A stretch of 64,000 bases of DNA from Bradyrhizobium septentrionale (lineage in GTDB: Bacteria; Pseudomonadota; Alphaproteobacteria; Rhizobiales; Xanthobacteraceae): assembly GCF_011516645.4 (NCBI RefSeq), contig NZ_CP088285.1:4234501-4298500 (forward strand), given 5' to 3'. Made by a program: the position numbers and the translations under genes. Position 1 is the stretch's first letter. Each line of letters begins with the position of its first letter. The notes below the pieces were generated by a model. That model saw nothing but the letters and a program-made list of their open reading frames with translations. It searched no databases and was not told where the DNA came from. This document shows, one piece after another, positions 1 through 64,000 of the stretch.

Positions 1-546
1 ATGAACGGCCGCCGCCGGCTGATCGGCTCCTGGGTCCATGGCTCGATGGCAAATGCGATGGCGCAGGCAATCGGCGTGCAGGCGGCGCAGCCCGGCCGGC
101 AAGTGGTGTCGATGTCCGGCGACGGCGGCTTTGCCATGCTGATGGGCGATTTGATCACGCTGACGCAAGCGAAGCTGCCGGTGAAGGTCGTGATCTTCAA
201 CAACAGCGTGCTCGGCTTCGTCGCGCTGGAGATGAAGGCCGCCGGCTTCATCGAGACCGGGGTCGATCTGAAGAATCCCGATTTCGCGGCGATGGCCCGC
301 GCGATGGGCATTCACGGCGTCAGGGTGGACGATCCCGGCGAGCTCGAGGGCGCGATCCGCAACGTGCTCGCGCATGACGGCCCGGCGGTGCTCGACGTCG
401 TGACCGCGACGCAGGAATTGTCGATGCCGCCGACCATCACGCTGGAGCAGGTGAAGGGCTTCAGCCTGTGGGTGCTGCGCGCCGTGATGAGCGGCCGCGG
501 CGACGAGGTGGTCGATCTCGCCAAGACCAATTTGCTGCCGCGCTAG
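1..546 (+). CDS. Pyruvate dehydrogenase (quinone)/PoxB-like ThDP enzyme, 3' part
   Basis: This is the C-terminal part of a thiamine-diphosphate enzyme; the gene begins upstream of the window and the Met at base 1 is an internal residue. In the 181 visible residues the ThDP/Mg signature GDGG (40-43) followed by NN (67-68) is clear, as is the preceding [12 protein letters not shown] segment typical of PoxB and acetolactate-synthase-like proteins. The family oxidatively decarboxylates pyruvate at the inner membrane face and passes electrons to quinone, or acts as a related 2-oxoacid decarboxylase; the fragment cannot decide between these. A diverged copy of its last 153 bp lies at 2277-2429. Confidence 0.85.
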
Positions 547-548
547 CT

Positions 549-650
549 AGAGCATGACCCGGAAAAGTGCGAAGCGGTTTTCCGAAGAGATCATGCTTAA
601 ACAAGAATCTAAAGCGCGATGACGATTCAACCTGATCTCATCGCGCTTTA
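549..650. repeat. Dispersed palindromic repeat, family A (copy 1)
   Basis: Two nested palindromes follow the poxB-like stop codon. The first has AGCATGA and TCATGCT arms around a conserved ccggaaaag...gcggttttccg core. The second has perfect 13-bp arms, TAAAGCGCGATGA (610-622) and TCATCGCGCTTTA (638-650). The same core recurs at 21941-22046, and a shortened form begins near 11834. It is intergenic, noncoding and mobile-repeat-like. Confidence 0.75.
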
Positions 651-684
651 GGGTTGATCTCCGTCGTCCCGTTCTTGCGTCGGC

Positions 685-1200
685 TCAACCTAAATTCGGC
701 GCAGGCACGCCGCGCTGAAAGGCCAAGAGGTCGAGTGAGGGCGGCTCGCTGCCGGTCAGGATTGAGCAGCACGCATGCGCCTGGCCGCGGTGGTGGGTCT
801 GATGATTGAAGAGATGCAGCAGGATATCCTGCCGCGGCTGCCGATAGGGTTTGCCCGACGTTGTCTGATAGGCGATGGGCTCCATGAGATCGGCGCCGGT
901 ATAGCTTTCGACCAACTCATTCAAGCGCGCATCCTCCGCTATCCGGGCGCGAAGAAGATCGCGGCGATCGTCGTGCAAAATCGCGTCGAGGCGATCCGGA
1001 TGCTCGCCGGTGCCGGTCAATCGCTTCAACCATATCCGATCCGTCAGCAGCAAATGATTGAGCGTCCCGTGCAGGCTGCCAAAGAAAACGCCGGTTGAAC
1101 GGCGATAGGCCTCCTCGGGCAGTTCAAGCGCGGCGCCGTAGAGCCGCAGGTTGGCCCAGTGATTATAGGCCGCGAGCTGCCGGAAGTTTTCGGTTCCCAT
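685..1200 (-). CDS. DinB family protein
   Basis: The 171-residue protein has the four-helix DinB fold signature: YNHWAN near residue 12, HGTLNHLLLTDRIW around 50, and the C-terminal HLFNHQTHHRGQAH. These supply the histidine triad used for metal binding in DinB/YfiT-type thiol transferases. The start at 1200 (MGTENFRQ) is chosen because the family begins a few residues before YNHWAN; a longer reading upstream would cross the divergent regulator. It is transcribed away from the LysR gene at 1288, with an operator-like palindrome between them. The substrate is unknown; hydrolase or thiol S-transferase roles are known for relatives. Confidence 0.85.
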   Translation of the reverse strand: MGTENFRQLAAYNHWANLRLYGAALELPEEAYRRSTGVFFGSLHGTLNHLLLTDRIWLKRLTGTGEHPDRLDAILHDDRRDLLRARIAEDARLNELVESYTGADLMEPIAYQTTSGKPYRQPRQDILLHLFNHQTHHRGQAHACCSILTGSEPPSLDLLAFQRGVPAPNLG

Positions 1201-1252
1201 CTTGCTGTCCTGTTCGAAACGATAGCGGATGATAACTTGCCCACATCCCCCA

Positions 1253-1275
1253 ATTGGTGAAAATATCTCACCAAT
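1253..1275. promoter_or_regulatory. Perfect inverted repeat, probable LysR operator
   Basis: ATTGGTGA (1253-1260) and TCACCAAT (1268-1275) form a perfect 8-bp inverted repeat around the AT-rich spacer aaatatc. It lies in the 87-bp gap between the divergent DinB and LysR genes, and its right arm ends just before the LysR Shine-Dalgarno sequence (aggagg, about 1278-1283). Binding there would be placed to repress or tune the regulator and control the DinB gene. The site is seen directly; the function is inferred. Confidence 0.65.
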
Positions 1276-1287
1276 CAGGAGGACTCG

Positions 1288-2211
1288 ATGGGACGGTCGG
1301 TTCCGCCATCGGCGCGTGCACTCACAGCGCTCTCGCTGTTCGCCACGCTCGGCACCCTGACCGAGACGGCCGAACAACTGGGCGTTACCCGGTCGGCGCT
1401 GTCGCACCGGATTGCCGAATTGGAAAAGCGCCTCGGCGTGGCATTGGTGAGAAAAGTCGGCCGGCGAATTTCGCTGACCGAGGACGGCGAACGGTTGCTC
1501 GCCAGCATGGGCGACGCGCTCGACCGGTTGGAGGCGGCGGTTGAACCATTTCAACGTTATCGCGGGCAGATCCGTGTAAGCACGGTCGCAACCTTTGCTT
1601 CTCACTGGTTGATCCCGCGCATTTCGCAATTTCAGGCGCGGCATCCCCTGATCGAGGTCGGTATCTTTACAACGACGAGAGCTGTCGACCTTAAAACGGA
1701 AGACATGGATTGCGCCATCCGCCACGGCCGCGGGGCGTGGAAAGGGCTTTCCTCGACGCTCCTTTTCCGGGAAACCCTAATGCCCGTTGCCAGACCTGAT
1801 GTCGTGGCCCGTGCCGCGACGAGCGCCAAACCGGCAAATTCTGCAAAGACAAATTTTGCAAAGATCTGGCACGGCATACCGCTGATTCGGGCCCGATCGC
1901 GATTCGCGGATTGGTCGAACTGGCAGCAGCACGATCGTACGCTGGCCCAACGGCGGATCAAATGGTTGACGGTGGAAACCCGCGCGCAGGCGCTCGATGC
2001 CGCAATGGCCGGCGCCGGCGTTGCGTTGATGGATATGGCCTATATTACGACGCCCGTGGACGAAGGCAGGCTCGAGAAGCTCGCGGAACGTCCCCTGCAA
2101 CTCCAGACCGGCTACTATTTTGTCAACCTGCCAAACGCCCGAGCCCTGCACCTGCTGAATCATCTGCGCGAGTGGGCCGTGGAGGCGGCGCGGCCGTTTC
2201 GGACGGCGTAA
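1288..2211 (+). CDS. LysR-family transcriptional regulator (GcvA-like)
   Basis: The 307-residue protein has an N-terminal winged HTH (about residues 8-65, with LTETAEQLGVTRSALSHRIAELEKRLG) and a C-terminal substrate-binding domain starting near residue 95. The pattern DMDCAIRHGRG is typical of the GcvA/AmpR-type subgroup. A strong aggagg lies 5 bases before the ATG. It is divergent from the DinB gene, which is the obvious candidate target through the palindrome at 1253-1275. Length is normal for LysR proteins. The inducer is unknown. Confidence 0.92.
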   Translation: MGRSVPPSARALTALSLFATLGTLTETAEQLGVTRSALSHRIAELEKRLGVALVRKVGRRISLTEDGERLLASMGDALDRLEAAVEPFQRYRGQIRVSTVATFASHWLIPRISQFQARHPLIEVGIFTTTRAVDLKTEDMDCAIRHGRGAWKGLSSTLLFRETLMPVARPDVVARAATSAKPANSAKTNFAKIWHGIPLIRARSRFADWSNWQQHDRTLAQRRIKWLTVETRAQALDAAMAGAGVALMDMAYITTPVDEGRLEKLAERPLQLQTGYYFVNLPNARALHLLNHLREWAVEAARPFRTA

Positions 2212-2276
2212 CGTGCCAAACAAGCTCCGCGTGATCTGGCGGAGTCTGATGGAAGGTCGAGGACCCTGGGGAGTTC

Positions 2277-2429
2277 GACGTCGTCACCGCGACGCAGGAA
2301 CGGTCGATGCCGCCGATCATCACGCTGGAGCAGGTCAAGGGCTTCGACCTGTGGGTGTTGCGCGCCGTGATGAGCGGCCGCGGCGACGAGGTGGTCGATC
2401 TCGCCAAGACCAATCTGTTGCCGCGCTGA
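2277..2429 (+). pseudogene. Duplicated 3' tail of the poxB-like gene
   Basis: These 153 bases match 394-546 with 12 differences by eye (about 92 percent), ending in TGA rather than TAG. In frame it reads VVTATQERSMPPIITLEQVK and continues to the same TNLLPR end, with 3 changes in the last 49 residues. Homology stops abruptly at about 2277, so this is a decapitated tail and not a gene. Most differences are synonymous, so it diverged while still coding and was probably brought together with copy 1 by recombination. Confidence 0.85.
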
Positions 2430-2443
2430 TCGCGATGGTGACT

Positions 2444-2473
2444 CCGCCCTGACGCTTGCGCCAGGGCGGGTTT
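2444..2473 (+). terminator. Hairpin terminator after the second poxB tail
   Basis: CCGCCCTG (2444-2451) and CAGGGCGG (2462-2469) form an 8-bp stem followed by gttt. It lies 15 bases after the stop of the duplicated poxB tail. This suggests it is the original terminator of the ancestral gene, whereas copy 1 is followed only by a dispersed repeat. Confidence 0.5.
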
Positions 2474-2501
2474 GAGACGGAGTTCAGACCGTTACGGTCG
2501 A

Positions 2502-2894
2502 TTACTTCGGCTTGCCGTCCTTGTCGAACGACGACACGTAGGCCCAGAGGTTGTTGGCCTCGGTCTCGTTCTTGATGCCGGCGAACGCCATCTTGGTGCC
2601 GGGGATCTTGGCCTTCGGATCCTTGATGTATTCGAGGAAGGTGTCCTTGTTCCAGGTGATGCCGGAATTCTTGTTGGCGTCGGAATAGCTGTAGTCCGGC
2701 GCGGAGCCGGAATGGCGGCCGTCGAGGCCATTGAGCTCGGGGCCGACCTTGTTCTTGGCGCCTTCGCCGATCGCGTGGCAGGCGAGGCATTTGTTGAACG
2801 AGGTCTTGCCGGCGGCGGCATCCTGCGCCAGCGCGGAGGATGCGGAGGCCAGCGATGTGACGACCGCCAGCGCGCTCAAGGTCTTTAGGTTCAT
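2502..2894 (-). CDS. Periplasmic class I cytochrome c
   Basis: The protein has 130 residues. Residues 1-24 form a Sec signal peptide ending ALAQ. The heme-binding CLACH motif is at 36-40, and the probable axial Met is M102 in PGTKMAFAG. Layout and length match the cytochrome c2/c550 family of soluble electron carriers. The start at MNLKTLSA is chosen because it gives a proper signal peptide; the open frame extends upstream without one. It is divergent from glcD, so it could serve respiratory electron transfer broadly; a direct link to glycolate oxidation is not shown. Confidence 0.9.
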   Translation of the reverse strand: MNLKTLSALAVVTSLASASSALAQDAAAGKTSFNKCLACHAIGEGAKNKVGPELNGLDGRHSGSAPDYSYSDANKNSGITWNKDTFLEYIKDPKAKIPGTKMAFAGIKNETEANNLWAYVSSFDKDGKPK

Positions 2895-3130
2895 GGGGTT
2901 CTCTTCGTTTCGTCCCGGGGGGTAGTGTTCGGTTTGTGGCATGTCCGGCTTGGACAGGACAAGCCACGAAACTTTGACAGGTTTCATGGCCGCCCGCTTG
3001 TCCCAGAGAGAACTCGCCATTGCGGGGCGGGGCAATCCGACCTTCGGCCGGTTGACTGAAACAGGTGCAGAATTGATTGATTTGTCGTAACAAAATCGGC
3101 AAAGGGCAAAAGCCCTCCGAGGGAACAGCG

Positions 3131-4624
3131 ATGTCCATCATGATGCCGGCGGCCGATCAGGCCGTCCTTGCCCGCCGCACTGAGATCGTGGCCGCCCTGC
3201 GCGCAATCGTCCCTGGCGAGGGCGTGATCGACAGTGCCGCGGAAATGCTGGCCTATGAATCCGACGGCCTGACCGCCTATCGGCAGCCGCCGATGGTCGT
3301 GGTGCTGCCCGATACGTCCGAGCAGGTCGCAAAGGTCCTCAAATATTGCCACGGGCAGGGCATCAAGGTGGTGCCGCGCGGCTCCGGCACCTCGCTGTCC
3401 GGCGGCGCGCTGCCGCTGGCCGACGGCGTGCTGCTCGGCTTAGGCAAGTTCAAGCGGATTCGCGAGATTGACTTCGACAACCGCGTTGTTGTCACCGAGC
3501 CCGGCGTCACCAACCTCGCAATCAGCCAGGCGGTCGCCCATGCCGGCTTCTATTACGCGCCCGATCCGTCGTCGCAGATCGCCTGCTCGATCGGCGGCAA
3601 TGTCGCGGAAAATTCCGGCGGCGTGCACTGCCTGAAATACGGCATGACCACCAACAACGTGCTGGGCTGCGAGATCGTGCTGATGTCGGGTGAGATCCTG
3701 CGCATCGGCGGCAAGTCGGCCGAGAATGCTGGCTACGATCTGATGGGGATCATCACCGGCTCGGAGGGCCTGCTCGGCGTCATCACCGAGATCACGGTGC
3801 GCATCCTGCAGAAGCCGGAGACCGCGCGTGCGCTGATGGTCGGCTTCGCCGAGGTGGAAGCCGCCGGCGAATGCGTGGCTGCCATCATCGGCGCCGGCAT
3901 CATCCCGGGCGGCATGGAGATGATGGACAAGCCCGCGATCCACGCCGCGGAAGCCTTCGTCCATGCCGGCTATCCGCTCGATGTCGAAGCGCTCCTGATC
4001 ATCGAGCTCGACGGTCCCCAGATCGAGGTCGACGAGCTGATCACGCGGGTCGAGACCATCGCAAAGGGGTGCGGCTCGGTGACGCTGCAGATTTCCAACT
4101 CGGAGGCCGAACGCAATCTGTTCTGGGCCGGCCGCAAGGCGGCATTCCCCGCGGTCGGGCGGATCTCGCCGGATTATCTCTGCATGGACGGCACGATCCC
4201 GCGCGGCGCCTTGCCGAAGGCCTTGGCGCGGATCCGCGAGCTCTCGGAGAAATACGGCCTCGGCGTCGCCAATGTGTTCCACGCCGGCGACGGCAATCTG
4301 CACCCCCTGATTCTCTACGACGCCAACAAGCCGGGCGAGATCGAGAAGGCGGAGGCGTTCGGCGCCGATATCCTGCGCTGCTGCGTCGAGCTCGGCGGCG
4401 TGCTGACAGGCGAGCACGGCGTCGGCATCGAGAAGCGCGACCTGATGCCGGAGATGTTCACCGAGATCGACCTCAACCAGCAGCAGCGGTTGAAATGCGC
4501 GTTCGATGCGGAGGGCCTGCTCAACCCCGGCAAGGTGTTTCCCACCCTGCACCGTTGCGCCGAACTCGGCCGCGTCCATGTGCACGCCGGCAAGCTGGCT
4601 TTTCCGGATATCCCGCGGTTCTAG
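3131..4624 (+). CDS. glcD: Glycolate oxidase FAD-linked subunit GlcD
   Basis: The 497-residue protein has an N-terminal FAD-binding PCMH domain (VPRGSGTSLSGGALP near 80-95, and GGNVAENSGGVHCLKYG) and a C-terminal FAD-linked oxidase domain ending with HAGDGNLHP (His about 384) and the GEHGVGIEKR motif. It oxidises glycolate or a related 2-hydroxyacid to the 2-oxoacid together with GlcE and GlcF. The start at MSIMMPA has a ccgaggga sequence upstream. Unusually, its partners glcE and glcF begin 4.6 kb downstream rather than adjacent. Confidence 0.95.
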   Translation: MSIMMPAADQAVLARRTEIVAALRAIVPGEGVIDSAAEMLAYESDGLTAYRQPPMVVVLPDTSEQVAKVLKYCHGQGIKVVPRGSGTSLSGGALPLADGVLLGLGKFKRIREIDFDNRVVVTEPGVTNLAISQAVAHAGFYYAPDPSSQIACSIGGNVAENSGGVHCLKYGMTTNNVLGCEIVLMSGEILRIGGKSAENAGYDLMGIITGSEGLLGVITEITVRILQKPETARALMVGFAEVEAAGECVAAIIGAGIIPGGMEMMDKPAIHAAEAFVHAGYPLDVEALLIIELDGPQIEVDELITRVETIAKGCGSVTLQISNSEAERNLFWAGRKAAFPAVGRISPDYLCMDGTIPRGALPKALARIRELSEKYGLGVANVFHAGDGNLHPLILYDANKPGEIEKAEAFGADILRCCVELGGVLTGEHGVGIEKRDLMPEMFTEIDLNQQQRLKCAFDAEGLLNPGKVFPTLHRCAELGRVHVHAGKLAFPDIPRF

Positions 4625-5034
4625 TAACGTCTCAGCAGGCCCAGCGCCGCGCTGGTATCGCCATATTCGGCGCATGCCCGTTCCGGGTCTTTGATTAACT
4701 CCGCCCGGACTCGCTTGAAGGTTTTGCCGGCCACTTCGGTCACCTCGGGGCGGAATTTACGCGGATCGTAGTCATTGCCGTCGTTGGCCTTGATGGCTGC
4801 GTCAAAGGCGCTGATCATTGCCATCGCGGCGTTGGGGCTGCCGAGAAGTCTGGCGCCGAGTTGAACGCCGCCGGCGCCATCGGCCTCATAGCCGGTGCAT
4901 CGTTGTTCGAGCACCGCGGCTGCGGTGACGAGCTGGTCGAGGAACGTCGCCTCCGCGTCGGTGAGCATTTGGGCGCGCGCCTGTCCTGGTGCGATCATCG
5001 CAAGCAGTGCGATGACTGGCAGTTTGATCTTCAT
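4621..5034 (-). CDS. Exported protein of unknown function
   Basis: The 137-residue protein starts with a clear signal peptide (MKIKLPVIALLAMIAPGQARA). The mature part is rich in charged residues, with two cysteines (EQRCTGYE, ERACAEYG) that could form a disulfide. No domain was recognised. It is tail-to-tail with glcD, the two stops overlapping by four bases. Confidence 0.65.
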   Translation of the reverse strand: MKIKLPVIALLAMIAPGQARAQMLTDAEATFLDQLVTAAAVLEQRCTGYEADGAGGVQLGARLLGSPNAAMAMISAFDAAIKANDGNDYDPRKFRPEVTEVAGKTFKRVRAELIKDPERACAEYGDTSAALGLLRRY

Positions 5035-5287
5035 GGTCGTTCTGCCTGCGGCCGTTGAGCCGTGATCACGGGGTTGCCGAGTTACGATGACGCAAGTCTG
5101 TTCCTTCGGGCATCAGGAGATGTGTCAGCCGCGAGGCCGGTCGAAACAATTCGACGGATCGCGCTCACCAGCCGATAACCTTAACCGATGCTTGCCGCGA
5201 TGGCCGACAGGGCCCATCGCGCGTCGCTGCAATTTGCAGCGGGCACCGTTTACACGGCCTTAGACTGTTCCTCGGTATTTTCCCAAG

Positions 5288-6508
5288 ATGCATGTCTTCG
5301 GCAACACATCGATGCCCAGCCTGGCCGATCAGCTGGCGCTTTCGCGCAATCGGCCCGCGGGATTCGACTACATGCGGATTGCGCTGGCGGTGTCGATCAT
5401 CGGCCTGCACAGCCTGAACGTGACGCTCGGGCTCGGCCGGGCGCTGGAGATCCAGAGCACGCTTCGCATCGGCGTCGCGATGATGCTTGCGCTGTTCTTT
5501 GCCCTGAGCGGCTTTTTGGTGACGGCGAGCCTGTTGAGGTGCAAGAGCCTGATTTCCTTCCTCGGCCTGCGCGTGCTGCGGATCGGACCGGCGCTCGCGG
5601 TCGAGACCACGCTGTCGGCCGTCATCATCGGTTCGCTCTTCACTGAGCTGCCACTGGCGCAATATCTCGCCGACCCGAAATTTCACGCCTATTTCCTCAA
5701 TATCGTCGGCGACATCCATTACGAACTGCCGGGCGTATTCCTGCACAATCCGCTGCCTGAGTTGGTGAATGCCCAGCTCTGGACGGTGCCGTATGAATTG
5801 TGGTGCTACGTCATCCTGGCGCTGCTCGCGGTGACCACGATTTGCTTCAACAGGATGGCGTATCTTGTGTTCATGGTGATCGCGCAGATCGGGCTCGCCG
5901 GCTACGACCTCTACCGCTGGGACGAGGTGCCGATCCAGCTTCGCCCGCATCTTCTGGTGTTCTGCTTCCTCGCCGGTGTCGGCTTCTACCTCTGGCGCGA
6001 CAAGGTGCCGTTCAATCGGACCGTCTGCCTGTGCGCGCTGGTGCTGTGCGCCGCCGCCATGGCCACCGGACGCGGTGACGCGCTGGCGCCAGTGCCGGCC
6101 GCCTATGTCGCGTGCTATCTCGGCCTTATGAACCCTCGGCGGAGCTGGATCGTCTCGTCGGGCGATTACTCCTACGGGCTCTATCTCTATGGCTTCGTCA
6201 TCCAGCAATGCATTGCGACCTTCGGTCCGGGCGTTCAGCACTGGTATCTCAACATCCTGATCAGCCTGCCGCTCGCCTTCGGCGTTGCCGTTGCGTCCTG
6301 GCACCTGGTCGAGAAACACGCGCTCCGGCTCCGCGGCCAGGTCGAGCAGCTCGAGGCGGCAGCGCTGGCGCGGAGCTCGATCATAGGCTTCTGGCGCCGC
6401 TCGCCCGAGCGGGTCGAGTTGCGCGCAAGGCTCGATGTTGCGGGAACTCGAGCGGGACAGTCGAGCGGCGCCGAGCTGCAGCCAGCCCAGCGTCGCGTCA
6501 TAGTTTAG
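5288..6508 (+). CDS. Acyltransferase 3 (OafA/YrhL-type) membrane protein
   Basis: The 406-residue polytopic protein has about ten hydrophobic segments. The acyltransferase-3 hallmark R-X10-H is present in YMRIALAVSIIGLH near the N terminus. The WTVPYELWCYV and GDYSYGLYLYGFVIQQ segments match the family. Such proteins O-acylate (often O-acetylate) cell-surface or secreted sugars at the cytoplasmic membrane. The last 60 residues are a polar tail after the final membrane segment. No polysaccharide genes are adjacent, so its substrate is unknown. Confidence 0.85.
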   Translation: MHVFGNTSMPSLADQLALSRNRPAGFDYMRIALAVSIIGLHSLNVTLGLGRALEIQSTLRIGVAMMLALFFALSGFLVTASLLRCKSLISFLGLRVLRIGPALAVETTLSAVIIGSLFTELPLAQYLADPKFHAYFLNIVGDIHYELPGVFLHNPLPELVNAQLWTVPYELWCYVILALLAVTTICFNRMAYLVFMVIAQIGLAGYDLYRWDEVPIQLRPHLLVFCFLAGVGFYLWRDKVPFNRTVCLCALVLCAAAMATGRGDALAPVPAAYVACYLGLMNPRRSWIVSSGDYSYGLYLYGFVIQQCIATFGPGVQHWYLNILISLPLAFGVAVASWHLVEKHALRLRGQVEQLEAAALARSSIIGFWRRSPERVELRARLDVAGTRAGQSSGAELQPAQRRVIV

Positions 6509-7227
6509 CCGGCCGCGCCTGCCGCTTTCCTGGCGATCACGGCATGCTTGGTCTCCCGCCCCTTGACGTCGGGATAGAATTGCGGCGCCTCGCGACGGTC
6601 GAAACGGCCGTAGGTGCGCACCACACGGACCATGCGATGGCGCAGGCTTTCGATGCCTTCGATCCGCTTCGGCTGCCAGTTGCCCGCGGCCCCGGCATTT
6701 GTCCAGCCGATCAGCAGCGCGATCTTGCCGGGATTGTGGATGCTGCTCCAGATGTCATGATCGGTGACGTCACCATTGTTGATGTCGAGGCCGAGATACG
6801 CCGGCAGCAGGTCGATCTGGGTTGCAAAGGTCGCTCCCTTGGCCGGCGTGATCTCGGTAAAGGTCGCGATCTTTGACGTGCCGACTTCGGTCTCGTCGAA
6901 GCGCTGTTCGCGGACGGGGATCCCGGCCGGTGGCGCAGTATCGGCGGTGATGTCGCCAATGCGCAGGAAATAGTCCGAGAAGATCTCGAAACGGCCTTTC
7001 TCCTGCACCGCATGGTGTTCGCCCTCGGTGCGCCAGCGCACGACGGATTTCTCGTCACGCCAGGTCGAGTGCGACAGAATCCAGCCCGGCCGGAGCCGGC
7101 TTTCAAATCGCTCATTGTCGATGAAGCCGTCGACCGTCTCCAGGATCGGCTTCAGGTGCTTGGCTTGCTCCAGATAGTCGTCCTTGCGGCCGTCGTTGGG
7201 ATGAACTTCGAAAATGACGGAGAACAT
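6505..7227 (-). CDS. Antibiotic biosynthesis monooxygenase (ABM) domain protein, duplicated
   Basis: The 240-residue protein begins MFSVIFEVHPNDG, the usual ABM entry strand, with the first ABM domain in residues 1-100. A second region (about 115-225, beginning KIATFTEITP) looks like a degenerate second ABM barrel. ABM proteins are small cofactor-independent oxygenases or isomerases acting on phenolic or quinol compounds, or heme-degrading proteins. It ends the minus-strand group 8863-6505, only 19 bases behind the alpha/beta hydrolase, so co-transcription is likely. The stop overlaps the acyltransferase stop by four bases. Confidence 0.75.
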   Translation of the reverse strand: MFSVIFEVHPNDGRKDDYLEQAKHLKPILETVDGFIDNERFESRLRPGWILSHSTWRDEKSVVRWRTEGEHHAVQEKGRFEIFSDYFLRIGDITADTAPPAGIPVREQRFDETEVGTSKIATFTEITPAKGATFATQIDLLPAYLGLDINNGDVTDHDIWSSIHNPGKIALLIGWTNAGAAGNWQPKRIEGIESLRHRMVRVVRTYGRFDRREAPQFYPDVKGRETKHAVIARKAAGAAG

Positions 7228-7246
7228 GGTCTGTCCTTTCCACTGT

Positions 7247-8239
7247 TCAGGTGGTTGCCGAAGCGGCCTCGTCGCTTCGGAGGAAGTTGACGCTTTCGCG
7301 CCAGAGCGCATGACGCCTCGTCTCGAGGTGCATCAGATGCGTGCCGCGCGAAATCTTGATGTCGCGCTTTTCGGGGGCGTTGCAGAATGCGTCGAACAGC
7401 CATCGGGCATCGTCATCGAGCATCAGCCCGTCCCACTCGCCGCGGATGATTGCGACCGGGGCGCGGACCTTCGCCGGATCGTAGGCGAGCTTGCCGTGCC
7501 ATGCCTGCAGGATCTCGCTGAACGGACCGAGCGGCGTCTTGACGCCGGCCGGGTCGCGCTGGCGGCTCTCCGGATCGCTGTCGAGATAGGCCTCGCTCCA
7601 TTGCTCGAAATGGGCGCGAGCAAGCACCGGCGGCTCGTGTGGCGGCACGTCCTCGATGAAGCGATTCCATTGGTCTTCCACGGTCACGATGCGCCAGGCG
7701 GGAAAGGCCGGTGGCACTTCGTAGCGCCGCGGGGGGCGACGTCCGATCGGTCCGAACATCACCAGGCGGTCGACCAGCGCCGGGTGGGCCCCGGCAAATT
7801 TCGCGGCCGGCATCGCGCCCCAGGAATGAGAGATCAGCGAAAGCCTTTCGATACCCTGGTGGCCGCGAATGAAGCGCACCGCAGTCCCGATTTGCGCGGC
7901 AGCGTCATCGGCAGTGCAGAGTGGCGGATTTTCCTTTGCCGGTTGCGACATTTCGGGATAGCGGTCCGAATGACCGAACCCGTAGAAGTCCAGACCCCAG
8001 ACGTCGAAGCCTGCGTCGACCAGGGCATCGCGCCAGGACCGGCCGTCGAAGCGGTGCGCGACCGAGAGCGCCGACGGGAACGTCGCTCCGTGGACGTAGA
8101 GCACGGCACGGCGCGGCGTGCCGTCACTGCCGTTTCCCGCGAGGAAACGAAGGAACAGTGACAGCCCGTCGCGAGGGCCCGGAATGAGGAAATGCTGTTC
8201 TCGGGCATCAAGCTTCGACGCCGCCTTGTCATCTGTCAT
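7247..8239 (-). CDS. Alpha/beta hydrolase
   Basis: The 330-residue protein has the fold's signatures: VLYVHGATFPS (oxyanion strand), the nucleophile elbow SHSWGA, an acid in RGEWDGL and a His in SRGTHLMHLE. WGLDFYGFGHSDRYPE is typical of lid-containing hydrolases acting on small lipophilic esters or C-C bonds. The start MTDDKAASK is preferred over an upstream Met 20 codons earlier because relatives begin near it. It lies between two ABM proteins, suggesting a small aromatic or quinone pathway; the substrate is unknown. Confidence 0.85.
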   Translation of the reverse strand: MTDDKAASKLDAREQHFLIPGPRDGLSLFLRFLAGNGSDGTPRRAVLYVHGATFPSALSVAHRFDGRSWRDALVDAGFDVWGLDFYGFGHSDRYPEMSQPAKENPPLCTADDAAAQIGTAVRFIRGHQGIERLSLISHSWGAMPAAKFAGAHPALVDRLVMFGPIGRRPPRRYEVPPAFPAWRIVTVEDQWNRFIEDVPPHEPPVLARAHFEQWSEAYLDSDPESRQRDPAGVKTPLGPFSEILQAWHGKLAYDPAKVRAPVAIIRGEWDGLMLDDDARWLFDAFCNAPEKRDIKISRGTHLMHLETRRHALWRESVNFLRSDEAASATT

Positions 8240-8380
8240 GTGAACACCGTCATTGGATCGGGCGAGTTCCGGGAATGCCGGGACATCGTGTCCCGACAAC
8301 CCGTTCCGGCGGGCTCAGTTTCCAACGATCATTTCGATCGTGATCGAAGTGCCGCGGCGCTGAGGCGACGTCTGCATCGT

Positions 8381-8863
8381 TCAGATCAGCACGTACTGAG
8401 ACCGCTCGCGCTTGGCGAGCAGCGGCAGCGCTTGCTCTGCGATGTAGGTCTTGAAGTAGGCGCTCTCCTGATGGGCCTTGAACGCCGCTTCGTCCTGGAA
8501 CAATTCGTAGAACAGGAATTGCGCCGGATTGTCCTTGCCGCGGCCGATCAGGAACAGCTTGGTGCCGGCGTCCTTCTGCGCCTCGGGCAGGAAGCCGTCG
8601 AGAATTGCCGCGACCTTGTCGGCCTGTCCCTCCTTTGCTTCCCATTGCGCCACCACCAGAAGGCCTGATGTGTTGATCGCATCGCTGATGGTTCTCGTGC
8701 TCATCGCATAGTGTTTCATTTGCATTCCTCCGTTGCTTTGCTCCGATCGAGCTTGCGATCCGACCCAGGACGAGACGCCGGCGATCGCCATGATCGCGAA
8801 AGAGCCGATGGCCGATCGCCGGGTGGGCATCATCGTCGTGGTCGTGACTTCCGAACGTTTCAT
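8381..8863 (-). CDS. Exported ABM-domain protein (putative quinol monooxygenase)
   Basis: The 160-residue protein has a long N-terminal leader with a twin-arginine pattern (TRRSAIGSFAIM, near 14-25) and an Ala/Gly-rich hydrophobic stretch ending near SQARSEQ. A canonical single ABM domain follows (GLLVVAQWEAKEGQADKV and FYELFQDEAAFKAHQES). YgiN-type relatives oxidise quinols. Export, probably by Tat, is unusual for the family. It is the first gene of the minus-strand group running to 6505, 141 bases ahead of the hydrolase. Confidence 0.75.
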   Translation of the reverse strand: MKRSEVTTTTMMPTRRSAIGSFAIMAIAGVSSWVGSQARSEQSNGGMQMKHYAMSTRTISDAINTSGLLVVAQWEAKEGQADKVAAILDGFLPEAQKDAGTKLFLIGRGKDNPAQFLFYELFQDEAAFKAHQESAYFKTYIAEQALPLLAKRERSQYVLI

Positions 8864-9268
8864 GATCGCCTCCAGATGGTTCGCACCAACCGTCTAGCCG
8901 GGCCGAACCGCGACGCGAGAGATAATGGATCGTTCGGCGAACCCAGTTCGGTGATGGTCGAATTGTCGATGTCGTGAAAATGGTTCGATCATGGCCGAAG
9001 TGTCGTGGCGGAAACCGGACCACGGGGAATGTCCCGACATCGGGGCTTGCCGACCAGCACGCCGGAACAGGCGGAAATATCGTGCTCCTGCCTTTCGCGG
9101 GGCGGCGGATTTTTGAGCTGAGCGGGACGTTCCGGGCAAGGCGGCTTGACCCCGTTTCCACGGTCTAGGCCCCCGCCACCGGGCCGTTCCGTCGAGATCA
9201 CCGTCGCATTCAGAGATTTGTTCGGCGCGCATTTGATTTCGGAGCCGAATTTCGATACCGCCTAGCCT
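8864..9268. other. Intergenic region between ABM gene and glcE
   Basis: This 405-base stretch separates the divergent exported ABM gene and glcE. The short open frames in it have no recognisable domain or good ribosome site. It should contain both promoters, but no convincing -35/-10 pair, repeat or hairpin was seen. Confidence 0.5.
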
Positions 9269-10507
9269 GTGGAAACGCTCAAAGTCAGGGATGCCCGGGA
9301 CGTCGAAGAGGTGGTGCGCGCGGCTGTCGCCGGCGAGCAGCCGCTCGAGGTCATTGGTCATGGATCGAAGCGCGCCATCGGTCATCCGATGGCGACCAAT
9401 GCGGTGCTTGACGTCTCGGTGCTCAACGCGGTCACCTCCTATGAGCCGAACGAGCTGATCATCACCATGCAGGCCGGCGCGCCGCTCGCCGACGTGCAAT
9501 CCCTGATCGACGCCAAGAACCAGCAATTCGCCTTCGAGCCGATGGACACATCGGTGCTGCTCGGCACTGCGGGAGCCGGCACGATCGGCGGCATGATCGG
9601 CGCTGGCCTGGCCGGTCCGCGACGCATCAAGGCCGGCGGCGCCCGCGACCATCTGCTCGGGGCGCACGCGGTGTCCGGGTTCGGTGACAGTTTCAAGACC
9701 GGCGGACGGGTGGTGAAAAACGTCACCGGCTACGACCTCTGCAAGCTGCTCACCGGCTCCTGGGGCACGCTCGCGGTCATGACCGAGGTGACGCTCAAGG
9801 TCATGCCGAAGCCGGAAGCCGAGCGGACCTTGGTGCTGCGCTCCCTCGACGACGCCACCGCCAACCAGGCGATGACGGCGGCGCTGGGCTCGCCGTTCGA
9901 CGTTTCTGGCGCGGCGCACCTTCCAGGCTCAGTGTTGCGATCCGGGACCGGTGCGCTCGGCAGCCTTGCCGCCTCCGGCCAGGCCGTCACGCTGGTGCGG
10001 CTCGAGGGTATTTCGGCCTCAGTGGCACACCGGGCGGCCTCGCTGACCCAGACATTATCTTCCTATGGGGCGGTCGACGTCCTCGCGGACGACGCTTCGG
10101 CTGCGATCTGGAGCGCGCTGCGCGACGTGGTGCCGTTTGCGGCGAACGGCGCGCTCGGGGCCTGGCCGGTGTGGCGCATCGTTTGCCCGCCGGCCGCCGG
10201 CGGCGCGCTAGGCCAGGCGCTGTCGCGCGCAACCGGTGGCGACGTGATCTACGACTGGGGCGGCGGGCTGATCTGGGCTGCAGTGCCGCAGAGCGCCGAC
10301 GCGCAGGCCGCGCTGGTCCGCGGCCAGGTCGAGGCGATCGGCGGGCACGCCACCCTGATCCGCGCCGGCGAGGAGGTGCGCCGTGCGGTCGATGTGTTCC
10401 AGCCGCAGGCGGCCGGCCTTGCCGCGCTCGGCGAACGGGTCCGGGGGAGCTTCGATCCGAGATCGATCCTCAACCGCGGCCGGATGAGGCGGGGCGGGGC
10501 TGCATGA
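9269..10507 (+). CDS. glcE: Glycolate oxidase subunit GlcE (FAD-binding)
   Basis: The 412-residue protein uses GTG as start. The N-terminal FAD-binding domain shows VIGHGSKRAIG near 30, LADVQSLIDAKNQQFAFEP, and the GGRVVKNVTGYDLCKLLTGSWGT block typical of GlcE. The C-terminal half is more variable, ending SFDPRSILNRGRM. It forms the membrane-associated glycolate dehydrogenase with GlcD and GlcF. Its stop overlaps the glcF ATG as ATGA, indicating translational coupling. Confidence 0.93.
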   Translation: METLKVRDARDVEEVVRAAVAGEQPLEVIGHGSKRAIGHPMATNAVLDVSVLNAVTSYEPNELIITMQAGAPLADVQSLIDAKNQQFAFEPMDTSVLLGTAGAGTIGGMIGAGLAGPRRIKAGGARDHLLGAHAVSGFGDSFKTGGRVVKNVTGYDLCKLLTGSWGTLAVMTEVTLKVMPKPEAERTLVLRSLDDATANQAMTAALGSPFDVSGAAHLPGSVLRSGTGALGSLAASGQAVTLVRLEGISASVAHRAASLTQTLSSYGAVDVLADDASAAIWSALRDVVPFAANGALGAWPVWRIVCPPAAGGALGQALSRATGGDVIYDWGGGLIWAAVPQSADAQAALVRGQVEAIGGHATLIRAGEEVRRAVDVFQPQAAGLAALGERVRGSFDPRSILNRGRMRRGGAA

Positions 10508-11820
10508 AGACCGAGTTTTCCCTGGCGCAGCTCGCCGATCCCGACATCAAGGAAGCCGACAAGATCCTGCGTGCCTGCGTGCATTGCGGCTTCTGCACCG
10601 CGACCTGTCCGACCTATGTGCTGCTCGGCGACGAGCTCGATAGCCCGCGCGGCCGCATCTACCTGATCAAGGAGATGCTGGAGAAGGACAAGCCGCCGAC
10701 AGCAGACGTGGTCAAGCATATCGACCGCTGCCTGTCGTGCCTCGCCTGCATGACCACCTGTCCGTCGGGCGTGAACTACATGCACCTCGTCGACCAGGCC
10801 CGGGTCGGGATCGAGCGGGACTACCAGCGGCCGCTGGCCGAGCGGCTGCTGCGGTCGGTGCTCGCCTTCGTGCTGCCGCGGCCGGGCCTGTTCCGGATCA
10901 GCATGATCCTCGCCGGGCTCGCCCGTCCGTTCGCGGCGCTGCTGCCGACGCCTTCGGTCGGCGCGTCGAACCCGGGCCTCTTGCGGCGGATCAAGGCGAT
11001 GCTGGCGCTCGCGCCGCGCGGCCTGCCGCAGCCGGGTCCATCAGCCGGAACCGTGTTTGCGCCGATCGGCCGGCGCCGCGGCCGGGTCGCGCTGCTGCAG
11101 GGCTGCGCCCAGCAGGTGCTGGCGCCGCGCATCAACCAGGCCGCGATCAACGTCCTGACCCGGCACGGCGTCGAGGTGGTGCTGGTCAAGGACGAGCAAT
11201 GCTGCGGCGCGCTGACCCATCACATGGGGCAGGATCACGACGCGCTGGCGCGCGCGAAAGCCAACATCGCGGTGTGGCAAAGGGAAGCGGACCAGAACGG
11301 GCTCGACGCCATCCTGGTGACGACCTCGGGCTGTGGGACAGTTGTCAAGGACTACGGCTACCTGCTGCGCGAGGACAAAACATTCGCTGAGCCTGCCGCG
11401 CGAATCTCGGCGCTGGCAAAGGATATCACCGAGTATCTCGCTGGCCTCGAGCTCACGCCTTCAACGCAGATAGGCGACGTCACCGTCGCCTATCATTCGG
11501 CTTGTTCGTTGCAGCATGGCCAGAAAATAACTCAGCTACCGAAAGAATTGCTTTCCAAGAATGGATTCGTGGTGAAAGATGTACCTGAGAGCCATTTGTG
11601 TTGCGGTTCGGCGGGGACCTACAACATTCTCCAGCCCGACATTGCGAGCAGATTGCGCGATCGCAAGGTCGCCAATATTGCGCTTGTCAAACCGGACATG
11701 ATCGCTGCGGGCAATATTGGGTGCATGGTTCAGATTGCCGGCGGTACGTCAGTTCCTGTGGTGCACACGATTGAGCTTCTCGATTGGGCGACAGGAGGTC
11801 CCCGGCCAGGATTGAATTGA
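10504..11820 (+). CDS. glcF: Glycolate oxidase iron-sulfur subunit GlcF
   Basis: The 438-residue protein has two [4Fe-4S] ferredoxin motifs, CVHCGFCTATCP (Cys 25, 28, 31, 35) and CLSCLACMTTCP (Cys 76, 79, 82, 86). Two CCG domains follow, recognisable by QCCGALTHHMG and LCCGSAGTYN. It moves electrons from the GlcD/E flavins towards quinone. The start is fixed by the ATGA overlap with glcE. From about 11460 the DNA becomes visibly more AT-rich than the upstream part of the same gene, although the reading frame stays intact to the end. Confidence 0.95.
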   Translation: MKTEFSLAQLADPDIKEADKILRACVHCGFCTATCPTYVLLGDELDSPRGRIYLIKEMLEKDKPPTADVVKHIDRCLSCLACMTTCPSGVNYMHLVDQARVGIERDYQRPLAERLLRSVLAFVLPRPGLFRISMILAGLARPFAALLPTPSVGASNPGLLRRIKAMLALAPRGLPQPGPSAGTVFAPIGRRRGRVALLQGCAQQVLAPRINQAAINVLTRHGVEVVLVKDEQCCGALTHHMGQDHDALARAKANIAVWQREADQNGLDAILVTTSGCGTVVKDYGYLLREDKTFAEPAARISALAKDITEYLAGLELTPSTQIGDVTVAYHSACSLQHGQKITQLPKELLSKNGFVVKDVPESHLCCGSAGTYNILQPDIASRLRDRKVANIALVKPDMIAAGNIGCMVQIAGGTSVPVVHTIELLDWATGGPRPGLN

Positions 11821-12034
11821 TCGACTGCCACTCGAGCATGATCCGGACCCCAGCCTTGCCCTGATGCAACGTGAAGGACCGGCGCTTCCTTGCCACAGAC
11901 GCGAAGCGATCGCGCGGCCGTCATGCCCGACAAGCGAAGTGGAGGGGCCTCTCTCCGAGGTGCAGCCAACGTCCGGCAAGCGATCACTTCAATACGCCCG
12001 GTGGACTCAAATCAGCGGCAACAGGAGGACCACG

Positions 12035-12442
12035 ATGGCGAAGTCGAAGAAGGCGAAGAAAAGCAAGAAGGCCAAAAAGGCCAAGAAGGCAGTAGCGGCG
12101 AAGAAGTCGGCCAAGAAGGCCGCGAAGAAATCCGCCAGGAAATCCGCCAAGAAGGCGGCGAAGAAATCAGCCAAGAAGTCGGCCAAGAAGACTGCAAAGA
12201 AAGCGGCCAAGAAGGCTGCTCCGAAGAAAGCGGCCCCCAAGAAAGCTGCTCCCAAGGCTGCGAAGAAAGCCGCCAAGAAGAGCGCTCCGAAGAAGGCCGC
12301 CGCGCCGAAGCCGGCTGCGCCGGTCGCTGCGCCCCCGGCCCCCGAGCCCGCGCCGCAGCCGGCCCCGAGCTGGGCGACGCCAAGCCATGAACCCGCGCCG
12401 GGCTGGAGCGCCGGCACCTCTGATAGCGGCGAGCACCACTAG
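12035..12442 (+). CDS. Lysine/alanine-rich histone H1-like protein
   Basis: The 135-residue protein is almost entirely AKK, SAKK and AAPKK repeats in residues 1-90, then a Pro/Ala linker and a short acidic-neutral tail ending SGEHH. The strongly basic repeat resembles the C-terminal domain of eukaryotic H1 and bacterial Hc1/AlgP-type DNA-compacting proteins. A perfect aggagg (12023-12028) sits 6 bases before the ATG, and a strong terminator follows, so it is a single-gene unit. It probably binds DNA or RNA non-specifically. The repeat tract is prone to length variation. Confidence 0.85.
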   Translation: MAKSKKAKKSKKAKKAKKAVAAKKSAKKAAKKSARKSAKKAAKKSAKKSAKKTAKKAAKKAAPKKAAPKKAAPKAAKKAAKKSAPKKAAAPKPAAPVAAPPAPEPAPQPAPSWATPSHEPAPGWSAGTSDSGEHH

Positions 12443-12475
12443 CCGCAGCTATCCCTGAGAGGTTCACCTGACCGA

Positions 12476-12504
12476 AGCCGCAGCGGACGCCGCTGCGGCT
12501 TTTT
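12476..12504 (+). terminator. Rho-independent terminator of the H1-like gene
   Basis: AGCCGCAGCGG (12476-12486) and CCGCTGCGGCT (12490-12500) form a perfect 11-bp stem with an ACG loop, followed by five T residues. It lies 34 bases after the stop. Confidence 0.9.
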
Positions 12505-12847
12505 CCGTTCCACGATTCCGTTCCACGACGGCGGCCGGTGTTTTTGCGGGTACGGCGATTCGCTTCGGCGCTTTCGCAGCGGGCCGGCTGTTGCTCATCC
12601 CCCACTTCCGGTGCCCGGCTCAACCGCTACGGGAGCAACTGTTTTGTGGTGCAAATGCAACACCCGCAAGTCAACGTGCGGCAGAATGGCTGGAACGCCT
12701 AAAAAGTCGGCACATGCATGTCTTTTTTGCTTCACGCTACCGTGCACGACCTGCAGATTGAACCCACGCGATTTAGTTGCAGTCCGTTATCGCGCGCCCT
12801 GGGGGGCCACGGAGCTGGGCTGTCTGGACAAGTAGATGGGGATCGTC
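12505..12847. other. Leader/promoter region of the porin gene
   Basis: These 343 bases hold no convincing gene. Its right half is more AT-rich than the surroundings (for example aaaaagtc and tctttttt near 12700-12730), as expected for the promoter and long 5' leader of an abundant outer-membrane protein. No specific operator was recognised. Confidence 0.4.
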
Positions 12848-13837
12848 ATGAAGAAACTGGCCTTGTTAGCAACGGCGCTAGCAATGATTTCGAGCTCGGC
12901 AATGGCAGCTGACATGGCGGTGAAGGCCGTCAAGGCGCCGCCGCCGGCTCCCTTCGATCCTTGGGACATCGCCTTCGGCGCCGGCATCATGAACGACTAC
13001 ATCTTCCGCGGCGTCACCCAGTCGAACCACAATCCGTCGGTCACCGCGTATTTCGAGCCGCGCTACAACGTCAACAAGGACCTGCAGCTCTACATCGGTA
13101 CCTCGACCGAGAGCATCTCCTTCGCCAACCGCGCCGCGGCCGAAGTCGACGTCTACGGCGGTATCCGCCCGACCTTCGGCGCCTTCGCCTTCGACATCGG
13201 TGTCTGGGGTTACCTGTATCCGGGTGGAACCTGCTACTACGGCGCGCCGGTCGACACCGCCAACAACCCGCTCAGCGCGCAGTGCGCCGCCAACTTCCTG
13301 CCGAACGGCAATGTCATGAAGAAGGACGTCTCGTTCTTCGAAGTCTACGGCAAGGCGACCTGGACCATCAACGACAACTGGGCGTTCACCATCAACGAGT
13401 ACTACTCGCCGAACTTCCTCAACACCGGTGCCTGGGGCAACTACTCCTCGATCATCGGCAAGTACACCGCGCCGAGCACCGTGTTCGGCACCAGCGGCGT
13501 CGGCATGTATGTCTCGGGTGAGTTCGGCCGGCAGTGGCTCGGCACCTCGGACAGCTTCTACGGCGTTCCGGCGTTCCCGAACGGCATCAAATATGCCGAC
13601 TACAACACCTGGAACATCGGTATCGGCTTCACCTACAAGGTGTTCACGCTCGATCTGCGCTACTCCGACACCGACATGTCGAAGGGTGATTGCAGCGCCT
13701 TCACCAGCGACTATACCGCTGGCGGCACCACCAACGTGACCCCGATCAACCCGCTCGGCACCGGCTCCAATTGGTGCGGCGCGGCAGGCATCGCCAAGCT
13801 CTCGGTCGACCTGACGGCGGCGTCCAGCCTGAAGTAA
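12848..13837 (+). CDS. TorF family putative porin
   Basis: The mature protein is a beta-strand-rich outer-membrane protein preceded by a signal peptide (MKKLALLATALAMISSSAMA). The family signature is the N-terminal WDIAFGAGIMNDYIFRGVTQS segment followed by alternating aromatic strands (VYGGIRPTFGAFAFDIGVWGY, TWNIGIGFTYKV, LDLRYSDTD). Four cysteines could form loop disulfides. With the start at MKKLAL the length is 329 residues; an ATG 12 bases upstream is also possible. It probably allows diffusion of small solutes; the substrate is unknown. Confidence 0.9.
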   Translation: MKKLALLATALAMISSSAMAADMAVKAVKAPPPAPFDPWDIAFGAGIMNDYIFRGVTQSNHNPSVTAYFEPRYNVNKDLQLYIGTSTESISFANRAAAEVDVYGGIRPTFGAFAFDIGVWGYLYPGGTCYYGAPVDTANNPLSAQCAANFLPNGNVMKKDVSFFEVYGKATWTINDNWAFTINEYYSPNFLNTGAWGNYSSIIGKYTAPSTVFGTSGVGMYVSGEFGRQWLGTSDSFYGVPAFPNGIKYADYNTWNIGIGFTYKVFTLDLRYSDTDMSKGDCSAFTSDYTAGGTTNVTPINPLGTGSNWCGAAGIAKLSVDLTAASSLK

Positions 13838-13857
13838 TTTCTCCTCTCGGAGATCGC

Positions 13858-13895
13858 GGGGGCGGCAGAGTAATCTGCCGCCCCCTTTGTTTTTG
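13858..13895 (+). terminator. Strong terminator of the porin gene
   Basis: GGGGGCGGCAGA (13858-13869) and TCTGCCGCCCCC (13874-13885) pair perfectly over 12 bp with a GTAA tetraloop. The stem is followed by tttgttttt. Confidence 0.93.
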
Positions 13896-13907
13896 TGGGC
13901 AAGGCTC

Positions 13908-14414
13908 ATGGCATCGGACCGGACCGCGGTGAAGGCATTGATGCGGGTAGGGCGGCGCGACCTGCTTGCGGGCGCGGTGGCGGGCCTCGGCGGCGCGATC
14001 GCGATCGGCACGATGGAGTGGTTCTCCGTTGCGGCCGGATATCCGCTGGGCGTGATCCCGTTCGCAACCTCGATCGTGCTGGTGGTGGGATCGCCGGAGG
14101 CCGAGCCGGCCCAGCCGCGCGCTCTGATCGGTGGACATCTGGTGTCCGCACTGGCTGGCTTTGCGGTGCTGTGCCTGACCGGGCCGCATGCCTGGGCGGC
14201 CGCCGCCGCGGTCGGGATTGCAATCCTGGCGATGGTCGTGACCGACACCTTCCACCCGCCGGCGGGAATCAGTCCGCTCCTGATCGTCTCCGGCAATTTG
14301 CCGTGGTCATTCCTGCTCGCGCCGGTGCTCACCGGCGTCCTGATGCTGGCAGCCTTCGCCTATGGCTGGCACCGCTGGGTCAGCCGCAGGCCATGGCCGC
14401 GGCTGAGCCAGTAG
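13908..14414 (+). CDS. HPP family membrane protein
   Basis: The 168-residue protein has four predicted membrane helices and the family's signature HPP in TDTFHPPAGISPLL. HPP proteins are integral membrane proteins; plant and cyanobacterial members have been linked to nitrite transport, but most bacterial members are uncharacterised. The ATG at 13908 is chosen because earlier starts would lie inside the porin terminator. It is convergent with the ABC exporter, with a 6-base gap. Confidence 0.8.
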   Translation: MASDRTAVKALMRVGRRDLLAGAVAGLGGAIAIGTMEWFSVAAGYPLGVIPFATSIVLVVGSPEAEPAQPRALIGGHLVSALAGFAVLCLTGPHAWAAAAAVGIAILAMVVTDTFHPPAGISPLLIVSGNLPWSFLLAPVLTGVLMLAAFAYGWHRWVSRRPWPRLSQ

Positions 14415-14420
14415 TCCCCG

Positions 14421-16166
14421 CTACGACGCGGCGACCTTCACCGTGTCGCGCAAGCTGAAGCGGTCGCCATCGCGGACCAGCGTGACGTTGCGCTCATGGA
14501 AGGCGCCGAGCGTCGAGCGGTGCCCGATCGAAACCACCGTGGTGTCGGGCAGCTTCTCGGTGATCAGCCTGTACAGCGCGGCTTCCGACGGCTCGTCGAG
14601 CGAGGCCGTCGCCTCGTCGAGGAACAGGAACTGCGGCGCATGCAACAGCGCCCGCGCGATGCCGAGCCGTTGCTGCTCGCCGAGCGACAGCATCCGGTTC
14701 CAGTGCGCCTCTTCCTCGAGCCGCGCCGCGAGCTGCGGCAGTCCGACCGCGGTGAGGACGTCGCGAACCCGGCCCGCCTCGAATTGCGTGGCCTCGCCCG
14801 GATAGACGACGGCGTCATGCAGCGACCCGATCGGCAGATAGGGACGCTGCGGCAGCATCATCAGGCTGGCATTGGCCGGGATCTCGACCGCGCCGCTGCC
14901 GAACGGCCAGATGCCGGCCACGGCACGGAACAGCGTCGACTTGCCGGCGCCGGAGGGGCCGGTCACCAGTGTCCGCTCGCCGGGACGGAAGCTGAAATGC
15001 TCGGCCGCGACCAGCGGCGTGCCGTTCGGCAGCTTGACCAAGAGCTGCGGCAGCGCGATCTCGCCGCCGGCCGCGGGCTTCTCGTGAATCGCGGCAGGAT
15101 CGTCGGCGAGCTTTTCGGCAGCCGCAATCGCGTTCTCGAAGCCGTCGAGACGGGCGACGGTCGCGCGCCACTCCGCCAAGGTGCGGTAGGCCGACACAAA
15201 GAACGAGAGCGAGTCCTGCACCTTGCCGAAGGCCTCGGCGATCTGGATCAGGGAACCGAGCTGCACCGTCTTGCTGACGAAATAGGCCGGGCCCGCCAGC
15301 GCGAAGGGAAACACCACCGACGCCTGCGCATAGCTTTGTGTGAAGGCGGTGATCCGCTTGGTGCGGCTCATGATGCCATACCAGTTGGCGACGACGCGAC
15401 CGAACCGATCCAGCAGCCGTCCGCGCTCGGCGCCTTCACCCTTGAGCAGCGCGATCTGCTCGGAGTTTTCGCGCACCCGCACCAGGTTGAAGCGAAAGTC
15501 CGCTTCCAGCCGCTGCTGGTTGAAATCGAGACCGACCAGCGGCGAACCGATCCATTGCGTCAGCATGGTGCCGAAGATGGCGTAGACCAAGGCGGCCCAG
15601 ACCAGGTAGCCGGGAATCGAGAGATCGATGCCGAACAGGGTCAGGGGCAGCAGTTCCGAGAGCCCCCAGAGGATGATCACGAAGGAGGCCAGCGAAACCA
15701 CCGCGTTCAACAGGCCAAGGCCCAGCGCCAGCGTCTGGGCGACGAACAGCTTGACGTCGTCGGTGATGCGCTGGTCGGGGTTGTCGGCCGCGTCGTTGGC
15801 GAGCTGCATGCGGTAGTGGTTGGCGTCATGCACCCAGTCGCGCAGATATTTGCTGGTCATCCATTTGCGCCAGCGGATCTGCAGCCACTGATTCAAATAG
15901 AGCTGGTAGACGCCGAGGGCCACCGAGACGGCTGCGATCGCACAGAACACCAGCATTTCGCGCTTGAACGTGTCCCAGTCCTTGTTCTGCAGCGCGGTGT
16001 AGAAGCGGTTGCGCCACTGGTTGATCAGCACGTCCATGAGGACTGACGACAGCTCGATCGCGACGACCGCGCCAAGCAGCACGCGGCCGGCCCATTTGTC
16101 CTCGGATTTGAAAAAGGGCGAGGCGATGCGCCACACCGTCGCGAGTGTCGAGCGAATGTTGTTCAC
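14421..16166 (-). CDS. ABC transporter, fused permease and ATPase (YddA/ABC_membrane_2 type)
   Basis: The 581-residue half-transporter has an N-terminal SbmA/BacA-like membrane domain with about six helices (residues 20-330) and a C-terminal ATPase. The ATPase shows Walker A GPSGAGKST (near 425), signature LSLGEQQRLGIAR and Walker B FLFLDEATAS. YddA-type proteins and eukaryotic ABCD transporters share this layout and probably form homodimers moving hydrophobic or peptide-like substrates. The start codon is GTG, with GGAGA upstream. It is not BacA itself, which lacks an ATPase domain. The substrate is unknown. Confidence 0.88.
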   Translation of the reverse strand: MNNIRSTLATVWRIASPFFKSEDKWAGRVLLGAVVAIELSSVLMDVLINQWRNRFYTALQNKDWDTFKREMLVFCAIAAVSVALGVYQLYLNQWLQIRWRKWMTSKYLRDWVHDANHYRMQLANDAADNPDQRITDDVKLFVAQTLALGLGLLNAVVSLASFVIILWGLSELLPLTLFGIDLSIPGYLVWAALVYAIFGTMLTQWIGSPLVGLDFNQQRLEADFRFNLVRVRENSEQIALLKGEGAERGRLLDRFGRVVANWYGIMSRTKRITAFTQSYAQASVVFPFALAGPAYFVSKTVQLGSLIQIAEAFGKVQDSLSFFVSAYRTLAEWRATVARLDGFENAIAAAEKLADDPAAIHEKPAAGGEIALPQLLVKLPNGTPLVAAEHFSFRPGERTLVTGPSGAGKSTLFRAVAGIWPFGSGAVEIPANASLMMLPQRPYLPIGSLHDAVVYPGEATQFEAGRVRDVLTAVGLPQLAARLEEEAHWNRMLSLGEQQRLGIARALLHAPQFLFLDEATASLDEPSEAALYRLITEKLPDTTVVSIGHRSTLGAFHERNVTLVRDGDRFSLRDTVKVAAS

Positions 16167-16417
16167 AGATTATCGTCTCCGGGGAAGGGGGCCGCAAAGG
16201 CCTGAAGAATCGGGACAATCGGAGTGGACATCGACTAAAGTCGTAAGCCTGGCATGCAAGCGTTGGCTTGTCCCGGCGAGCGAGTCAACCCTAGCATGGC
16301 AGCTAACGGCGAGGGACGGGGGACCTTCCATTTTCGCGAGGATGTGAGCGATCCTTACCGATCGTTCATTCGCGAGCCGGGGCTTCAACTTTCGTAGACG
16401 GACTCCCGCAATCGCAC

Positions 16418-16449
16418 CAGCGCGCGGCCTGCAGGCAGGCCGCGCGCTG
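16418..16449 (+). promoter_or_regulatory. Perfect 15-bp hairpin in the lactate/glycolate permease leader
   Basis: CAGCGCGCGGCCTGC (16418-16432) and GCAGGCCGCGCGCTG (16435-16449) are perfect inverted repeats separated by AG, ending 26 bases before the permease ATG. No T-run follows, so it is not a standard terminator. It may be an operator, an mRNA-stabilising stem or a translation-control element. Confidence 0.6.
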
Positions 16450-16475
16450 CATAAGAACATGGGGGAGGACCCGAG

Positions 16476-18146
16476 ATGAATACCTGGAATCAAATCTACA
16501 ATCCGCTCGGCAATGCGGCGCTGTCGACGATCGCGGCCGCCATTCCCGTCGTCACGCTGCTGATCCTGATCGCCAGCGGAAAGGTGAAGGCGCATATCGC
16601 CGCCATCATTGCGGTCATCCTGACCAATCTGATTGCGATCTTCATCTTCACGATGCCGGCCAACATGTCGATCCGCGCCTCGGTGCTCGGCATCGTCTCC
16701 GGCTTCTTCCCGATCGGCTGGATCGTTCTCAACGTCATCTTCCTGTACCAGCTCACGGTTGCAACCGGCCAGTTCGAGCTGTTGAAGCGCGCGGTCGGCG
16801 GCGTCACCGAGGACCGCCGCCTGCAATTGCTGCTGATCGCGTTTTCGTTCGGCGCCTTCTTCGAAGGGGCATCGGGGTTCGGCACCCCGGTCGCGATCAC
16901 CGGTTCGGTGCTGATCGGGCTCGGCTTCTCGCCGCTCGCGGCCTCCGGCCTGTCGCTGATCGCCAACACCGCCCCGGTTGCCTATGGCGCACTCGGCACG
17001 CCGATCCAGGGTCTCGCCTCGGTCACCGGGCTCGATCCCTACATCCTCGGCGCCATGGTCGGCCGGCAGCTGCCGCTGTTCTCGCTGATCGTGCCGTTCT
17101 GGGTGGTGTGGGCATTCGCGGGCTGGCGCGGCATGAAGGAGGTCTGGCCGGCGATCCTGGTCACCGGCGTCTCCTTCGCGGTCCCGCAATTCGTGATCTC
17201 GAACTACATCAACCCCTGGATCGTCGACATCGGCGCCTCGCTGATCTCGATGGGCGCGCTGATCCTGTTCCTCAAGATCTGGCAGCCGAAGCAGCTCTGG
17301 CTGTCGCCGGCGCTGCGCGGGCGCGATGAATCGGCGGCGACGATGACCGCACCGAAGCCGATGGACAAGACGCCGCTCACCAACCGCGAGCTCTGGACCG
17401 CATTGCTGCCGTGGATCATCGTCTGCATCGTGATGCTGATCTGGGGCAACGGCGCCTTCAAGACCTGGGCGAACTCGATCTTCACGGTGAACTATCCGAT
17501 CCCCGAGCTCGACAAGATGATCAACAAGATGCCGCCGGTGGCGGCCAAGCCGACCCCGGAAGGCGCCGTGTTCGGCTTCACCTATCTGTCGTTCACCGGC
17601 ACTGGCATGCTGATCGCCGCGATCATTTCCGGGTTCCTGGCGGGCTTTTCGCCACTGCGGATGATCGCCGATTATGGCCGCACCATCCGCCTCTGCGCGA
17701 TCTCGCTGATCACGATCTCGGCGATGTTGGCGATCGGCACGCTGACCCGGCTCTCCGGCGTCGACGCCACGCTCGGCCTCGCCTTCGCGGCGACCGGCGT
17801 GCTGTATCCCTTCTTCGGCACCTTGCTCGGCTGGCTGGGCGTGGCGCTGACCGGATCGGATACCGCCTCGAACATCCTGTTCGGCAATCTGCAGAAGATC
17901 ACCTCCGAGCAGCTCGGCCTGTCGCCGATCCTGATGGCGGCGGCGAACTCGTCGGGCGGCGTGATGGGCAAGATGATCGACGCGCAATCGATCGTGGTCG
18001 CCTCGACCGCGACCAACTGGTACGGCCACGAGGGCTCGATCCTGCGCTACGTGTTCCTGCACTCGATCGTGCTGGCGTGCCTGGTCGGTCTGTTCGTGAC
18101 CTTGCAGGCCTATGTCTATCCGTTCACGGCGATGGTCTTGAAATAA
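16476..18146 (+). CDS. L-lactate/glycolate permease (LctP family)
   Basis: The 556-residue polytopic protein (about 12-14 helices) carries LctP-family blocks: FFEGASGFGTPVAITG, NTAPVAYGALGTPIQGL, and C-terminal TGSDTASNILFGNLQ. Family members LldP and GlcA are proton symporters for L-lactate, D-lactate and glycolate. Its presence downstream of glcD/glcEF suggests it feeds that oxidase. The ATG is preceded by ggggaggac. A strong hairpin lies in the leader and a terminator follows the stop. Confidence 0.93.
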   Translation: MNTWNQIYNPLGNAALSTIAAAIPVVTLLILIASGKVKAHIAAIIAVILTNLIAIFIFTMPANMSIRASVLGIVSGFFPIGWIVLNVIFLYQLTVATGQFELLKRAVGGVTEDRRLQLLLIAFSFGAFFEGASGFGTPVAITGSVLIGLGFSPLAASGLSLIANTAPVAYGALGTPIQGLASVTGLDPYILGAMVGRQLPLFSLIVPFWVVWAFAGWRGMKEVWPAILVTGVSFAVPQFVISNYINPWIVDIGASLISMGALILFLKIWQPKQLWLSPALRGRDESAATMTAPKPMDKTPLTNRELWTALLPWIIVCIVMLIWGNGAFKTWANSIFTVNYPIPELDKMINKMPPVAAKPTPEGAVFGFTYLSFTGTGMLIAAIISGFLAGFSPLRMIADYGRTIRLCAISLITISAMLAIGTLTRLSGVDATLGLAFAATGVLYPFFGTLLGWLGVALTGSDTASNILFGNLQKITSEQLGLSPILMAAANSSGGVMGKMIDAQSIVVASTATNWYGHEGSILRYVFLHSIVLACLVGLFVTLQAYVYPFTAMVLK

Positions 18147-18172
18147 CGAGGCGAGGCGTCGCCCAAACGAAG

Positions 18173-18204
18173 ATCCCCGCGGGTGAGGAGCCCGCGGGGA
18201 TTTT
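18173..18204 (+). terminator. Terminator of the permease gene
   Basis: ATCCCCGCGGG (18173-18183) and CCCGCGGGGAT (18191-18201) form an 11-bp stem with a 7-base loop, followed by tttt. Confidence 0.88.
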
Positions 18205-18299
18205 GCGTTTCAAGCGTTTTTTCTCGCGCCGCCATTCTGGCCAATCGCAGCCTCGTCCCATACAAGGGCGGCGTTGCGCGGGGTATGTCGAGGACTGGC

Positions 18300-18716
18300 A
18301 TGATGTCGATGAAGCGGATTCTGAACGGCGGCATCGCCGCCTTGGCGCTGGTTGCCGTGGCCGTCGTCGCGGTTCCGGCCGAGGCCCAGGAAGAATTCCC
18401 GTTCGGCTTCGTGATGACGCTCGATGCCGCGCGCATGCCGGGCTCGAAGCGAATCCCCTCGATCGAGGTCGGCGACAATGGCGAGGTGATCCTCGAGCTG
18501 TGGTGCGACGGCGGCAAGGGCCAGTTTTCGGTAGCCGGCAACACCATCGTCTTCGTTCCCGGCGCGATGGAGAACCGCAGCTGCGCGCCGGAGCGGGCGC
18601 AGGCCGACAAGGATCTGCTCGCCGCACTCGGCGAGATGACGACCTGGCACCGGCAGGGTGATCAGGTCACGTTCATCGGAAGCAAGTCGCTGCGTTTCGT
18701 GATCAACAGCAACTGA
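18300..18716 (+). CDS. Exported META/HslJ-like domain protein
   Basis: The protein has 138 residues with a signal peptide ending PAEAQ. The mature region resembles META/HslJ domains in pattern: an N-terminal MPGSKRIPSIEVGDNGEV strand, WCDGGKGQFSVAGN, then RSCAPERAQADKDLLAAL and a closing SLRFVINS strand. Such domains occur in envelope proteins linked to stress and aminocoumarin resistance; no activity is known here. Three in-frame ATG codons (18300, 18303, 18309) could be used. Confidence 0.65.
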   Translation: MMSMKRILNGGIAALALVAVAVVAVPAEAQEEFPFGFVMTLDAARMPGSKRIPSIEVGDNGEVILELWCDGGKGQFSVAGNTIVFVPGAMENRSCAPERAQADKDLLAALGEMTTWHRQGDQVTFIGSKSLRFVINSN

Positions 18717-18753
18717 TGGCGGCGTAACGCGCTGGTGCGTCGAGCGCACCCGC

Positions 18754-19440
18754 TCAGGGCGTCGCGATCAATCCGCTGGCGGTGGCGACGATCCAGCGGT
18801 TGCCCCAGCGCACGATCGAATCGACCCGTCCCAGTCCGGGGACGACGTCGCCGCGCGCGGCCATCTTGACGCCCTCCGGCCCTTCGAGCACGGCGGTGCC
18901 GTCGCGGACCTCCACCACCGACCAGCCGGGAATGGTGCTTGGCCGCGTCTCGGGCGCGGCCGGAAGCGGCTGCTTCGGCCCGAGCGCCATGGCCTGCGCG
19001 TTCAACGTCGTGGGCGCCGCACCGAGCACCTGCGGGCGTGGATTGGCTACGGATTTGGGAATGCTGCCGGTGACGGCGGGGTCCGCGTTGGACGCGGTCC
19101 GCCGCGGGCCCTCGCTTCTTCCCTCGTTCTTGGGGCTCGGCCGCGTCTCTGCGATTTGCGGGACAGGCGCTTCCTTCTGGGCCACCGCGACCGGGGCGGG
19201 GCTTGCGAAGTCGTGCCAGTTGGCGCCGCCGGTCCAGCCCAGCACGAAGCTTGCGGCAAGGGCCGTGGCTGCCAGCAGCGCGGTGCCGATGCGATCGGCG
19301 AACGGCTCCCGCAGCAGCAGGGCGGCGTCGTGATTCTCGTTGGAGACGTCCCAGAGGTCCGCCGTCTGCGCCGGCGAATGACCCTCCGTCACATCTGTTG
19401 GCCAGATGCTCGCAGCACTGATCGGCTCGCGGTCTTGCAT
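18754..19440 (-). CDS. Single-pass membrane protein of unknown function
   Basis: The 228-residue protein has a cytoplasmic N terminus, one membrane helix (about residues 52-72, TALLAATALAASFVLGW), a Pro/Ala-rich linker and a compact C-terminal domain (about 165-228, SVVEVRDGTAVLEGPEGVKM and VRWGNRWIVAT). The C-terminal part resembles the small beta domain of envelope-assembly proteins in character only; no family was recognised. It appears to be a single-gene unit. Confidence 0.7.
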   Translation of the reverse strand: MQDREPISAASIWPTDVTEGHSPAQTADLWDVSNENHDAALLLREPFADRIGTALLAATALAASFVLGWTGGANWHDFASPAPVAVAQKEAPVPQIAETRPSPKNEGRSEGPRRTASNADPAVTGSIPKSVANPRPQVLGAAPTTLNAQAMALGPKQPLPAAPETRPSTIPGWSVVEVRDGTAVLEGPEGVKMAARGDVVPGLGRVDSIVRWGNRWIVATASGLIATP

Positions 19441-19692
19441 GGCGTGACCTGTGTTCGGTGACGCAAAGGATGATCCCCGAAACTAAATCGAGCCTTAATT
19501 TTCGGTGACCGAACTGGGGCAGCACAAAGTCTTTTGGTCGCAGCCCCCGTAAATTTCCGGGGCCATAGGCGAGCAGAAGCGAGGCCGTGCTTGCGACGGC
19601 TATGTCCGGGCATAAGGATGCAGCGGTCGTTTCCGGACGTCGTCTCCGCAAACCGGGTCGTCGCAGCACGCCGGCGCGGCTATAGCGATCGC

Positions 19693-20334
19693 ATGCTCGA
19701 TTTCGCCGCACAATATGTCGCCTTTCAACGCCGCGATCCGGCCTGGGACGGCATCGTGTTCGTCGCGGTCAAGACCACCGGCGTGTATTGCCGCCCGGTC
19801 TGCCGGGCGCGCACGCCGCTGGCGCGCAATGTGAAATTCTATGGCAGCGCCGCATCGGCGGAGCGCGCCGGCTTCCGGCCCTGCCTGCGCTGCCGACCCG
19901 AGGCGGCGCCGTTCTGTCCGGCATGGAAGGGCACCAGGACGACGGTCGAGCGCGCGCTGGCGCTGATCGAGGCGGGCGCACTCGATCGCGGCGATGTCGC
20001 CGCGCTGGCCGACCGGCTCGGCATCGGCACGCGGCACCTGTCGCGGCTGTTTGCCGAGCATCTCGATGCCTCGCCGCTGCAAATCGCGCTGTCGCTGCGC
20101 GTGCAGCGCGCCAAGCGCCTGATCGACGGCAGCGATCTGCCGCTCTCTCTGGTGGCGCAGCGCGCCGGCTTCTCCAGCGCAAGGCGCATGAACGCTGCGT
20201 TCGCAAGGCTCTACGGCCGCTCGCCCGCCTCGCTGCGAGGCAAGCGGCAGCCAGACATCACGATGAACCTCGATGGAGATCGGCAATGGCCAAGAGCTAC
20301 GGCACCGTCAGTGCGGAACGCAAAGCGCAGATGA
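19693..20334 (+). CDS. Ada-type methylphosphotriester sensor/AraC regulator (AdaA-like)
   Basis: The 213-residue protein has the Ada N-terminal zinc domain with its four cysteines (GVYCRPVCRAR and FRPCLRCRPE, residues about 33-74). An AraC-type HTH pair follows (about 90-190, including LADRLGIGTRHLSRLFAEH and AQRAGFSSARRMNAAFARLYG). Ada proteins transfer a methyl from DNA phosphotriesters to a cysteine and then activate repair genes. The O6-methylguanine transferase domain is absent, as in Bacillus AdaA. The start follows alignment with Ada; an ATG at 19618 would add 25 residues. It overlaps the thioesterase gene by 49 bases. Confidence 0.85.
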   Translation: MLDFAAQYVAFQRRDPAWDGIVFVAVKTTGVYCRPVCRARTPLARNVKFYGSAASAERAGFRPCLRCRPEAAPFCPAWKGTRTTVERALALIEAGALDRGDVAALADRLGIGTRHLSRLFAEHLDASPLQIALSLRVQRAKRLIDGSDLPLSLVAQRAGFSSARRMNAAFARLYGRSPASLRGKRQPDITMNLDGDRQWPRATAPSVRNAKRR

Positions 20335-20753
20335 GCGGCCTCGAATTCGTCCAGGGGCTCGCCTCCGGCGCGCTGCCGCTCAACACCATCGCGCAGACCC
20401 TGGGTTATGACGTCACTGAGGCCGAGCGCGGCCGCGTCGTGGTCACGCTAGAGCCGACGGACGCGCATCTCAATCCGGCCGGCACCGTGCATGGCGGGCT
20501 CACCGCCACGCTGCTCGACAGTTGCATGGGGCTTGCGGTGCAGTCGACGCTCGACGCCGGCACCAGCCAGACCACGCTCGAATTCAAGATCTCGCTGGTG
20601 CGGCCGATCACGCCGGACACCGGCCCGATCCGGGCGGAAGGCCAGGTGCTCAATTGCGGCCGCCGCATCGGCACCGCCGAGGGCAGGGTCACCGACGCCA
20701 AGGGACGGCTGCTCGCCCACGGCACGACGACGTGCCTGATCTTCCCATCGTAG
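20286..20753 (+). CDS. PaaI-type hotdog-fold thioesterase
   Basis: The 155-residue single hotdog domain has the PaaI signature NPAGTVHGGLTATLLDSCMGLAV (residues about 62-84, with the catalytic-loop HGG and Asp) and a closing RIGTAEGRVTDAKGRLLAHG strand pair. These proteins hydrolyse acyl-CoA thioesters, often phenylacetyl-CoA related. The first 49 bases overlap the Ada-type gene in another frame, so the two are probably translationally coupled, although their functions are not obviously related. Confidence 0.88.
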   Translation: MAKSYGTVSAERKAQMSGLEFVQGLASGALPLNTIAQTLGYDVTEAERGRVVVTLEPTDAHLNPAGTVHGGLTATLLDSCMGLAVQSTLDAGTSQTTLEFKISLVRPITPDTGPIRAEGQVLNCGRRIGTAEGRVTDAKGRLLAHGTTTCLIFPS

Positions 20754-20961
20754 CGCAACGCCGTTGGCGCGGAGAGACTGCGCCCGCCTGCATCTGTAGA
20801 TGCGGTGCCGGCGCAGCAACATTGGAACGTGTCCAGCAAGGCACCGACTTAGAGACCTTCAATTTCACTGAGCCGATCGATTGGCTTACCCGAACGCTAT
20901 GGCAATAGCGTTCGGGGTGCCAGGATGCGATCGTCGATGAAGCCACGCCGCACAGCCGTGC

Positions 20962-21489
20962 TCAGCGCGGTCCCTCCGGATATCCCGGCATGTTGTTCCA
21001 TCCGGCAGGCAACTCGCCGCCGGGCCGCGTCGCGGCGCCATTGTGTTCAGGCAAACGAATGAGGCCGAGCTGAAACATGGCGGTCAGCGCGTCTTCCTGC
21101 CCGAGCTCTTCGGCGATCCGTCCCTCGCGCACGCGCAGCACGGTCGTGCCGGCGAACGTCATCTTGCGGCCGGAGGCTGCGGGCAGCGAGCCGAGGCGGA
21201 AGTCGCTGAACGCCGGTCCGGTGTGGGTGCCACCGCCTTCCCAGCGGCCGACGACGAGGTCGCCTTCCGCGATGAGGTCGCCGACGCCCCAGAAATTGAG
21301 ATCCGGAAAGGCTTCGCGAAATTCGGTCATGAATTTCGTGACCGCGGCGCGGCCACGCTTCGGCTCGTGCATCGGGTAATGCACGACAATGTCTGACGTC
21401 GCGAGCTCGTCGATGATGCGCGGATTCCAGGGATTGCCCCAGAATTCCTTGAACCATCGCCCTACGACGTTCTTGTTTTGCTCTGACAT
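20962..21489 (-). CDS. SnoaL-like ester cyclase-type protein
   Basis: The 175-residue protein has a cone-shaped alpha+beta (NTF2-like) pattern: NKNVVGRWFKEFWGNPWNPRIIDELATSDIVVHYP, then TKFMTEFREAFPDLNFWGVGDLIAEGDLVVGRWEGGGTH-type strands. This is the SnoaL/ester cyclase subgroup, which includes polyketide cyclases and many uncharacterised small-molecule enzymes. It stands alone on the minus strand. The function is unassigned. Confidence 0.75.
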   Translation of the reverse strand: MSEQNKNVVGRWFKEFWGNPWNPRIIDELATSDIVVHYPMHEPKRGRAAVTKFMTEFREAFPDLNFWGVGDLIAEGDLVVGRWEGGGTHTGPAFSDFRLGSLPAASGRKMTFAGTTVLRVREGRIAEELGQEDALTAMFQLGLIRLPEHNGAATRPGGELPAGWNNMPGYPEGPR

Positions 21490-21725
21490 CGGATCGTCTC
21501 CATTTGCGGTTTGCCGGTATCGCGACCGGCGTTGTCTCGATGCGCGCAGTAAGCATTTGGAGGCGCGTGTCGTGCCACCCGATTCCAGATCGGGCGTGCG
21601 CTCGAGCTTCAGGCGAGATTCCGCTTTGTCGGCATGGTGCTTGGCGCAGGTTTTTTCGCGTCGTCGCTCAATCGGGAAACGGGTGGTGCGCGCAACGCGG
21701 GCGCGAAATCATCGTCTCAAATACA

Positions 21726-21935
21726 ATGGAGAACTTCATGCGCAATTTCGATGCGATCGCCGCGCTGCGCGGCGACGGACTTCGTCCCGAACTGCGGGCG
21801 CTGCTCGATCGCGTTGCGATGGAACCTCGCTCTGAACTGTTCGTCAGAAGCGACGGGATGCTTCAGTCCGGTCCGGACGCCACTCCCAATGCGGCGCGCG
21901 ACAATGTCGTGCCGCTGAAGAGCAGGGCAGCTTGA
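21726..21935 (+). CDS. Small hypothetical protein (69 residues)
   Basis: An open frame MENFMRNFDAIAALRGDG... ends VVPLKSRAA immediately before a family A repeat. Codon use looks like a real gene and gaga precedes the second Met (21738). No domain is recognised. It could be spurious. Confidence 0.35.
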   Translation: MENFMRNFDAIAALRGDGLRPELRALLDRVAMEPRSELFVRSDGMLQSGPDATPNAARDNVVPLKSRAA

Positions 21936-21940
21936 ATCAC

Positions 21941-22046
21941 TAGAGCATGATCCGGAAAAGTGAGTAGCGGTTTTCCGAAGAGGTCATGCTCGAATCAAAG
22001 AGCTGGAACGGGATGACGACTCGACGAAAAGTCATCCCGGTCCAGC
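21941..22046. repeat. Dispersed palindromic repeat, family A (copy 2)
   Basis: It has the same core as 549-650 (tagagcatgatccggaaaag, gcggttttccgaagaggtcatgct). The distal stem here is GGGATGAC/GTCATCCC rather than the 13-bp stem of copy 1. Conservation of pairing with changed sequence points to a structured element. Confidence 0.75.
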
Positions 22047-22055
22047 GCGCCGGCG

Positions 22056-23258
22056 TTAGCGCCACACCGACTTGTCGGCGTCCCAGCGCTGGCCCTTGAA
22101 TTCCTTGATCAGGGCGTCGATCCCGCCGTTGTCGTCCTTTGGCTCGCTGCCTTCCTCGTCGCTGCCGCTGGAATCGTCTGAAAGATTGAGCTTGGCGCCG
22201 GCGCTGTCGTCGGATGTCGAGACGGTCGGCGTCGAGACCCACAGCATCAGCTTGTCCGAGCTCCCGGGCTTGTCGGGCGAGACGAGGGCGGTGACCTCGT
22301 AATTCTGGATCAGGCCGAGCGCCGGATAGACCGCGCTCGGCCGCTTCAGCACCAGCTTCAGCTTGCCGGTATTCGCGTTCCAGGTGGCGGAGGCAGGCTT
22401 CGCGGCAAGCGTCTTCGCCAGCACACCGGCGACGGCGGAAGCGAGCTTGTCCTTGTTGATCTTGTCACCGTCGCGCCAGTCGGCGGCGGCAAAGCGGATG
22501 GTGCGGTCCATCTCGAACACGCCGCTGGTCCAGCCGGCTGCGGTCACGCCGGGCGTGCTTTTGGCCTTGGCGAGCAGCGCGCTTGCGCGCTCGGGATCGA
22601 CGGTGAGGTTGATGGTCTGCTCGCCGGCGCGGACCTCGTCGCAGGTCACCGCGAGGCTGGAGGTGCCAATCTCGACGGCCTCGCCCTTCAGGCTCTTCAG
22701 GAAGTCGGCCGCCGCATCCAGCTTCACCCGCACGCCGATCGATTCCGGCGAGACATCGGTGAAATCCTTCGGCTGCGGCGTGATGTCGTCCTGGCTGGCC
22801 TGGCTGTCCTGGAATTCCTTCTCGCTGAGATCGGAATTGTCCGTCGAGGCGACCTCGGTCACGGCCTGGCCGATCGTGATCTGGCCGCGGAACTCGAAAT
22901 CGTCGCCGGTCTGCTTGCGGGTCAGCTTGACGGTGACCGGCTGCTTGTCGGCGATGCTCTGGCTGGTGCCGGTGAGGCTCTGGCCGCTGACGGCGAGGTT
23001 GGCGATGAAGCGGTCCTTGCGGTCGGAGCCCTTCTCGACCGGATAGCAGACGTCGAGCACGGCCGCGGTCACGGTCTTGCCCTGGCGGGTTTCCTTCAGG
23101 ATCACGTCGGCATTGCCGTCCATCAGGCCGATGATCGAGTTGAAGTAGCGCGTCTCGGGGCCGCCGCCGGGCGCCGCCTTGGGCTGCAGCTTCATCTGGG
23201 CGAGAGCGGGCGCCGAGACGACGGCAAGACCGAGCAGCAGGAGCGGGAGCGCGCGCAT
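22056..23258 (-). CDS. Exported conserved hypothetical protein
   Basis: The 400-residue protein has a signal peptide (MRALPLLLLGLAVVSAPALAQ). The mature protein is rich in Lys, Asp, Thr and Val, with repeated strands such as VTVKLTRKQTGDDFEFRGQITIGQ and a highly acidic Ser/Asp-rich tail (about 355-385). No enzyme motif is visible. It appears monocistronic and downstream of the MarR gene on the same strand, separated by a terminator. A periplasmic location is likely. Confidence 0.7.
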   Translation of the reverse strand: MRALPLLLLGLAVVSAPALAQMKLQPKAAPGGGPETRYFNSIIGLMDGNADVILKETRQGKTVTAAVLDVCYPVEKGSDRKDRFIANLAVSGQSLTGTSQSIADKQPVTVKLTRKQTGDDFEFRGQITIGQAVTEVASTDNSDLSEKEFQDSQASQDDITPQPKDFTDVSPESIGVRVKLDAAADFLKSLKGEAVEIGTSSLAVTCDEVRAGEQTINLTVDPERASALLAKAKSTPGVTAAGWTSGVFEMDRTIRFAAADWRDGDKINKDKLASAVAGVLAKTLAAKPASATWNANTGKLKLVLKRPSAVYPALGLIQNYEVTALVSPDKPGSSDKLMLWVSTPTVSTSDDSAGAKLNLSDDSSGSDEEGSEPKDDNGGIDALIKEFKGQRWDADKSVWR

Positions 23259-23322
23259 ACGATAAGTCCTCGAAGGGCAGAATCGGTTCCGTCGTAACTA
23301 GCAAACCTGTGTGTCATTGGCC

Positions 23323-23349
23323 AAAAAGAAGGCCGCCTAACGGCGGCCT
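23323..23349 (-). terminator. Terminator downstream of the MarR gene
   Basis: AGGCCGCC (23330-23337) and GGCGGCCT (23342-23349) pair with a 4-base loop. On the minus strand the stem is followed by cttctttttgg. Confidence 0.8.
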
Positions 23350-23350
23350 G

Positions 23351-23400
23351 AGAGCGTTTTCATGCGAAGCGGTACCGGTGCGCGTCATACGCGTGCACCG
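23351..23400. repeat. Dispersed repeat, family B (copy 1)
   Basis: A gagcgttttc...gaagcggtaccggt...gcg element also seen at 34869, 43212 and 45176. Here it overlaps the last codons of the MarR gene, so the repeat appears to supply that protein's C terminus. Confidence 0.65.
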
Positions 23401-23861
23401 GGCTCCTCACTGCGTTCCAGCCTGCCGCGCAGCGCGTTCACGACGCGGCTCACGGTTTCGATGTCCTTTGTCGAGAGACCGTCGGCGAGGCCGTTCACCC
23501 AGGGCAGCTGCAGGCGCATGGCCGCGTCGAAGGCCTGCTGTCCCTTGCCGGTCAGCACCACGAGCTGGGCACGGCGATGATGCGGGTTGGTCTCGAAGGT
23601 GACGAGCCCGTCCCGTTCCAGGTCGTTGACGATCCGCTGCACGTTCTGTCTGGCAGCGCCGAGGTCGCGCGCCAGCCACGCCACCGGTTGCGGGCGTTCG
23701 GCGGCGATGATGGCGCCGAGGATCTGCCAGCGCGCGCTGGTCAGCCCGAGCCCGGCCACCAGCCGGTCGCCGGCGGTGAACAGCAGGCTGTTGAGCCTGA
23801 ACAGGTCGAGAATCAGGTTGCTCAGGGCCTCGCCGGCCGGCGTGCGCTTGGTCTGCGGCAT
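23385..23861 (-). CDS. MarR-family transcriptional regulator
   Basis: The 158-residue winged-helix protein has the MarR pattern LTSARWQILGAIIAAERPQPVAWLARDLGAARQNVQRIVNDLERDGLV followed by the wing ETNPHHRRAQLVVLTGKG. MarR dimers bind short palindromes and release them on phenolic ligands. It is divergent from an ABM oxygenase with a perfect palindrome between them, so it probably represses both. A -35/-10 pair (TTGACA, 17 bases, TCTTAT) would place the transcript start almost at the ATG, giving a nearly leaderless mRNA. Confidence 0.9.
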   Translation of the reverse strand: MPQTKRTPAGEALSNLILDLFRLNSLLFTAGDRLVAGLGLTSARWQILGAIIAAERPQPVAWLARDLGAARQNVQRIVNDLERDGLVTFETNPHHRRAQLVVLTGKGQQAFDAAMRLQLPWVNGLADGLSTKDIETVSRVVNALRGRLERSEEPGARV

Positions 23862-23878
23862 TTGTCACCATAAGAGTG

Positions 23879-23900
23879 TATTGACATCATAATGTCAATA
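23879..23900. promoter_or_regulatory. MarR operator, 22-bp palindrome
   Basis: TATTGACAT (23879-23887) and ATGTCAATA (23892-23900) are perfect inverted repeats around cata in the divergent MarR/ABM gap. Each arm contains a TTGACA that could serve as a -35 box, so binding would block transcription both ways. A half site TGACATCAT recurs at 23926-23934. Confidence 0.8.
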
Positions 23901-23958
23901 TCGCCATGTATCCATCGTAACGGAATGACATCATAGCACCATATCAACGGAGCCAGCC

Positions 23959-24327
23959 ATGCCGCAGATGCGCCCCCTCGACCCCGCATTCCCGATCGAC
24001 CGCCAGCTCGCGGTCGATGCCGCCAATGTCGTGCTCGTCAACCTCTTCACGCTCGATGCGGCCGACGAGGACACTTTCCTCAAGGCGTGGCAGGACGACG
24101 CCGCCATCATGAAGCGGCAGCCCGGCTTCATCTCGACCCAGCTGCACCGCGCGCTCGGCGACAGCCCGGCCTATCTGAATTACGCGGTCTGGGAATCGAC
24201 CGCGGCTTTTCGGGCCGCCTTCGCCAATCCCGAGTTCAGGGCCAAGCTGGCGGCCTATCCGGCGTCCGCCGTGGCGTCGCCGCATCTGTTCCGGAAGGTG
24301 GCGGTGCCGGGCGTGTGCGTCGCGTAA
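23959..24327 (+). CDS. ABM-domain monooxygenase, MarR-controlled
   Basis: The 122-residue single ABM domain includes VVLVNLFTLDAADEDTFLKAWQDDAAIMKRQPGFISTQLHR and ESTAAFRAAFANPEF, typical of the heme-degrading/quinol-oxygenase fold. A ggag element (23948-23953) precedes the ATG. The divergent MarR gene and palindrome suggest induction by a phenolic or quinone compound that this protein detoxifies. This is the third ABM protein in the window. Confidence 0.82.
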   Translation: MPQMRPLDPAFPIDRQLAVDAANVVLVNLFTLDAADEDTFLKAWQDDAAIMKRQPGFISTQLHRALGDSPAYLNYAVWESTAAFRAAFANPEFRAKLAAYPASAVASPHLFRKVAVPGVCVA

Positions 24328-24335
24328 ATGCCTGC

Positions 24336-24425
24336 CCCGTCATGGCCAGGCTTGTCCCGGCCATCCACGTCTTTCTATCGCGGAAAGCAAGACGTGGATG
24401 CCCGGCACAAGGCCGGGCATGACAG
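24336..24425. repeat. REP-type palindromic element (family C, copy 1)
   Basis: Inverted halves of the form cccgtcatggccaggcttgt and gcccggcacaaggccgggca surround a second palindrome, ccacgtct...agacgtgg. Related elements lie at 26213-26303 and 52181-52282. It sits between convergent genes. Confidence 0.75.
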
Positions 24426-24458
24426 CTGGGTGCGTGGATCCGGCTACGGGAACGTCCC

Positions 24459-24488
24459 AAAAAAGAAGGCCGCCCGGAGGCGGCCTTC
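24459..24488 (-). terminator. Terminator of groESL
   Basis: GAAGGCCGCC (24465-24474) and GGCGGCCTTC (24479-24488) form a 10-bp stem. Reading on the minus strand it is followed by six T residues, 28 bases after the groEL stop. Confidence 0.92.
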
Positions 24489-24516
24489 GATCTCGATATT
24501 GATGCGCTGACGGGGC

Positions 24517-26632
<2,116 letters not shown>

Positions 26633-26727
26633 GACGTTCCCTCTTGGAGGCTCGGTTTCAGGTCCGGTTCATCGAGACCGGCGTTGAATGCCGGCCCGGT
26701 CGGCGCCAGGCAGGACGCCCGGCGCAT

Positions 26728-26754
26728 TTAGCAATCGTGGTGCGAGAGTGCTAA
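26728..26754 (-). promoter_or_regulatory. CIRCE element (HrcA operator) of groESL
   Basis: TTAGCAATC (26728-26736), a 9-base spacer and GAGTGCTAA (26746-26754) match the consensus TTAGCACTC-N9-GAGTGCTAA with one mismatch. It lies 96 bases before the groES ATG and downstream of the -10 box. This position means HrcA repression that is relieved on heat shock. Confidence 0.95.
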
Positions 26755-26765
26755 TTGCGGGCCGG

Positions 26766-26794
26766 GAAATATGGCTTGGCGGGTTTTCTGTCAA
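26766..26794 (-). promoter_or_regulatory. Vegetative promoter of groESL
   Basis: On the minus strand TTGACA (26794-26789), 17 bases, then TATTTC (26771-26766) form a good sigma70-type promoter. The CIRCE element starts 11 bases past the -10 box, at the transcript start region. Confidence 0.8.
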
Positions 26795-26944
26795 GCAAAG
26801 TGGTTAAGGCCTTGGTGAGGCCAATATAGGATGGTGGACCGGAAACCAAATCGTAGCGATGACGTAATTTTGTCGGACGTCGTTGCTCCGCCTTAAGTTT
26901 TACGCTTGGCTGCAGGACGGGTGCGGCCGGGACATAGTCGGGGG

Positions 26945-27469
26945 ATGCATATGATCAGGTCACTCAACGCGCGATTGGTCGCACGATTCGCGGCTGTCTC
27001 GGCGCTGACGGCACTTTTGGGGGCGTGCAGCAGCTTCAGCCTGCCGTCGTTGTCGTCGAACCCCGAGCCCGGGCCCGTCGAACCGGGGGTGGCCCCGGAG
27101 ATGCCGGCGTCGATCCGCCCCGACGAGATTGTCGGCCGCTGGGGTCTCGCCTCGTTCCAGAATCCCGCCGACCGCGCCCGCACCGAGGCAGCGGCGCGCG
27201 GCCAGTGCAAGCAGCCTTACGTGATCGGCGCCGGCCAGAACGGCGGCGTCATCATGCATCTGGCCGACCAGGCCACCCCGCAGGAACTGCGGCTGAAGGG
27301 TTCCCCCGGCGGCAAGAACTATATCGGCCCGCCCGGACCTGTGCCAGGCGAGCAGGACCGCGAGATCATCTCGTTCGACGGCCGGGTCTTGATCACCCGC
27401 TTCGTCGACAAGGACGCCGCCACCCGCTACGGCAACATGGTCTACGTCCGCTGCGCGCCACGGGCGTAA
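26945..27469 (+). CDS. Putative lipoprotein of unknown function
   Basis: The 174-residue protein has a type II signal peptide with lipobox LLGAC, so lipidation at that cysteine (about residue 28) is expected. A Pro-rich linker follows. The compact domain (about 60-174) contains EIVGRWGLASFQNPADRARTEA, a typical start of small lipocalin-like or AprI/Inh-type domains, and ends with YGNMVYVRC. The start could also be the ATG two codons later. No partner gene is adjacent. Confidence 0.75.
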   Translation: MHMIRSLNARLVARFAAVSALTALLGACSSFSLPSLSSNPEPGPVEPGVAPEMPASIRPDEIVGRWGLASFQNPADRARTEAAARGQCKQPYVIGAGQNGGVIMHLADQATPQELRLKGSPGGKNYIGPPGPVPGEQDREIISFDGRVLITRFVDKDAATRYGNMVYVRCAPRA

Positions 27470-27850
27470 CAGCGGGGCATTCGTTTTATCTCCGGCTAGC
27501 GCCACATCGGCAGTCCGCCTCTCCCCTCGTGGGAGAGGCCGGATTGCATCGCCAGATGCAATCCGGGTGAGGGGTCTCTCTCCGCGAGTTCAACTCTCTC
27601 ATTTGAACTCGTGGAGACAGCCCCCTCATCCGGCGCCTTAGACAAATGGCCCCGACGATATCCACGTCGGGGCCATTCGAGATCATCGGCCACGGGTACA
27701 TCCGCCGGACCATCCGATCATAAGTGTCGCTGATCACGGTACTTGGTCAGGGCCGGATGTGGCAATCGCTCCATCGAGGTAATCACATTCCGTGCGAAAG
27801 CGGCCCGCGGCCGGCTCGCGCTTGCGCCAACCAGAACGCGGCCGGATGTA
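27470..27850. other. Intergenic region with repeat and hairpin
   Basis: No gene is visible in these 381 bases. Bases 27515-27635 hold a dispersed repeat (ctcccctcgtgggagaggcc with ccggattgcatc palindromes); its first part recurs at 32021-32055. Bases 27645-27677 form a perfect 13-bp hairpin, AATGGCCCCGACG/CGTCGGGGCCATT, without a T-run, possibly terminating the lipoprotein transcript. Confidence 0.6.
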
Positions 27851-28264
27851 TCAATTTGTCTTTGCAATCCGATACGTGCCCTTCTTGTGGCCAATGACCT
27901 GACCATTGCCTTCGAAATTGCTCTTAAGAGGTTCGATGGAAATGATGAGTTCGGCTTGGAGCCCTTCGAATTTGCCGGTCCCGCCGGTTATATTGCACTT
28001 GTTGGGTTGCCCCGGCAGGAAATCGCATTGTTCGAATGTTTGATCGCCGTCCTTGTCGACGTAAGTACAGAACCCGCGGACTTCGACAGTCTTCGCCGAC
28101 GTATCTCTGATCCGACTAAACTGGCAGCGTCCACCCATGTTATTGAGCACCGGATTTCCCGCGTCGTTCATTGCTGCCATCGCCTGGTTCAGCAGGTCAA
28201 ACTCTCGACCGCCGCCGATCGGCATCGGCTTCGGTGGCGGGATTGGTGTCGCAGTAAATGTCAC
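27851..28264 (-). CDS. Hypothetical protein with GGTGKF motif, start uncertain
   Basis: The visible frame encodes up to 137 residues from a GTG. It contains four cysteines (GRCQF, GFCTY, EQCDF, NKCNI) and ITGGTGKFEGLQAELIIS, a turn-strand motif seen in small secreted beta-barrel proteins of the allene-oxide-cyclase-like type. No signal peptide is encoded at the proposed start. The frame stays open upstream (AYLKVSVTFTATP) without a good ATG, so the true N terminus may be lost or further upstream. Base composition is more AT-rich than neighbouring core genes. Confidence 0.5.
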   Translation of the reverse strand: MTFTATPIPPPKPMPIGGGREFDLLNQAMAAMNDAGNPVLNNMGGRCQFSRIRDTSAKTVEVRGFCTYVDKDGDQTFEQCDFLPGQPNKCNITGGTGKFEGLQAELIISIEPLKSNFEGNGQVIGHKKGTYRIAKTN

Positions 28265-28474
28265 CGAGACTTTGAGATAAGCAATGGCCGTTGCACGTCG
28301 AGGCCATCAGGTCGGGCACTTCTGCCGCGCCTTCAGGTTCGTTGATGTCGCTGATTACCGCATCCGACGCCGACCCGAAGGCCGGCGTTTTCGTCTGTCT
28401 ATGACGAACTTCAGGGGGCACGAACGAACCTGGCTTGCCGTCTGCCGCCCAAAGTCGTGACCCGCAAACAACTG

Positions 28475-28738
28475 CTACCGCCGCGCTCCGACGCGATTGA
28501 CGCCGCCATTAAAATTGCCGCCCGCGTTATGACGAACCGCAGCACGCGCCACCGGACGAGGCCTGAGCACCACGCCTGCTCTCGCCACGCAACCCACCGG
28601 ATAGCCGACGTACTGGCAATAAATGACGGCCTCAGCCGGCGCCGAACTGAGAGTAACACCTGCAAACCCCAGCACGAGGCTGGCCGCAATTCCCGCAACT
28701 GTCACTGATCTGGTCGAAAAAATGTTCGTCCGACACAT
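28475..28738 (-). CDS. Small exported protein
   Basis: The 87-residue protein MCRTNIFSTRSVTVAGIAAS has a signal peptide cleaved after SAPAEA. The mature part VIYCQYVGYPVGCVARAGVVLRPRP is followed by a basic, glycine-rich tail. The start is chosen because gaggagg lies 5 bases upstream of this ATG; the longer frame has no signal peptide at its end. Two cysteines may form a disulfide. The family is unknown. Confidence 0.6.
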   Translation of the reverse strand: MCRTNIFSTRSVTVAGIAASLVLGFAGVTLSSAPAEAVIYCQYVGYPVGCVARAGVVLRPRPVARAAVRHNAGGNFNGGVNRVGARR

Positions 28739-28938
28739 GGTGATCCTCCTCATCGCACGCGAACCGAAGGTGATGAAGCCGCTGCAGACGCGGCCCAACA
28801 TATCGTCGGTGGCAAAGGATGAGTGATGTTGACATGGATCAACGCCGGGCGCGCGCCCTGGGCCATTCCCGGACTCTTGCATCGCAAGAAGTCCCCCAAA
28901 ATGACGCGCCAATCTAATCGTCCGCCCGGAGGCACTTG

Positions 28939-29583
28939 CTACTTGCAGCCGCGGCAAATCGTAAGCTTGCCCTTTAGCTTGTCATCTTCCCCGGGATCGA
29001 CCGATTGCTGCCCGGAGACACGATCTGCTTCTTGATTAGTGGGCTGCTTTGCCCGGCGCGGCCTGACGGGTCGCGTCGTCCGGCTTGACGTGTCATCATC
29101 GTCGACGATACCGACGCTAAAGCCATCGTAATCGGTGGCCGGCTTGGCCGACGGCGGCGACCTGTCGATCACTTGCGCTGGCGAAACGCTGTCGGACTCT
29201 GGCGGCGTGTGCTCGACAGTGGCAGACCGTGGGGCGGTGGTGTGTGGCGGCACATCTTTAGCGGCTCGGGGCTGTACCGGACCCTTGGCTCCCTTGGCGG
29301 TCGCCGTCGGCGGCGGAACGTCATCCGTCGTCCGTGACGAACCAACATTGCCCTTGGCCGGTGGCGTGGGACTTACGGCAGCCGCCCGCGGCGGGGACAC
29401 GCTGGGTGCCGCCATCGGCGGCCAAACGCTGTTGGTCGCGGCCGGAGATGCCGACCCCTCATTCGACGGAGACGGCGGCGCAAGCGAAAGCGGCTGGGAC
29501 AGCGACGTCTGACATCTCGCGCTGTCGTGTGACCAAACTCCCGCCGCCAATAAACCAAGGGCAAACAGCGTTGCGTTTTTCAT
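28939..29583 (-). CDS. Exported proline/serine-rich protein
   Basis: The 214-residue protein has a signal peptide (MKNATLFALGLLAAGVWSHDSARC). A low-complexity Pro/Ser/Thr/Ala region fills about residues 30-150, followed by an acidic DDDDTSS patch, a basic RPVRPRRAK patch and the C-terminal CRGCK pair. It looks like a cell-wall-spanning or secreted linker protein. No family was recognised. Confidence 0.55.
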   Translation of the reverse strand: MKNATLFALGLLAAGVWSHDSARCQTSLSQPLSLAPPSPSNEGSASPAATNSVWPPMAAPSVSPPRAAAVSPTPPAKGNVGSSRTTDDVPPPTATAKGAKGPVQPRAAKDVPPHTTAPRSATVEHTPPESDSVSPAQVIDRSPPSAKPATDYDGFSVGIVDDDDTSSRTTRPVRPRRAKQPTNQEADRVSGQQSVDPGEDDKLKGKLTICRGCK

Positions 29584-29857
29584 TGCCGTCCTGCAAGTCA
29601 CTTAGACAAAAGAATTGATCGCGTGACTCCTGTAGCCACGCTTCGGCGAAAATTTCCACATCTGACATGGCGATCAAAATTGACGGAAGTGGGGAGTCAG
29701 GGGCGGTTGCATGCGCGCTTCGGTCCGCTTGGGGCTTTCGGCCACCCTCGTTATTGGCCCCAATGTCCGCTTGGGCCAAAACCGGAAGTGACACGCGCCG
29801 CATTCAAAATCGAGGCGTTGTTGCGGGACAAGACGTCGATGATCACTGCATCGACGG

Positions 29858-30739
29858 TCACCATTCGTCGTAGAACCACTCCCTGGGGATTCGAGGCCGC
29901 GCTCTTACGTATGGTGGCTGAGATGTCCGCTCGGGCTTGCGTACGGCCGGAGTCGGCTGTGTCGGAGGCGGTAACGCCTTCTGCTCGGAAACCTTCGCGA
30001 GCGCCCGTTTCATTTCTTCCTGGCTCGCCTTGAGTTCCTCAATGGCTTTGGAGTTCTCGCGGGCCATTTGTTGCTGGTCCGCCTTCAGCTGTTCGATACT
30101 TCGCTCCATATTTGCGAGGTCGCGCGCGATCGTTTGCAGCAACTGCGTCTGATCGGGAAGGGCTGTGTTGGCTGTTGGCGCGGTGTCCTGCGGCGGTGCC
30201 GTTTGCACCGCAGGCGTCGCTTGGGGCGGAGCGGCGTCCGCCGCGGCGACCTGAACGGTGGGTGGAGCGGGCTGCGGCGCAAGCGGCGGATCATCAGGCG
30301 GCAATGATGGAGTTGAGACAAGCTGCGGCGCCCAACGGGCGGCAATCAGCTTGGCTTCCCCACCATAAGACGACTGCAAAGCCAGGGCAGCGATAACGAT
30401 ACATGCTGCCAGCGACAAGCCGGCGAGGGCTCGGAACAGCGGCCTTCCAGGCGGCGATTGCGAGCCAGTTCCGGAAGAGCCAGGTCCGGAAGAGCTAGGT
30501 CCGGAAGAGCTAGGGCTAGGCTCGGAAAAAGCGGGGTTAGGTCCGACCGAAGGCGGGTTAGGGTGCGCCGAAGGTGGGGACGCGGCATCGCGCTCCATTC
30601 TTGCAAGCTGTTCACTCAAACGCGTGAGCTCTTCATCGGCGCGCGCGATCTGCTTGCGGGCTTCCGCGAGTCTTTCGTCGGCGGGCGCGGTCAGGCTATC
30701 GTTCGATTCAACTGGGTTCGGAGTGGGGGTGGAGTTCAC
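29858..30739 (-). CDS. Membrane protein with coiled coils
   Basis: The 293-residue protein has a short N-terminal coiled coil (about 18-52, RLAEARKQIARADEELTRLSEQLARME), a Pro/Ser-rich stretch encoded by 15-bp tandem repeats, and one membrane helix (about 105-122, LAGLSLAACIVIAALAL). A Pro/Ala-rich periplasmic linker and a second coiled coil (about 200-245, QTIARDLANMERSIEQLKADQQQ) follow. The Arg/Pro-rich tail ends EWFYDEW. The architecture suggests a scaffold across the envelope; the function is unknown. Confidence 0.6.
   Translation of the reverse strand: MNSTPTPNPVESNDSLTAPADERLAEARKQIARADEELTRLSEQLARMERDAASPPSAHPNPPSVGPNPAFSEPSPSSSGPSSSGPGSSGTGSQSPPGRPLFRALAGLSLAACIVIAALALQSSYGGEAKLIAARWAPQLVSTPSLPPDDPPLAPQPAPPTVQVAAADAAPPQATPAVQTAPPQDTAPTANTALPDQTQLLQTIARDLANMERSIEQLKADQQQMARENSKAIEELKASQEEMKRALAKVSEQKALPPPTQPTPAVRKPERTSQPPYVRARPRIPREWFYDEW
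30470..30514. repeat. Three 15-bp tandem repeats within a gene
   Basis: tccggaagagcYagg occurs three times in a row (30470-30484, 30485-30499, 30500-30514). It encodes the Ser/Gly/Pro repeat of the membrane protein at 29858-30739. The unit is in frame, so copy-number change would alter linker length without a frameshift. Confidence 0.85.
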
Positions 30740-31077
30740 TGACGTTTCCCTTTCCGTCCAATGTCACCCAAGCGTGCCGATCCGGCTATCCGTTAGGGTC
30801 GATCAGCCCCCCTCAGCACTCCTGTCAGTTTTGTCCAAAGAATGGCCGGATGAAAGCGCGCTTGAGGTCTCGTGACAATAGAGCGGGATACCGGCCCGGG
30901 CCTAATCTAGCCCGGGGGCAGGTGCGCTCGGGGTCACAAGCCGCCGATGACGATCGATCCCGGCGAGTTCTGCCTCGTAGTTGGAAGCCGACGCTTATGA
31001 ATACCCGTCCTGGTCCGTCATGATGATCAAGAGGGCGGCTCAAGGAGCCGCCCTCTTGCGGTGCCGTTGCGCCGACT
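30740..31077. other. Intergenic region upstream of the coiled-coil gene
   Basis: No gene is visible in 338 bases. A 7-bp inverted pair CCCGGGC/GCCCGGG lies near 30896-30920, and the hairpin at 31029-31057 closes the downstream transcript. The promoter of the minus-strand gene at 30739 must lie here but no clear boxes were seen. Confidence 0.4.
31029..31057 (-). terminator. Hairpin downstream of the 31078-31557 gene
   Basis: AAGAGGGCGGCT (31029-31040) and AGCCGCCCTCTT (31046-31057) form a perfect 12-bp stem with a 5-base loop. It lies 20 bases after the stop on the minus strand. The T-run is weak. Confidence 0.7.
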
Positions 31078-31557
31078 TCACTGGCAGACGTACATGTTGC
31101 CGTCGGGCATTTTCGTCATCGTACCGGGCTCGCAGGCGATACCATTGGCGGCCTTGTAGTCTGCCCATCCGGCATAACCGTAATACGGACTGACCCGTTG
31201 ATAGGCTCGTGCCGGATAGTAGGGCTGGCCAAAGCGGGGATCCGTCTGGGCGGCATATGCATCGGTCCAGTTGTTTGTGCCCCAGCCGGAATAGGCCGCC
31301 GTGGTAGCGGCCGCCGTGGCGACCGCCGCCGTAGCGGCGACCCCCGCGCCAACCCCGTATCCATACGCAGCGCGCCGGGTTTGGCGACGCGCAACGCCTG
31401 CGCCGCTCATGGGCGTCAGCGGTCGGCCCACACGCGCCTGGGCGCTTTCGACTGACGCCGAAATGCCGCCCTGCTCAGACCAGGTGATGGAGAACAGTGT
31501 CGCACAAGCGAAAGTCGAGAGCGCAATTGCAGTATTCCTGACGATTCTTTGCGTCAT
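31078..31557 (-). CDS. Exported Ala/Tyr-rich protein
   Basis: The 159-residue protein has an N-terminal signal-like segment (TAIALSTFACATLFSITWSEQ), an Arg-rich stretch, then an alanine-rich segment (GVGAGVAATAAVATAAATTAAY, about 73-95) that may be a second hydrophobic helix. Tyr/Pro-rich sequence follows, and the C-terminal CEPGTMTKMPDGNMYVCQ has two cysteines. The C-terminal motif recurs in many small rhizobial exported proteins. The function is unknown. Confidence 0.6.
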   Translation of the reverse strand: MTQRIVRNTAIALSTFACATLFSITWSEQGGISASVESAQARVGRPLTPMSGAGVARRQTRRAAYGYGVGAGVAATAAVATAAATTAAYSGWGTNNWTDAYAAQTDPRFGQPYYPARAYQRVSPYYGYAGWADYKAANGIACEPGTMTKMPDGNMYVCQ

Positions 31558-31902
31558 TTTCGATCTCCAGCGTTGAGTACTCCAGTGGCTCCCCCCAATC
31601 AGTGATCCGATAACGAGGCGTACGTATCAGCGCGAAAGAAACCCGCCGCTCATCGTTACAGCATCGAAGGCGGCCTCGCGTTCCGGCATCGCTCGAGAGA
31701 AGCCAGCTGCCCTCGTCGGATGCGCGCGGCGAGTGGCCGCGAACCTGTGACCGTGTGCTTGTGGAATTACAAAACCCCGCTCGGGGGCGACCGGATTCAC
31801 TCCGGAAGTCCCATGCAACCGGCACCAAATGTTGGCTTCCGGCATACGCATGACAATTTCCCTCAGACACAGTATGCGTCCGCGACAGCAAACCTGCCAG
31901 TC

Positions 31903-31934
31903 AATTTCCAAGTGTCGCAATTTCCAAGTGTCGC
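31903..31934. repeat. 16-bp perfect tandem duplication
   Basis: aatttccaagtgtcgc occurs twice in direct succession (31903-31918, 31919-31934), then the unit begins a third time with aatt. It lies in the upstream region of the small exported gene at 32174. Confidence 0.9.
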
Positions 31935-32059
31935 AATTGGCACAAACTGCATGCTGTCGTGACAGAGGTTCTGACTGATGTGTCACCTCGCATTCAAATC
32001 CATGCTGCAATGACGGTGCACCTTTCCCCTTGTGGGAGAGGTCGGATCGCATCGGAGAT

Positions 32060-32073
32060 TTGATCTAGGTCAA
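32060..32073 (+). promoter_or_regulatory. FixK/FNR-like box
   Basis: TTGAT-CTAG-GTCAA matches the Crp/Fnr-family consensus TTGAT-N4-ATCAA with one mismatch. In Bradyrhizobium such sites are used by FixK2 for microoxic activation. A transcript starting about 40 bases downstream would leave a leader of about 65 bases before the ATG at 32174. Confidence 0.6.
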
Positions 32074-32173
32074 GGGCGCGAAGCGCACGCGTGGGAGATT
32101 CGGGCCGATCCGCGGTTCGCCGCGATACGCACGTGTTCCGCGGCTTTCCCTCTCTCGAAGAAGGAGAACGCTA

Positions 32174-32485
32174 ATGTTGCGTCGAATTCTCATCGCTTCG
32201 GCAGCCGCAGCCATGCTGCTGGTCACCTTCACTCCCGATGATGCATTCGCCCGACGCGGCGGCGGTATGCGGGCTGGAGGCTTCCACGGCGGTGGCGCTG
32301 TCGCTGCTCGTGGATATCGGGGTGGCGCTGTCGCTGTGCGCGGCGGGCGCTACGGCTATCGCGGCTACGGGGTCGGTGCGGCGGCAGTGGGCGCGGCTGC
32401 AGTCGGCGCAGCTGCGACGGGGGCCTACTACCGCAGCGGCTGCGGCTACGACGCCTACGGCAATTGGGTCTGCCCGAACTACTGA
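32174..32485 (+). CDS. Small glycine-rich exported protein
   Basis: The 103-residue protein starts with a signal peptide (MLRRILIASAAAAMLLVTFTPDDAFA). A Gly/Arg-rich region with repeated GGAVAVRGGRYGYRGYG follows, then an alanine/valine stretch and the C-terminal YRSGCGYDAYGNWVCPNY with two cysteines. Good ribosome site gaaggag. The FixK-like box upstream suggests low-oxygen expression. The function is unknown; it belongs to the same style of small exported proteins as the neighbours on the minus strand. Confidence 0.65.
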   Translation: MLRRILIASAAAAMLLVTFTPDDAFARRGGGMRAGGFHGGGAVAARGYRGGAVAVRGGRYGYRGYGVGAAAVGAAAVGAAATGAYYRSGCGYDAYGNWVCPNY

Positions 32486-32881
32486 GCGGCGCGACGCTCT
32501 GGCCCATGGGTGCTCGAAGCCGATGATGAAGTCATCGGCATGGCTTCCTGTAACTGCAACCACGGATTTTCTCGCGCCAGATACCCTCGACAAGTGCAGT
32601 CGCGCGGGCCCCGCGAAAGGTCGCGGCCTCCAAAGAACCTTGACGACCGATTGCGGAGGGACCGGCCGCCGCCGCTAACGTCTGCTATCGCAGCAAAAGC
32701 GGACATCGGTCTGGACCGCGCGGAGGTCCGAAAATGACCTAATTCGGACGTCTCAGTGGATCAGACATAATTGTTCTTGACTGCGTATGCCGTGCATAGC
32801 GAGGCCGTTAGAACAGAGTTGAAATCGAATGTTGGGGAGAAAAGCTATGCATCCAAAGGGAAGAAGGGTCGCCGCCAGCCC
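32486..32881. other. Intergenic region before the cheZ terminator
   Basis: 396 bases contain only short unsupported frames. Near 32690-32710 the sequence gcagcaaaagcggacatcggt resembles part of a common intergenic repeat. No RNA gene or promoter could be identified. Confidence 0.35.
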
Positions 32882-32919
32882 AAATAAAGACGCCGGCCCG
32901 AAGGCCGGCGTCTTTATTT
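32882..32919 (-). terminator. Very strong bidirectional terminator of cheZ
   Basis: AAATAAAGACGCCGGCC (32882-32898) and GGCCGGCGTCTTTATTT (32903-32919) form a perfect 17-bp stem with a cgaa loop and A/T runs on both sides. It lies 14 bases after the cheZ stop and can act in both directions. Confidence 0.95.
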
Positions 32920-32933
32920 TGATCCGATCAATC

Positions 32934-33710
32934 TCAGTTGAACATCGCGTCGATGTCGTCCTGCGAGGCGTGGCCGGCGTCGCCGTCGAGCTTCGGGCCG
33001 TTGAGCAGGCGGGCGTCGCCCTCGCGGGTGTCGACAACAGGCGGGACGTGCGTCTTGATGGCGTCGACTCCGCCCCAGATGTTCATCATCTCGTTGATGT
33101 GCTGCTCGATGAACTTCATCGTCTGCATCACCTTGTTGATGCGCTGGCCGGTGAGGTCCTGGAAGTTGCAGGCCTCGAAGATCGAGACCACGCGCTCCTG
33201 GATATCCTCGCTGAGCCGCCTCTGCTGGTCGGGGGTGACGTTGTTGGCCAGCGCCGACGCGGCCTGGTCGATCGCCTCGACAGCCTCGAGGATCTGCTGG
33301 GTCGCCTGTTCGGTGCCGCCGACCACGGCGCCGAGCTCGCCATTGACCTTGGCCATCTCCTCGCCGTTGAAGCTCTTGCCGTGCAGCACAGCGATCTCGC
33401 GCTTGGTGCGGCTGATCGCGTCATGGATCAGGTCGAGCTCGACCTTGAGCTTCTCGCATTGTTCGACCTGGGCGCGGTAGGTCTCGAGCATCTTATGCGT
33501 CTCGGCGACCTCGCGGGCGACCACGGCATCGACGCTGTCGGCGGTGCGCTGCGCCGGTGCTGCGGCCATCTGGGCGCGGATCGAGCGAAGCTCAGCCATG
33601 ATCTCGCGATGCATCGGACCGAGGTCGTCGCCGCCGGCGGCCTCCGGCTCCGCCATCACCACTTCGCCCATCGCCTGCTCGACACGAAAACGCTTGCGCT
33701 TCACTGACAT
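32934..33710 (-). CDS. cheZ: CheZ-type protein phosphatase
   Basis: The 258-residue, largely helical protein has the CheZ catalytic-helix motif EACNFQDLTGQRINKVM (about residue 175), containing the conserved Gln that positions water for CheY-P hydrolysis. The C-terminal peptide SQDDIDAMFN is the CheY-docking tail. The N terminus carries a variable basic segment. It dephosphorylates CheY-P to reset the flagellar switch. No other chemotaxis gene is nearby, so it is an orphan locus closed by its own terminator. Confidence 0.88.
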   Translation of the reverse strand: MSVKRKRFRVEQAMGEVVMAEPEAAGGDDLGPMHREIMAELRSIRAQMAAAPAQRTADSVDAVVAREVAETHKMLETYRAQVEQCEKLKVELDLIHDAISRTKREIAVLHGKSFNGEEMAKVNGELGAVVGGTEQATQQILEAVEAIDQAASALANNVTPDQQRRLSEDIQERVVSIFEACNFQDLTGQRINKVMQTMKFIEQHINEMMNIWGGVDAIKTHVPPVVDTREGDARLLNGPKLDGDAGHASQDDIDAMFN

Positions 33711-33997
33711 GATTTCATTCCCGCCCCTTCACTGAGGTCCGTTCTAGCGAGAGGTGATTTAACGTCAGGTTCACGCGGAACAATTTGCGCGCACGGCGCG
33801 CGGCGGCCGCGCTAGCGGCGTTCACGCAAAATAAACGCTACCCGGCAAAACCGCGCGCCATTACCGGGATGGTGAATCGAAACCGCCGATCCGTTTACCA
33901 AACCGATGCGGTTTTCATTGCTTATTGACCACGTGCAACGGCGCAAGTTGGCGCTCTCGCACATCACGTCACGACGAAACCAGTACAGAGTACGTCG

Positions 33998-34804
33998 ATG
34001 TTCACCAAAACCACGCTTGCGCTGCTCGCCGGCGCCTCTTCTCTTATTGCCGTTCCCCATCACGCCATGGCGATCGACGCGGTGTCGTCCGCCGAGCCCA
34101 CCGTGATCTACGCCAACCAGGGCGCACCGCAGCCGCCGATGCGCACCGCCTATGTGCAGCCGCAGCGCTCCAGCATGGGCGGCGGCTTCATCGAATTCCT
34201 GTTCGGCGATGCGCCGTCGTCGCAGGGTTATTCACCGCAGATGTATCAGCAGCAGCCCGGCTATTACGGCAACCGCCAGGGCCTGCCGCCGATGGATCCG
34301 CAGCAGCAGATGATGCGCCAGCAGGAAGAGGCTGCGGGCGATCCGGCGCAGCGTCCGTTCGATCCGCGATATGAAAAACAGCTGGTCGACTATCACGGCA
34401 AGGAAGGCGTCGGCACCATCGTGGTCGATACGCCGAACAAGTTCCTCTATCTGGTGCAGGGCGATGGCCGCGCGATGCGCTACGGCATCGGCGTCGGACG
34501 GCCCGGCTTCACCTGGGCCGGCGTCAAGACGATCTCGGCCAAGAAGGAGTGGCCGGCCTGGACGCCGCCGCCGGAAATGCTGGCGCGCCGCCCCGATCTG
34601 CCGCGGCACATGGAGGGCGGCCCGGAGAATCCGCTCGGCGCACGCGCGATGTATCTCGGCTCCTCGCTGTACCGCATCCACGGCTCCAACGAGCCCTGGA
34701 CCATCGGCACCAACGTGTCGTCGGGCTGCATCCGGATGCGCAACGAGGACGTCATCGACCTCTATGGCCGCGTCAATGTCGGCGCCAAGGTCGTCGTGAT
34801 GTGA
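33998..34804 (+). CDS. L,D-transpeptidase (YkuD domain)
   Basis: The 268-residue protein has a signal peptide (to about residue 25, HHAMA) and a Gln/Pro-rich linker with many PQQ and YY residues (about 45-115). The C-terminal YkuD domain starts near GTIVVDTPNKFLYLVQ, with the active-site HGSNEPWTIGTNVSSGCIRM (His and nucleophilic Cys). These enzymes make 3-3 peptidoglycan cross-links or attach proteins to peptidoglycan in the periplasm. It is divergent from cheZ. Confidence 0.93.
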   Translation: MFTKTTLALLAGASSLIAVPHHAMAIDAVSSAEPTVIYANQGAPQPPMRTAYVQPQRSSMGGGFIEFLFGDAPSSQGYSPQMYQQQPGYYGNRQGLPPMDPQQQMMRQQEEAAGDPAQRPFDPRYEKQLVDYHGKEGVGTIVVDTPNKFLYLVQGDGRAMRYGIGVGRPGFTWAGVKTISAKKEWPAWTPPPEMLARRPDLPRHMEGGPENPLGARAMYLGSSLYRIHGSNEPWTIGTNVSSGCIRMRNEDVIDLYGRVNVGAKVVVM

Positions 34805-34868
34805 GGCGAAGCCATGTACGGCGGTCGCGATCGACGCGCCCGCCGATCTTGATTGTAAGTCATCACGC

Positions 34869-34960
34869 TAGAGCGTTTTCGAGCGGTAGCCAGCCCCGCG
34901 CTGATGCGGGGTGGATACCGGTTCGCGCAAAGCGAACGCGTCAAAGCAAGAATCTTTGGC
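34869..34960. repeat. Dispersed repeat, family B (copy 2)
   Basis: It begins tagagcgttttcgagcggta, includes a cagccccgc...gcggggtg palindrome, then ataccggttcgcgc...gcgaacgcgtcaaagcaag. It shares the gcgttttcgagcg and cgcgtcaaa ends with the other family B copies. Confidence 0.7.
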
Positions 34961-35013
34961 CTCGTTCCGATTCCATCGGAACGGAATTGGCCCTGGCAAA
35001 CGACGGCGCGTCC

Positions 35014-35814
35014 CTAGATCGCAAGCTTCTTCTTCATCACAGCGCCGTAGCCATCCGGCATCAACCGCGACAGCAGATGCAACTGCTTTGCGCCATTGCC
35101 GACCAGCAGGCGCTTCTTGCCTGCGGCCAAGCCAGCAACAATGTCCCTGGCACAGTCCGCCGGCGGGGTTATCATCTGCTTCTTGTTGGCCTCCATGACG
35201 CGACGCTCGAACTCGCCTTCGGCGTGAGCTTTGGGCGTGTTCTTCGGAATATTGGTGTTAATGCCACCCGGATGGACCAGCACGGCCCGCACCCCGCTCC
35301 CGCCAAGTTCCTGCCACAGCGTCTCGGTTAATGCGCGTACCCCGAACTTGGAAATGGTGTAGGCGGCTGAGCCCGGCGTGGCGACGAGACCGAACACACT
35401 CGATATATTGACGATGCAGCCCTCGCGTTGCTTCAGCATCGGGGGCAGGAACGCCTTGGTGCCGTAGATCACGCCCCAGAGGTTGATATTGATTACCTTC
35501 TCGATTTCCTCGATCGTGACGTTCTCGAAACTGGCGATTACCGACGTGCCGGCGTTGTTGATGACATAGTGAGCGGCTCCGAAATCGCTGCAGACAGTGT
35601 CGGCGTAGCCAAATACAGATTCCCGTGATCCCACGTTGACAAGATACGAGCGCACCTCCGTTCCCTGGGGGAGCATTCTTCGTGTTTCGTCGAGTCCCTT
35701 TTGGTCGATGTCGCTCAGTGCGAGCTGGGCGCCCTTGGTTGCGAATTGTACAGCCAAGGCTTGTCCGATGCCCGAACCGGCACCGGTGATGGCGACTACT
35801 TTCCTGTCGAACAT
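35014..35814 (-). CDS. Short-chain dehydrogenase/reductase
   Basis: The 266-residue classical SDR has TGAGSGIG (10-17) for NAD(P), NNAG (86-89), catalytic Ser139, Tyr152 and Lys156 (YTISK). D34 after the second strand suggests NAD(H) preference. It is the third gene of the BVMO-esterase-SDR operon, 29 bases behind the esterase. In that context it probably interconverts an alcohol and the ketone or aldehyde substrate of the monooxygenase, like SadH beside MymA in mycobacteria. The substrate is not known. Confidence 0.9.
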   Translation of the reverse strand: MFDRKVVAITGAGSGIGQALAVQFATKGAQLALSDIDQKGLDETRRMLPQGTEVRSYLVNVGSRESVFGYADTVCSDFGAAHYVINNAGTSVIASFENVTIEEIEKVININLWGVIYGTKAFLPPMLKQREGCIVNISSVFGLVATPGSAAYTISKFGVRALTETLWQELGGSGVRAVLVHPGGINTNIPKNTPKAHAEGEFERRVMEANKKQMITPPADCARDIVAGLAAGKKRLLVGNGAKQLHLLSRLMPDGYGAVMKKKLAI

Positions 35815-35843
35815 ATGCGCCTCTCTGGTCTATCGCACGGCTG

Positions 35844-37628
35844 TCAGACTTCCATAACCGGCCGGAACACGTGTGCTGGCGTATTGCAGCTGAACTCCTC
35901 GCACCATTGGTCATATTCATCGAGGCTGCCGTGCTGCACGAACATCGGGCACCACAGGAATGCGCGCGCATATATTCGGCATCGCGCCGTGCCGGATGAC
36001 ACGTCAGCCGACCGACGGAGTCCTGCTTTGATCGAGGAGACATCGGCACGGAGCATTTCCATACGCAGGCCACCGCCGGCAGGGCTGTCGATCACGAGAG
36101 AGTCCGGCCCTCGATCTGTAGTTCTGCGTTGCCAATTGAATCCGTTCGGCAACGACGGAACGCCACTGTGCGCAAACGAAGCCCATGCGCTACCCATCGC
36201 TTCGGCCACTGCTGCACGTCCAGCTTTGTTGAAGGGCGTGTTGACCTTGAACAGGTCCAACTCCCCGCGGACATCCCGGAAGGCGAATGGCATTTCCATG
36301 CCATGCGCCGCCCCGAACAGCAGATCGGGCCGCAGCACCGGAACAGCGGGCGCTTCATCCCAATCGAACCGGTAGGTCCACACCTCGCTGTGCCCGCTGG
36401 CGAGTAAGGCGTCGGCGGGCTCATCGAGGTTGATTGAGCGCCAGACCTTCGACAGAAAGCCGGCCTCACCGAGGTACTCGGCGCGGTTGCGAAGCACGGG
36501 GAACTTGCCGGGAAGGAGCCACGCATGCTCCGCTTTGTCGGCGATGAAGGCCCGATACTCGTCACGGTTACTGCCGAGAATGATCGGCACGCGATTCCAT
36601 GCACCCGACCTGAACAGGTCGGACAGCGGCTGTTTCGGCAGGACGACACCGTCGCGAATGGGACGCGGGGTGAGGTACATTCCGCCCGTGCCGGGCTTGA
36701 CGGCTCCGAGCAACTGCGCCGGTGAGAGCGAGCGTAGAAAAGCGGCGACTTCCACCGGTGGCATGGCTTGCAGTGTATTGTCAGCCGAATCCACGTCCGC
36801 GTTCCGTCCCGCGGTCACCCAGAGGCGGGCCGCGATCTCGTGCGAACTGGTCCGGAAGCTTTCCAACGGCGAATGATTTCGCTCGGTGGCTTCATCGACA
36901 TCGAATGTATCGACCACGGGAGACTGCGCGATCGCACGATGAAACAGTCCGGCGGCAAGCGGACTTGCCAGTAGCGTCAAAACGTTCTGGGCTCCGGCGG
37001 ATTCGCCGAAGATTGTCACGCACTCGGGATCCCCGCCGAAGGCGGCAATGTTCTCTCTCACCCAGCGCAGCGCCGCAATGAGGTCGAGTGTCCCGAAATT
37101 GCCAGATTGCTCTTCAGGGGTGGCCTGATCAGCCTTGATCAGCGCGGGGTGACAGAACCAGCCGAGCACGCCCAGGCGATAATTCACGGTCACGACGACG
37201 ATGCCGTCGTGCGCGGCATAATTGCGTGCCACGTCGTACGTAGCGGAAGTGCCGGCGGCGTTCGCCCCGCCGTGGATCCATACCATCACGGGACGGCGGC
37301 GGGCGGCCGGCGCTTCGCTGGGAGCGAACACGTTCAGAGTAAGACAATCCTCGTCTCCGACGACCTTGCCGTGCAGACGAGCGGGTGCTTGCACGAGCAT
37401 CCCAGCGTATTGTGGGGCCATTGGTCCGTGCTCAAGGGCCTTGAGCACTCCTGCCCAAGCAGGTGATGATTGGGGCGCGCGCCAACGCAAGGGGCCGACG
37501 GGAGCAGCGGCGTAACGTATGCCCCGCCAAGCATACGTACCGTTTGGTTCGCGAGAACCGATCAGTTCGCCCCCTTTTACGCGGCGGTGGGTGTCCGGAT
37601 GCACCGTTCTCGGATGCGTGCGCAGCAT
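35844..37628 (-). CDS. Type B carboxylesterase
   Basis: The 594-residue protein has the type B signatures: EDCLTLNVFAP (93-103), oxyanion loop WIHGGANAAGTS, nucleophile Ser210 in TIFGESAGA and a probable catalytic His in GAAHGMEMPFAF. It hydrolyses carboxylic esters in the cytoplasm (no signal peptide). It lies between the BVMO and SDR genes on the same strand and would cleave the ester produced by the BVMO. The C-terminal 70 residues extend past the usual fold and look less conserved. Confidence 0.9.
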   Translation of the reverse strand: MLRTHPRTVHPDTHRRVKGGELIGSREPNGTYAWRGIRYAAAPVGPLRWRAPQSSPAWAGVLKALEHGPMAPQYAGMLVQAPARLHGKVVGDEDCLTLNVFAPSEAPAARRRPVMVWIHGGANAAGTSATYDVARNYAAHDGIVVVTVNYRLGVLGWFCHPALIKADQATPEEQSGNFGTLDLIAALRWVRENIAAFGGDPECVTIFGESAGAQNVLTLLASPLAAGLFHRAIAQSPVVDTFDVDEATERNHSPLESFRTSSHEIAARLWVTAGRNADVDSADNTLQAMPPVEVAAFLRSLSPAQLLGAVKPGTGGMYLTPRPIRDGVVLPKQPLSDLFRSGAWNRVPIILGSNRDEYRAFIADKAEHAWLLPGKFPVLRNRAEYLGEAGFLSKVWRSINLDEPADALLASGHSEVWTYRFDWDEAPAVPVLRPDLLFGAAHGMEMPFAFRDVRGELDLFKVNTPFNKAGRAAVAEAMGSAWASFAHSGVPSLPNGFNWQRRTTDRGPDSLVIDSPAGGGLRMEMLRADVSSIKAGLRRSADVSSGTARCRIYARAFLWCPMFVQHGSLDEYDQWCEEFSCNTPAHVFRPVMEV

Positions 37629-37744
37629 ATTCGCCAGCTCTCCTCAAAATTCTTTCGACGTCGAACTCTCTTGCTCGACGCTGCGCGTAGCCGCTTGCTT
37701 GATCCTGAAGCGTGCGAATGACGGCTTGCCGTGCACCAACGCTC

Positions 37745-39256
<1,512 letters not shown>

Positions 39257-39357
39257 TTCCTTGTTCTCCCCGCAGTATTGATTGGTTTCCATGAGTGTTC
39301 GCAGAGAGCCCTTCGGGTGTCTTGACATCCCGAGACAAACGTTTGACGTTTTGAGAC
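39257..39357. promoter_or_regulatory. Divergent BVMO/AraC promoter region
   Basis: The 101-base gap contains an inverted repeat AAACGT-TTG-ACGTTT (39337-39351) immediately before the regulator's start, and GAGACA direct repeats at 39332 and 39353. A TTGACA (39322-39327) may be a -35 box. A regulator binding here could control both directions. Confidence 0.45.
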
Positions 39358-40416
39358 ATGACGGTTTTTTTGCGAGCCGGAGGGATTCGGGGATATGCCG
39401 CGTTGATGCGCGACATCGGTCACGATCCCTTACCTTTGCTGCGCCGCCACAGGATCCGATTGAAGTCCCTGGATGATGAGGACACGTTGCTTCCGCTTCG
39501 ATCTGTCGTTCACTTGATGGAAGCGACAGCGACGGAAGCAAATTGCGGTGATTTCGGTTTGCGCATGGCGCGAGCGCACGACGTCAGCATCCTTGGGCCT
39601 CTAGGCGTTGCAATGCAGAATGCGTGGACGTTCAAGGACGCAATTGACTACACCTCGCGCTTCCTTTTCTTGCAGAGCCCTGGGTTGGTTGTTTCTTATT
39701 TTGCCAAGAGTGAGTTCGACGATCGAGCGGCCGAAGTGAGTATCGATATCGTGCTCGACCCGCGGCCCCCGCTGCGTCAATCGATTGACCTGTCGCTGGG
39801 CTCAGCTCATCGAATCTCTCAGCTGCTGGCGGGAGAGCACTACAAACTCAGGGCGGTTACACTTCCGCATACGCCCGTCGTCTCTCTTGCAGTGTATCAG
39901 CGTTTCTTTGGTGCGCGGGTCATTCCCGGCCAAGAGCGAGCCAGCTTGCATATCGACCGCGCGACTTTCCGTGAAAAGTTGCGATCGACAAATCCGGCAC
40001 TGAGAGAAATTGCCGAAGATTACCTTTCAAGGCACTTTCGGAATCCAAACGATAGCGTCACGTCCCGCGTACGCCTGGCGATCCGGCGTACCTTGGGCGT
40101 TCAGCCCGCCCGGAAGAATGATTTGGCAGGGATGCTCGGCTTCCATCCCCGCACCATGCAACGCCGACTCGAGGCAGAAGGCTCCAGTTTCGAGGCGATC
40201 AAAGATGCGGTGAGAAAGGAGCTCGCGCTCCAGTATCTTCGGGAGACGACGATTCCGCTCGCAAAACTGGCGAGCATGCTGGCCTTCCCCGAGCACTCTG
40301 CATTAACGCGATCGTGTCGACGTTGGTTCGGCGCGCCACCGTCGGCAATTCGGCGCGACTTGGTAGTCGTCGGCAAAAACAAGGTCACCGTTTCGAAAAG
40401 TGAGCGCGCGAGCTGA
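39358..40416 (+). CDS. AraC-family regulator (VirS/OruR type)
   Basis: The 352-residue protein has an N-terminal arabinose-binding-like domain of the PF12625 type (LRAGGIRGYAALMRDIGHDP through about 210). The C-terminal AraC double HTH (about 255-345) contains DLAGMLGFHPRTMQRRLEAEGSSFEAIKDAVRKELA and LASMLAFPEHSALTRSCRRWFG. This is the VirS/OruR layout and length. Divergent from BVMO-esterase-SDR, it is the likely activator of that operon in response to its substrate. Confidence 0.9.
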   Translation: MTVFLRAGGIRGYAALMRDIGHDPLPLLRRHRIRLKSLDDEDTLLPLRSVVHLMEATATEANCGDFGLRMARAHDVSILGPLGVAMQNAWTFKDAIDYTSRFLFLQSPGLVVSYFAKSEFDDRAAEVSIDIVLDPRPPLRQSIDLSLGSAHRISQLLAGEHYKLRAVTLPHTPVVSLAVYQRFFGARVIPGQERASLHIDRATFREKLRSTNPALREIAEDYLSRHFRNPNDSVTSRVRLAIRRTLGVQPARKNDLAGMLGFHPRTMQRRLEAEGSSFEAIKDAVRKELALQYLRETTIPLAKLASMLAFPEHSALTRSCRRWFGAPPSAIRRDLVVVGKNKVTVSKSERAS

Positions 40417-40620
40417 CGTTGTGAGCCGTGGACGCCCCGCTGGCGAAGGCTGGCAAGCCAAATTGAGCGCCAGAACCTTTGCCGCGGCCTTTACGGCCTT
40501 AGTGGCTCGAGCAAGAGAGAAGCGACATGACCCGGCTCCAATCCTTCCCGCTATGCCGCTTCCTGCGTCTCGTGATGTGAGGGGTTGCGCCTCGGTTGGT
40601 TGAGCCGTTTGAGGGCAGCC

Positions 40621-40647
40621 GGCCTCTGAAGTCCAACTTCAGAGGCC
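40621..40647. terminator. Hairpin between convergent AraC and DUF3551 genes
   Basis: GGCCTCTGAAGT (40621-40632) and ACTTCAGAGGCC (40636-40647) form a perfect 12-bp stem with a 3-base loop. T-runs are weak (gctttc on the plus side). It lies between convergent transcripts and can serve both. Confidence 0.55.
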
Positions 40648-40673
40648 GTGCTTTCAGGGGATCAAGCGCTTGG

Positions 40674-40955
40674 TCACTCGGTCGATCTTTTCGCCGAGGC
40701 GCGCGCGCCGCGCGTGGCGGGCTGCCTGGGCTGGTAAGCCATGGCAGTGTTGCCCCAGTCGGGCCCGAGCGCACAAGTACCTGCAGTACCCGAAACCGAA
40801 GCCCTGCATTGCTCAAGGCTCGAAAAACCGCATCCTTTGATAACTGAAGGTTCTTGCGCGCAATATTCGGCGGCCTGCGCGCCGCGGGGTGCGAACACGA
40901 TGACACCAAGCGCACACAGCGCAGGTGCGGAGATCATCTTCAATATCCGTTTCAT
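40674..40955 (-). CDS. DUF3551-type small exported protein
   Basis: The 93-residue protein has a signal peptide (MKRILKMISAPALCALGVIVFAPRGAQAA) followed by the DUF3551 pattern AEYCAQEPSVIKGCGFSSLEQCRASVSGTAGTC. Its four spaced cysteines probably form two disulfides. The family is expanded in Bradyrhizobium and uncharacterised. Confidence 0.8.
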   Translation of the reverse strand: MKRILKMISAPALCALGVIVFAPRGAQAAEYCAQEPSVIKGCGFSSLEQCRASVSGTAGTCALGPDWGNTAMAYQPRQPATRGARASAKRSTE

Positions 40956-41081
40956 CTCTTGGTCCTTTTTAGCAGCGGTCGGTCAAGTGAGGCCTTGCCG
41001 TCCCGTGAGATGAAATTGCGGACCTCTCGGTAGTTTGATAAGATGAAATAAATTGAATGGCTTATTTGCAAAAACCAAAGA

Positions 41082-42020
41082 ATGACCCACGTCCAATTCG
41101 CTGAACTAACAGCCTTTGTGGCCGTTGCAGAGCAACTTAGCTTCACGAAGGCGGCCGTCCAGGTTGGTGTTGCCCTGCCGACGATGAGCCAGACCATCCG
41201 GTCGCTCGAAGAGCGTCTCGGGGTCAGGCTATTCAATCGCACCACGCGCAGCGTCGCGTTGACGGAAGCCGGCGAGCGGCTTCTCGCTGAAATACAGCCG
41301 ATCGTCGAGGGCATCGATCATGCGCTCGAGAGCGTCAATCTGTTCCGTGACAAACCGATAGGGACTCTACGTCTGGCGGTCTCGAGGCCTTCCGCAACGA
41401 CGGTGCTCGCGCCCTTGATTCAGCCATTTCTTGCGGAATACCCCGGCATCCACCTTGAGGTATCGGTCGACGACACACACGGCGACATTGTCAGCGGGCG
41501 ATTCGATGCAGGCATTCGCGTCGGTCGCAGAATCGAACGCGACATGACGGTCCTGCGTCTCCATGATGATTTCAGGATGCTCGCGGTGGCGGCTCCGAAC
41601 TATTTGGCCCGCCATCCGGCACCGTCTGTTCCGAAGGATCTCCATACGCACAGTTGCATCCGGTGCCGCTTCCCTTGGGATGGCTCGATACAGCCATGGA
41701 TATTTGTTAACGGTCGCCAGCAGGTCGAGATCGCCGTCAAAGGTTCGTTTACCGTCAATGATCTTGATTTACTCCTGAGCGCGACGCTCGATGGAGTCGG
41801 CATTTCGTACCTCGCCGAGCCATTGGCTGCACCATACTTGGCGCAGGGCCGGCTGATCGCGCTGCTGGCAGGCTGGAGCTTCACGCTTCCCGGTGTTTTT
41901 CTATACCATCCCAACCGCCGTCAGACGCCTATGCCGCTTATGGTATTCCTCAAATTCATCAAGAAATGGCGAGGTCGCATTCCCATGGCCAATGCTTTGA
42001 TAGCCGATCGTGCTATTTGA
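41082..42020 (+). CDS. LysR-family transcriptional regulator
   Basis: The 312-residue protein has an N-terminal HTH (FVAVAEQLSFTKAAVQVGVALPTMSQTIRSLEERLG, residues 10-50) and a C-terminal effector domain with SGRFDAGIRVGRRIERDM and LLLSATLDGVGISYLAEPL, typical of the CrgA/PecT-like subgroup. It is divergent from the DUF3551 gene and no enzyme gene is adjacent, so the target is unclear. The C-terminal extension after about residue 290 is slightly longer than usual. Confidence 0.92.
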   Translation: MTHVQFAELTAFVAVAEQLSFTKAAVQVGVALPTMSQTIRSLEERLGVRLFNRTTRSVALTEAGERLLAEIQPIVEGIDHALESVNLFRDKPIGTLRLAVSRPSATTVLAPLIQPFLAEYPGIHLEVSVDDTHGDIVSGRFDAGIRVGRRIERDMTVLRLHDDFRMLAVAAPNYLARHPAPSVPKDLHTHSCIRCRFPWDGSIQPWIFVNGRQQVEIAVKGSFTVNDLDLLLSATLDGVGISYLAEPLAAPYLAQGRLIALLAGWSFTLPGVFLYHPNRRQTPMPLMVFLKFIKKWRGRIPMANALIADRAI

Positions 42021-42160
42021 GCTCCGAAGTCGGCGATACGTTCACTTTACAGGGCATCCAAGCCACGTGATCACGGCGAGCGTACGAAATCCGGGAGCTA
42101 TTCGCCGCGGAAAGACCTGCCCCGGATTACGCTTCGCTGCATCCGGGCTGATCAAAACAA

Positions 42161-42186
42161 AACGGCCGCTCGATGGAGCGGCCGTT
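42161..42186 (-). terminator. Terminator of the DUF2076 gene
   Basis: AACGGCCGCTC (42161-42171) and GAGCGGCCGTT (42176-42186) form an 11-bp stem. On the minus strand it is followed by ttgttttg, 25 bases after the stop. Confidence 0.85.
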
Positions 42187-42210
42187 CGTGTTCAGGCGAC
42201 ACGCACACGC

Positions 42211-43086
42211 TTACGCGTAGTTGCTGTCATCGCTTCCGCCGTCGAATCCGCCGTCATCGTCGTCATCATGATCGAAGCCGTCAGAATCGTGGTCGGTGTT
42301 GTCGTCGTTGTTGTTGCTGTTGTTCGAGGCCTGGTCGAACAGGCCTGAGCGCGAGCTGGAATTGTCGTTGCCGCGGCCGGATGAACCGACGTCGTTGATC
42401 CCGGCGTCACGCGCCAGATCGCTCGACGACTGGTCGCCGCTCCAGGGGCGCGAACCGCCGCCCAGACCGCCGGCATCGGCCAGCGACTGATGGCTGCCGC
42501 CACCCATCATGCCGCGGATGCTGGAGAGCAATAGCCCGCCGCCGACCACGCCGGCCGCGGCCGCCGCCGCCGTGCCGAGGAACGAGCCGCCGCCACCACC
42601 GGGAGTGCCGCCGCCGAAGGCCGGGGGCTGCGGGCCGCCGTAAGGCTGGCCGTATTGGCCCTGGCCGTATTGCTGCGGCGGCTGGCCGTAGTTCTGGCCA
42701 TAGCCGCCCGCCTGCTGCATCGCCTGGCCCGAGTTCCAAACCGGGCGGCTGCCGCCGACATCGGGGGCGCGGACCGGCGGCACCGAGCCATGCGGCTGGC
42801 CCTGTCCGAAGACCGCGTCGCGCATCGAATCGAGGAAGCCGCCGCCCTGCTGCTGTGCGGGCGGTTGCTGGCTGACCGCGGCCTCGAGCTCCTGGATCCG
42901 ATCATGGGCGCGCTTCAGCGCCTCGTCCTGCACCAATGCGGTCTGCACCAGCGCGTAGACCGCATTCGGCGCGCTGCGCAGGCCCTGCATGATCGCGGAC
43001 ATGGCCTCGCCGTCGCGCGGGGCATTCTCCAGCTTGGCAAGCCGGTCGAAGAGATCGTCGATCAGTTGGCGTTCTTGCGGTGTCAT
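42211..43086 (-). CDS. DUF2076 domain protein
   Basis: The 291-residue protein starts MTPQERQLIDDLFDRLAKLE, the DUF2076 N terminus. A helical segment runs to about residue 75, followed by a Gln/Gly/Tyr-rich low-complexity middle (GQNYGQPPQQYGQGQYGQPYGG), a short hydrophobic Ala/Gly segment (about 165-190), and a Ser/Asn-rich acidic tail ending in runs of Asp. Start chosen at MTPQER because ggaga lies just upstream. Proteins of this family are periplasmic ligand-binding sensors by annotation only; the function is unproven. Confidence 0.8.
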   Translation of the reverse strand: MTPQERQLIDDLFDRLAKLENAPRDGEAMSAIMQGLRSAPNAVYALVQTALVQDEALKRAHDRIQELEAAVSQQPPAQQQGGGFLDSMRDAVFGQGQPHGSVPPVRAPDVGGSRPVWNSGQAMQQAGGYGQNYGQPPQQYGQGQYGQPYGGPQPPAFGGGTPGGGGGSFLGTAAAAAAGVVGGGLLLSSIRGMMGGGSHQSLADAGGLGGGSRPWSGDQSSSDLARDAGINDVGSSGRGNDNSSSRSGLFDQASNNSNNNDDNTDHDSDGFDHDDDDDGGFDGGSDDSNYA

Positions 43087-43211
43087 GGCGTTCTCCATCG
43101 CGTCGATCGAATCGCCGCGCCCGAGATGTAGGACGGGCTTTGTGGCGCAAGGAGTGGGGGGCCGAATTAAATTTATGTATGCGACAATACGACCGGCGGT
43201 TTTTCCTGAAC

Positions 43212-43270
43212 CTAAAGCGTTTTCGAGCGAAGTGGTACCGGTTCGCGTGAAGGAAACGCGTCAAAACAAG
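43212..43270. repeat. Dispersed repeat, family B (copy 3)
   Basis: It reads aaagcgttttcgagcgaagt, then ggtaccggttcgcgtgaagg and aaacgcgtcaaaacaag. It lies immediately after the stop of the deacetylase gene and upstream of the DUF2076 gene. Confidence 0.75.
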
Positions 43271-43272
43271 GG

Positions 43273-44112
43273 TCAGGCCAGTGTAACTTTATTCAGGGCG
43301 ACCAGGGCCGGGAAATCGTCGCCTGCCAGATAGGCATGTTCGGTCTCGCGCTGCGTCGTCAGCGGGTCGAGGCTTTTCAGCGTGTCATCGACGAAACCGG
43401 GATGGCACATCACGAGGCCGCCGTCGGGCATGCCGTCCAGAAAGCCGCGCATCAGTGCCGCGAAATCGTTCTCGCGCGTGAAATCATAGGCTCCGGCGAA
43501 GGCCGGATTGAACGTCAGGCCGGCGCGGGTGGCTTTCGCCCGGAATTGCGTGCTGAGCACGTTCAGCACCAGGGCCTTCGGCCCGACCAGCCGTGCCAGC
43601 GGACCGTCGCGTCCGCACTGCCGCACCCAGGCCTGCGGCGCGCGCTCCTTCACCGCGCGCAGGAAGCCGTCGCGCACCTGCGGGAACAGCTGCGCGTGCT
43701 GGTGACCGTCGACGAAATCGGGCGCGCGGCCGAACAGATCGTGGAAGGCGTCGAGCTGCGCCAGCACCTCGGCATGCACGAGCTCGGCATCTAACCGCCG
43801 CATCAGCCCGGCGCGCAGCAGTTTTGCGAACGGCAGGAACATGTCGCCGTCGAGCGGGCGGAAATGCATCGTCAGCGGCCGGAACGGCGCGGTCAGCGTC
43901 ACATGCAGCCCGATCGCGCAGCGCGGGCTGCATGTGACCGAAGCCTGCAGCGCGGCCGCAGCCTCGCGGCCGATCGCCGGCGTCACCGTCATCACCGAGG
44001 TCGCGTTGAGGCGGCCGCGCTCGATCAAATCGCGGATGGCGCGGTTGACGCCGTCACTCAGGCCGTAATCGTCAGCACACAGCCAGATCCGGCGTGGCGG
44101 GGATTCGCTCAT
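43273..44112 (-). CDS. ChbG/HpnK-family carbohydrate deacetylase (NaxD-like)
   Basis: The 279-residue YdjC/ChbG-fold protein has the metal-binding CADDYGLSD motif (12-20), the second-shell DGHQHAQLFPQVRD segment (about 140) and MCHPG near the end. This family removes acetyl groups from amino sugars. Its ATG overlaps the stop of the upstream GT2 gene (44109-44112), which matches the FlmF2-NaxD pairing of Francisella, where undecaprenyl-phosphate-GalNAc is deacetylated for lipid A decoration. HpnK-type hopanoid deacetylation is an alternative. Confidence 0.88.
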   Translation of the reverse strand: MSESPPRRIWLCADDYGLSDGVNRAIRDLIERGRLNATSVMTVTPAIGREAAAALQASVTCSPRCAIGLHVTLTAPFRPLTMHFRPLDGDMFLPFAKLLRAGLMRRLDAELVHAEVLAQLDAFHDLFGRAPDFVDGHQHAQLFPQVRDGFLRAVKERAPQAWVRQCGRDGPLARLVGPKALVLNVLSTQFRAKATRAGLTFNPAFAGAYDFTRENDFAALMRGFLDGMPDGGLVMCHPGFVDDTLKSLDPLTTQRETEHAYLAGDDFPALVALNKVTLA

Positions 44113-45155
44113 TCGGCGGCGGTCCGCTCGGCGGCGCTTTGCGCCGCACCGCCGTCTGCGTGCTTCTCGGTATGCTCGGCGACGAAGTAGATCGGCCGCG
44201 CCTTCAATTCGGAGAGGATCTTGCCGATATATTCGCCGACGATGCCGATCATGATCAGCTGCACGCCGCCGATCGTCATCACGCCGATCATCAGCGACGG
44301 ATAGCCGGGGACCTGCTTGCCGGTGGTCAACACCTCCCAGAGGATCGAGAGACCGAACAGGAAGGCCGCGCCTGCGAGCAGCGCGCCGAGCAGGCTGGCG
44401 AAGCGCAGCGGCGCCACCGAGAACGAGGTCAGGCCCTCGATCGACAGGCCGATCAGCCGGCCGGCATTGAAGGTGGTGACGCCATGCGCGCGCGGCGCCG
44501 GCTCGTAGTCGACGCGGATCTGCCTGAAGCCGATCCAGCTCGCGAGCCCCTTGAAAAAGCGGTTGCGCTCCGGCAATTGCCGCAGCGCCGCGGCCGCGCG
44601 CGGCGACAGCAGGCGGAAGTCGCCGGCATCTTCCGGGATCTTCTGCCGCGCGCCCCAGTTGATCAGCGCGTAGAAGCCGCGCCCGGCCAGCCGCCGGAAC
44701 GCCGATTCATTGTCGCGATGCGCCTTCGCCGTGTAGACCACGTCGTAGCCGTCATCGATCCAGTGCGCGACCAGCTGTTCCACCAGCGTGGGCGGATGCT
44801 GGCCGTCGCCGTCCATGAACAGCACCGCGCCGCGGCGCGCATGGTCGAGGCCGGCCATCAGCGCCGCCTCCTTGCCGAAATTGCGCGACAGCGACACCAC
44901 CTGCAGGTCCAGCCCATCGGCGGGCAGGCCGCGGGCGATCGCAAGGGTAGTGTCGGCGCTGCCGTCGTCGACATAGACCACTTCGCAAGGCAGCCCGTAG
45001 CGGGCGCGCAGCGACTTGGCGAGATCGATCAGCCGCTGGTGCAGCGCCGCAAGCCCGGCGGCCTCGTTGTAGACCGGCACGACGATGGACAGACCCTGCG
45101 CGGCGGCGGTCTTGGCGGTTGTGGTCAGGCTGGAAACGTCAGAGCCCAGCATCAT
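44109..45155 (-). CDS. Polyprenyl-phosphate glycosyltransferase, GT2 (FlmF2/ArnC/GtrB-like)
   Basis: The 348-residue protein has an N-terminal GT-A domain (LSIVVPVYNEAAGL, VYVDDGSADTT, FMDGDGQHPP, and the FKGLASWIGFRQ region) and two C-terminal membrane helices (about 245-270 and 285-310). This layout is that of enzymes loading a sugar onto undecaprenyl phosphate. It is translationally coupled to the deacetylase that follows. A third gene (an ArnT-type glycosyltransferase) that would transfer the sugar to lipid A is not in the window. Confidence 0.88.
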   Translation of the reverse strand: MMLGSDVSSLTTTAKTAAAQGLSIVVPVYNEAAGLAALHQRLIDLAKSLRARYGLPCEVVYVDDGSADTTLAIARGLPADGLDLQVVSLSRNFGKEAALMAGLDHARRGAVLFMDGDGQHPPTLVEQLVAHWIDDGYDVVYTAKAHRDNESAFRRLAGRGFYALINWGARQKIPEDAGDFRLLSPRAAAALRQLPERNRFFKGLASWIGFRQIRVDYEPAPRAHGVTTFNAGRLIGLSIEGLTSFSVAPLRFASLLGALLAGAAFLFGLSILWEVLTTGKQVPGYPSLMIGVMTIGGVQLIMIGIVGEYIGKILSELKARPIYFVAEHTEKHADGGAAQSAAERTAAE

Positions 45156-45175
45156 CGGTCAGGTTCCAGAACTAG

Positions 45176-45250
45176 GCGCGTTTTCGAGCGAAGCGGACAT
45201 CCGGCTCGCATGCGGAAAACGCGTCAAACAAGAGAGGTCAAACAAGAGAG
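45176..45250. repeat. Dispersed repeat, family B (copy 4) with 14-bp tandem duplication
   Basis: gcgcgttttcgagcgaagcg and gaaaacgcgtcaaacaagag are the family B ends. At its right end gtcaaacaagagag is duplicated in tandem (45223-45236 and 45237-45250). Confidence 0.75.
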
Positions 45251-45308
45251 CTTGAACAGAATATGGTACCGCGGGGCAGCTGTCGCCAAGATGAAAGGCC
45301 CTGCCTGC

Positions 45309-46286
45309 TTATTGTCGCAGGAACGCCTCGAGCCTGGCGAACAGCGGGTTCTCGCGGTCGTACACATAGTCCAACGACACCACCGACACGGTTTCGGCGC
45401 CGTGGTCGCGCAGGAAGCTGCCGAGCGCGTAAAGTTTCCCCGGTGGGCAGTGCAGCGTAAGCATGCCCGACGAGGTCGGCCCGCCGAACGGAGCCACCAC
45501 GCCGAAACGGTTGTGCGCCTCGGAGAGCAGCGCATCGTTGCAGCCGGCAAAGCGGGTGCGGACCTCGCGATACTTGCTGGCACGGGCGCGGGCGGCGATG
45601 TGGTCAAGGATCACGCGCGCGGTCTCGCGGGCGCCGGTCGACCAGTCGGCATCCCGCGACGCCACCAGATTGGCCTGGCTGCGCAGCATGACGCCGTCGT
45701 CGAGCACCTTGAGCCCGTTGGCGGCGAGCGTCGCTCCGGTCGTGGTGATGTCGACGATCAGTTCCGCGGTGCCGGCCGCGGGCGCGCCTTCGGTGGCGCC
45801 GGCGCTTTCCACGATCCGATAGTCGCCGACGCCGTGCTTGGCGAAAAAGCCGCGCGTCAGATTGATGTATTTGGTCGCCACCCGCATGCGGTGATTGTGC
45901 TGCTCGCGGAAGCCGGAGGCGACGTCGTCGAGGTCGGCCATGGTGCGGACGTCGATCCAGGCCTGCGGCACGGCGACCACGACATTGGCATAGCCGAAGC
46001 CGAGGCCCTCGATCATCAGCACGCGCTTGTCGGCATCCGGAATGCTTTCGCGCACCAGGTCCTCGCCGGTGACACCGAGATGCACGGAACCGCGCGCCAG
46101 ATTGGCCGCGATCTCGCTCGCCGAGAGATAGGCGATCTCGACATTGTCGACGCCTGAGATGGTGCCGCGATAGTCGCGCGCGCCGCCGGCCTTCGACAGC
46201 GTCAGCCCGGCGCGGGCGAAGAAGCCTTCCGCGTTTTCCTGCAGGCGTCCCTTGGAGGGGACGGCGACGACGAAGGGCGTGCTCAT
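45309..46286 (-). CDS. hisG: ATP phosphoribosyltransferase
   Basis: The 325-residue enzyme of the first step of histidine synthesis condenses ATP and PRPP. Recognisable blocks are [46 protein letters not shown] and the PRPP loop [18 protein letters not shown]. About 100 extra C-terminal residues (from [15 protein letters not shown], including [19 protein letters not shown]) resemble the regulatory domain of long-form HisG, although a hisZ gene precedes it. The ATG overlaps the hisZ stop as ATGA. Confidence 0.95.
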
Positions 46287-47446
46287 TGGGCACCTCCGCG
46301 GAGGGCCTTGCCATGCCGGGTCATCGCCTCGATCCAGACCGAGAAGCCGACCGCCGGGATCGGGCTTGCCGAGCCGAGCTGCGTCATCAGCCCATCATAG
46401 CGACCGCCCGCGACCAGCGGCTCGGCGCCGTTGCCCTTGGCGTGCAGCTCGAATTCGAAGCCGGTGTAATAGTCGAGGCCGCGGCCGAACGCGGTCGAGA
46501 ACCGCGTCTTTCTGGTGTCGATGCCGCGCGCCGCCATGAAGCCGACCCGGCTCTCCAACTGGTCAATCGCGGCGGCGAGGTTGAGCTTGGCGTCGTTGGC
46601 CAGCGCGCGCAGCTGCGCGGCCGCGTCGTCGGGATCGCCCGATATCGCGAGGAAGCGCTTGATGATGGCGACCGCGTCGCGCGGCAGCGCGCCACCCTTC
46701 AGCGTCGATTGCTCGAGGAAGCGGTCGGCGATCTCGGCGACCGTGCGTCCGCCGACATTGGTGGTGCCGGCGATCGACATCAGATCGGTGACCAGCGCCA
46801 GCGCCGCCTTGCGGTCGGAGCCGGCAAGAGCCGCGAGCACGCCCTCATATTCATTGCGGCCCGGCGCGGTCGCGAGGGTCAGCTGCTCGATGTCGTCGGT
46901 CAGCGAAACCTTGCGGTTGAAATCCTTGATCAACCGGCGCCGCCACACCGGGTAAAGCTCCAGCGCATCGATCAGCGCGTTGAACAGCGCGACGTCGCCG
47001 GTGCGGATCTCGACATCGCTCAAGCCGAACGCCGTGGTCGCCTCCAGCGCCAGCGCCAGCATCTCCGCGTCGGCCGCGGCGCGGTCCTGCCGCCCGAACG
47101 ATTCGATACCGGCCTGCAGGAACTGGCTGGGCTGGCCGCCGCGATAGCGGAACACCGGCCCGAGATAGCTGAAGCCGGCCGGCTGGCCGGCCCTGTTGGA
47201 GGCGAGGTAGTCGCGCGCCACCGGGATCGTGAGGTCCGGGCGCAGGCAGAGCTCCTCGCCGCTCGGGTCGGTCGTCAGATACAGGCTCTTGCGGATGTCT
47301 TCGCCGGAGAGGTCGAGGAACGGCTCGGCCGGCTGCAGGATCGCGGGCTCGGACCGGAGATACCCAGCCTGCGCGAACGAGGCCAGCAACGCATCCGCCC
47401 AGTCGGCGGATCCGGCGGCGGATCGTGGTGCGGCAGCTTCGGTCAT
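46283..47446 (-). CDS. hisZ: ATP phosphoribosyltransferase regulatory subunit HisZ
   Basis: The 387-residue protein is a class II aminoacyl-tRNA-synthetase paralogue of the HisRS fold: [32 protein letters not shown] (motif 2-like) and [23 protein letters not shown] with [10 protein letters not shown]. It lacks a C-terminal anticodon domain, which separates it from HisS. It activates and regulates HisG and is coupled to hisG by a 4-base overlap. The start MTEAAAPRS is preferred to the upstream frame. An IS1182-type element lies 155 bases upstream. Confidence 0.93.
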
Positions 47447-47601
47447 CTCAGTATCCAAAAGGTGCGGAATTCGGGTTCCCGCTCGAGGTTCCAAGGTGGT
47501 TCGGGGGCAGCCCTTACCATGGCCGTATCACGGTTTCGACAGCGATCGGCCAAGTGGCTTAATGATTGCGTCCGTTAACGATTTTACGACGGCTTGGCTA
47601 G

Positions 47602-49045
47602 GAGCTTGTCTGGATAGTCGCTGTTCAAATCTGGTCGGGTCTGATTCAACATTGGGCGATGAGCAAGTATTTTCGGCCTTGGAACATCGATCAGACGCTG
47701 CTTCTGCCGCCGAATGTGCAGGACTTCGTGCCGAAAGGCCATGTCTCGCGGTTTATGGTTGATCTGGTGCGGGAGAGCCTCGATCTCAGGGAGATCATGG
47801 GCAGCTATGTGAGCGGGCTTGGGCAGCCGCCGTTTGATCCGCGGATGATGGTGGCGCTGCTGCTGCATAGCTATGCGAGTGGGCTGTATTCGTCGCGTCG
47901 GATTGCCAAGGCCTGCCGGGAGCGGAACGATTTTGTGATGATCGTGGCGCTGGATGCGCCGGATTTTCGGACGATCAGCGACTTTCGCAAGCGACATTTG
48001 AAGGCGCTCGGCGCGCTATTCGTGCAGGTTCTGAAGTTGTGCGAGACGGCCGGGCTGGTCAAGCTCGGTCATGTCGCGCTGGATGGTACGAAGATCAAGG
48101 CGAACGCGTCGAAACACAAGGCGATGAGTTATGAGCGCATGAAGAAGCGCGAGGCGGAATTGAAGGCCGAGGTCGCTCGCATGCTGGCGGCCGCCGAGGC
48201 GGCGGATGCCTCGGAGGATGAGACTTTCGGCAACAGCGACGAACTGCCGGACTGGACCGTCGACAAGCAGAAACGGCTGGCGAAGATCCAGCAAGCGATG
48301 GCGGCGCTGGAAGCGGACGCCAAACTGGCGGCGGAGGAAGAGCGCCGCATCGAGGCCGAAAAGGAACAGCAGCGCCAGGCCGAAGGCCGCAAGAAGCCGG
48401 GCAAACCGGCGGCGCTGCCATCGGAGGAACCCAATCCCAAGGCGCAACGCAACTTCACCGATCCGGAAAGCCGCATCATGAAGTCGAAGGATGGCTTCGT
48501 TCAGGCCTATAATGCCCAGGCGGCCGTCGATGCACATGCCCAGATCATTGTCGCGCAAGAACTGACCCAGCACGGCAGCGATCAGGGCCAGTTGGTGCCC
48601 CTGATCGAGGCCATCGAGAGCAATCTTGGCCGCAAGCCGCGGCAGGCCTCAGCGGATTCCGGCTACTGCAGCGAAGCCAATCTCGAAGCGCTCGACACAC
48701 GCAGCATCGATGGCTATGTCGCGCCCGGACGCGCCAAACACCCGACAGTAGCGAACGGAAAAGTCGGCGGCCCGCTGACACAGGCCATGCGAAAGAAGAT
48801 CGACGATGGCGGCTTCGAAACACCCTACCGATTGCGAAAGCAAGTGGTGGAGCCGGTGTTCGGGCAGATCAAACAGGCAAGAGGCTTCCGCCAGTTCCTG
48901 TTGCGGGGCATCGAGAAAGTGCGCGCCGAGTGGACAATGATCTGCACCGTCCATAACCTCCTCAAGCTGTTCAACCTCGCAAACGCAGCCTGAGCCTGCT
49001 ACTCTACAACAAATGCCCGTCACGAAAACATATCTGGACGGGCTC
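47602..49045 (+). mobile_element. IS1182-family insertion sequence (intact)
   Basis: The 1,444-bp element begins GAGCTTGTCTGGATAG and ends, read inward, GAGCCCGTCCAGATAT; these are imperfect terminal inverted repeats. It is flanked on both sides by CTAG (47598-47601 and 49046-49049), which looks like a 4-bp target duplication of a palindromic site, as known for IS1182 relatives. It holds a single intact transposase. The insertion is between hisZ and rsmE. Confidence 0.88.
47659..48993 (+). CDS. IS1182-family DDE transposase
   Basis: The 444-residue transposase has an N-terminal DUF772-type region (MSKYFRPWNIDQTLLLPPNVQDFVP, DPRMMVALLLHSYASGLYSSRRI). The DDE catalytic core includes Asp in VALDGTKIKAN, Asp in SADSGYCSEAN and Glu in VEPVFGQIKQARGFRQF. 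A charged coiled-coil insertion (about 155-260) separates the first and second acidic residues. No frameshift or stop interrupts it, so it may be active. Confidence 0.93.
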   Translation: MSKYFRPWNIDQTLLLPPNVQDFVPKGHVSRFMVDLVRESLDLREIMGSYVSGLGQPPFDPRMMVALLLHSYASGLYSSRRIAKACRERNDFVMIVALDAPDFRTISDFRKRHLKALGALFVQVLKLCETAGLVKLGHVALDGTKIKANASKHKAMSYERMKKREAELKAEVARMLAAAEAADASEDETFGNSDELPDWTVDKQKRLAKIQQAMAALEADAKLAAEEERRIEAEKEQQRQAEGRKKPGKPAALPSEEPNPKAQRNFTDPESRIMKSKDGFVQAYNAQAAVDAHAQIIVAQELTQHGSDQGQLVPLIEAIESNLGRKPRQASADSGYCSEANLEALDTRSIDGYVAPGRAKHPTVANGKVGGPLTQAMRKKIDDGGFETPYRLRKQVVEPVFGQIKQARGFRQFLLRGIEKVRAEWTMICTVHNLLKLFNLANAA

Positions 49046-49082
49046 CTAGGGGCAGGAATTGCGAGTGAGGTGGGCACTCCAG

Positions 49083-49886
49083 TCAGGCTCCCTCCCCCCT
49101 TGCGGCGGAGGGAACCCTTCCGCCGGTGCGTCCTTCACTAACACCTCCCCAATCCCCGAGCGCCGCCTGCACTAGGGCCAGTGCGGCGACGGCCGCGGTG
49201 TCGGCGCGCAGGATGCGCGGGCCGAGTGCGAGGCGGAGGAGGTTGGGCTGGCGCAGCAGCAGGGTGCGCTCCTCCTCGGCAAAGCCGCCTTCCGGGCCGA
49301 TCAGCACATCGATCCCGGCCTGCGCCGCATTTGCCGCCTGCAGCGCCTGCACCGGGTTCGCGACCTCGGCGGCCTCGTCGCAGAACACCAGCAGGCGCGC
49401 CTGGTCGCGCCCGGAGAGGAAGCGTTCCAGCGGGAGCGGATCGGCGACCTCGGCGAGCGAAATGATCCCGCATTGCTCGGCGGCCTCGATCACATTGGCG
49501 CGCATCCGCTCACCATTGACCCGCGACACCTGGGTGAAGCGGGTCAGCACCGGCACCAGCCGTGCGGCGCCCATCTCGACCGCCTTCTGCACCATGTAGT
49601 CGAGCCGCGCATGCTTCAGCGGCGCGAACACGTAAGCGACGTCGGGCAGGCGGTCCTGCGCGCGGGTCCGCGTGATGATCGCGAGGGTGTCGGGGCGCTT
49701 GCGGCCACCGATCTCGGCGCGCCATTCGCCGTCGCGGCCGTTGAACACCAGCACGCCGTCGCCGGTGCCGAGCCGCAGCACGTTGCCGAGATAGTTGCTC
49801 TGGTCGCGTTCGAGCGCGATGGTCGCGCCGGCGCCAAGCGGCGCATCGACAAACAGGCGGGGGCTGCGAAAATCGAGTTCAGGCAT
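49083..49886 (-). CDS. rsmE: 16S rRNA m3U1498 methyltransferase RsmE
   Basis: The 267-residue SPOUT enzyme has the N-terminal PUA-like region RLFVDAPLGAGATIALERDQSNYLGNVLRL and the C-terminal SAM knot signatures LIGPEGGFAEEE and LGPRILRADTAAVAAL. It methylates U1498 of 16S rRNA in the 30S subunit. The start is at MPELDFRSPR; the frame extends 26 codons upstream without homologous sequence. Its stop is 34 bases from the IS1182 element. Confidence 0.94.
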   Translation of the reverse strand: MPELDFRSPRLFVDAPLGAGATIALERDQSNYLGNVLRLGTGDGVLVFNGRDGEWRAEIGGRKRPDTLAIITRTRAQDRLPDVAYVFAPLKHARLDYMVQKAVEMGAARLVPVLTRFTQVSRVNGERMRANVIEAAEQCGIISLAEVADPLPLERFLSGRDQARLLVFCDEAAEVANPVQALQAANAAQAGIDVLIGPEGGFAEEERTLLLRQPNLLRLALGPRILRADTAAVAALALVQAALGDWGGVSEGRTGGRVPSAARGEGA

Positions 49887-50396
49887 GTCCGATTCCGGAC
49901 CGCGCTTTAGCCCAAAAGGCGAGGCGGCCTTATTGCTCCGTGGCGAATCTACCAAACTGAGCAATACCGTAGTCCCGCGGACTCGTCAGGAACTCGCCGG
50001 CCAGCGTACTAAGGACCTGTCGATGTATTGCTTCTGTCACCAAGTCATTGGTTAAGTTCTTAAGTCCAAAGCTCTTAAATCCAAGGGGTCGCTTGCACGC
50101 GGCCCCTTTTGCTTTTCAGTCACCCCTGTGCGGCGTGGGGCCGCAAATCCAGACTGTGGCATGACCCGAAAATCGGGTTCAGGTATATTTGATCGGTCCG
50201 GTTTTACCGCCGTTCGTAGCCTAAAGGCTTATAAACGAGGAACAATTTAATGTGGCCGGTGTGGCCCTACGCCGCGCTGTCGCCCAAATCCACGGGTTGT
50301 TAAGGCGCCACAGGAATCGTAAAACGCCCCCAAATTGGTTGCTTCGTTTTTGTTGCGCTGGGGTTGCCTGGACCTTTTGCCGGAGAGACACCCTCG
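49887..50396. other. Intergenic region with orphan terminator-like hairpin
   Basis: No gene is seen in 510 bases. A rho-independent terminator-like stem lies at 50083-50110 although no gene on the plus strand ends before it. The 120 bases ahead of it (about 49960-50080) could be a small RNA. A short CCCGA/TCGGG stem near 50164 resembles part of family A repeats. Confidence 0.4.
50083..50110 (+). terminator. Orphan terminator-like hairpin
   Basis: AAGGGGTCGC (50083-50092) and GCGGCCCCTT (50099-50108) pair with one U-G wobble and a 6-base loop, followed by tttt. Confidence 0.7.
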
Positions 50397-51131
50397 ATGA
50401 TCCGCCGCCTGATCGTGCTGACCGTTGCCGCGACCGCCCTGTCCGTCGGGCAGGCCGCTGCCCAGAGCGCCTTTCCGGCTCCGCTGCCCAATCAGGCCGG
50501 CAAGGCCGGCACCGCGTCCGATCCGGCGTTTCCGCCGGTCAGTGGTATGCGTCCAAGCCAGGCTGGAACAGCCTCGGATTCTGCGTTCCCGCCGGTCAAT
50601 GGCGCGCCGGCAGCCAGGGTCGGCGCGGCGCCGTCGGCGTTCCCGGCCAATGGAGCGGCCCCCATTGCCGGTGGCGGGTTGTCCTCGCCGCCGCCCCCGC
50701 CGAGCGAGGCGGGCGGCGCCAACGAGGCCTGCATGAAGAATTTCGTGCCGCTGCGCGAGGAGGCTGAGAAGCGCGGCAAGGCGATCAAGGCCGCGAGCGA
50801 TCGCCACGCCAGCCCGCAGGAGGCCTGCAAGCTGATCGGCAATTACAGCCAGGCCGAGGTCAAGATGATCAAATATGTCGACGTCAACGCGGCCAAGTGC
50901 GGAATTCCGCCGCAGATCGCCAACCAGCTCAAGGACGGCCACAAGAACACGGAAGCGCTGCTGAAGAAGGTCTGCAATGTCGCAGAGCAGGCAGCGGCGC
51001 AGCCGCGCGGCCCCGCGGGGCCGTCGCTGAGCGACGTGCTGGGTTCGTCCGCTTCGCTGCCCGAAGCGACCCCGACCAAGAAGGGCGGCAGCACATTCGA
51101 TACGCTGAACGGCAACGTCCTCACCCGATAA
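50397..51131 (+). CDS. Exported hypothetical protein
   Basis: The 244-residue protein has a signal peptide (MIRRLIVLTVAATALSVGQAAAQ). An approximately 95-residue Ala/Pro/Gly linker with repeated SAFPA, DPAFPPV and DSAFPPV units follows. The folded domain (about 105-195) has four conserved-looking cysteines (NEACMKNF, EACKLIG, AAKCGIPP, KKVCNVAE). A polar tail ends TFDTLNGNVLTR. It lies 25 bases before ubiA on the same strand. No known family; probably periplasmic. Confidence 0.7.
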   Translation: MIRRLIVLTVAATALSVGQAAAQSAFPAPLPNQAGKAGTASDPAFPPVSGMRPSQAGTASDSAFPPVNGAPAARVGAAPSAFPANGAAPIAGGGLSSPPPPPSEAGGANEACMKNFVPLREEAEKRGKAIKAASDRHASPQEACKLIGNYSQAEVKMIKYVDVNAAKCGIPPQIANQLKDGHKNTEALLKKVCNVAEQAAAQPRGPAGPSLSDVLGSSASLPEATPTKKGGSTFDTLNGNVLTR

Positions 51132-51156
51132 GGGGCCGCCCGATGATCGACCGCTC

Positions 51157-52089
51157 ATGAGCGACGTTTCCGCCCGCGTTGCCGACTCCACAGGCAACTG
51201 GGTGGACACTCATGCGCCGGTCTGGTCGCGGCCCTATCTGCGGCTTGCGCGCTACGACCGGCCGATCGGCTCCTGGCTGCTATTGATGCCGTGCTGGTGG
51301 TCGGCGGCGCTCGCCGCCGGCGTCGCGCATGATGTCCGCTCCTTGCCGCTCGTCGTGCTGCTGTTCTTCATCGGCGCCTTCGTGATGCGCGGCGCGGGCT
51401 GCACCTGGAACGACATCACCGATCGCGATCTCGACGCCAAGGTCGAGCGCACTTGGTCGCGGCCGATCCCGGCCGGGCAGGTGACGGTGACGCAGGCGGT
51501 GGTCTTCATGGTGCTGCAGGCGCTGATCGGGCTTGCGGTGCTGCTGCAGTTCAACCGCTTTGCGGTGATGACCGGCATCGCTTCGCTTCTGATCGTCGCG
51601 ATCTACCCGTTCATGAAGCGGATCACCTGGTGGCCGCAGGTCGTGCTCGGCCTCGCCTTCTCCTACGGCGCGCTGATGGGATTTGCGGTGACGCTCGAAC
51701 GCATCGATGCAACTGCGATTGCGCTCTACGCCGGATCGATCGCCTGGGTGATCGCCTACGACACCATCTACGCCCATCAGGACGCCGAGGATGACGCGCT
51801 GATCGGCGTCAAATCCACCGCGCGCCTGTTCGGCGCACGCACCCACCGCGCGCTGGTGATCTTCTATGGTCTCGCCGTGCTGCTGATCGGCGCCGCGTTC
51901 GCGCTCGCGGGCGCACGCTGGCCGGCCTGGATCGGCCTTGCAGCATTTGCGCTGCATCTCGCCTGGCAGGTCCGCCGGCTCGACACCAGCGATCCCGCGC
52001 TCTGCCTGCGCATCTTCAAGTCCAACCGCGACGCCGGCTTCATCCTGTTCGCGAGCCTTGTCGTCGATGCGGTGATGCGCGCGGGGTAG
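51157..52089 (+). CDS. ubiA: 4-hydroxybenzoate polyprenyltransferase
   Basis: The 310-residue integral membrane prenyltransferase has about eight to nine helices with the two Asp-rich Mg-diphosphate motifs, NDITDRDLDAKVERT (about 86-100) and YDTIYAHQDAEDD (about 203-215). It attaches the polyprenyl tail to 4-hydroxybenzoate, the second step of ubiquinone synthesis. It follows the exported protein by 25 bases and may share its transcript. Confidence 0.95.
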   Translation: MSDVSARVADSTGNWVDTHAPVWSRPYLRLARYDRPIGSWLLLMPCWWSAALAAGVAHDVRSLPLVVLLFFIGAFVMRGAGCTWNDITDRDLDAKVERTWSRPIPAGQVTVTQAVVFMVLQALIGLAVLLQFNRFAVMTGIASLLIVAIYPFMKRITWWPQVVLGLAFSYGALMGFAVTLERIDATAIALYAGSIAWVIAYDTIYAHQDAEDDALIGVKSTARLFGARTHRALVIFYGLAVLLIGAAFALAGARWPAWIGLAAFALHLAWQVRRLDTSDPALCLRIFKSNRDAGFILFASLVVDAVMRAG

Positions 52090-52180
52090 CACGTGCTCTG
52101 CCTCATGAGAGGGCGGAACGAGATGCAAGCCTCGGACAAAACATGCCGCGGAAATGCGAAGCTGCGTCCCCACCACAACT

Positions 52181-52282
52181 GTCATCGCCCGGCTCGACCG
52201 GGCGATCCAGTACGCCGCGGCCTCTCGGTTCAAGCACAGCCGTCTCTGGAATACTGGATCACCCGCTTTCGCGGGTGATGAC
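52181..52282. repeat. REP-type palindromic element (family C, copy 3)
   Basis: gtcatcgcccggctcgaccg and gtgatgac ends enclose two palindromes, gcccggctcgaccgggc and acccgctttcgcgggt, with a ccagta...tactgg pair between them. It lies after ubiA and just left of the IS110-type element. Confidence 0.75.
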
Positions 52283-52323
52283 ACCGCGTGGTGTGGCAAC
52301 TTGAATTGCGACCGATCCTCAGT

Positions 52324-52350
52324 GTCGTCCTGGCGAATGCCAGGACCCAT
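52324..52350. repeat. REP half (family D), left partner
   Basis: TCCTGGC-GAAT-GCCAGGA (52328-52345) is a 7-bp REP stem followed by cccat. An inverted partner lies at 53786-53812 (TCCTGGC-TTTC-GCCAGGA), and AACCAC-atgcg-GTGGTT is next to it. The pair is split by the IS110-type element. Confidence 0.75.
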
Positions 52351-52365
52351 ATGTGGACGGCCCCC

Positions 52366-52605
52366 GTGGCACAAGAGCTGTTTGGTGAGATCGGATCGCT
52401 TGCATCCATATGTCCGGCCTTTTGAGTGCGATCGAATGGATCGCTGGCCAAGATGGTTTGCGCGATGCGAGTTCCAAACAACCACGCGACCTGTTGGCGG
52501 CCGATGGGTCCTGCGGACTGTCTCGCATCGTTGCTCGATCGATCGCTCCATCTGCTCTTGCAGCTCCGGTCGGTCGGCGAGCGAGCCCGCCGGCTGGCCA
52601 ATCTA
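52366..52605 (-). ncRNA. Candidate guide (seek/bridge) RNA of the IS110/IS1111-type element
   Basis: This noncoding segment lies 3' of the transposase, where IS1111-type elements encode their guide RNA. Read as minus-strand RNA it contains CAGGACCCAT (bases 52513-52504). This 10-mer is identical to the plus-strand sequence at 52341-52350 that abuts the left end of the element. A 6-mer ACCATC (52457-52452) equals the first bases of the right flank (53713-53718), but that match is short and may be chance. Function is inferred from the family. Confidence 0.6.
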
Positions 52606-53643
52606 TTAGGCGGCGGCTGTCATGGGATTCATCCGTGCCGCCTCGTAACTCTCGCCCGTCGCCATCAGCTTCCAGGCGATACGGGCCACTTTGTTGGCGA
52701 GCGCCACGGCCGCAAGCTTCGGCGGCTTGCGCTTGATCAGCGCCAGCAGCCAGCGCGAGTGATGACCGCGTCCCCGCCCGGCCTGCTGGATCACCGCTGT
52801 GGCCCCGACCACCAGCAGACGGCGCAGGTCCTCATCGCCCGCCCGCGTGATCTTGCCAAGCCTGGTCTTGCCAGCGGTGGAGTGGTCCTTGGGTGTCAAT
52901 CCCAGCCAGGCCGCAAAATGACGACCAGAACGGAACGCGCGCGGATCAGGTGTCTTCATCACCAGCGCGGTTGCAACGATCGGACCGACCGAGGGGATCT
53001 GAGCCAAGCGCCGGCCCGTGGCATCGGCGCGGTGCCAGGCCATCAGCTTGGCCTCAATCGCCTCCAACTCACCCTCGAGCCTGATGCGCTCCCGGCCCAG
53101 CACCACAAACAGCTCGCGCGCCAGAACGGGAAGCGTCTCGTCCTGCGCAATCCGCGCCAGCAGTGGTTCGATCGCGTCCAATCCCTTGGGTGCGATCAGG
53201 CCATACTCCGCCGCATGGCCGCGTATCGTATTGGTCAGCTGGGTGCGCCGGACGATCAATCCGTCGCGGACACCCATCAGCATCAGCGCAGCCTGCTGCT
53301 CGGCCGTCTTCACCGGCACGAAGCGCATGCTCGGCCGGCTCATCGCTTCACACAGACCTTCTGCATCCCGCCCGTCATTCTTGTTCCGCATCACGTAGGG
53401 CTTAACCAATTGCGGTGCCATCAGCTTCACCTCGTGACCGAGCTTGGAAAGCTCCCGCGCCCAATGTTGCGAAGCCCCGCATGCCTCCATCCCGATCACG
53501 GTCGGCGGCAATTTGGCGAAGAACTCCAGCACCTGTTTGCGCGACAGCTTCTTGCGCAGCGCCACCTGCTCCCTCGCATCAACCCCATGCAACACAAAAA
53601 TATACTTCGACGTATCAATCCCAATGCGGATAATCTGGTTCAC
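52606..53643 (-). CDS. IS110-family DEDD transposase/recombinase
   Basis: The 345-residue protein begins with GTG. The N-terminal RuvC-like DEDD domain shows D10 (GIDTSK), E53 (IGMEACG), D90 and D93 (KNDGRDAEG). The C-terminal transposase_20 domain shows QIPSVGPIVATALVMKTPDPRAFRSGRHFAAWLGLTPKDHSTAGKTRLGKITRAG, including the Ser expected to be catalytic (HSTAGK). IS110 recombinases use a structured noncoding RNA to select targets. The frame is intact. Confidence 0.95.
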   Translation of the reverse strand: MNQIIRIGIDTSKYIFVLHGVDAREQVALRKKLSRKQVLEFFAKLPPTVIGMEACGASQHWARELSKLGHEVKLMAPQLVKPYVMRNKNDGRDAEGLCEAMSRPSMRFVPVKTAEQQAALMLMGVRDGLIVRRTQLTNTIRGHAAEYGLIAPKGLDAIEPLLARIAQDETLPVLARELFVVLGRERIRLEGELEAIEAKLMAWHRADATGRRLAQIPSVGPIVATALVMKTPDPRAFRSGRHFAAWLGLTPKDHSTAGKTRLGKITRAGDEDLRRLLVVGATAVIQQAGRGRGHHSRWLLALIKRKPPKLAAVALANKVARIAWKLMATGESYEAARMNPMTAAA

Positions 53644-53785
53644 GGACGGCTCCCATGTATGAGATCTAGACAACCTCATTCTGGCACACTGATGCCGTAG
53701 GGGGCCGTCCACACCATCAACCCCAAATCTGAATTGTTGCGCGACGCTGGGGCCGCGATACCGGTCACAACCACATGCGGTGGTT

Positions 53786-53812
53786 ATGGGTCCTGGCTTT
53801 CGCCAGGACGAT
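53786..53812. repeat. REP half (family D), right partner
   Basis: atgggTCCTGGC-TTTC-GCCAGGAcgat is the inverted counterpart of 52324-52350. Together they form a REP pair interrupted by the IS110-type element. It lies 24 bases beyond the stop of the DUF6101 gene. Confidence 0.75.
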
Positions 53813-53836
53813 GGCGAGGGAGCGCGAGTGGCAAAC

Positions 53837-54361
53837 TCAATTTCGTGCGATGATCTCGCGCTCGTCGCGATGCACGCTGGCTTTGTTGAGCTGGACGCCG
53901 GCGCGGCGGCGGACCAGGAATTTCGGGCGGCGGGCGCGGATCGCGTTGCGGCGACGGCGGCGCGGGGCCGGCTGGCGTGGCGCCGGCTCGGTCAGTTGCG
54001 GGAGACGGAAGATGTCGCTCCACATCTGCCAGGCGGACGCAATCTCCTCGGCATCCGAACTGGTGCCGAGCGGAATGGAGAGCGCGGGATCGCGGTGAAC
54101 CAGCACCAGCATCTGCGCGTCGTCGATGCCGCGCAATGCGACGCCGAGGAAATCGCTGACGCGAACATTGACTGCCATCCGCATGCCGAGAACGGCACGG
54201 CGCAGCACGACATGTTCGCGATGAAGCTCGACCTGCCGCATGCCGCCATCCGCGCGCGCATCCTGCGCGTGGAAGGAAAGCGGAAGGGAAAGAGGGTCGA
54301 GCCGCAACGCGCAGCTCGACCCGGCGGAATTGATTCCGCTTGTTGGTGTTTGACGCCTCAA
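53837..54361 (-). CDS. DUF6101-type protein
   Basis: The 174-residue protein has a beta-rich core (RQVELHREHVVLRRAVLGMRMAVNVRVSDFLGVALR and DDAQMLVLVHRDPALSIPL), a short helix EEIASAWQMWSDIFRLP and a very basic Arg-rich tail (RRRRRNAIRARRPKFLVRRR). It is conserved in this group and usually found near ubiA and pmbA. The function is unknown; the tail suggests nucleic-acid or membrane-surface binding. Confidence 0.75.
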   Translation of the reverse strand: MRRQTPTSGINSAGSSCALRLDPLSLPLSFHAQDARADGGMRQVELHREHVVLRRAVLGMRMAVNVRVSDFLGVALRGIDDAQMLVLVHRDPALSIPLGTSSDAEEIASAWQMWSDIFRLPQLTEPAPRQPAPRRRRRNAIRARRPKFLVRRRAGVQLNKASVHRDEREIIARN

Positions 54362-54636
54362 AGCCTTATCTCCCCGCCGGGATTATGTTCCCGGTCGATG
54401 TGTGAGAGCCTAGCCGAGCGATGGCCGTTTCGGCTTAAAAAGCCTGGTTAACCCATCCTCACCTGGTGCCATGATTGACAAGAGGTTGGCCCGCATGATT
54501 GACGAAGCCTTGCGCCGATCACTCAAATCTTTGTTGCCCGCCGGTGCAAAGTGCTTGAAATCCCTGTGAATCCTGCACATCTGGTGGGTCTGTCGACCTC
54601 GTTCCGGGCCTCCCCTCAATCCGCAGGAATTCGTTC

Positions 54637-56031
54637 GTGAACCCTTCACCATCTGCATCGTCGTCGCGACACGGCGATTCCTCCGATCTGTTCGACCAAT
54701 CCGGCCTCACCGACCTCGCGCAGCGTCTGGTCGAGGCCGCAAGGCGCGCCGGCGCAGACGCGGCCGATGCGATCGCGGTCCGCGGCGTCTCGCAAGGCGT
54801 CGAGGTGCGCGACGGTCGGGTCGAGGAAACCGAGCGCTCCGAAGGCGATGACGTGGGGTTGCGGGTGTTCGTCGGTCAGCGCCAGGCGGTGGTGTCGACC
54901 AACGACATCAGCGGCGACGGCATCGCAAAGCTTGCCGAGCGTGCGGTGGCGATGGCGCGCGTGGCGCCCGACGACAAATATGTCGGGCTGGCCGATCCTG
55001 CGCTCCACGCGCATGATTTCCCCGATCTCGATCTGCTCGACCGCAAGGTCCCGACCACGGCGGAGCTCGAGCAGCGCGCCATCGAGGCGGAGGCTGCGGC
55101 GCTCGCGGTCAAGGGCGTCAGCAAGTCCGGCGGGGCATCGGCCTCGACCGGGATCGGCGGGATGGTGCTGGTGACCTCGACCGGCTTTCACGGCTCCTAT
55201 CTGCGCTCCAGCCACGGCATCTCGACGACCGCGATTTCCGGTGAGGGCACCGGCATGGAGCGCGACTATGATTTCACCAGCGCGCCGCATGGGTCCGATC
55301 TCGATTCACCCGCTTCCGTCGGCCGCAAGGCCGGCGAGCGCGCAGTGGCACGGTCGAACCCGCGCAAGGTCGAGACCTGCAAGGTGCCCGTGGTGTTCGA
55401 TCCGCGGGTTGCCGGCTCGATCGTCGGCCATGTCGTCGGCGCCATCAACGGCGCCTCGATCGCGCGCAAGACCAGCTTCCTGAAGGACAAGCTCGGCGAG
55501 CAGCTGTTCTCCAAAAATATCCGCATCATCGATGATCCCCTGCGCGTACGCGGCCTGCGCTCGCAGACCTTCGATGCCGAGGGCGTCAAGGTGAAGCGAA
55601 CGGCGCTGATCGACGAGGGCGTGCTGACGACCTGGGTGCTGGACTCGGCGACCGCGCGCGAGCTCGGCCTGGTCACGACGGGGCACGCGCATCGGGGCGT
55701 GTCGTCCTCGCCGTCGCCCGGCACCTATAATCTGCATCTCGAGCCCGGTGCGGTGACGCCGAAGGAATTGATCTCCGACATCAAGCAGGGCTTCTATGTC
55801 ACCGACCTGATCGGTTCCGGCGTCAACGGTGTGACCGGCGATTACAGCCGCGGCGCGTCCGGCTTCTGGATCGAGAATGGCGAGATCACCTATCCGGTCA
55901 GCGAAGTGACCATCGCCGGGCATCTGCTGCCGATGTTCAAGTCGTTGGTCGCCGCCAACGATCTGGAATTCCGCTACGGCGTCAATTCGCCGACGCTGCG
56001 CATCGAGGGCCTGACGCTTGGCGGACGCTGA
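54637..56031 (+). CDS. pmbA: TldD/PmbA (TldE) family protein
   Basis: The 464-residue protein has PmbA-type blocks: GVEVRDGRVEETERSEGDDVGLRVFVGQ, VVFDPRVAGSIVGHVVGAINGASIARKTSFLKDKLG, STFAGR-like TTGHAHRGVSSSPSPGTYNLHL, and VTIAGHLLPMFKSL. PmbA pairs with TldD to make a protease that opens peptide antibiotics and antitoxins such as CcdA; the metal-binding HExxxH belongs to TldD and is absent here as expected. The N-terminal 20 residues are a Ser-rich extension. It overlaps the next gene by 14 bases. Confidence 0.92.
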   Translation: MNPSPSASSSRHGDSSDLFDQSGLTDLAQRLVEAARRAGADAADAIAVRGVSQGVEVRDGRVEETERSEGDDVGLRVFVGQRQAVVSTNDISGDGIAKLAERAVAMARVAPDDKYVGLADPALHAHDFPDLDLLDRKVPTTAELEQRAIEAEAAALAVKGVSKSGGASASTGIGGMVLVTSTGFHGSYLRSSHGISTTAISGEGTGMERDYDFTSAPHGSDLDSPASVGRKAGERAVARSNPRKVETCKVPVVFDPRVAGSIVGHVVGAINGASIARKTSFLKDKLGEQLFSKNIRIIDDPLRVRGLRSQTFDAEGVKVKRTALIDEGVLTTWVLDSATARELGLVTTGHAHRGVSSSPSPGTYNLHLEPGAVTPKELISDIKQGFYVTDLIGSGVNGVTGDYSRGASGFWIENGEITYPVSEVTIAGHLLPMFKSLVAANDLEFRYGVNSPTLRIEGLTLGGR

Positions 56032-56827
56032 TACGGACGACTGGACCAAGGCGCGCGATGCTGCCTTGCTGACCCGGTCGGTGCAGGAGGCCGGCCGGCT
56101 CGCGCTGTCGCTGTTCCGCACCGAATTGAAGAACTGGACCAAGGGCGCGTCCTCGCCGGTCTCCGAGGCCGACATCGCGGTCAATGACTTGCTGGAACAG
56201 CAGCTGCGTTCGGCAACGCCAGCCTATGGCTGGCTGTCGGAGGAAAGCGCCGACAACACGGCCCGGCTCGGCAAGCGCTTCACCTGGATCGTCGATCCGA
56301 TCGACGGCACCCGCGCCTATCTCGCCGGCCGCGAGGACTGGTGCGTCAGTGTGGCGCTGGTTGAAAATGCAGCTCCGGTGCTCGCGGCGGTCTATGCGCC
56401 GGTGAGCGAGGAATTCTTCTTTGCCGCGCGCGGGCAGGGCGCGACGCTGAACGACAGCGCCGTGCATGCAACCGCAGGCACTGAATTCGATTTCCCCCGC
56501 ATGGCCGGACCGAAGCCGCTGGTGCAGCGGCTAAGCCCGACATCGGACGAGATCACGCTGTTTCCGCGGATCGGATCGCTGGCGCTCAGGCTGTGCCGTG
56601 TAGCACAAGGTCGACTTGACGCCGCCTTTGCGGGCGGGCAAAGCCGCGACTGGGATCTTGCCGCCGCGAATTTGATCGTGCAGGAAGCGGATGGTAAGAT
56701 GACCGCGCTCTCGGGGGAAGCGATTGAGTACAATCGCCGGGAGGTGACGCATGGGGTGCTGGTGGCAGCAGGACGCGAACGTCATGCACGCATTGTCGAG
56801 CATTTTCGCAGCCGTCCATTGCCGTGA
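56018..56827 (+). CDS. Inositol monophosphatase-family phosphatase (CysQ-like)
   Basis: The 269-residue protein has the metal-binding motifs of the Li-sensitive phosphatases: E and E in WLSEESADN, WIVDPIDGTRAYLAG (about 90-104) and the C-terminal SRDWDLAAANLIVQEADG. CysQ members hydrolyse 3'-phosphoadenosine 5'-phosphate; others act on inositol phosphates. The start is a TTG inside the pmbA end, giving a 14-base overlap and coupling. Confidence 0.88.
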   Translation: MADADTDDWTKARDAALLTRSVQEAGRLALSLFRTELKNWTKGASSPVSEADIAVNDLLEQQLRSATPAYGWLSEESADNTARLGKRFTWIVDPIDGTRAYLAGREDWCVSVALVENAAPVLAAVYAPVSEEFFFAARGQGATLNDSAVHATAGTEFDFPRMAGPKPLVQRLSPTSDEITLFPRIGSLALRLCRVAQGRLDAAFAGGQSRDWDLAAANLIVQEADGKMTALSGEAIEYNRREVTHGVLVAAGRERHARIVEHFRSRPLP

Positions 56828-56858
56828 GGCCCCGCCGATCCGCGCCGTTCCTCCGATT

Positions 56859-56930
56859 GCGACGACCAGACGTTACGACAGACTTGTTACGACAGACCTG
56901 TGACGACCAGACTTGTGACGACCACGACTT
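56859..56930. repeat. Imperfect 14-15-bp tandem repeats before the DUF4170 gene
   Basis: Units of the form gttacgacagacttg and gtgacgaccagacttg occur about four times in succession. They lie in the 132-base gap between the phosphatase and DUF4170 genes, within the likely polycistronic transcript. Confidence 0.8.
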
Positions 56931-56959
56931 TGCCGGGCATCTCGTTAGGAAAAACCATC

Positions 56960-57208
56960 ATGTCAGACAATGCCCAGCCGCAGCTGCTCCACCTCGTCAT
57001 CGGCGGCGAGTTGACCGATCTCGAGCACAACACCTTCAAGAACCTGGACGAAGTCGAGATCGTCGGCGTCTATCCGAACTATGCGACCGCCCATGCGGCC
57101 TGGAAGGCGAAGGCGCAGCAGACCGTGGACAACGCCCAGATGCGCTATTTCGTCGTTCACCTCCACCGGTTGCTCGATCCTGAGCAGGACACAAAGCACT
57201 CCCATTGA
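56960..57208 (+). CDS. DUF4170 protein
   Basis: The 82-residue soluble protein MSDNAQPQLLHLVIGGELTDLEHNTFKNLDEVEIVGVYPNYATAHAAWKAKAQQTVDNAQMRYFVVHLHRLL is a full-length DUF4170 family member, found in Rhizobiales beside waaA. The start is at the ATG with taggaa upstream rather than the longer frame running into the tandem repeats. Its stop overlaps the TTG of the next gene. The function is unknown. Confidence 0.85.
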   Translation: MSDNAQPQLLHLVIGGELTDLEHNTFKNLDEVEIVGVYPNYATAHAAWKAKAQQTVDNAQMRYFVVHLHRLLDPEQDTKHSH

Positions 57209-57918
57209 AACGACTACTTCGCGATCTGCTGCGCAGCGGCTTCGTGCAGCGCGTGCTGGGTGTGCTTGCGGCCGAGTATCTGCGGCTAGTCTGGCACACC
57301 AACCGCTTCAGCTACCAGCCTCCTGACGTGTACGGGATCGTCGAGCCCTTGATGCCGGCGATCTTCGTGTTCTGGCACGGCCAGCACTTCATGACGCCGT
57401 TCATCAAGACCAAGGAGAGCTACCGTGCCAAGGTCCTGATCTCCCGCCACCGCGACGGCGAGTTCAACGCGCTGGCGGTGGAGCGGCTCGGGATCGGCAC
57501 GATCAGAGGTTCCGGCGACCATTCCGGCGCGTTCCATCGCAAGGGCGGCGTCGGCGCTTTCCTTGAGATGGTTCGGACGCTGGAAGACGGCTGCAACATG
57601 GCGACCACGGCCGACGTGCCGAAGCGGGCGCGGGTGGCGGGTCTCGGCGCCATCATGCTGGCGCGGGAGAGCGGCCGGCCGATCATCCCCTTTGCGATGG
57701 TCACCAGCCGATTCATCCGGTTGAAAAACTGGGATTCGACCACCATCAATTTGCCATTCGGGCGCGGCGCAGTGGTAGGTATTGAGCCGGTCTATGTGCC
57801 GCCCGATGCCGATGCCGCGACGATGGAAAAGCTTCGGCAGCGCGTGGAGAACCTGCTCAACGAAGCGACCCGACGCGCCTATGCAGCCGTCGGGCGGCCG
57901 GAGGCAACGCTTGGCTAG
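57205..57918 (+). CDS. DUF374/lysophospholipid acyltransferase-like protein
   Basis: The 237-residue protein has an N-terminal hydrophobic anchor and the DUF374 motifs FVFWHGQHFMTPF (around residue 53), ISRHRDGEFNALAVERLGIGTIRGSG and FHRKGGVGAFLEM. The HGQH resembles the HX4D-type acyltransferase site. It starts with TTG in a TTGA overlap. Located just ahead of waaA and lpxK, it probably takes part in lipid A or Kdo-lipid synthesis, for example addition of a fatty acyl chain. Confidence 0.82.
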   Translation: MKRLLRDLLRSGFVQRVLGVLAAEYLRLVWHTNRFSYQPPDVYGIVEPLMPAIFVFWHGQHFMTPFIKTKESYRAKVLISRHRDGEFNALAVERLGIGTIRGSGDHSGAFHRKGGVGAFLEMVRTLEDGCNMATTADVPKRARVAGLGAIMLARESGRPIIPFAMVTSRFIRLKNWDSTTINLPFGRGAVVGIEPVYVPPDADAATMEKLRQRVENLLNEATRRAYAAVGRPEATLG

Positions 57919-57928
57919 CTCGCTACCG

Positions 57929-59215
57929 ATGACGTTGCGTGTGTACCGCAAGCTGTCGTCCGCGATGGTGCCGCTCGCGCCTGCCCTGATCAAGCGGCGG
58001 CTCAAACTCGGCAAGGAAGATCCCGAACGCGTCGACGAGCGGCGCGGCATGAGCGCCGATGTCAGGCCGCAGGGGCCGCTGGTGTGGATCCACGGCGCCA
58101 GCGTCGGCGAGGTGCTGGCGGCGGCAGGGCTGATCGAGCGGTTGCGCGCGCTCAATTTGCGCATTCTGCTGACCTCGGGCACGGTGACCTCGGCCGCGAT
58201 CGTGGCCAAGCGCTTTCCGCCCGACGTGATCCACCAATACGTGCCGTATGACTCGCCGCGCTATGTGACGCGCTTCCTCGACCACTGGCATCCGTCGCTG
58301 GCGCTGTTCATCGAGTCCGACCTGTGGCCCAACCTGATCCTGTCGTGCGCGGCGCGGCGGCTGCCGATGGTCTTGATCAACGGGCGGATGTCACAACGCT
58401 CGTTCCCGCGCTGGCGCCGGGTGTCCAACACCATCGGGGCGCTGCTTGGACGGTTCGACATCTGCCTCGCGCAGTCGAACACCGACGCCGAGCGTTTTGC
58501 CGCGCTCGGCAGCCGGAATGTCGTCGTCACCGGCAACCTCAAGCTCGACGTCGCGGCGCCGCCGGCCGATCCCGCCAAGCTGGAGCGGCTGATGTCGGTG
58601 ACGCGCGGCCGCCCGATCGTGGTCGCCGCCTCGACCCATCCCGGCGAGGAAGAAATCCTGATCGAGGCGCACAAATCGCTCGCCGGATTCTTCCCCGGGC
58701 TGCTCACGGTGATCGTGCCGCGGCACGCCGCGCGCGGCGAGGCAGTGGCGCGGCTGGTGACGGAGGCCGGCCTGCGCCCCGGCATGCGCTCGCATGAGGA
58801 CCTGCCGGTTGCGACCACCGATATCTACGTCGCCGACACGATGGGCGAGCTCGGCCTGTTCTACCGGCTGGCGCCGATCGTGTTCATGGGTGGCTCGCTG
58901 GTCGCCCATGGCGGCCAGAATCCGATCGAGGCGATCAAGCTTGGCGCTGCGATCGTGCACGGTCCGCACGTCTTCAATTTCACCGACGTCTATGACGCAC
59001 TCGATCGTGCCGGCGGCGCGCGGCGCGCCGACGATCGCGAGGCGCTGGTCAAGCAGCTTGGCCAGTTTCTCGCCGATCCCGCGGCCCGCGACACCTCGCT
59101 GGGCGCCTCCGAGCGCGTCGTCGAACAACTCGGTGGTGCGCTGGAGCGCACGGTGACCGCTCTCGAGCCCTATCTGTTGCAGTTGCGGCTCGAGATGGGA
59201 GCCGCCAATGCGTGA
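57929..59215 (+). CDS. waaA: 3-deoxy-D-manno-octulosonic acid transferase
   Basis: The 428-residue GT-B glycosyltransferase adds Kdo to lipid IVA at the cytoplasmic membrane. It shows the short N-terminal hydrophobic stretch, WIHGASVGEVLAAAGLIERL with the catalytic Glu, FIESDLWPNLI, and the C-terminal donor-site blocks AASTHPGEEE and FMGGSLVAHGGQNPIEA. The ATG at 57929 is used; a TTG at 57911 overlapping the previous stop would add six residues. It overlaps lpxK by 8 bases. Confidence 0.95.
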   Translation: MTLRVYRKLSSAMVPLAPALIKRRLKLGKEDPERVDERRGMSADVRPQGPLVWIHGASVGEVLAAAGLIERLRALNLRILLTSGTVTSAAIVAKRFPPDVIHQYVPYDSPRYVTRFLDHWHPSLALFIESDLWPNLILSCAARRLPMVLINGRMSQRSFPRWRRVSNTIGALLGRFDICLAQSNTDAERFAALGSRNVVVTGNLKLDVAAPPADPAKLERLMSVTRGRPIVVAASTHPGEEEILIEAHKSLAGFFPGLLTVIVPRHAARGEAVARLVTEAGLRPGMRSHEDLPVATTDIYVADTMGELGLFYRLAPIVFMGGSLVAHGGQNPIEAIKLGAAIVHGPHVFNFTDVYDALDRAGGARRADDREALVKQLGQFLADPAARDTSLGASERVVEQLGGALERTVTALEPYLLQLRLEMGAANA

Positions 59216-60218
59216 GCCGGGCTTTTGGCACCGGCCGTCGTCCTGGATATCGCAACTGTTGAGACCGCTTGCCGTGCTGTACGGCGCGGTGGCCGCGCGG
59301 CGCATGCAGGGCGCCGGCATCGACGCCGGCATCCCCGTATTTTGCGTCGGCAATTACCATGTCGGCGGCGCCGGCAAGACGCCGACCGTGCTGGCGCTGG
59401 CAAAACTGCTGCGCGAGCTCGACGAACGGCCTGTGGTGCTCAGCCGCGGTTATGGCGGCAGGCTTGCCGGCCCGGTCAAGGTCAATTCCGACAGCCACAC
59501 CGCGGCAGATGTCGGCGACGAGCCGCTCATGATGGCGGCGACATTGCCGGTCGTGGTCTCGCGCGACCGCGCCGCCGGCTTGGCGCTGGCGCGGGCGCAG
59601 AACGCCAGCGTGATCCTGATGGATGACGGCTTCCAGAACCCGTCGGTCGCGAAGGATTGCTGCCTGATCGTGATCGACGGCACGCGCGGCATCGGCAACG
59701 GCCGCGTCATTCCGGCCGGACCGTTGCGTGCGCCGCTGGCGCCGCAGCTGGAGCGGACCGACGCGCTGATCGTGGTCGGCGAGTGGCGCGCAGCGCAGGA
59801 CATCGCGGCCGAGATCGCCTCCCGCGGCAAGCCGGTGCTGTCGGCGCATCTGACGCCGGACGCGGCGTCGCTGGCGGCATTGAGCGGCACGCCTGCGCTC
59901 GCCTTTGCCGGCATCGGCGATCCCGCGCGCTTCTTCAATTCGCTGCGGTCGAGCGGCGTCGAAATCGTGCGGAGCAGGGCTTTCGCCGATCACCACGCCT
60001 TCACGAAGGACGAGATCGATCAGCTCGTCGCTGACGGGCGAGACAATGGCCTGACGTTGGTGACGACGGAGAAGGATTTCGCGCGGTTGCGCGGCACCGA
60101 TGCGGCGAAGACGATCGTGCCGTTCGCGGTGACGCTGCAATTCGCCGACGCCGGCGCGCTGCGGCGCCTGGTGACCGATCAGCTGTTCAAGGCGCGGGAC
60201 CGGAGGCTGCGCGCGTGA
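59208..60218 (+). CDS. lpxK: Tetraacyldisaccharide 4'-kinase
   Basis: The 336-residue kinase has an N-terminal membrane-associated helix and a P-loop GNYHVGGAGKTP (about 47-58), the Walker-B-like region ILMDDGFQNP, and the conserved SRGYGG and VTTEKDFARL blocks. It phosphorylates the 4' position of the lipid A precursor, the step before Kdo addition by WaaA. Overlap with waaA by 8 bases indicates one transcription unit. Confidence 0.95.
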   Translation: MREPGFWHRPSSWISQLLRPLAVLYGAVAARRMQGAGIDAGIPVFCVGNYHVGGAGKTPTVLALAKLLRELDERPVVLSRGYGGRLAGPVKVNSDSHTAADVGDEPLMMAATLPVVVSRDRAAGLALARAQNASVILMDDGFQNPSVAKDCCLIVIDGTRGIGNGRVIPAGPLRAPLAPQLERTDALIVVGEWRAAQDIAAEIASRGKPVLSAHLTPDAASLAALSGTPALAFAGIGDPARFFNSLRSSGVEIVRSRAFADHHAFTKDEIDQLVADGRDNGLTLVTTEKDFARLRGTDAAKTIVPFAVTLQFADAGALRRLVTDQLFKARDRRLRA

Positions 60219-60220
60219 GT

Positions 60221-60448
60221 CTAGGCTTGCGGCTTGAGCACGCCGGGATGGTGGCGCTGCAGCACGGCGGTCGGGGTGGCGTAGGCCTCCTGCAGGTCGA
60301 CGCTCCAGTACTTGAGCTCGTCGAGCGGAATCCGGACGTCGGTGATGGCGCAACGCACGAAGGTGCCGGGCGAGATCACGCGGAAATCGCCGTCGAGATA
60401 TTGCACCTGCGCTTCGCCATGGCCCGAGGGACCGAACTTGTTCAGCAC
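60221..60448 (-). CDS. DUF2093 protein
   Basis: The 75-residue protein MLNKFGPSGHGEAQVQYLDGDFRVISPGTFVRCAITDVRIPLDELKYWSVDLQEAY is a complete DUF2093 member, a small Rhizobiales protein regularly located beside lpxK. It is convergent with lpxK with 2 bases between stops. The function is unknown. Confidence 0.85.
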   Translation of the reverse strand: MLNKFGPSGHGEAQVQYLDGDFRVISPGTFVRCAITDVRIPLDELKYWSVDLQEAYATPTAVLQRHHPGVLKPQA

Positions 60449-60613
60449 GATTGAGCTCTCCGCCTTGCCTCTGACGAGGCCTCCTGGATATTCATGAAGT
60501 CGTCTATCACAGATGGGGGGTCATGTCCGCCCGTTAAACCACCCACTTGTGATGATTTGGCGGCGGAAGCGCATGGTAGCGTTACACGTGTGGTTCGCCG
60601 CGTTTGCAGCGCC

Positions 60614-61465
60614 ATGACGAGCCGGCCGGATCGGATGCGCCTCAAGCCAGTTTTCATGTGTCTCGCGATGCTTGCCGTGCCGGCCGCGGCCGCAGCGCCG
60701 CTCCCGGCCCCGCATCAGGTCGAGATTCCCGACGGCAATGTCACGCTGCATGCGCAGCTCTACCGGCCCGATGGCGACGGACCGTTCCCGACGGTGATCG
60801 CGCTGCATGGCTGCGGCGGTCTCGGCGGCCACTCCGAGCAGGTCGCACCGCGCTATCGCGACTGGGCCGAACAGCTGCTGACCTCCGGCCATGCGGTGCT
60901 GCTGCCGGACAGCTACGGCTCGCGCGAGCTGGGTCCGCAGTGCCGCATCCGGGAGCATCAGGTCCAGACCCGCCGTTCGCGGGTCGCCGACATCAATGCG
61001 GCGCGGCAGTGGCTGGTGCAGCAGAAATGGGTCGCGAAGAGCCGCATCAGCCTGATCGGCTGGGGCAACGGCGCAGCCGCCCTGCTGTGGGCGGTGCGGC
61101 CGCAGCTGGGGTCACGCAATGCCGAGCCGGATTTCCGCTCGGCGGTCGCGTTCTATCCGGATTGCCGCGCCTCGTTCGGTCTCGGCTGGAGCGCGCGGGT
61201 GCCGACGCTGGTGTTGATCGGCGCGCGCGACGATGTCACGTCATCATCTGCCTGTCACCAGATGGTCGAAGCCGCGCATGGCCGCAGCGCGCTGGCGCGG
61301 ATCGTGGTCTACCCCGAGGCGTATCACGACTTCGACCGGGCGAACCTGCCGCTGCACGCGGTCGCGGCCTCCGACGCCGACATCGCCGAGCGCGGCCACG
61401 TCGGCACCGATGCGGATGCGCGCAAGGATGCGCAGAAGCAAGTCGCCGAGTGGCTGGCGCGCTAA
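60614..61465 (+). CDS. Exported dienelactone-hydrolase-family protein lacking the usual nucleophile
   Basis: The 283-residue alpha/beta-hydrolase has a signal peptide ([19 protein letters not shown], residues 10-28). [12 protein letters not shown] follows, then the position of the nucleophile elbow reads [12 protein letters not shown] (G149-W150-G151-N152-G153): glycine occupies the place of Cys or Ser. The acid (GARDDVTS) and His (EAYHDFDR) are present. It may be catalytically inactive, or use another residue. The start may also be MRLKPVF (60635). It is tail-to-tail with xseA. Confidence 0.75.
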
Positions 61466-63087
61466 AACAAGCTACCCTGATCGACCGGCTTTGCGACCCG
61501 CTTCGGCGCAGCGGGTTTCGCCTCACGCGGCTGCGGCTTGCCCTGGTTCTCAGGCGCCACCGTCGCCGGCGGCTGATCGGCATTCACGGTGGCGGCGACG
61601 CGGCCATCGGCGAATTCGATCGACAGGCCGGCGTTCGGGCCGACCGCCGCGGCGGAATGCAGTGCGTGGCCCTGGTCGTCGCGCACCAGCGCAAAGCCGC
61701 GCGCCAGCACGCCGCGATAGGACAGCGCCGACAGCAGCTGGCCGCGATGGGCGACCCGCGCCTCCAGCCGCTGCATCGTCGTCAGCAGTGCGCGCCGGGC
61801 GCGTTCGGCGAGACGGTGGGTGCGCTCGAGATCGCGCGCGATCGCGTTGCGTTGGGCCTTGGCATTGGCGAGCTTCGAGGCCTTGAGCCGGATCTCGAGC
61901 CCGCCAAAGCGCTCGCGCCGGCGATGCAGCAGCGCTCGCGCCGACAGCGTGATGCGCTCGCCCGAGGCGGTGAGCCGCTGCCTGGCATGCGCGACCTGGC
62001 CGCGCAGCACGCCGATGGTGAGCCGGGAACTCGTTGCGGCAAAGCGGCGGAAATGCGCGTGCGTGTTGGCCTTCAGCCCGCGCGGCAGCCCGGCTCCGAG
62101 ATGATCGAGCCGCTGCCGCGGGATCGCGAGCAGTTCATTCGCGGCGGGCAGGGCGCGCGCCGCGGCGCGCAGCTCGGTGCGGCGGGCCTCCTGCGCCCGC
62201 TGCCAGCACACCATGGTGCGGCGGGCGAGTGCGGCGACCTCGACGAACAGCTCGCTGCGCACCGGCACCGCCATCTCGGCGGCGGCGGTCGGCGTCGGCG
62301 CGCGCTTGTCGGCGACGAAGTCGATCAGCGTGATATCGGTCTCGTGGCCGACCGCCGAGATCAGCGGGATATGGCTCTCGGCCGCAGCGCGGACCACGAC
62401 CTCCTCGTTAAACGACCAGAGGTCCTCGAGCGAGCCGCCGCCGCGCGCGACGATCAACAGATCAGGCCGCGGAATCCTGCCGCCCTCCGGCAGCGCGTTG
62501 AAACCGCGGATCGCGGCCGCAACCTGTTCGGCCGAACCGTCGCCCTGCACCTTGACCGGCCAGACCAGCACGCGGCGGGGAAAGCGGTCCTCGAGGCGAT
62601 GCAGGATATCGCGGATCACGGCACCGGTCGGCGAGGTGACGACGCCGATTACCTCGGGCAGCCACGGCAGCAGCTGCTTGCGCGCCTCGTCGAACAGGCC
62701 TTCGGCCGCGAGCTTCTTCTTGCGCTCCTCCATCAGCGCCATCAGCGCGCCGACGCCGGCCGGTTCCAGCGTCTCGATGACGATCTGGTACTTCGAGGAG
62801 TTCGGATAGGTGGTCAGCTTGCCGGTGGCGATAACCTCGAGGCCTTCCTGCGGCTTGAAGCGCATGCGGGCGTGGGCGAACTTCCAGATCACCGCCTCGA
62901 TCTTGGCGTTCTCGTCCTTCAGCGCGAAATAGCAGTGGCCGGAGGAGTGCGGGCCGCGAAAGCCGGAGATCTCGCCGCGGACGCGGACATGGCCGAAGCG
63001 GTCCTCCACCGTCCGCTTCAGTGCGGAGGAGAGTTCCGAGACGGTGAATTCAGGCGCGTTGACGAGATTAGGCGCAGCAGCAGTCAT
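61462..63087 (-). CDS. xseA: Exodeoxyribonuclease VII large subunit
   Basis: The 541-residue protein has an N-terminal OB fold ([50 protein letters not shown]), the catalytic middle domain ([64 protein letters not shown]) and a long helical C terminus. It degrades single-stranded DNA with XseB. The C-terminal tail ends [11 protein letters not shown], a feature shared by rhizobial XseA. Stops overlap with the DLH gene by four bases. Confidence 0.95.
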
Positions 63088-63175
63088 TTGCAGGTGATTC
63101 GGCTGTTTGTGAGCTTCAACGCAACGTAGGGACTTTTGCGGGACATCGCCAATCCGAGGGCTTGTTTGTGCATAT

Positions 63176-63192
63176 ACTCTGTGATACAGAGT
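63176..63192. promoter_or_regulatory. Perfect palindrome upstream of the DUF2306 gene
   Basis: ACTCTGT (63176-63182) and ACAGAGT (63186-63192) are perfect inverted repeats around gat, followed 6 bases later by an AT-rich tatataaaa. It lies between divergent xseA and the membrane-protein operon and looks like a repressor operator overlapping a promoter. Confidence 0.6.
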
Positions 63193-63235
63193 TCTCTATA
63201 TAAAACAGATGACGCCCTCGTTTAGAGGCAGAGCG

Positions 63236-63778
63236 ATGATGTCGCATGTGACGTTGGCAGGTTTCGTCCATTCTGCGGCAGGCGCCATCCACGCCGTCGT
63301 GGCGATGCTGTGCATCGGTGTCGGCCTGATCCAGTTCCTGCGCCCGAAGCGCGGTGCGGGCCACCGGGCGCGCGGCTATCTCTACGTCTACGCCATGCTG
63401 GTCGCCGACGGGACAGCGATGCTGGTCTATCAGTTCAGCGGCCGCTTCAACCTGTTCCATGTCGGCGCGATCGTGAACTTCGCCTGCATCGTGGCAGCGA
63501 TCGTTCCGTTGCTGCGCAGCCCGCGGCCGGCGAACTGGAAACGGAAACACTACTACTTCATCTCCTGGTCCTATGTGTCGCTGATTTCGGCCGCGTCGAC
63601 GGAAATCGTGGTGCGTCTGCTGCCGCCGATGACGCGTGGGCAGATCGGGCTGACCGCTTTCGTCCTGTCGATCGTGAGCATGACGATCGGCTATATCCTG
63701 ATCGGGAAATATCGCCCGCCGGCGGAAGCGCCGCCGGTGTCCGCCAAACTCGCCGAGCCAAGCGGAGCGGCGACATGA
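63236..63778 (+). CDS. DUF2306-type membrane protein
   Basis: The 180-residue protein has about five membrane helices: an N-terminal HSAAGAIHAVVAMLCIGVGLIQFL and the GAGHRARGYLYVYAMLVADGTAML segment typical of DUF2306 heme- or quinone-interacting-like membrane proteins. HKxG-like and HYYFISWSYVSLISAASTE segments follow. The ATG at 63236 is used; another ATG follows directly. Its stop overlaps the next ATG (ATGA), so it heads an operon controlled through the upstream palindrome. The function is unknown. Confidence 0.75.
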   Translation: MMSHVTLAGFVHSAAGAIHAVVAMLCIGVGLIQFLRPKRGAGHRARGYLYVYAMLVADGTAMLVYQFSGRFNLFHVGAIVNFACIVAAIVPLLRSPRPANWKRKHYYFISWSYVSLISAASTEIVVRLLPPMTRGQIGLTAFVLSIVSMTIGYILIGKYRPPAEAPPVSAKLAEPSGAAT

Positions 63779-64000
63779 TCGACAGCGAGCAGGCCAGCGC
63801 GGCGCTGGCCGACATCAACGACGTCGTCCAGCGCGTCCGTCAGTCGCGGATCTATCAGATCGCGAGCATCATCATCACGCTATGGGGCGTGCTGCTATTC
63901 GTGGCCTACATCGCCAACCATCTCTGGCCCCGGCAGGGTTACACGATCTGGACCGTCACCAATCTCAGCGGCCTTGCGATCAGCACCGCGGTCGGCTTCG
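63775..64000 (+). CDS. Membrane protein, 5' part (runs off the window)
   Basis: The frame encodes MIDSEQASAALADINDVVQR, a short amphipathic helix, then a membrane helix IYQIASIIITLWGVLLFVAY and the start of a second helix (TVTNLSGLAISTAVGF). It is coupled to the DUF2306 gene by ATGA. The 3' end is outside the window and no family was recognised. Confidence 0.75.
   Translation, partial: MIDSEQASAALADINDVVQRVRQSRIYQIASIIITLWGVLLFVAYIANHLWPRQGYTIWTVTNLSGLAISTAVGF

Follow-up and report, generated by a model that had tools for sequence, protein, structure and literature searches.

An IS1111-family element of Bradyrhizobium with a predicted seekRNA for insertion at the edge of a REP sequence

We have analyzed a 64,000-nucleotide stretch of Bradyrhizobium septentrionale DNA (the window), in which a complete IS1111-type element abuts a REP sequence. 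With a probability of about 0.93, we interpret it as an IS1111-family element whose noncoding region (NCR) would encode a seekRNA (bridge RNA) guiding insertion at the REP edge. One internal loop of this RNA would hold two short guides and, together with the RNA, the DEDD recombinase would place the circular element, in a single orientation, at the edge of a CGTC-type REP, GTGGTT^ATGGGTCCT (the caret separates the left from the right half-site). The anatomy of the element, its site and orientation, the lack of a target duplication, the guide-target complementarity and covariation and the conserved RNA fold are all supported by the compared sequences. The CGTC type follows the tag-based naming of REPs in PMC3733652.

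Anatomy of the element and its copies in the host genome

The features on which the analysis relies are the following.

52351..53718, minus strand: complete IS1111-type element, 1368 bp including both extensions (from the subterminal inverted repeats and comparison with uninterrupted REP sites)
53712..53718, minus strand: left terminal extension GATGGTG, 7 bp
53700..53711, minus strand: left subterminal inverted repeat, 12 bp, TGGACGGCCCCC (transposase strand)
52606..53643, minus strand: intact DEDD transposase/recombinase, 345 aa, GTG start (PF01548 and PF02371)
52366..52605, minus strand: downstream NCR, 240 bases, from the stop codon to the right repeat
52462..52531, minus strand: conserved core of the predicted seekRNA, with outer stem, inner stem TCCG/TGGA, two-guide internal loop and apical stem (alignment A1, RNAalifold, pair counts)
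52504..52513, minus strand: T guide CAGGACCCAT, the complement of the right half-site's top strand (REP arm ATGGGTCCTG)
52480..52485, minus strand: B guide GTGGTT, with the same sequence as the preferred left half-site, whose bottom strand it would pair with
52448..52457, minus strand: conserved 3' loop ACCATCTTGG, possibly pairing with GATGG of the left extension (donor)
52354..52365, minus strand: right subterminal inverted repeat
52351..52353, minus strand: right terminal extension CAT, 3 bp
52326..52350, plus strand: target REP arm CGTCCTGGCGAATGCCAGGACCCAT, right half-site, CGTC-type REP
53719..53738, minus strand: left half-site, the left flank of the window copy, ending in AGATTTGGGGTT, with 1 mismatch to the B guide
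53780..53810, plus strand: uninterrupted other arm of this REP pair, beginning GTGGTT^ATGGGTCCTGGC

The element is located in a 10.4-Mb genome between genes for UbiA (51157-52089) and PmbA/TldD (54637-56031), and its closest relatives among the matches listed are in Bradyrhizobium records. An earlier note on this DNA had described a 13-bp inverted repeat bounding the element, an intact DEDD transposase and 240 noncoding bases 3' of it. All three were found, the perfect repeat measuring 14 bp (52352-52365 / 53700-53713), the minus-strand transposase ORF spanning 52606-53643 and the noncoding segment 52366-52605. The limit set at 53712 had to be revised to 53718, since on the transposase strand the left repeat is preceded by 7 bp (GATGGTG) and the right repeat followed by 3 bp (CAT). 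The 12-bp repeats (TGGACGGCCCCC) with these two extensions agree with the IS1111 layout described in PMC11187229 (subterminal inverted repeats of about 11-13 bp, extensions of 7 bp left and 3 bp right). Also in line with this family, the longer noncoding region lies downstream of the transposase gene (240 bases, vs 70 bases from the transposase start to the start of the left repeat). A simple consensus scan for a joined-end promoter gave no good sigma-70-like match (best 8/12 inside the left end and 7/12 across the junction).

The transposase carries the motifs GID (D10), GMEA (E53) and NDGRDA (D90/D93), and we take D10, E53 and D90/D93 to be its DEDD residues. The protein matched the NCBIfam model NF033542 (“IS110 family RNA-guided transposase”) with 307.8 bits and, among PDB sequences, the ISCro4 and IS621 transposases. 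Its DEDD N-terminal domain is followed by the PF02371 C-terminal domain, and its 345 aa fall within the length of about 330-350 aa given for IS1111 transposases (PMC11187229). The sequence GLTPKDHSTA at residue 248 corresponds to the IS1111 motif GL-P----S/TG in its TA variant, TA being reported as an occasional replacement of S/TG (PMC11187229).

Of 24 matches to the element listed for the host genome, five are full-length copies; when compared from one outer repeat end to the other (1362 bp), none has more than 6 differences from the window copy. All five copies found have the same junction and orientation, contain the guide and differ in their outer flanks. Their right flank is ATGGGTCCTGGC followed by the REP palindrome, and their left flanks end in GGGGTT (window copy), GTGGCT, GCGGTT, GTGGTT and GTGGTT; the window copy thus shows one mismatch between its B half-site, GGGGTT, and the guide GTGGTT. 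Because uninterrupted GTGGTT^ATGGGTCCTGGC sites occur elsewhere in the host genome, insertion created no target duplication. This feature and the fixed orientation at one target (5/5 own copies) are those of IS1111 elements. REPs often form inverted pairs, with arm starts about 78 bp apart when uninterrupted (window positions 52351 and 53785; L024-L027). The window copy occupies the GGGGTT arm of such a pair, and the better-matching GTGGTT arm is empty.

The ten-base identity noticed earlier, CAGGACCCAT at 52341-52350 (+) and 52504-52513 (-) within the noncoding region, was reproduced, and its expected number of occurrences by chance in this region on both strands, 0.00055, agrees with the earlier estimate of less than one in a thousand. 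The NCR contains two guide segments directed at both target strands, the top-strand match lying 5' of the bottom-strand match (T before B) within a conserved loop, as in seekRNAs and bridge RNAs; T before B is the order reported for IS1111 seekRNAs (PMC11187229). The hexamer ACCATC, which the earlier note had proposed for the right side and already called unconvincing, was rejected as a target guide: these bases are not target DNA but complement the left extension, GATGGTG, of the element itself. The second guide is GTGGTT at 52480-52485 (-).

The REP sites of the host genome comprise 34 ATGGGTCCTGGC (T type) vs 144 ATGGGTCCCGGC (C type). The guide has an A at the corresponding position, which pairs with the T type, and all five copies are at T sites (hypergeometric 2.0e-4; test chosen after seeing the sites). 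By contrast, 76 GTGGTTATGGGTCCCGGC sites, which match the B guide and, apart from a C at this position, also the T guide, are uninterrupted. A T before ATGG was present at 5/5 occupied T-type sites vs 8/29 other T-type sites (0.0046; post hoc test). At least three further IS1111-type elements with other guide programmes are present in this genome (L028-L032, L035; about 45% transposase identity). Of three such element types, a T match was seen in 3/3 and a B match in 2/3, both counted without a chance control.

Guide-target covariation among relatives

At least 122 of 195 same-genus genomes contained relatives of the element (E<=1e-60). We have compared 127 elements, namely 100 stretches from among the matches listed (a non-random hand choice favouring multi-copy families), 22 loci of relatives and the 5 own copies. 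Removal of 12 elements without one recognizable repeat left 115. The duplicates L092, L102, L103, L105 and L114, together with L020 (which matched over residues 1-172 only) and L138 (slot gap), were then taken out, leaving 108. Insertion points were fixed by the repeat and the 7/3 rule, blind to the guides. The T slot was located from the 10-mer of the earlier note and the B slot by visual inspection of the aligned sequences, both in the window element, and the slots were then tested on all elements. The permutation set consisted of 36 guide pairs with one site each, drawn from the 108 copies with the own copies included.

The NCR alignment revealed two hypervariable slots within a conserved frame. 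The T slot had 289/324 identities with its own sites, compared with 183±9 after permutation (maximum 221), and the B slot 171/216, compared with 85±7 (maximum 112); none of 10,000 shuffles reached either value. In clade D, the fixed 3-bp rule set the right flank 2 bases too far in, which lowered the T score in this test. The REP-targeting subset, defined by a site starting with ATGGGTCC, comprised 67 copies and 17 guide pairs; here, too, the B slot exceeded the permuted value, with 76/102 vs 46.6±4.5 (0/20,000). Only R[3]-R[8] and L[-6]-L[-2] showed covariation (z 5.2-8.8), and the neighbours outside showed none; L[-1], R[1] and R[2] were nearly fixed. Of the ten matching bases noticed earlier, six are thus at covarying positions (R[3]-R[8]). 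R[0]-R[2] belong to a nearly invariant core without covariation, R[0] included, and the tenth matching base, R[9], does not covary and probably matches by chance. When the best copy of each pair was considered and wobble allowed, T reached at least 8/9 positions in 31/36 pairs, B at least 5/6 in 29/36 and both in 25/36; no more than 4/6 B positions paired in 7/36 pairs and no more than 7/9 T positions in 5/36. Taken with the sites of the own copies, this 36-pair test, in which guide variants matched their own flanks far better than exchanged ones, supported the earlier proposal that the element is programmed for a chromosomal REP family. The same guide segment was not seen at unrelated flanks among the five host copies found, which share both guide and REP junction.

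The targets vary widely across clades, examples being AAAATT^ATGCGCCAA for L011 (Rhizobium), TTTCTT^ATGCAATTT for L013 (Ensifer) and GTCCCT^ATGCCGGGA for L021 (Mesorhizobium). Seven same-genus copies target TCTCGT^ATGAACCGA, one of them reading ATAAACCGA and one ATGAACCGT.

Three further clades have sites of their own. Clade D, a sister clade with about 54-55% transposase identity, appears to have SRAP start codons as its programmed target, the site being ATGT^GCAATCT, which encodes M-C-N-L-Y-S. By right-flank reading, 18/21 copies (9/12 + 9/9) are at a SRAP start (L144, L145, L148, L150, L152, L154, L157, L161, L162, L200, L201 and L204-L210), with some of the genes broken or shortened; the exceptions L147, L149 and L153 are located elsewhere. 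PF02586 was confirmed in two SRAP genes, beside L162 and L152 (L196, L198); a 66-residue piece of one SRAP gene had no Pfam match, and a longer reading did match. Intact starts with the SRAP-site sequence occur in the genomes G008 and G111. Clade C (about 58%) comprises seven copies from seven genomes (L146, L151, L156, L158, L159, L160, L163) at GGGCTCTCGT^AT(G/A)AACCG(A/T)GCCGC, with nearest flanks alike and a different wider context. In clade E (L164-L176, about 50%), the extensions are GATGCTG on the left and CAC on the right, vs GATGGTG/CAT, and several sites around TCCGCTT^ATGGCCCATAGCGGAC have a palindromic appearance and may represent another intergenic repeat.

The 67 REP-group copies also allowed single guide bases to be compared with their sites. 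For the targets GTGGTTATGGGTCCT / GTGGTTATGGGTCCC, an A guide is predicted to prefer T and a G guide to accept both. A guides were found at T in 9/9 copies, and G guides at C in 53/58 and at T (wobble) in 5/58 (Fisher 4.7e-8, related copies not being independent). T is also the base at the sites of two additional A-guide copies (L202 and L203). The six A-guide copies outside the host genome say little by themselves, because all come from one genome, G142, in which T-type sites are the majority (57 TATGGGTCCTGGC, T type, vs 39 TATGGGTCCCGGC).

A closer comparison was provided by the genome G118, in which the mutually identical elements L083 and L084 show 4 differences from L085 over 1374 positions. 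Two of these differences are the second and third B-slot bases (GTGGTT in L085, GGAGTT in L083/L084), and since the sole coding difference is silent, the transposases are identical (345 codons compared). L083 is inserted at GGAGTT, L084 at GGAGCT and L085 at GTGGTT, and the remaining intact sites of this genome are 0 GGAGYTATGGGTCCY vs 62 GTGGYTATGGGTCCY. The probability of drawing both GGAG sites by chance from the 64 sites is 5e-4 (test chosen after seeing the sites). The guide change goes with the site change, a strong natural correlation with what would be retargeting. Pairing is not complete in every copy: L081 equals L077 except for one T-slot base, with which its site does not pair, and the outer B positions are tolerant, since many CTGGTT, CAGGTT and CGGGTT slots sit at GTGGTT/GTGGCT sites. 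Six copies of one element of G118 (L086-L091, 82% identity) occupy separate REP sites, with one TAA each in the matched transposase; possibly these were spread in trans, or the frame is misplaced.

These data bear on other explanations of the REP association. If the recombinase protein alone recognized the REP, the NCR match being accidental or a by-product of shared ancestry, the identical transposases of L083 and L085 would not be expected to use different sites that follow their guides, shuffled pairings would not lose the match even within the REP-targeting group, and covariation would not stop sharply at the slot edges. Closely related elements do share sites, and therefore part of any match is inherited; moreover, the RNA itself is a prediction. 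We consider this explanation highly improbable, and just as improbable a recognition of structure instead of sequence, with the hairpin or cruciform of the REP as the target. REP arms are indeed palindromic, each of the five own sites abuts one, and 54/67 REP-group sites have an exact 6-bp stem partner within the next 90 bases. However, loop length at occupied sites varies widely (at most 8 in 35 of these 54 and longer in 19), 13/67 sites are without an exact 6-bp partner (some with imperfect stems), the single-base T/C preference and the B-side preference track sequence and not the stem, and targets outside REPs, among them SRAP gene starts, are used by relatives.

Hardly more probable is a transcript from the NCR that mainly regulates transposase expression, with the REP complementarity serving regulation. 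There is a precedent in ISPpu9, for which regulation of tnp by two sRNAs has been reported (PMC8450116), but regulation does not predict two opposite-strand slots that covary with insertion flanks, and a regulatory role and a targeting role are not mutually exclusive. Guidance by a seekRNA is the explanation that we favour, and retargeting would accordingly follow the guide rather than the protein.

Predicted RNA fold and 3' loop

The seekRNA predicted under this explanation was modelled on alignment A1, with 26 representatives, in which the internal loop has the T slot on its 5' side and the B slot on its 3' side. In the stems of this alignment, 95.9% of the cells pair and seven pairs are changed on both sides; 26 cells are changed on both sides yet paired, a number reached in 0/500 shuffles. 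The covariation score was 0.278 vs 0.160±0.011 (0/500 shuffles), although relatedness among the sequences can by itself raise a score above that of shuffles. The folding energy of the window strand was not unusual (z -0.89), and the structural case therefore rests on the compensatory changes. No Rfam family was matched at gathering thresholds.

A pairing of the conserved 3' loop (CCATC) with the left extension (GATGG), the loop acting as donor guide, is conceivable, but we regard it as rather doubtful. CCATC occurs with GATGG in 61/108 copies, and in clade E GATGC occurs with GCATT in 13 copies. Copies with GTTGG (19) and GCTGG (12) retain CCATC and mispair at one base, and three further copies fit worse. 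In the L031 and L032/L035 types of the host genome, compared without a chance control, the CCATC-loop pairing fails at the fifth base.

Significance and relation to known systems

The mechanism would be that of published seekRNA/bridge-RNA elements, from which transcription of the RNA, its binding by the protein, the circular intermediate and catalysis are presumed here, and the value of the present case lies in unusually clean natural evidence of a guide code and of retargeting. On balance, we lean towards viewing the Bradyrhizobium IS1111 branch as a natural guide library, in which retargeting by 1-2 bases in an 11-position bipartite code would track REP alleles (A with T-type, G mostly with C-type) and would also have been redirected beyond REPs, including to SRAP start codons, so that guides and host repeats would coevolve. 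RNA-guided IS1111 transposition would thereby be extended to an abundant genus of soil bacteria and symbionts, and a reason would be given for these elements adjoining REPs. Guide specificity can be tested here on natural material, from copy to copy: REP subfamilies with and without insertions are told apart by a single guide base, and new sites accompany a change of two guide bases in elements whose protein is the same. The guide positions that matter are now delimited, a result of relevance to programmable recombinases.

For elements of this kind, the mechanism, its natural reprogramming and the targeting of REPs have been published already. The literature considered comprised PMC11187229, PMC11208160, PMC1525189, PMC3733652 and PMC5082802. 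Among the publications listed, we found none on this Bradyrhizobium element, which does not disprove that one exists; the word “Bradyrhizobium” is absent from the main text of PMC11187229 and from the text of PMC1525189.

ISPpu9, ISPpu10 and ISRm19, as presented by Tobes and Pareja (2006, PMC1525189), are likewise IS110-type elements with REP-specific insertion, one of them in a rhizobium, and are described there by their sites and not by guide RNAs. IS621 of the IS110 group has, according to Durrant et al. (2024, PMC11208160), a bridge RNA with a bipartite internal-loop guide directed at opposite strands, as predicted here, and it shares REP elements among its targets and a related recombinase. 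Unlike the present element, its NCR is upstream and its guide order reversed, and it has only a 2-3-bp repeat and an explicit donor-binding loop. Also similar are ISEc11, ISPa11, ISKpn4 and ISPst6, the IS1111 elements with seekRNAs of Siddiquee et al. (2024, PMC11187229). For those elements, the RNA was sequenced and transposition assayed, whereas the case for the present one is comparative; it differs in its target, a Bradyrhizobium CGTC-type REP, and in its guides. In common they have the subterminal inverted repeats with 7/3 extensions, an NCR downstream of tnp, the T guide before the B guide and no target duplication, and ISPa11 likewise inserts into a REP (PMC11187229).
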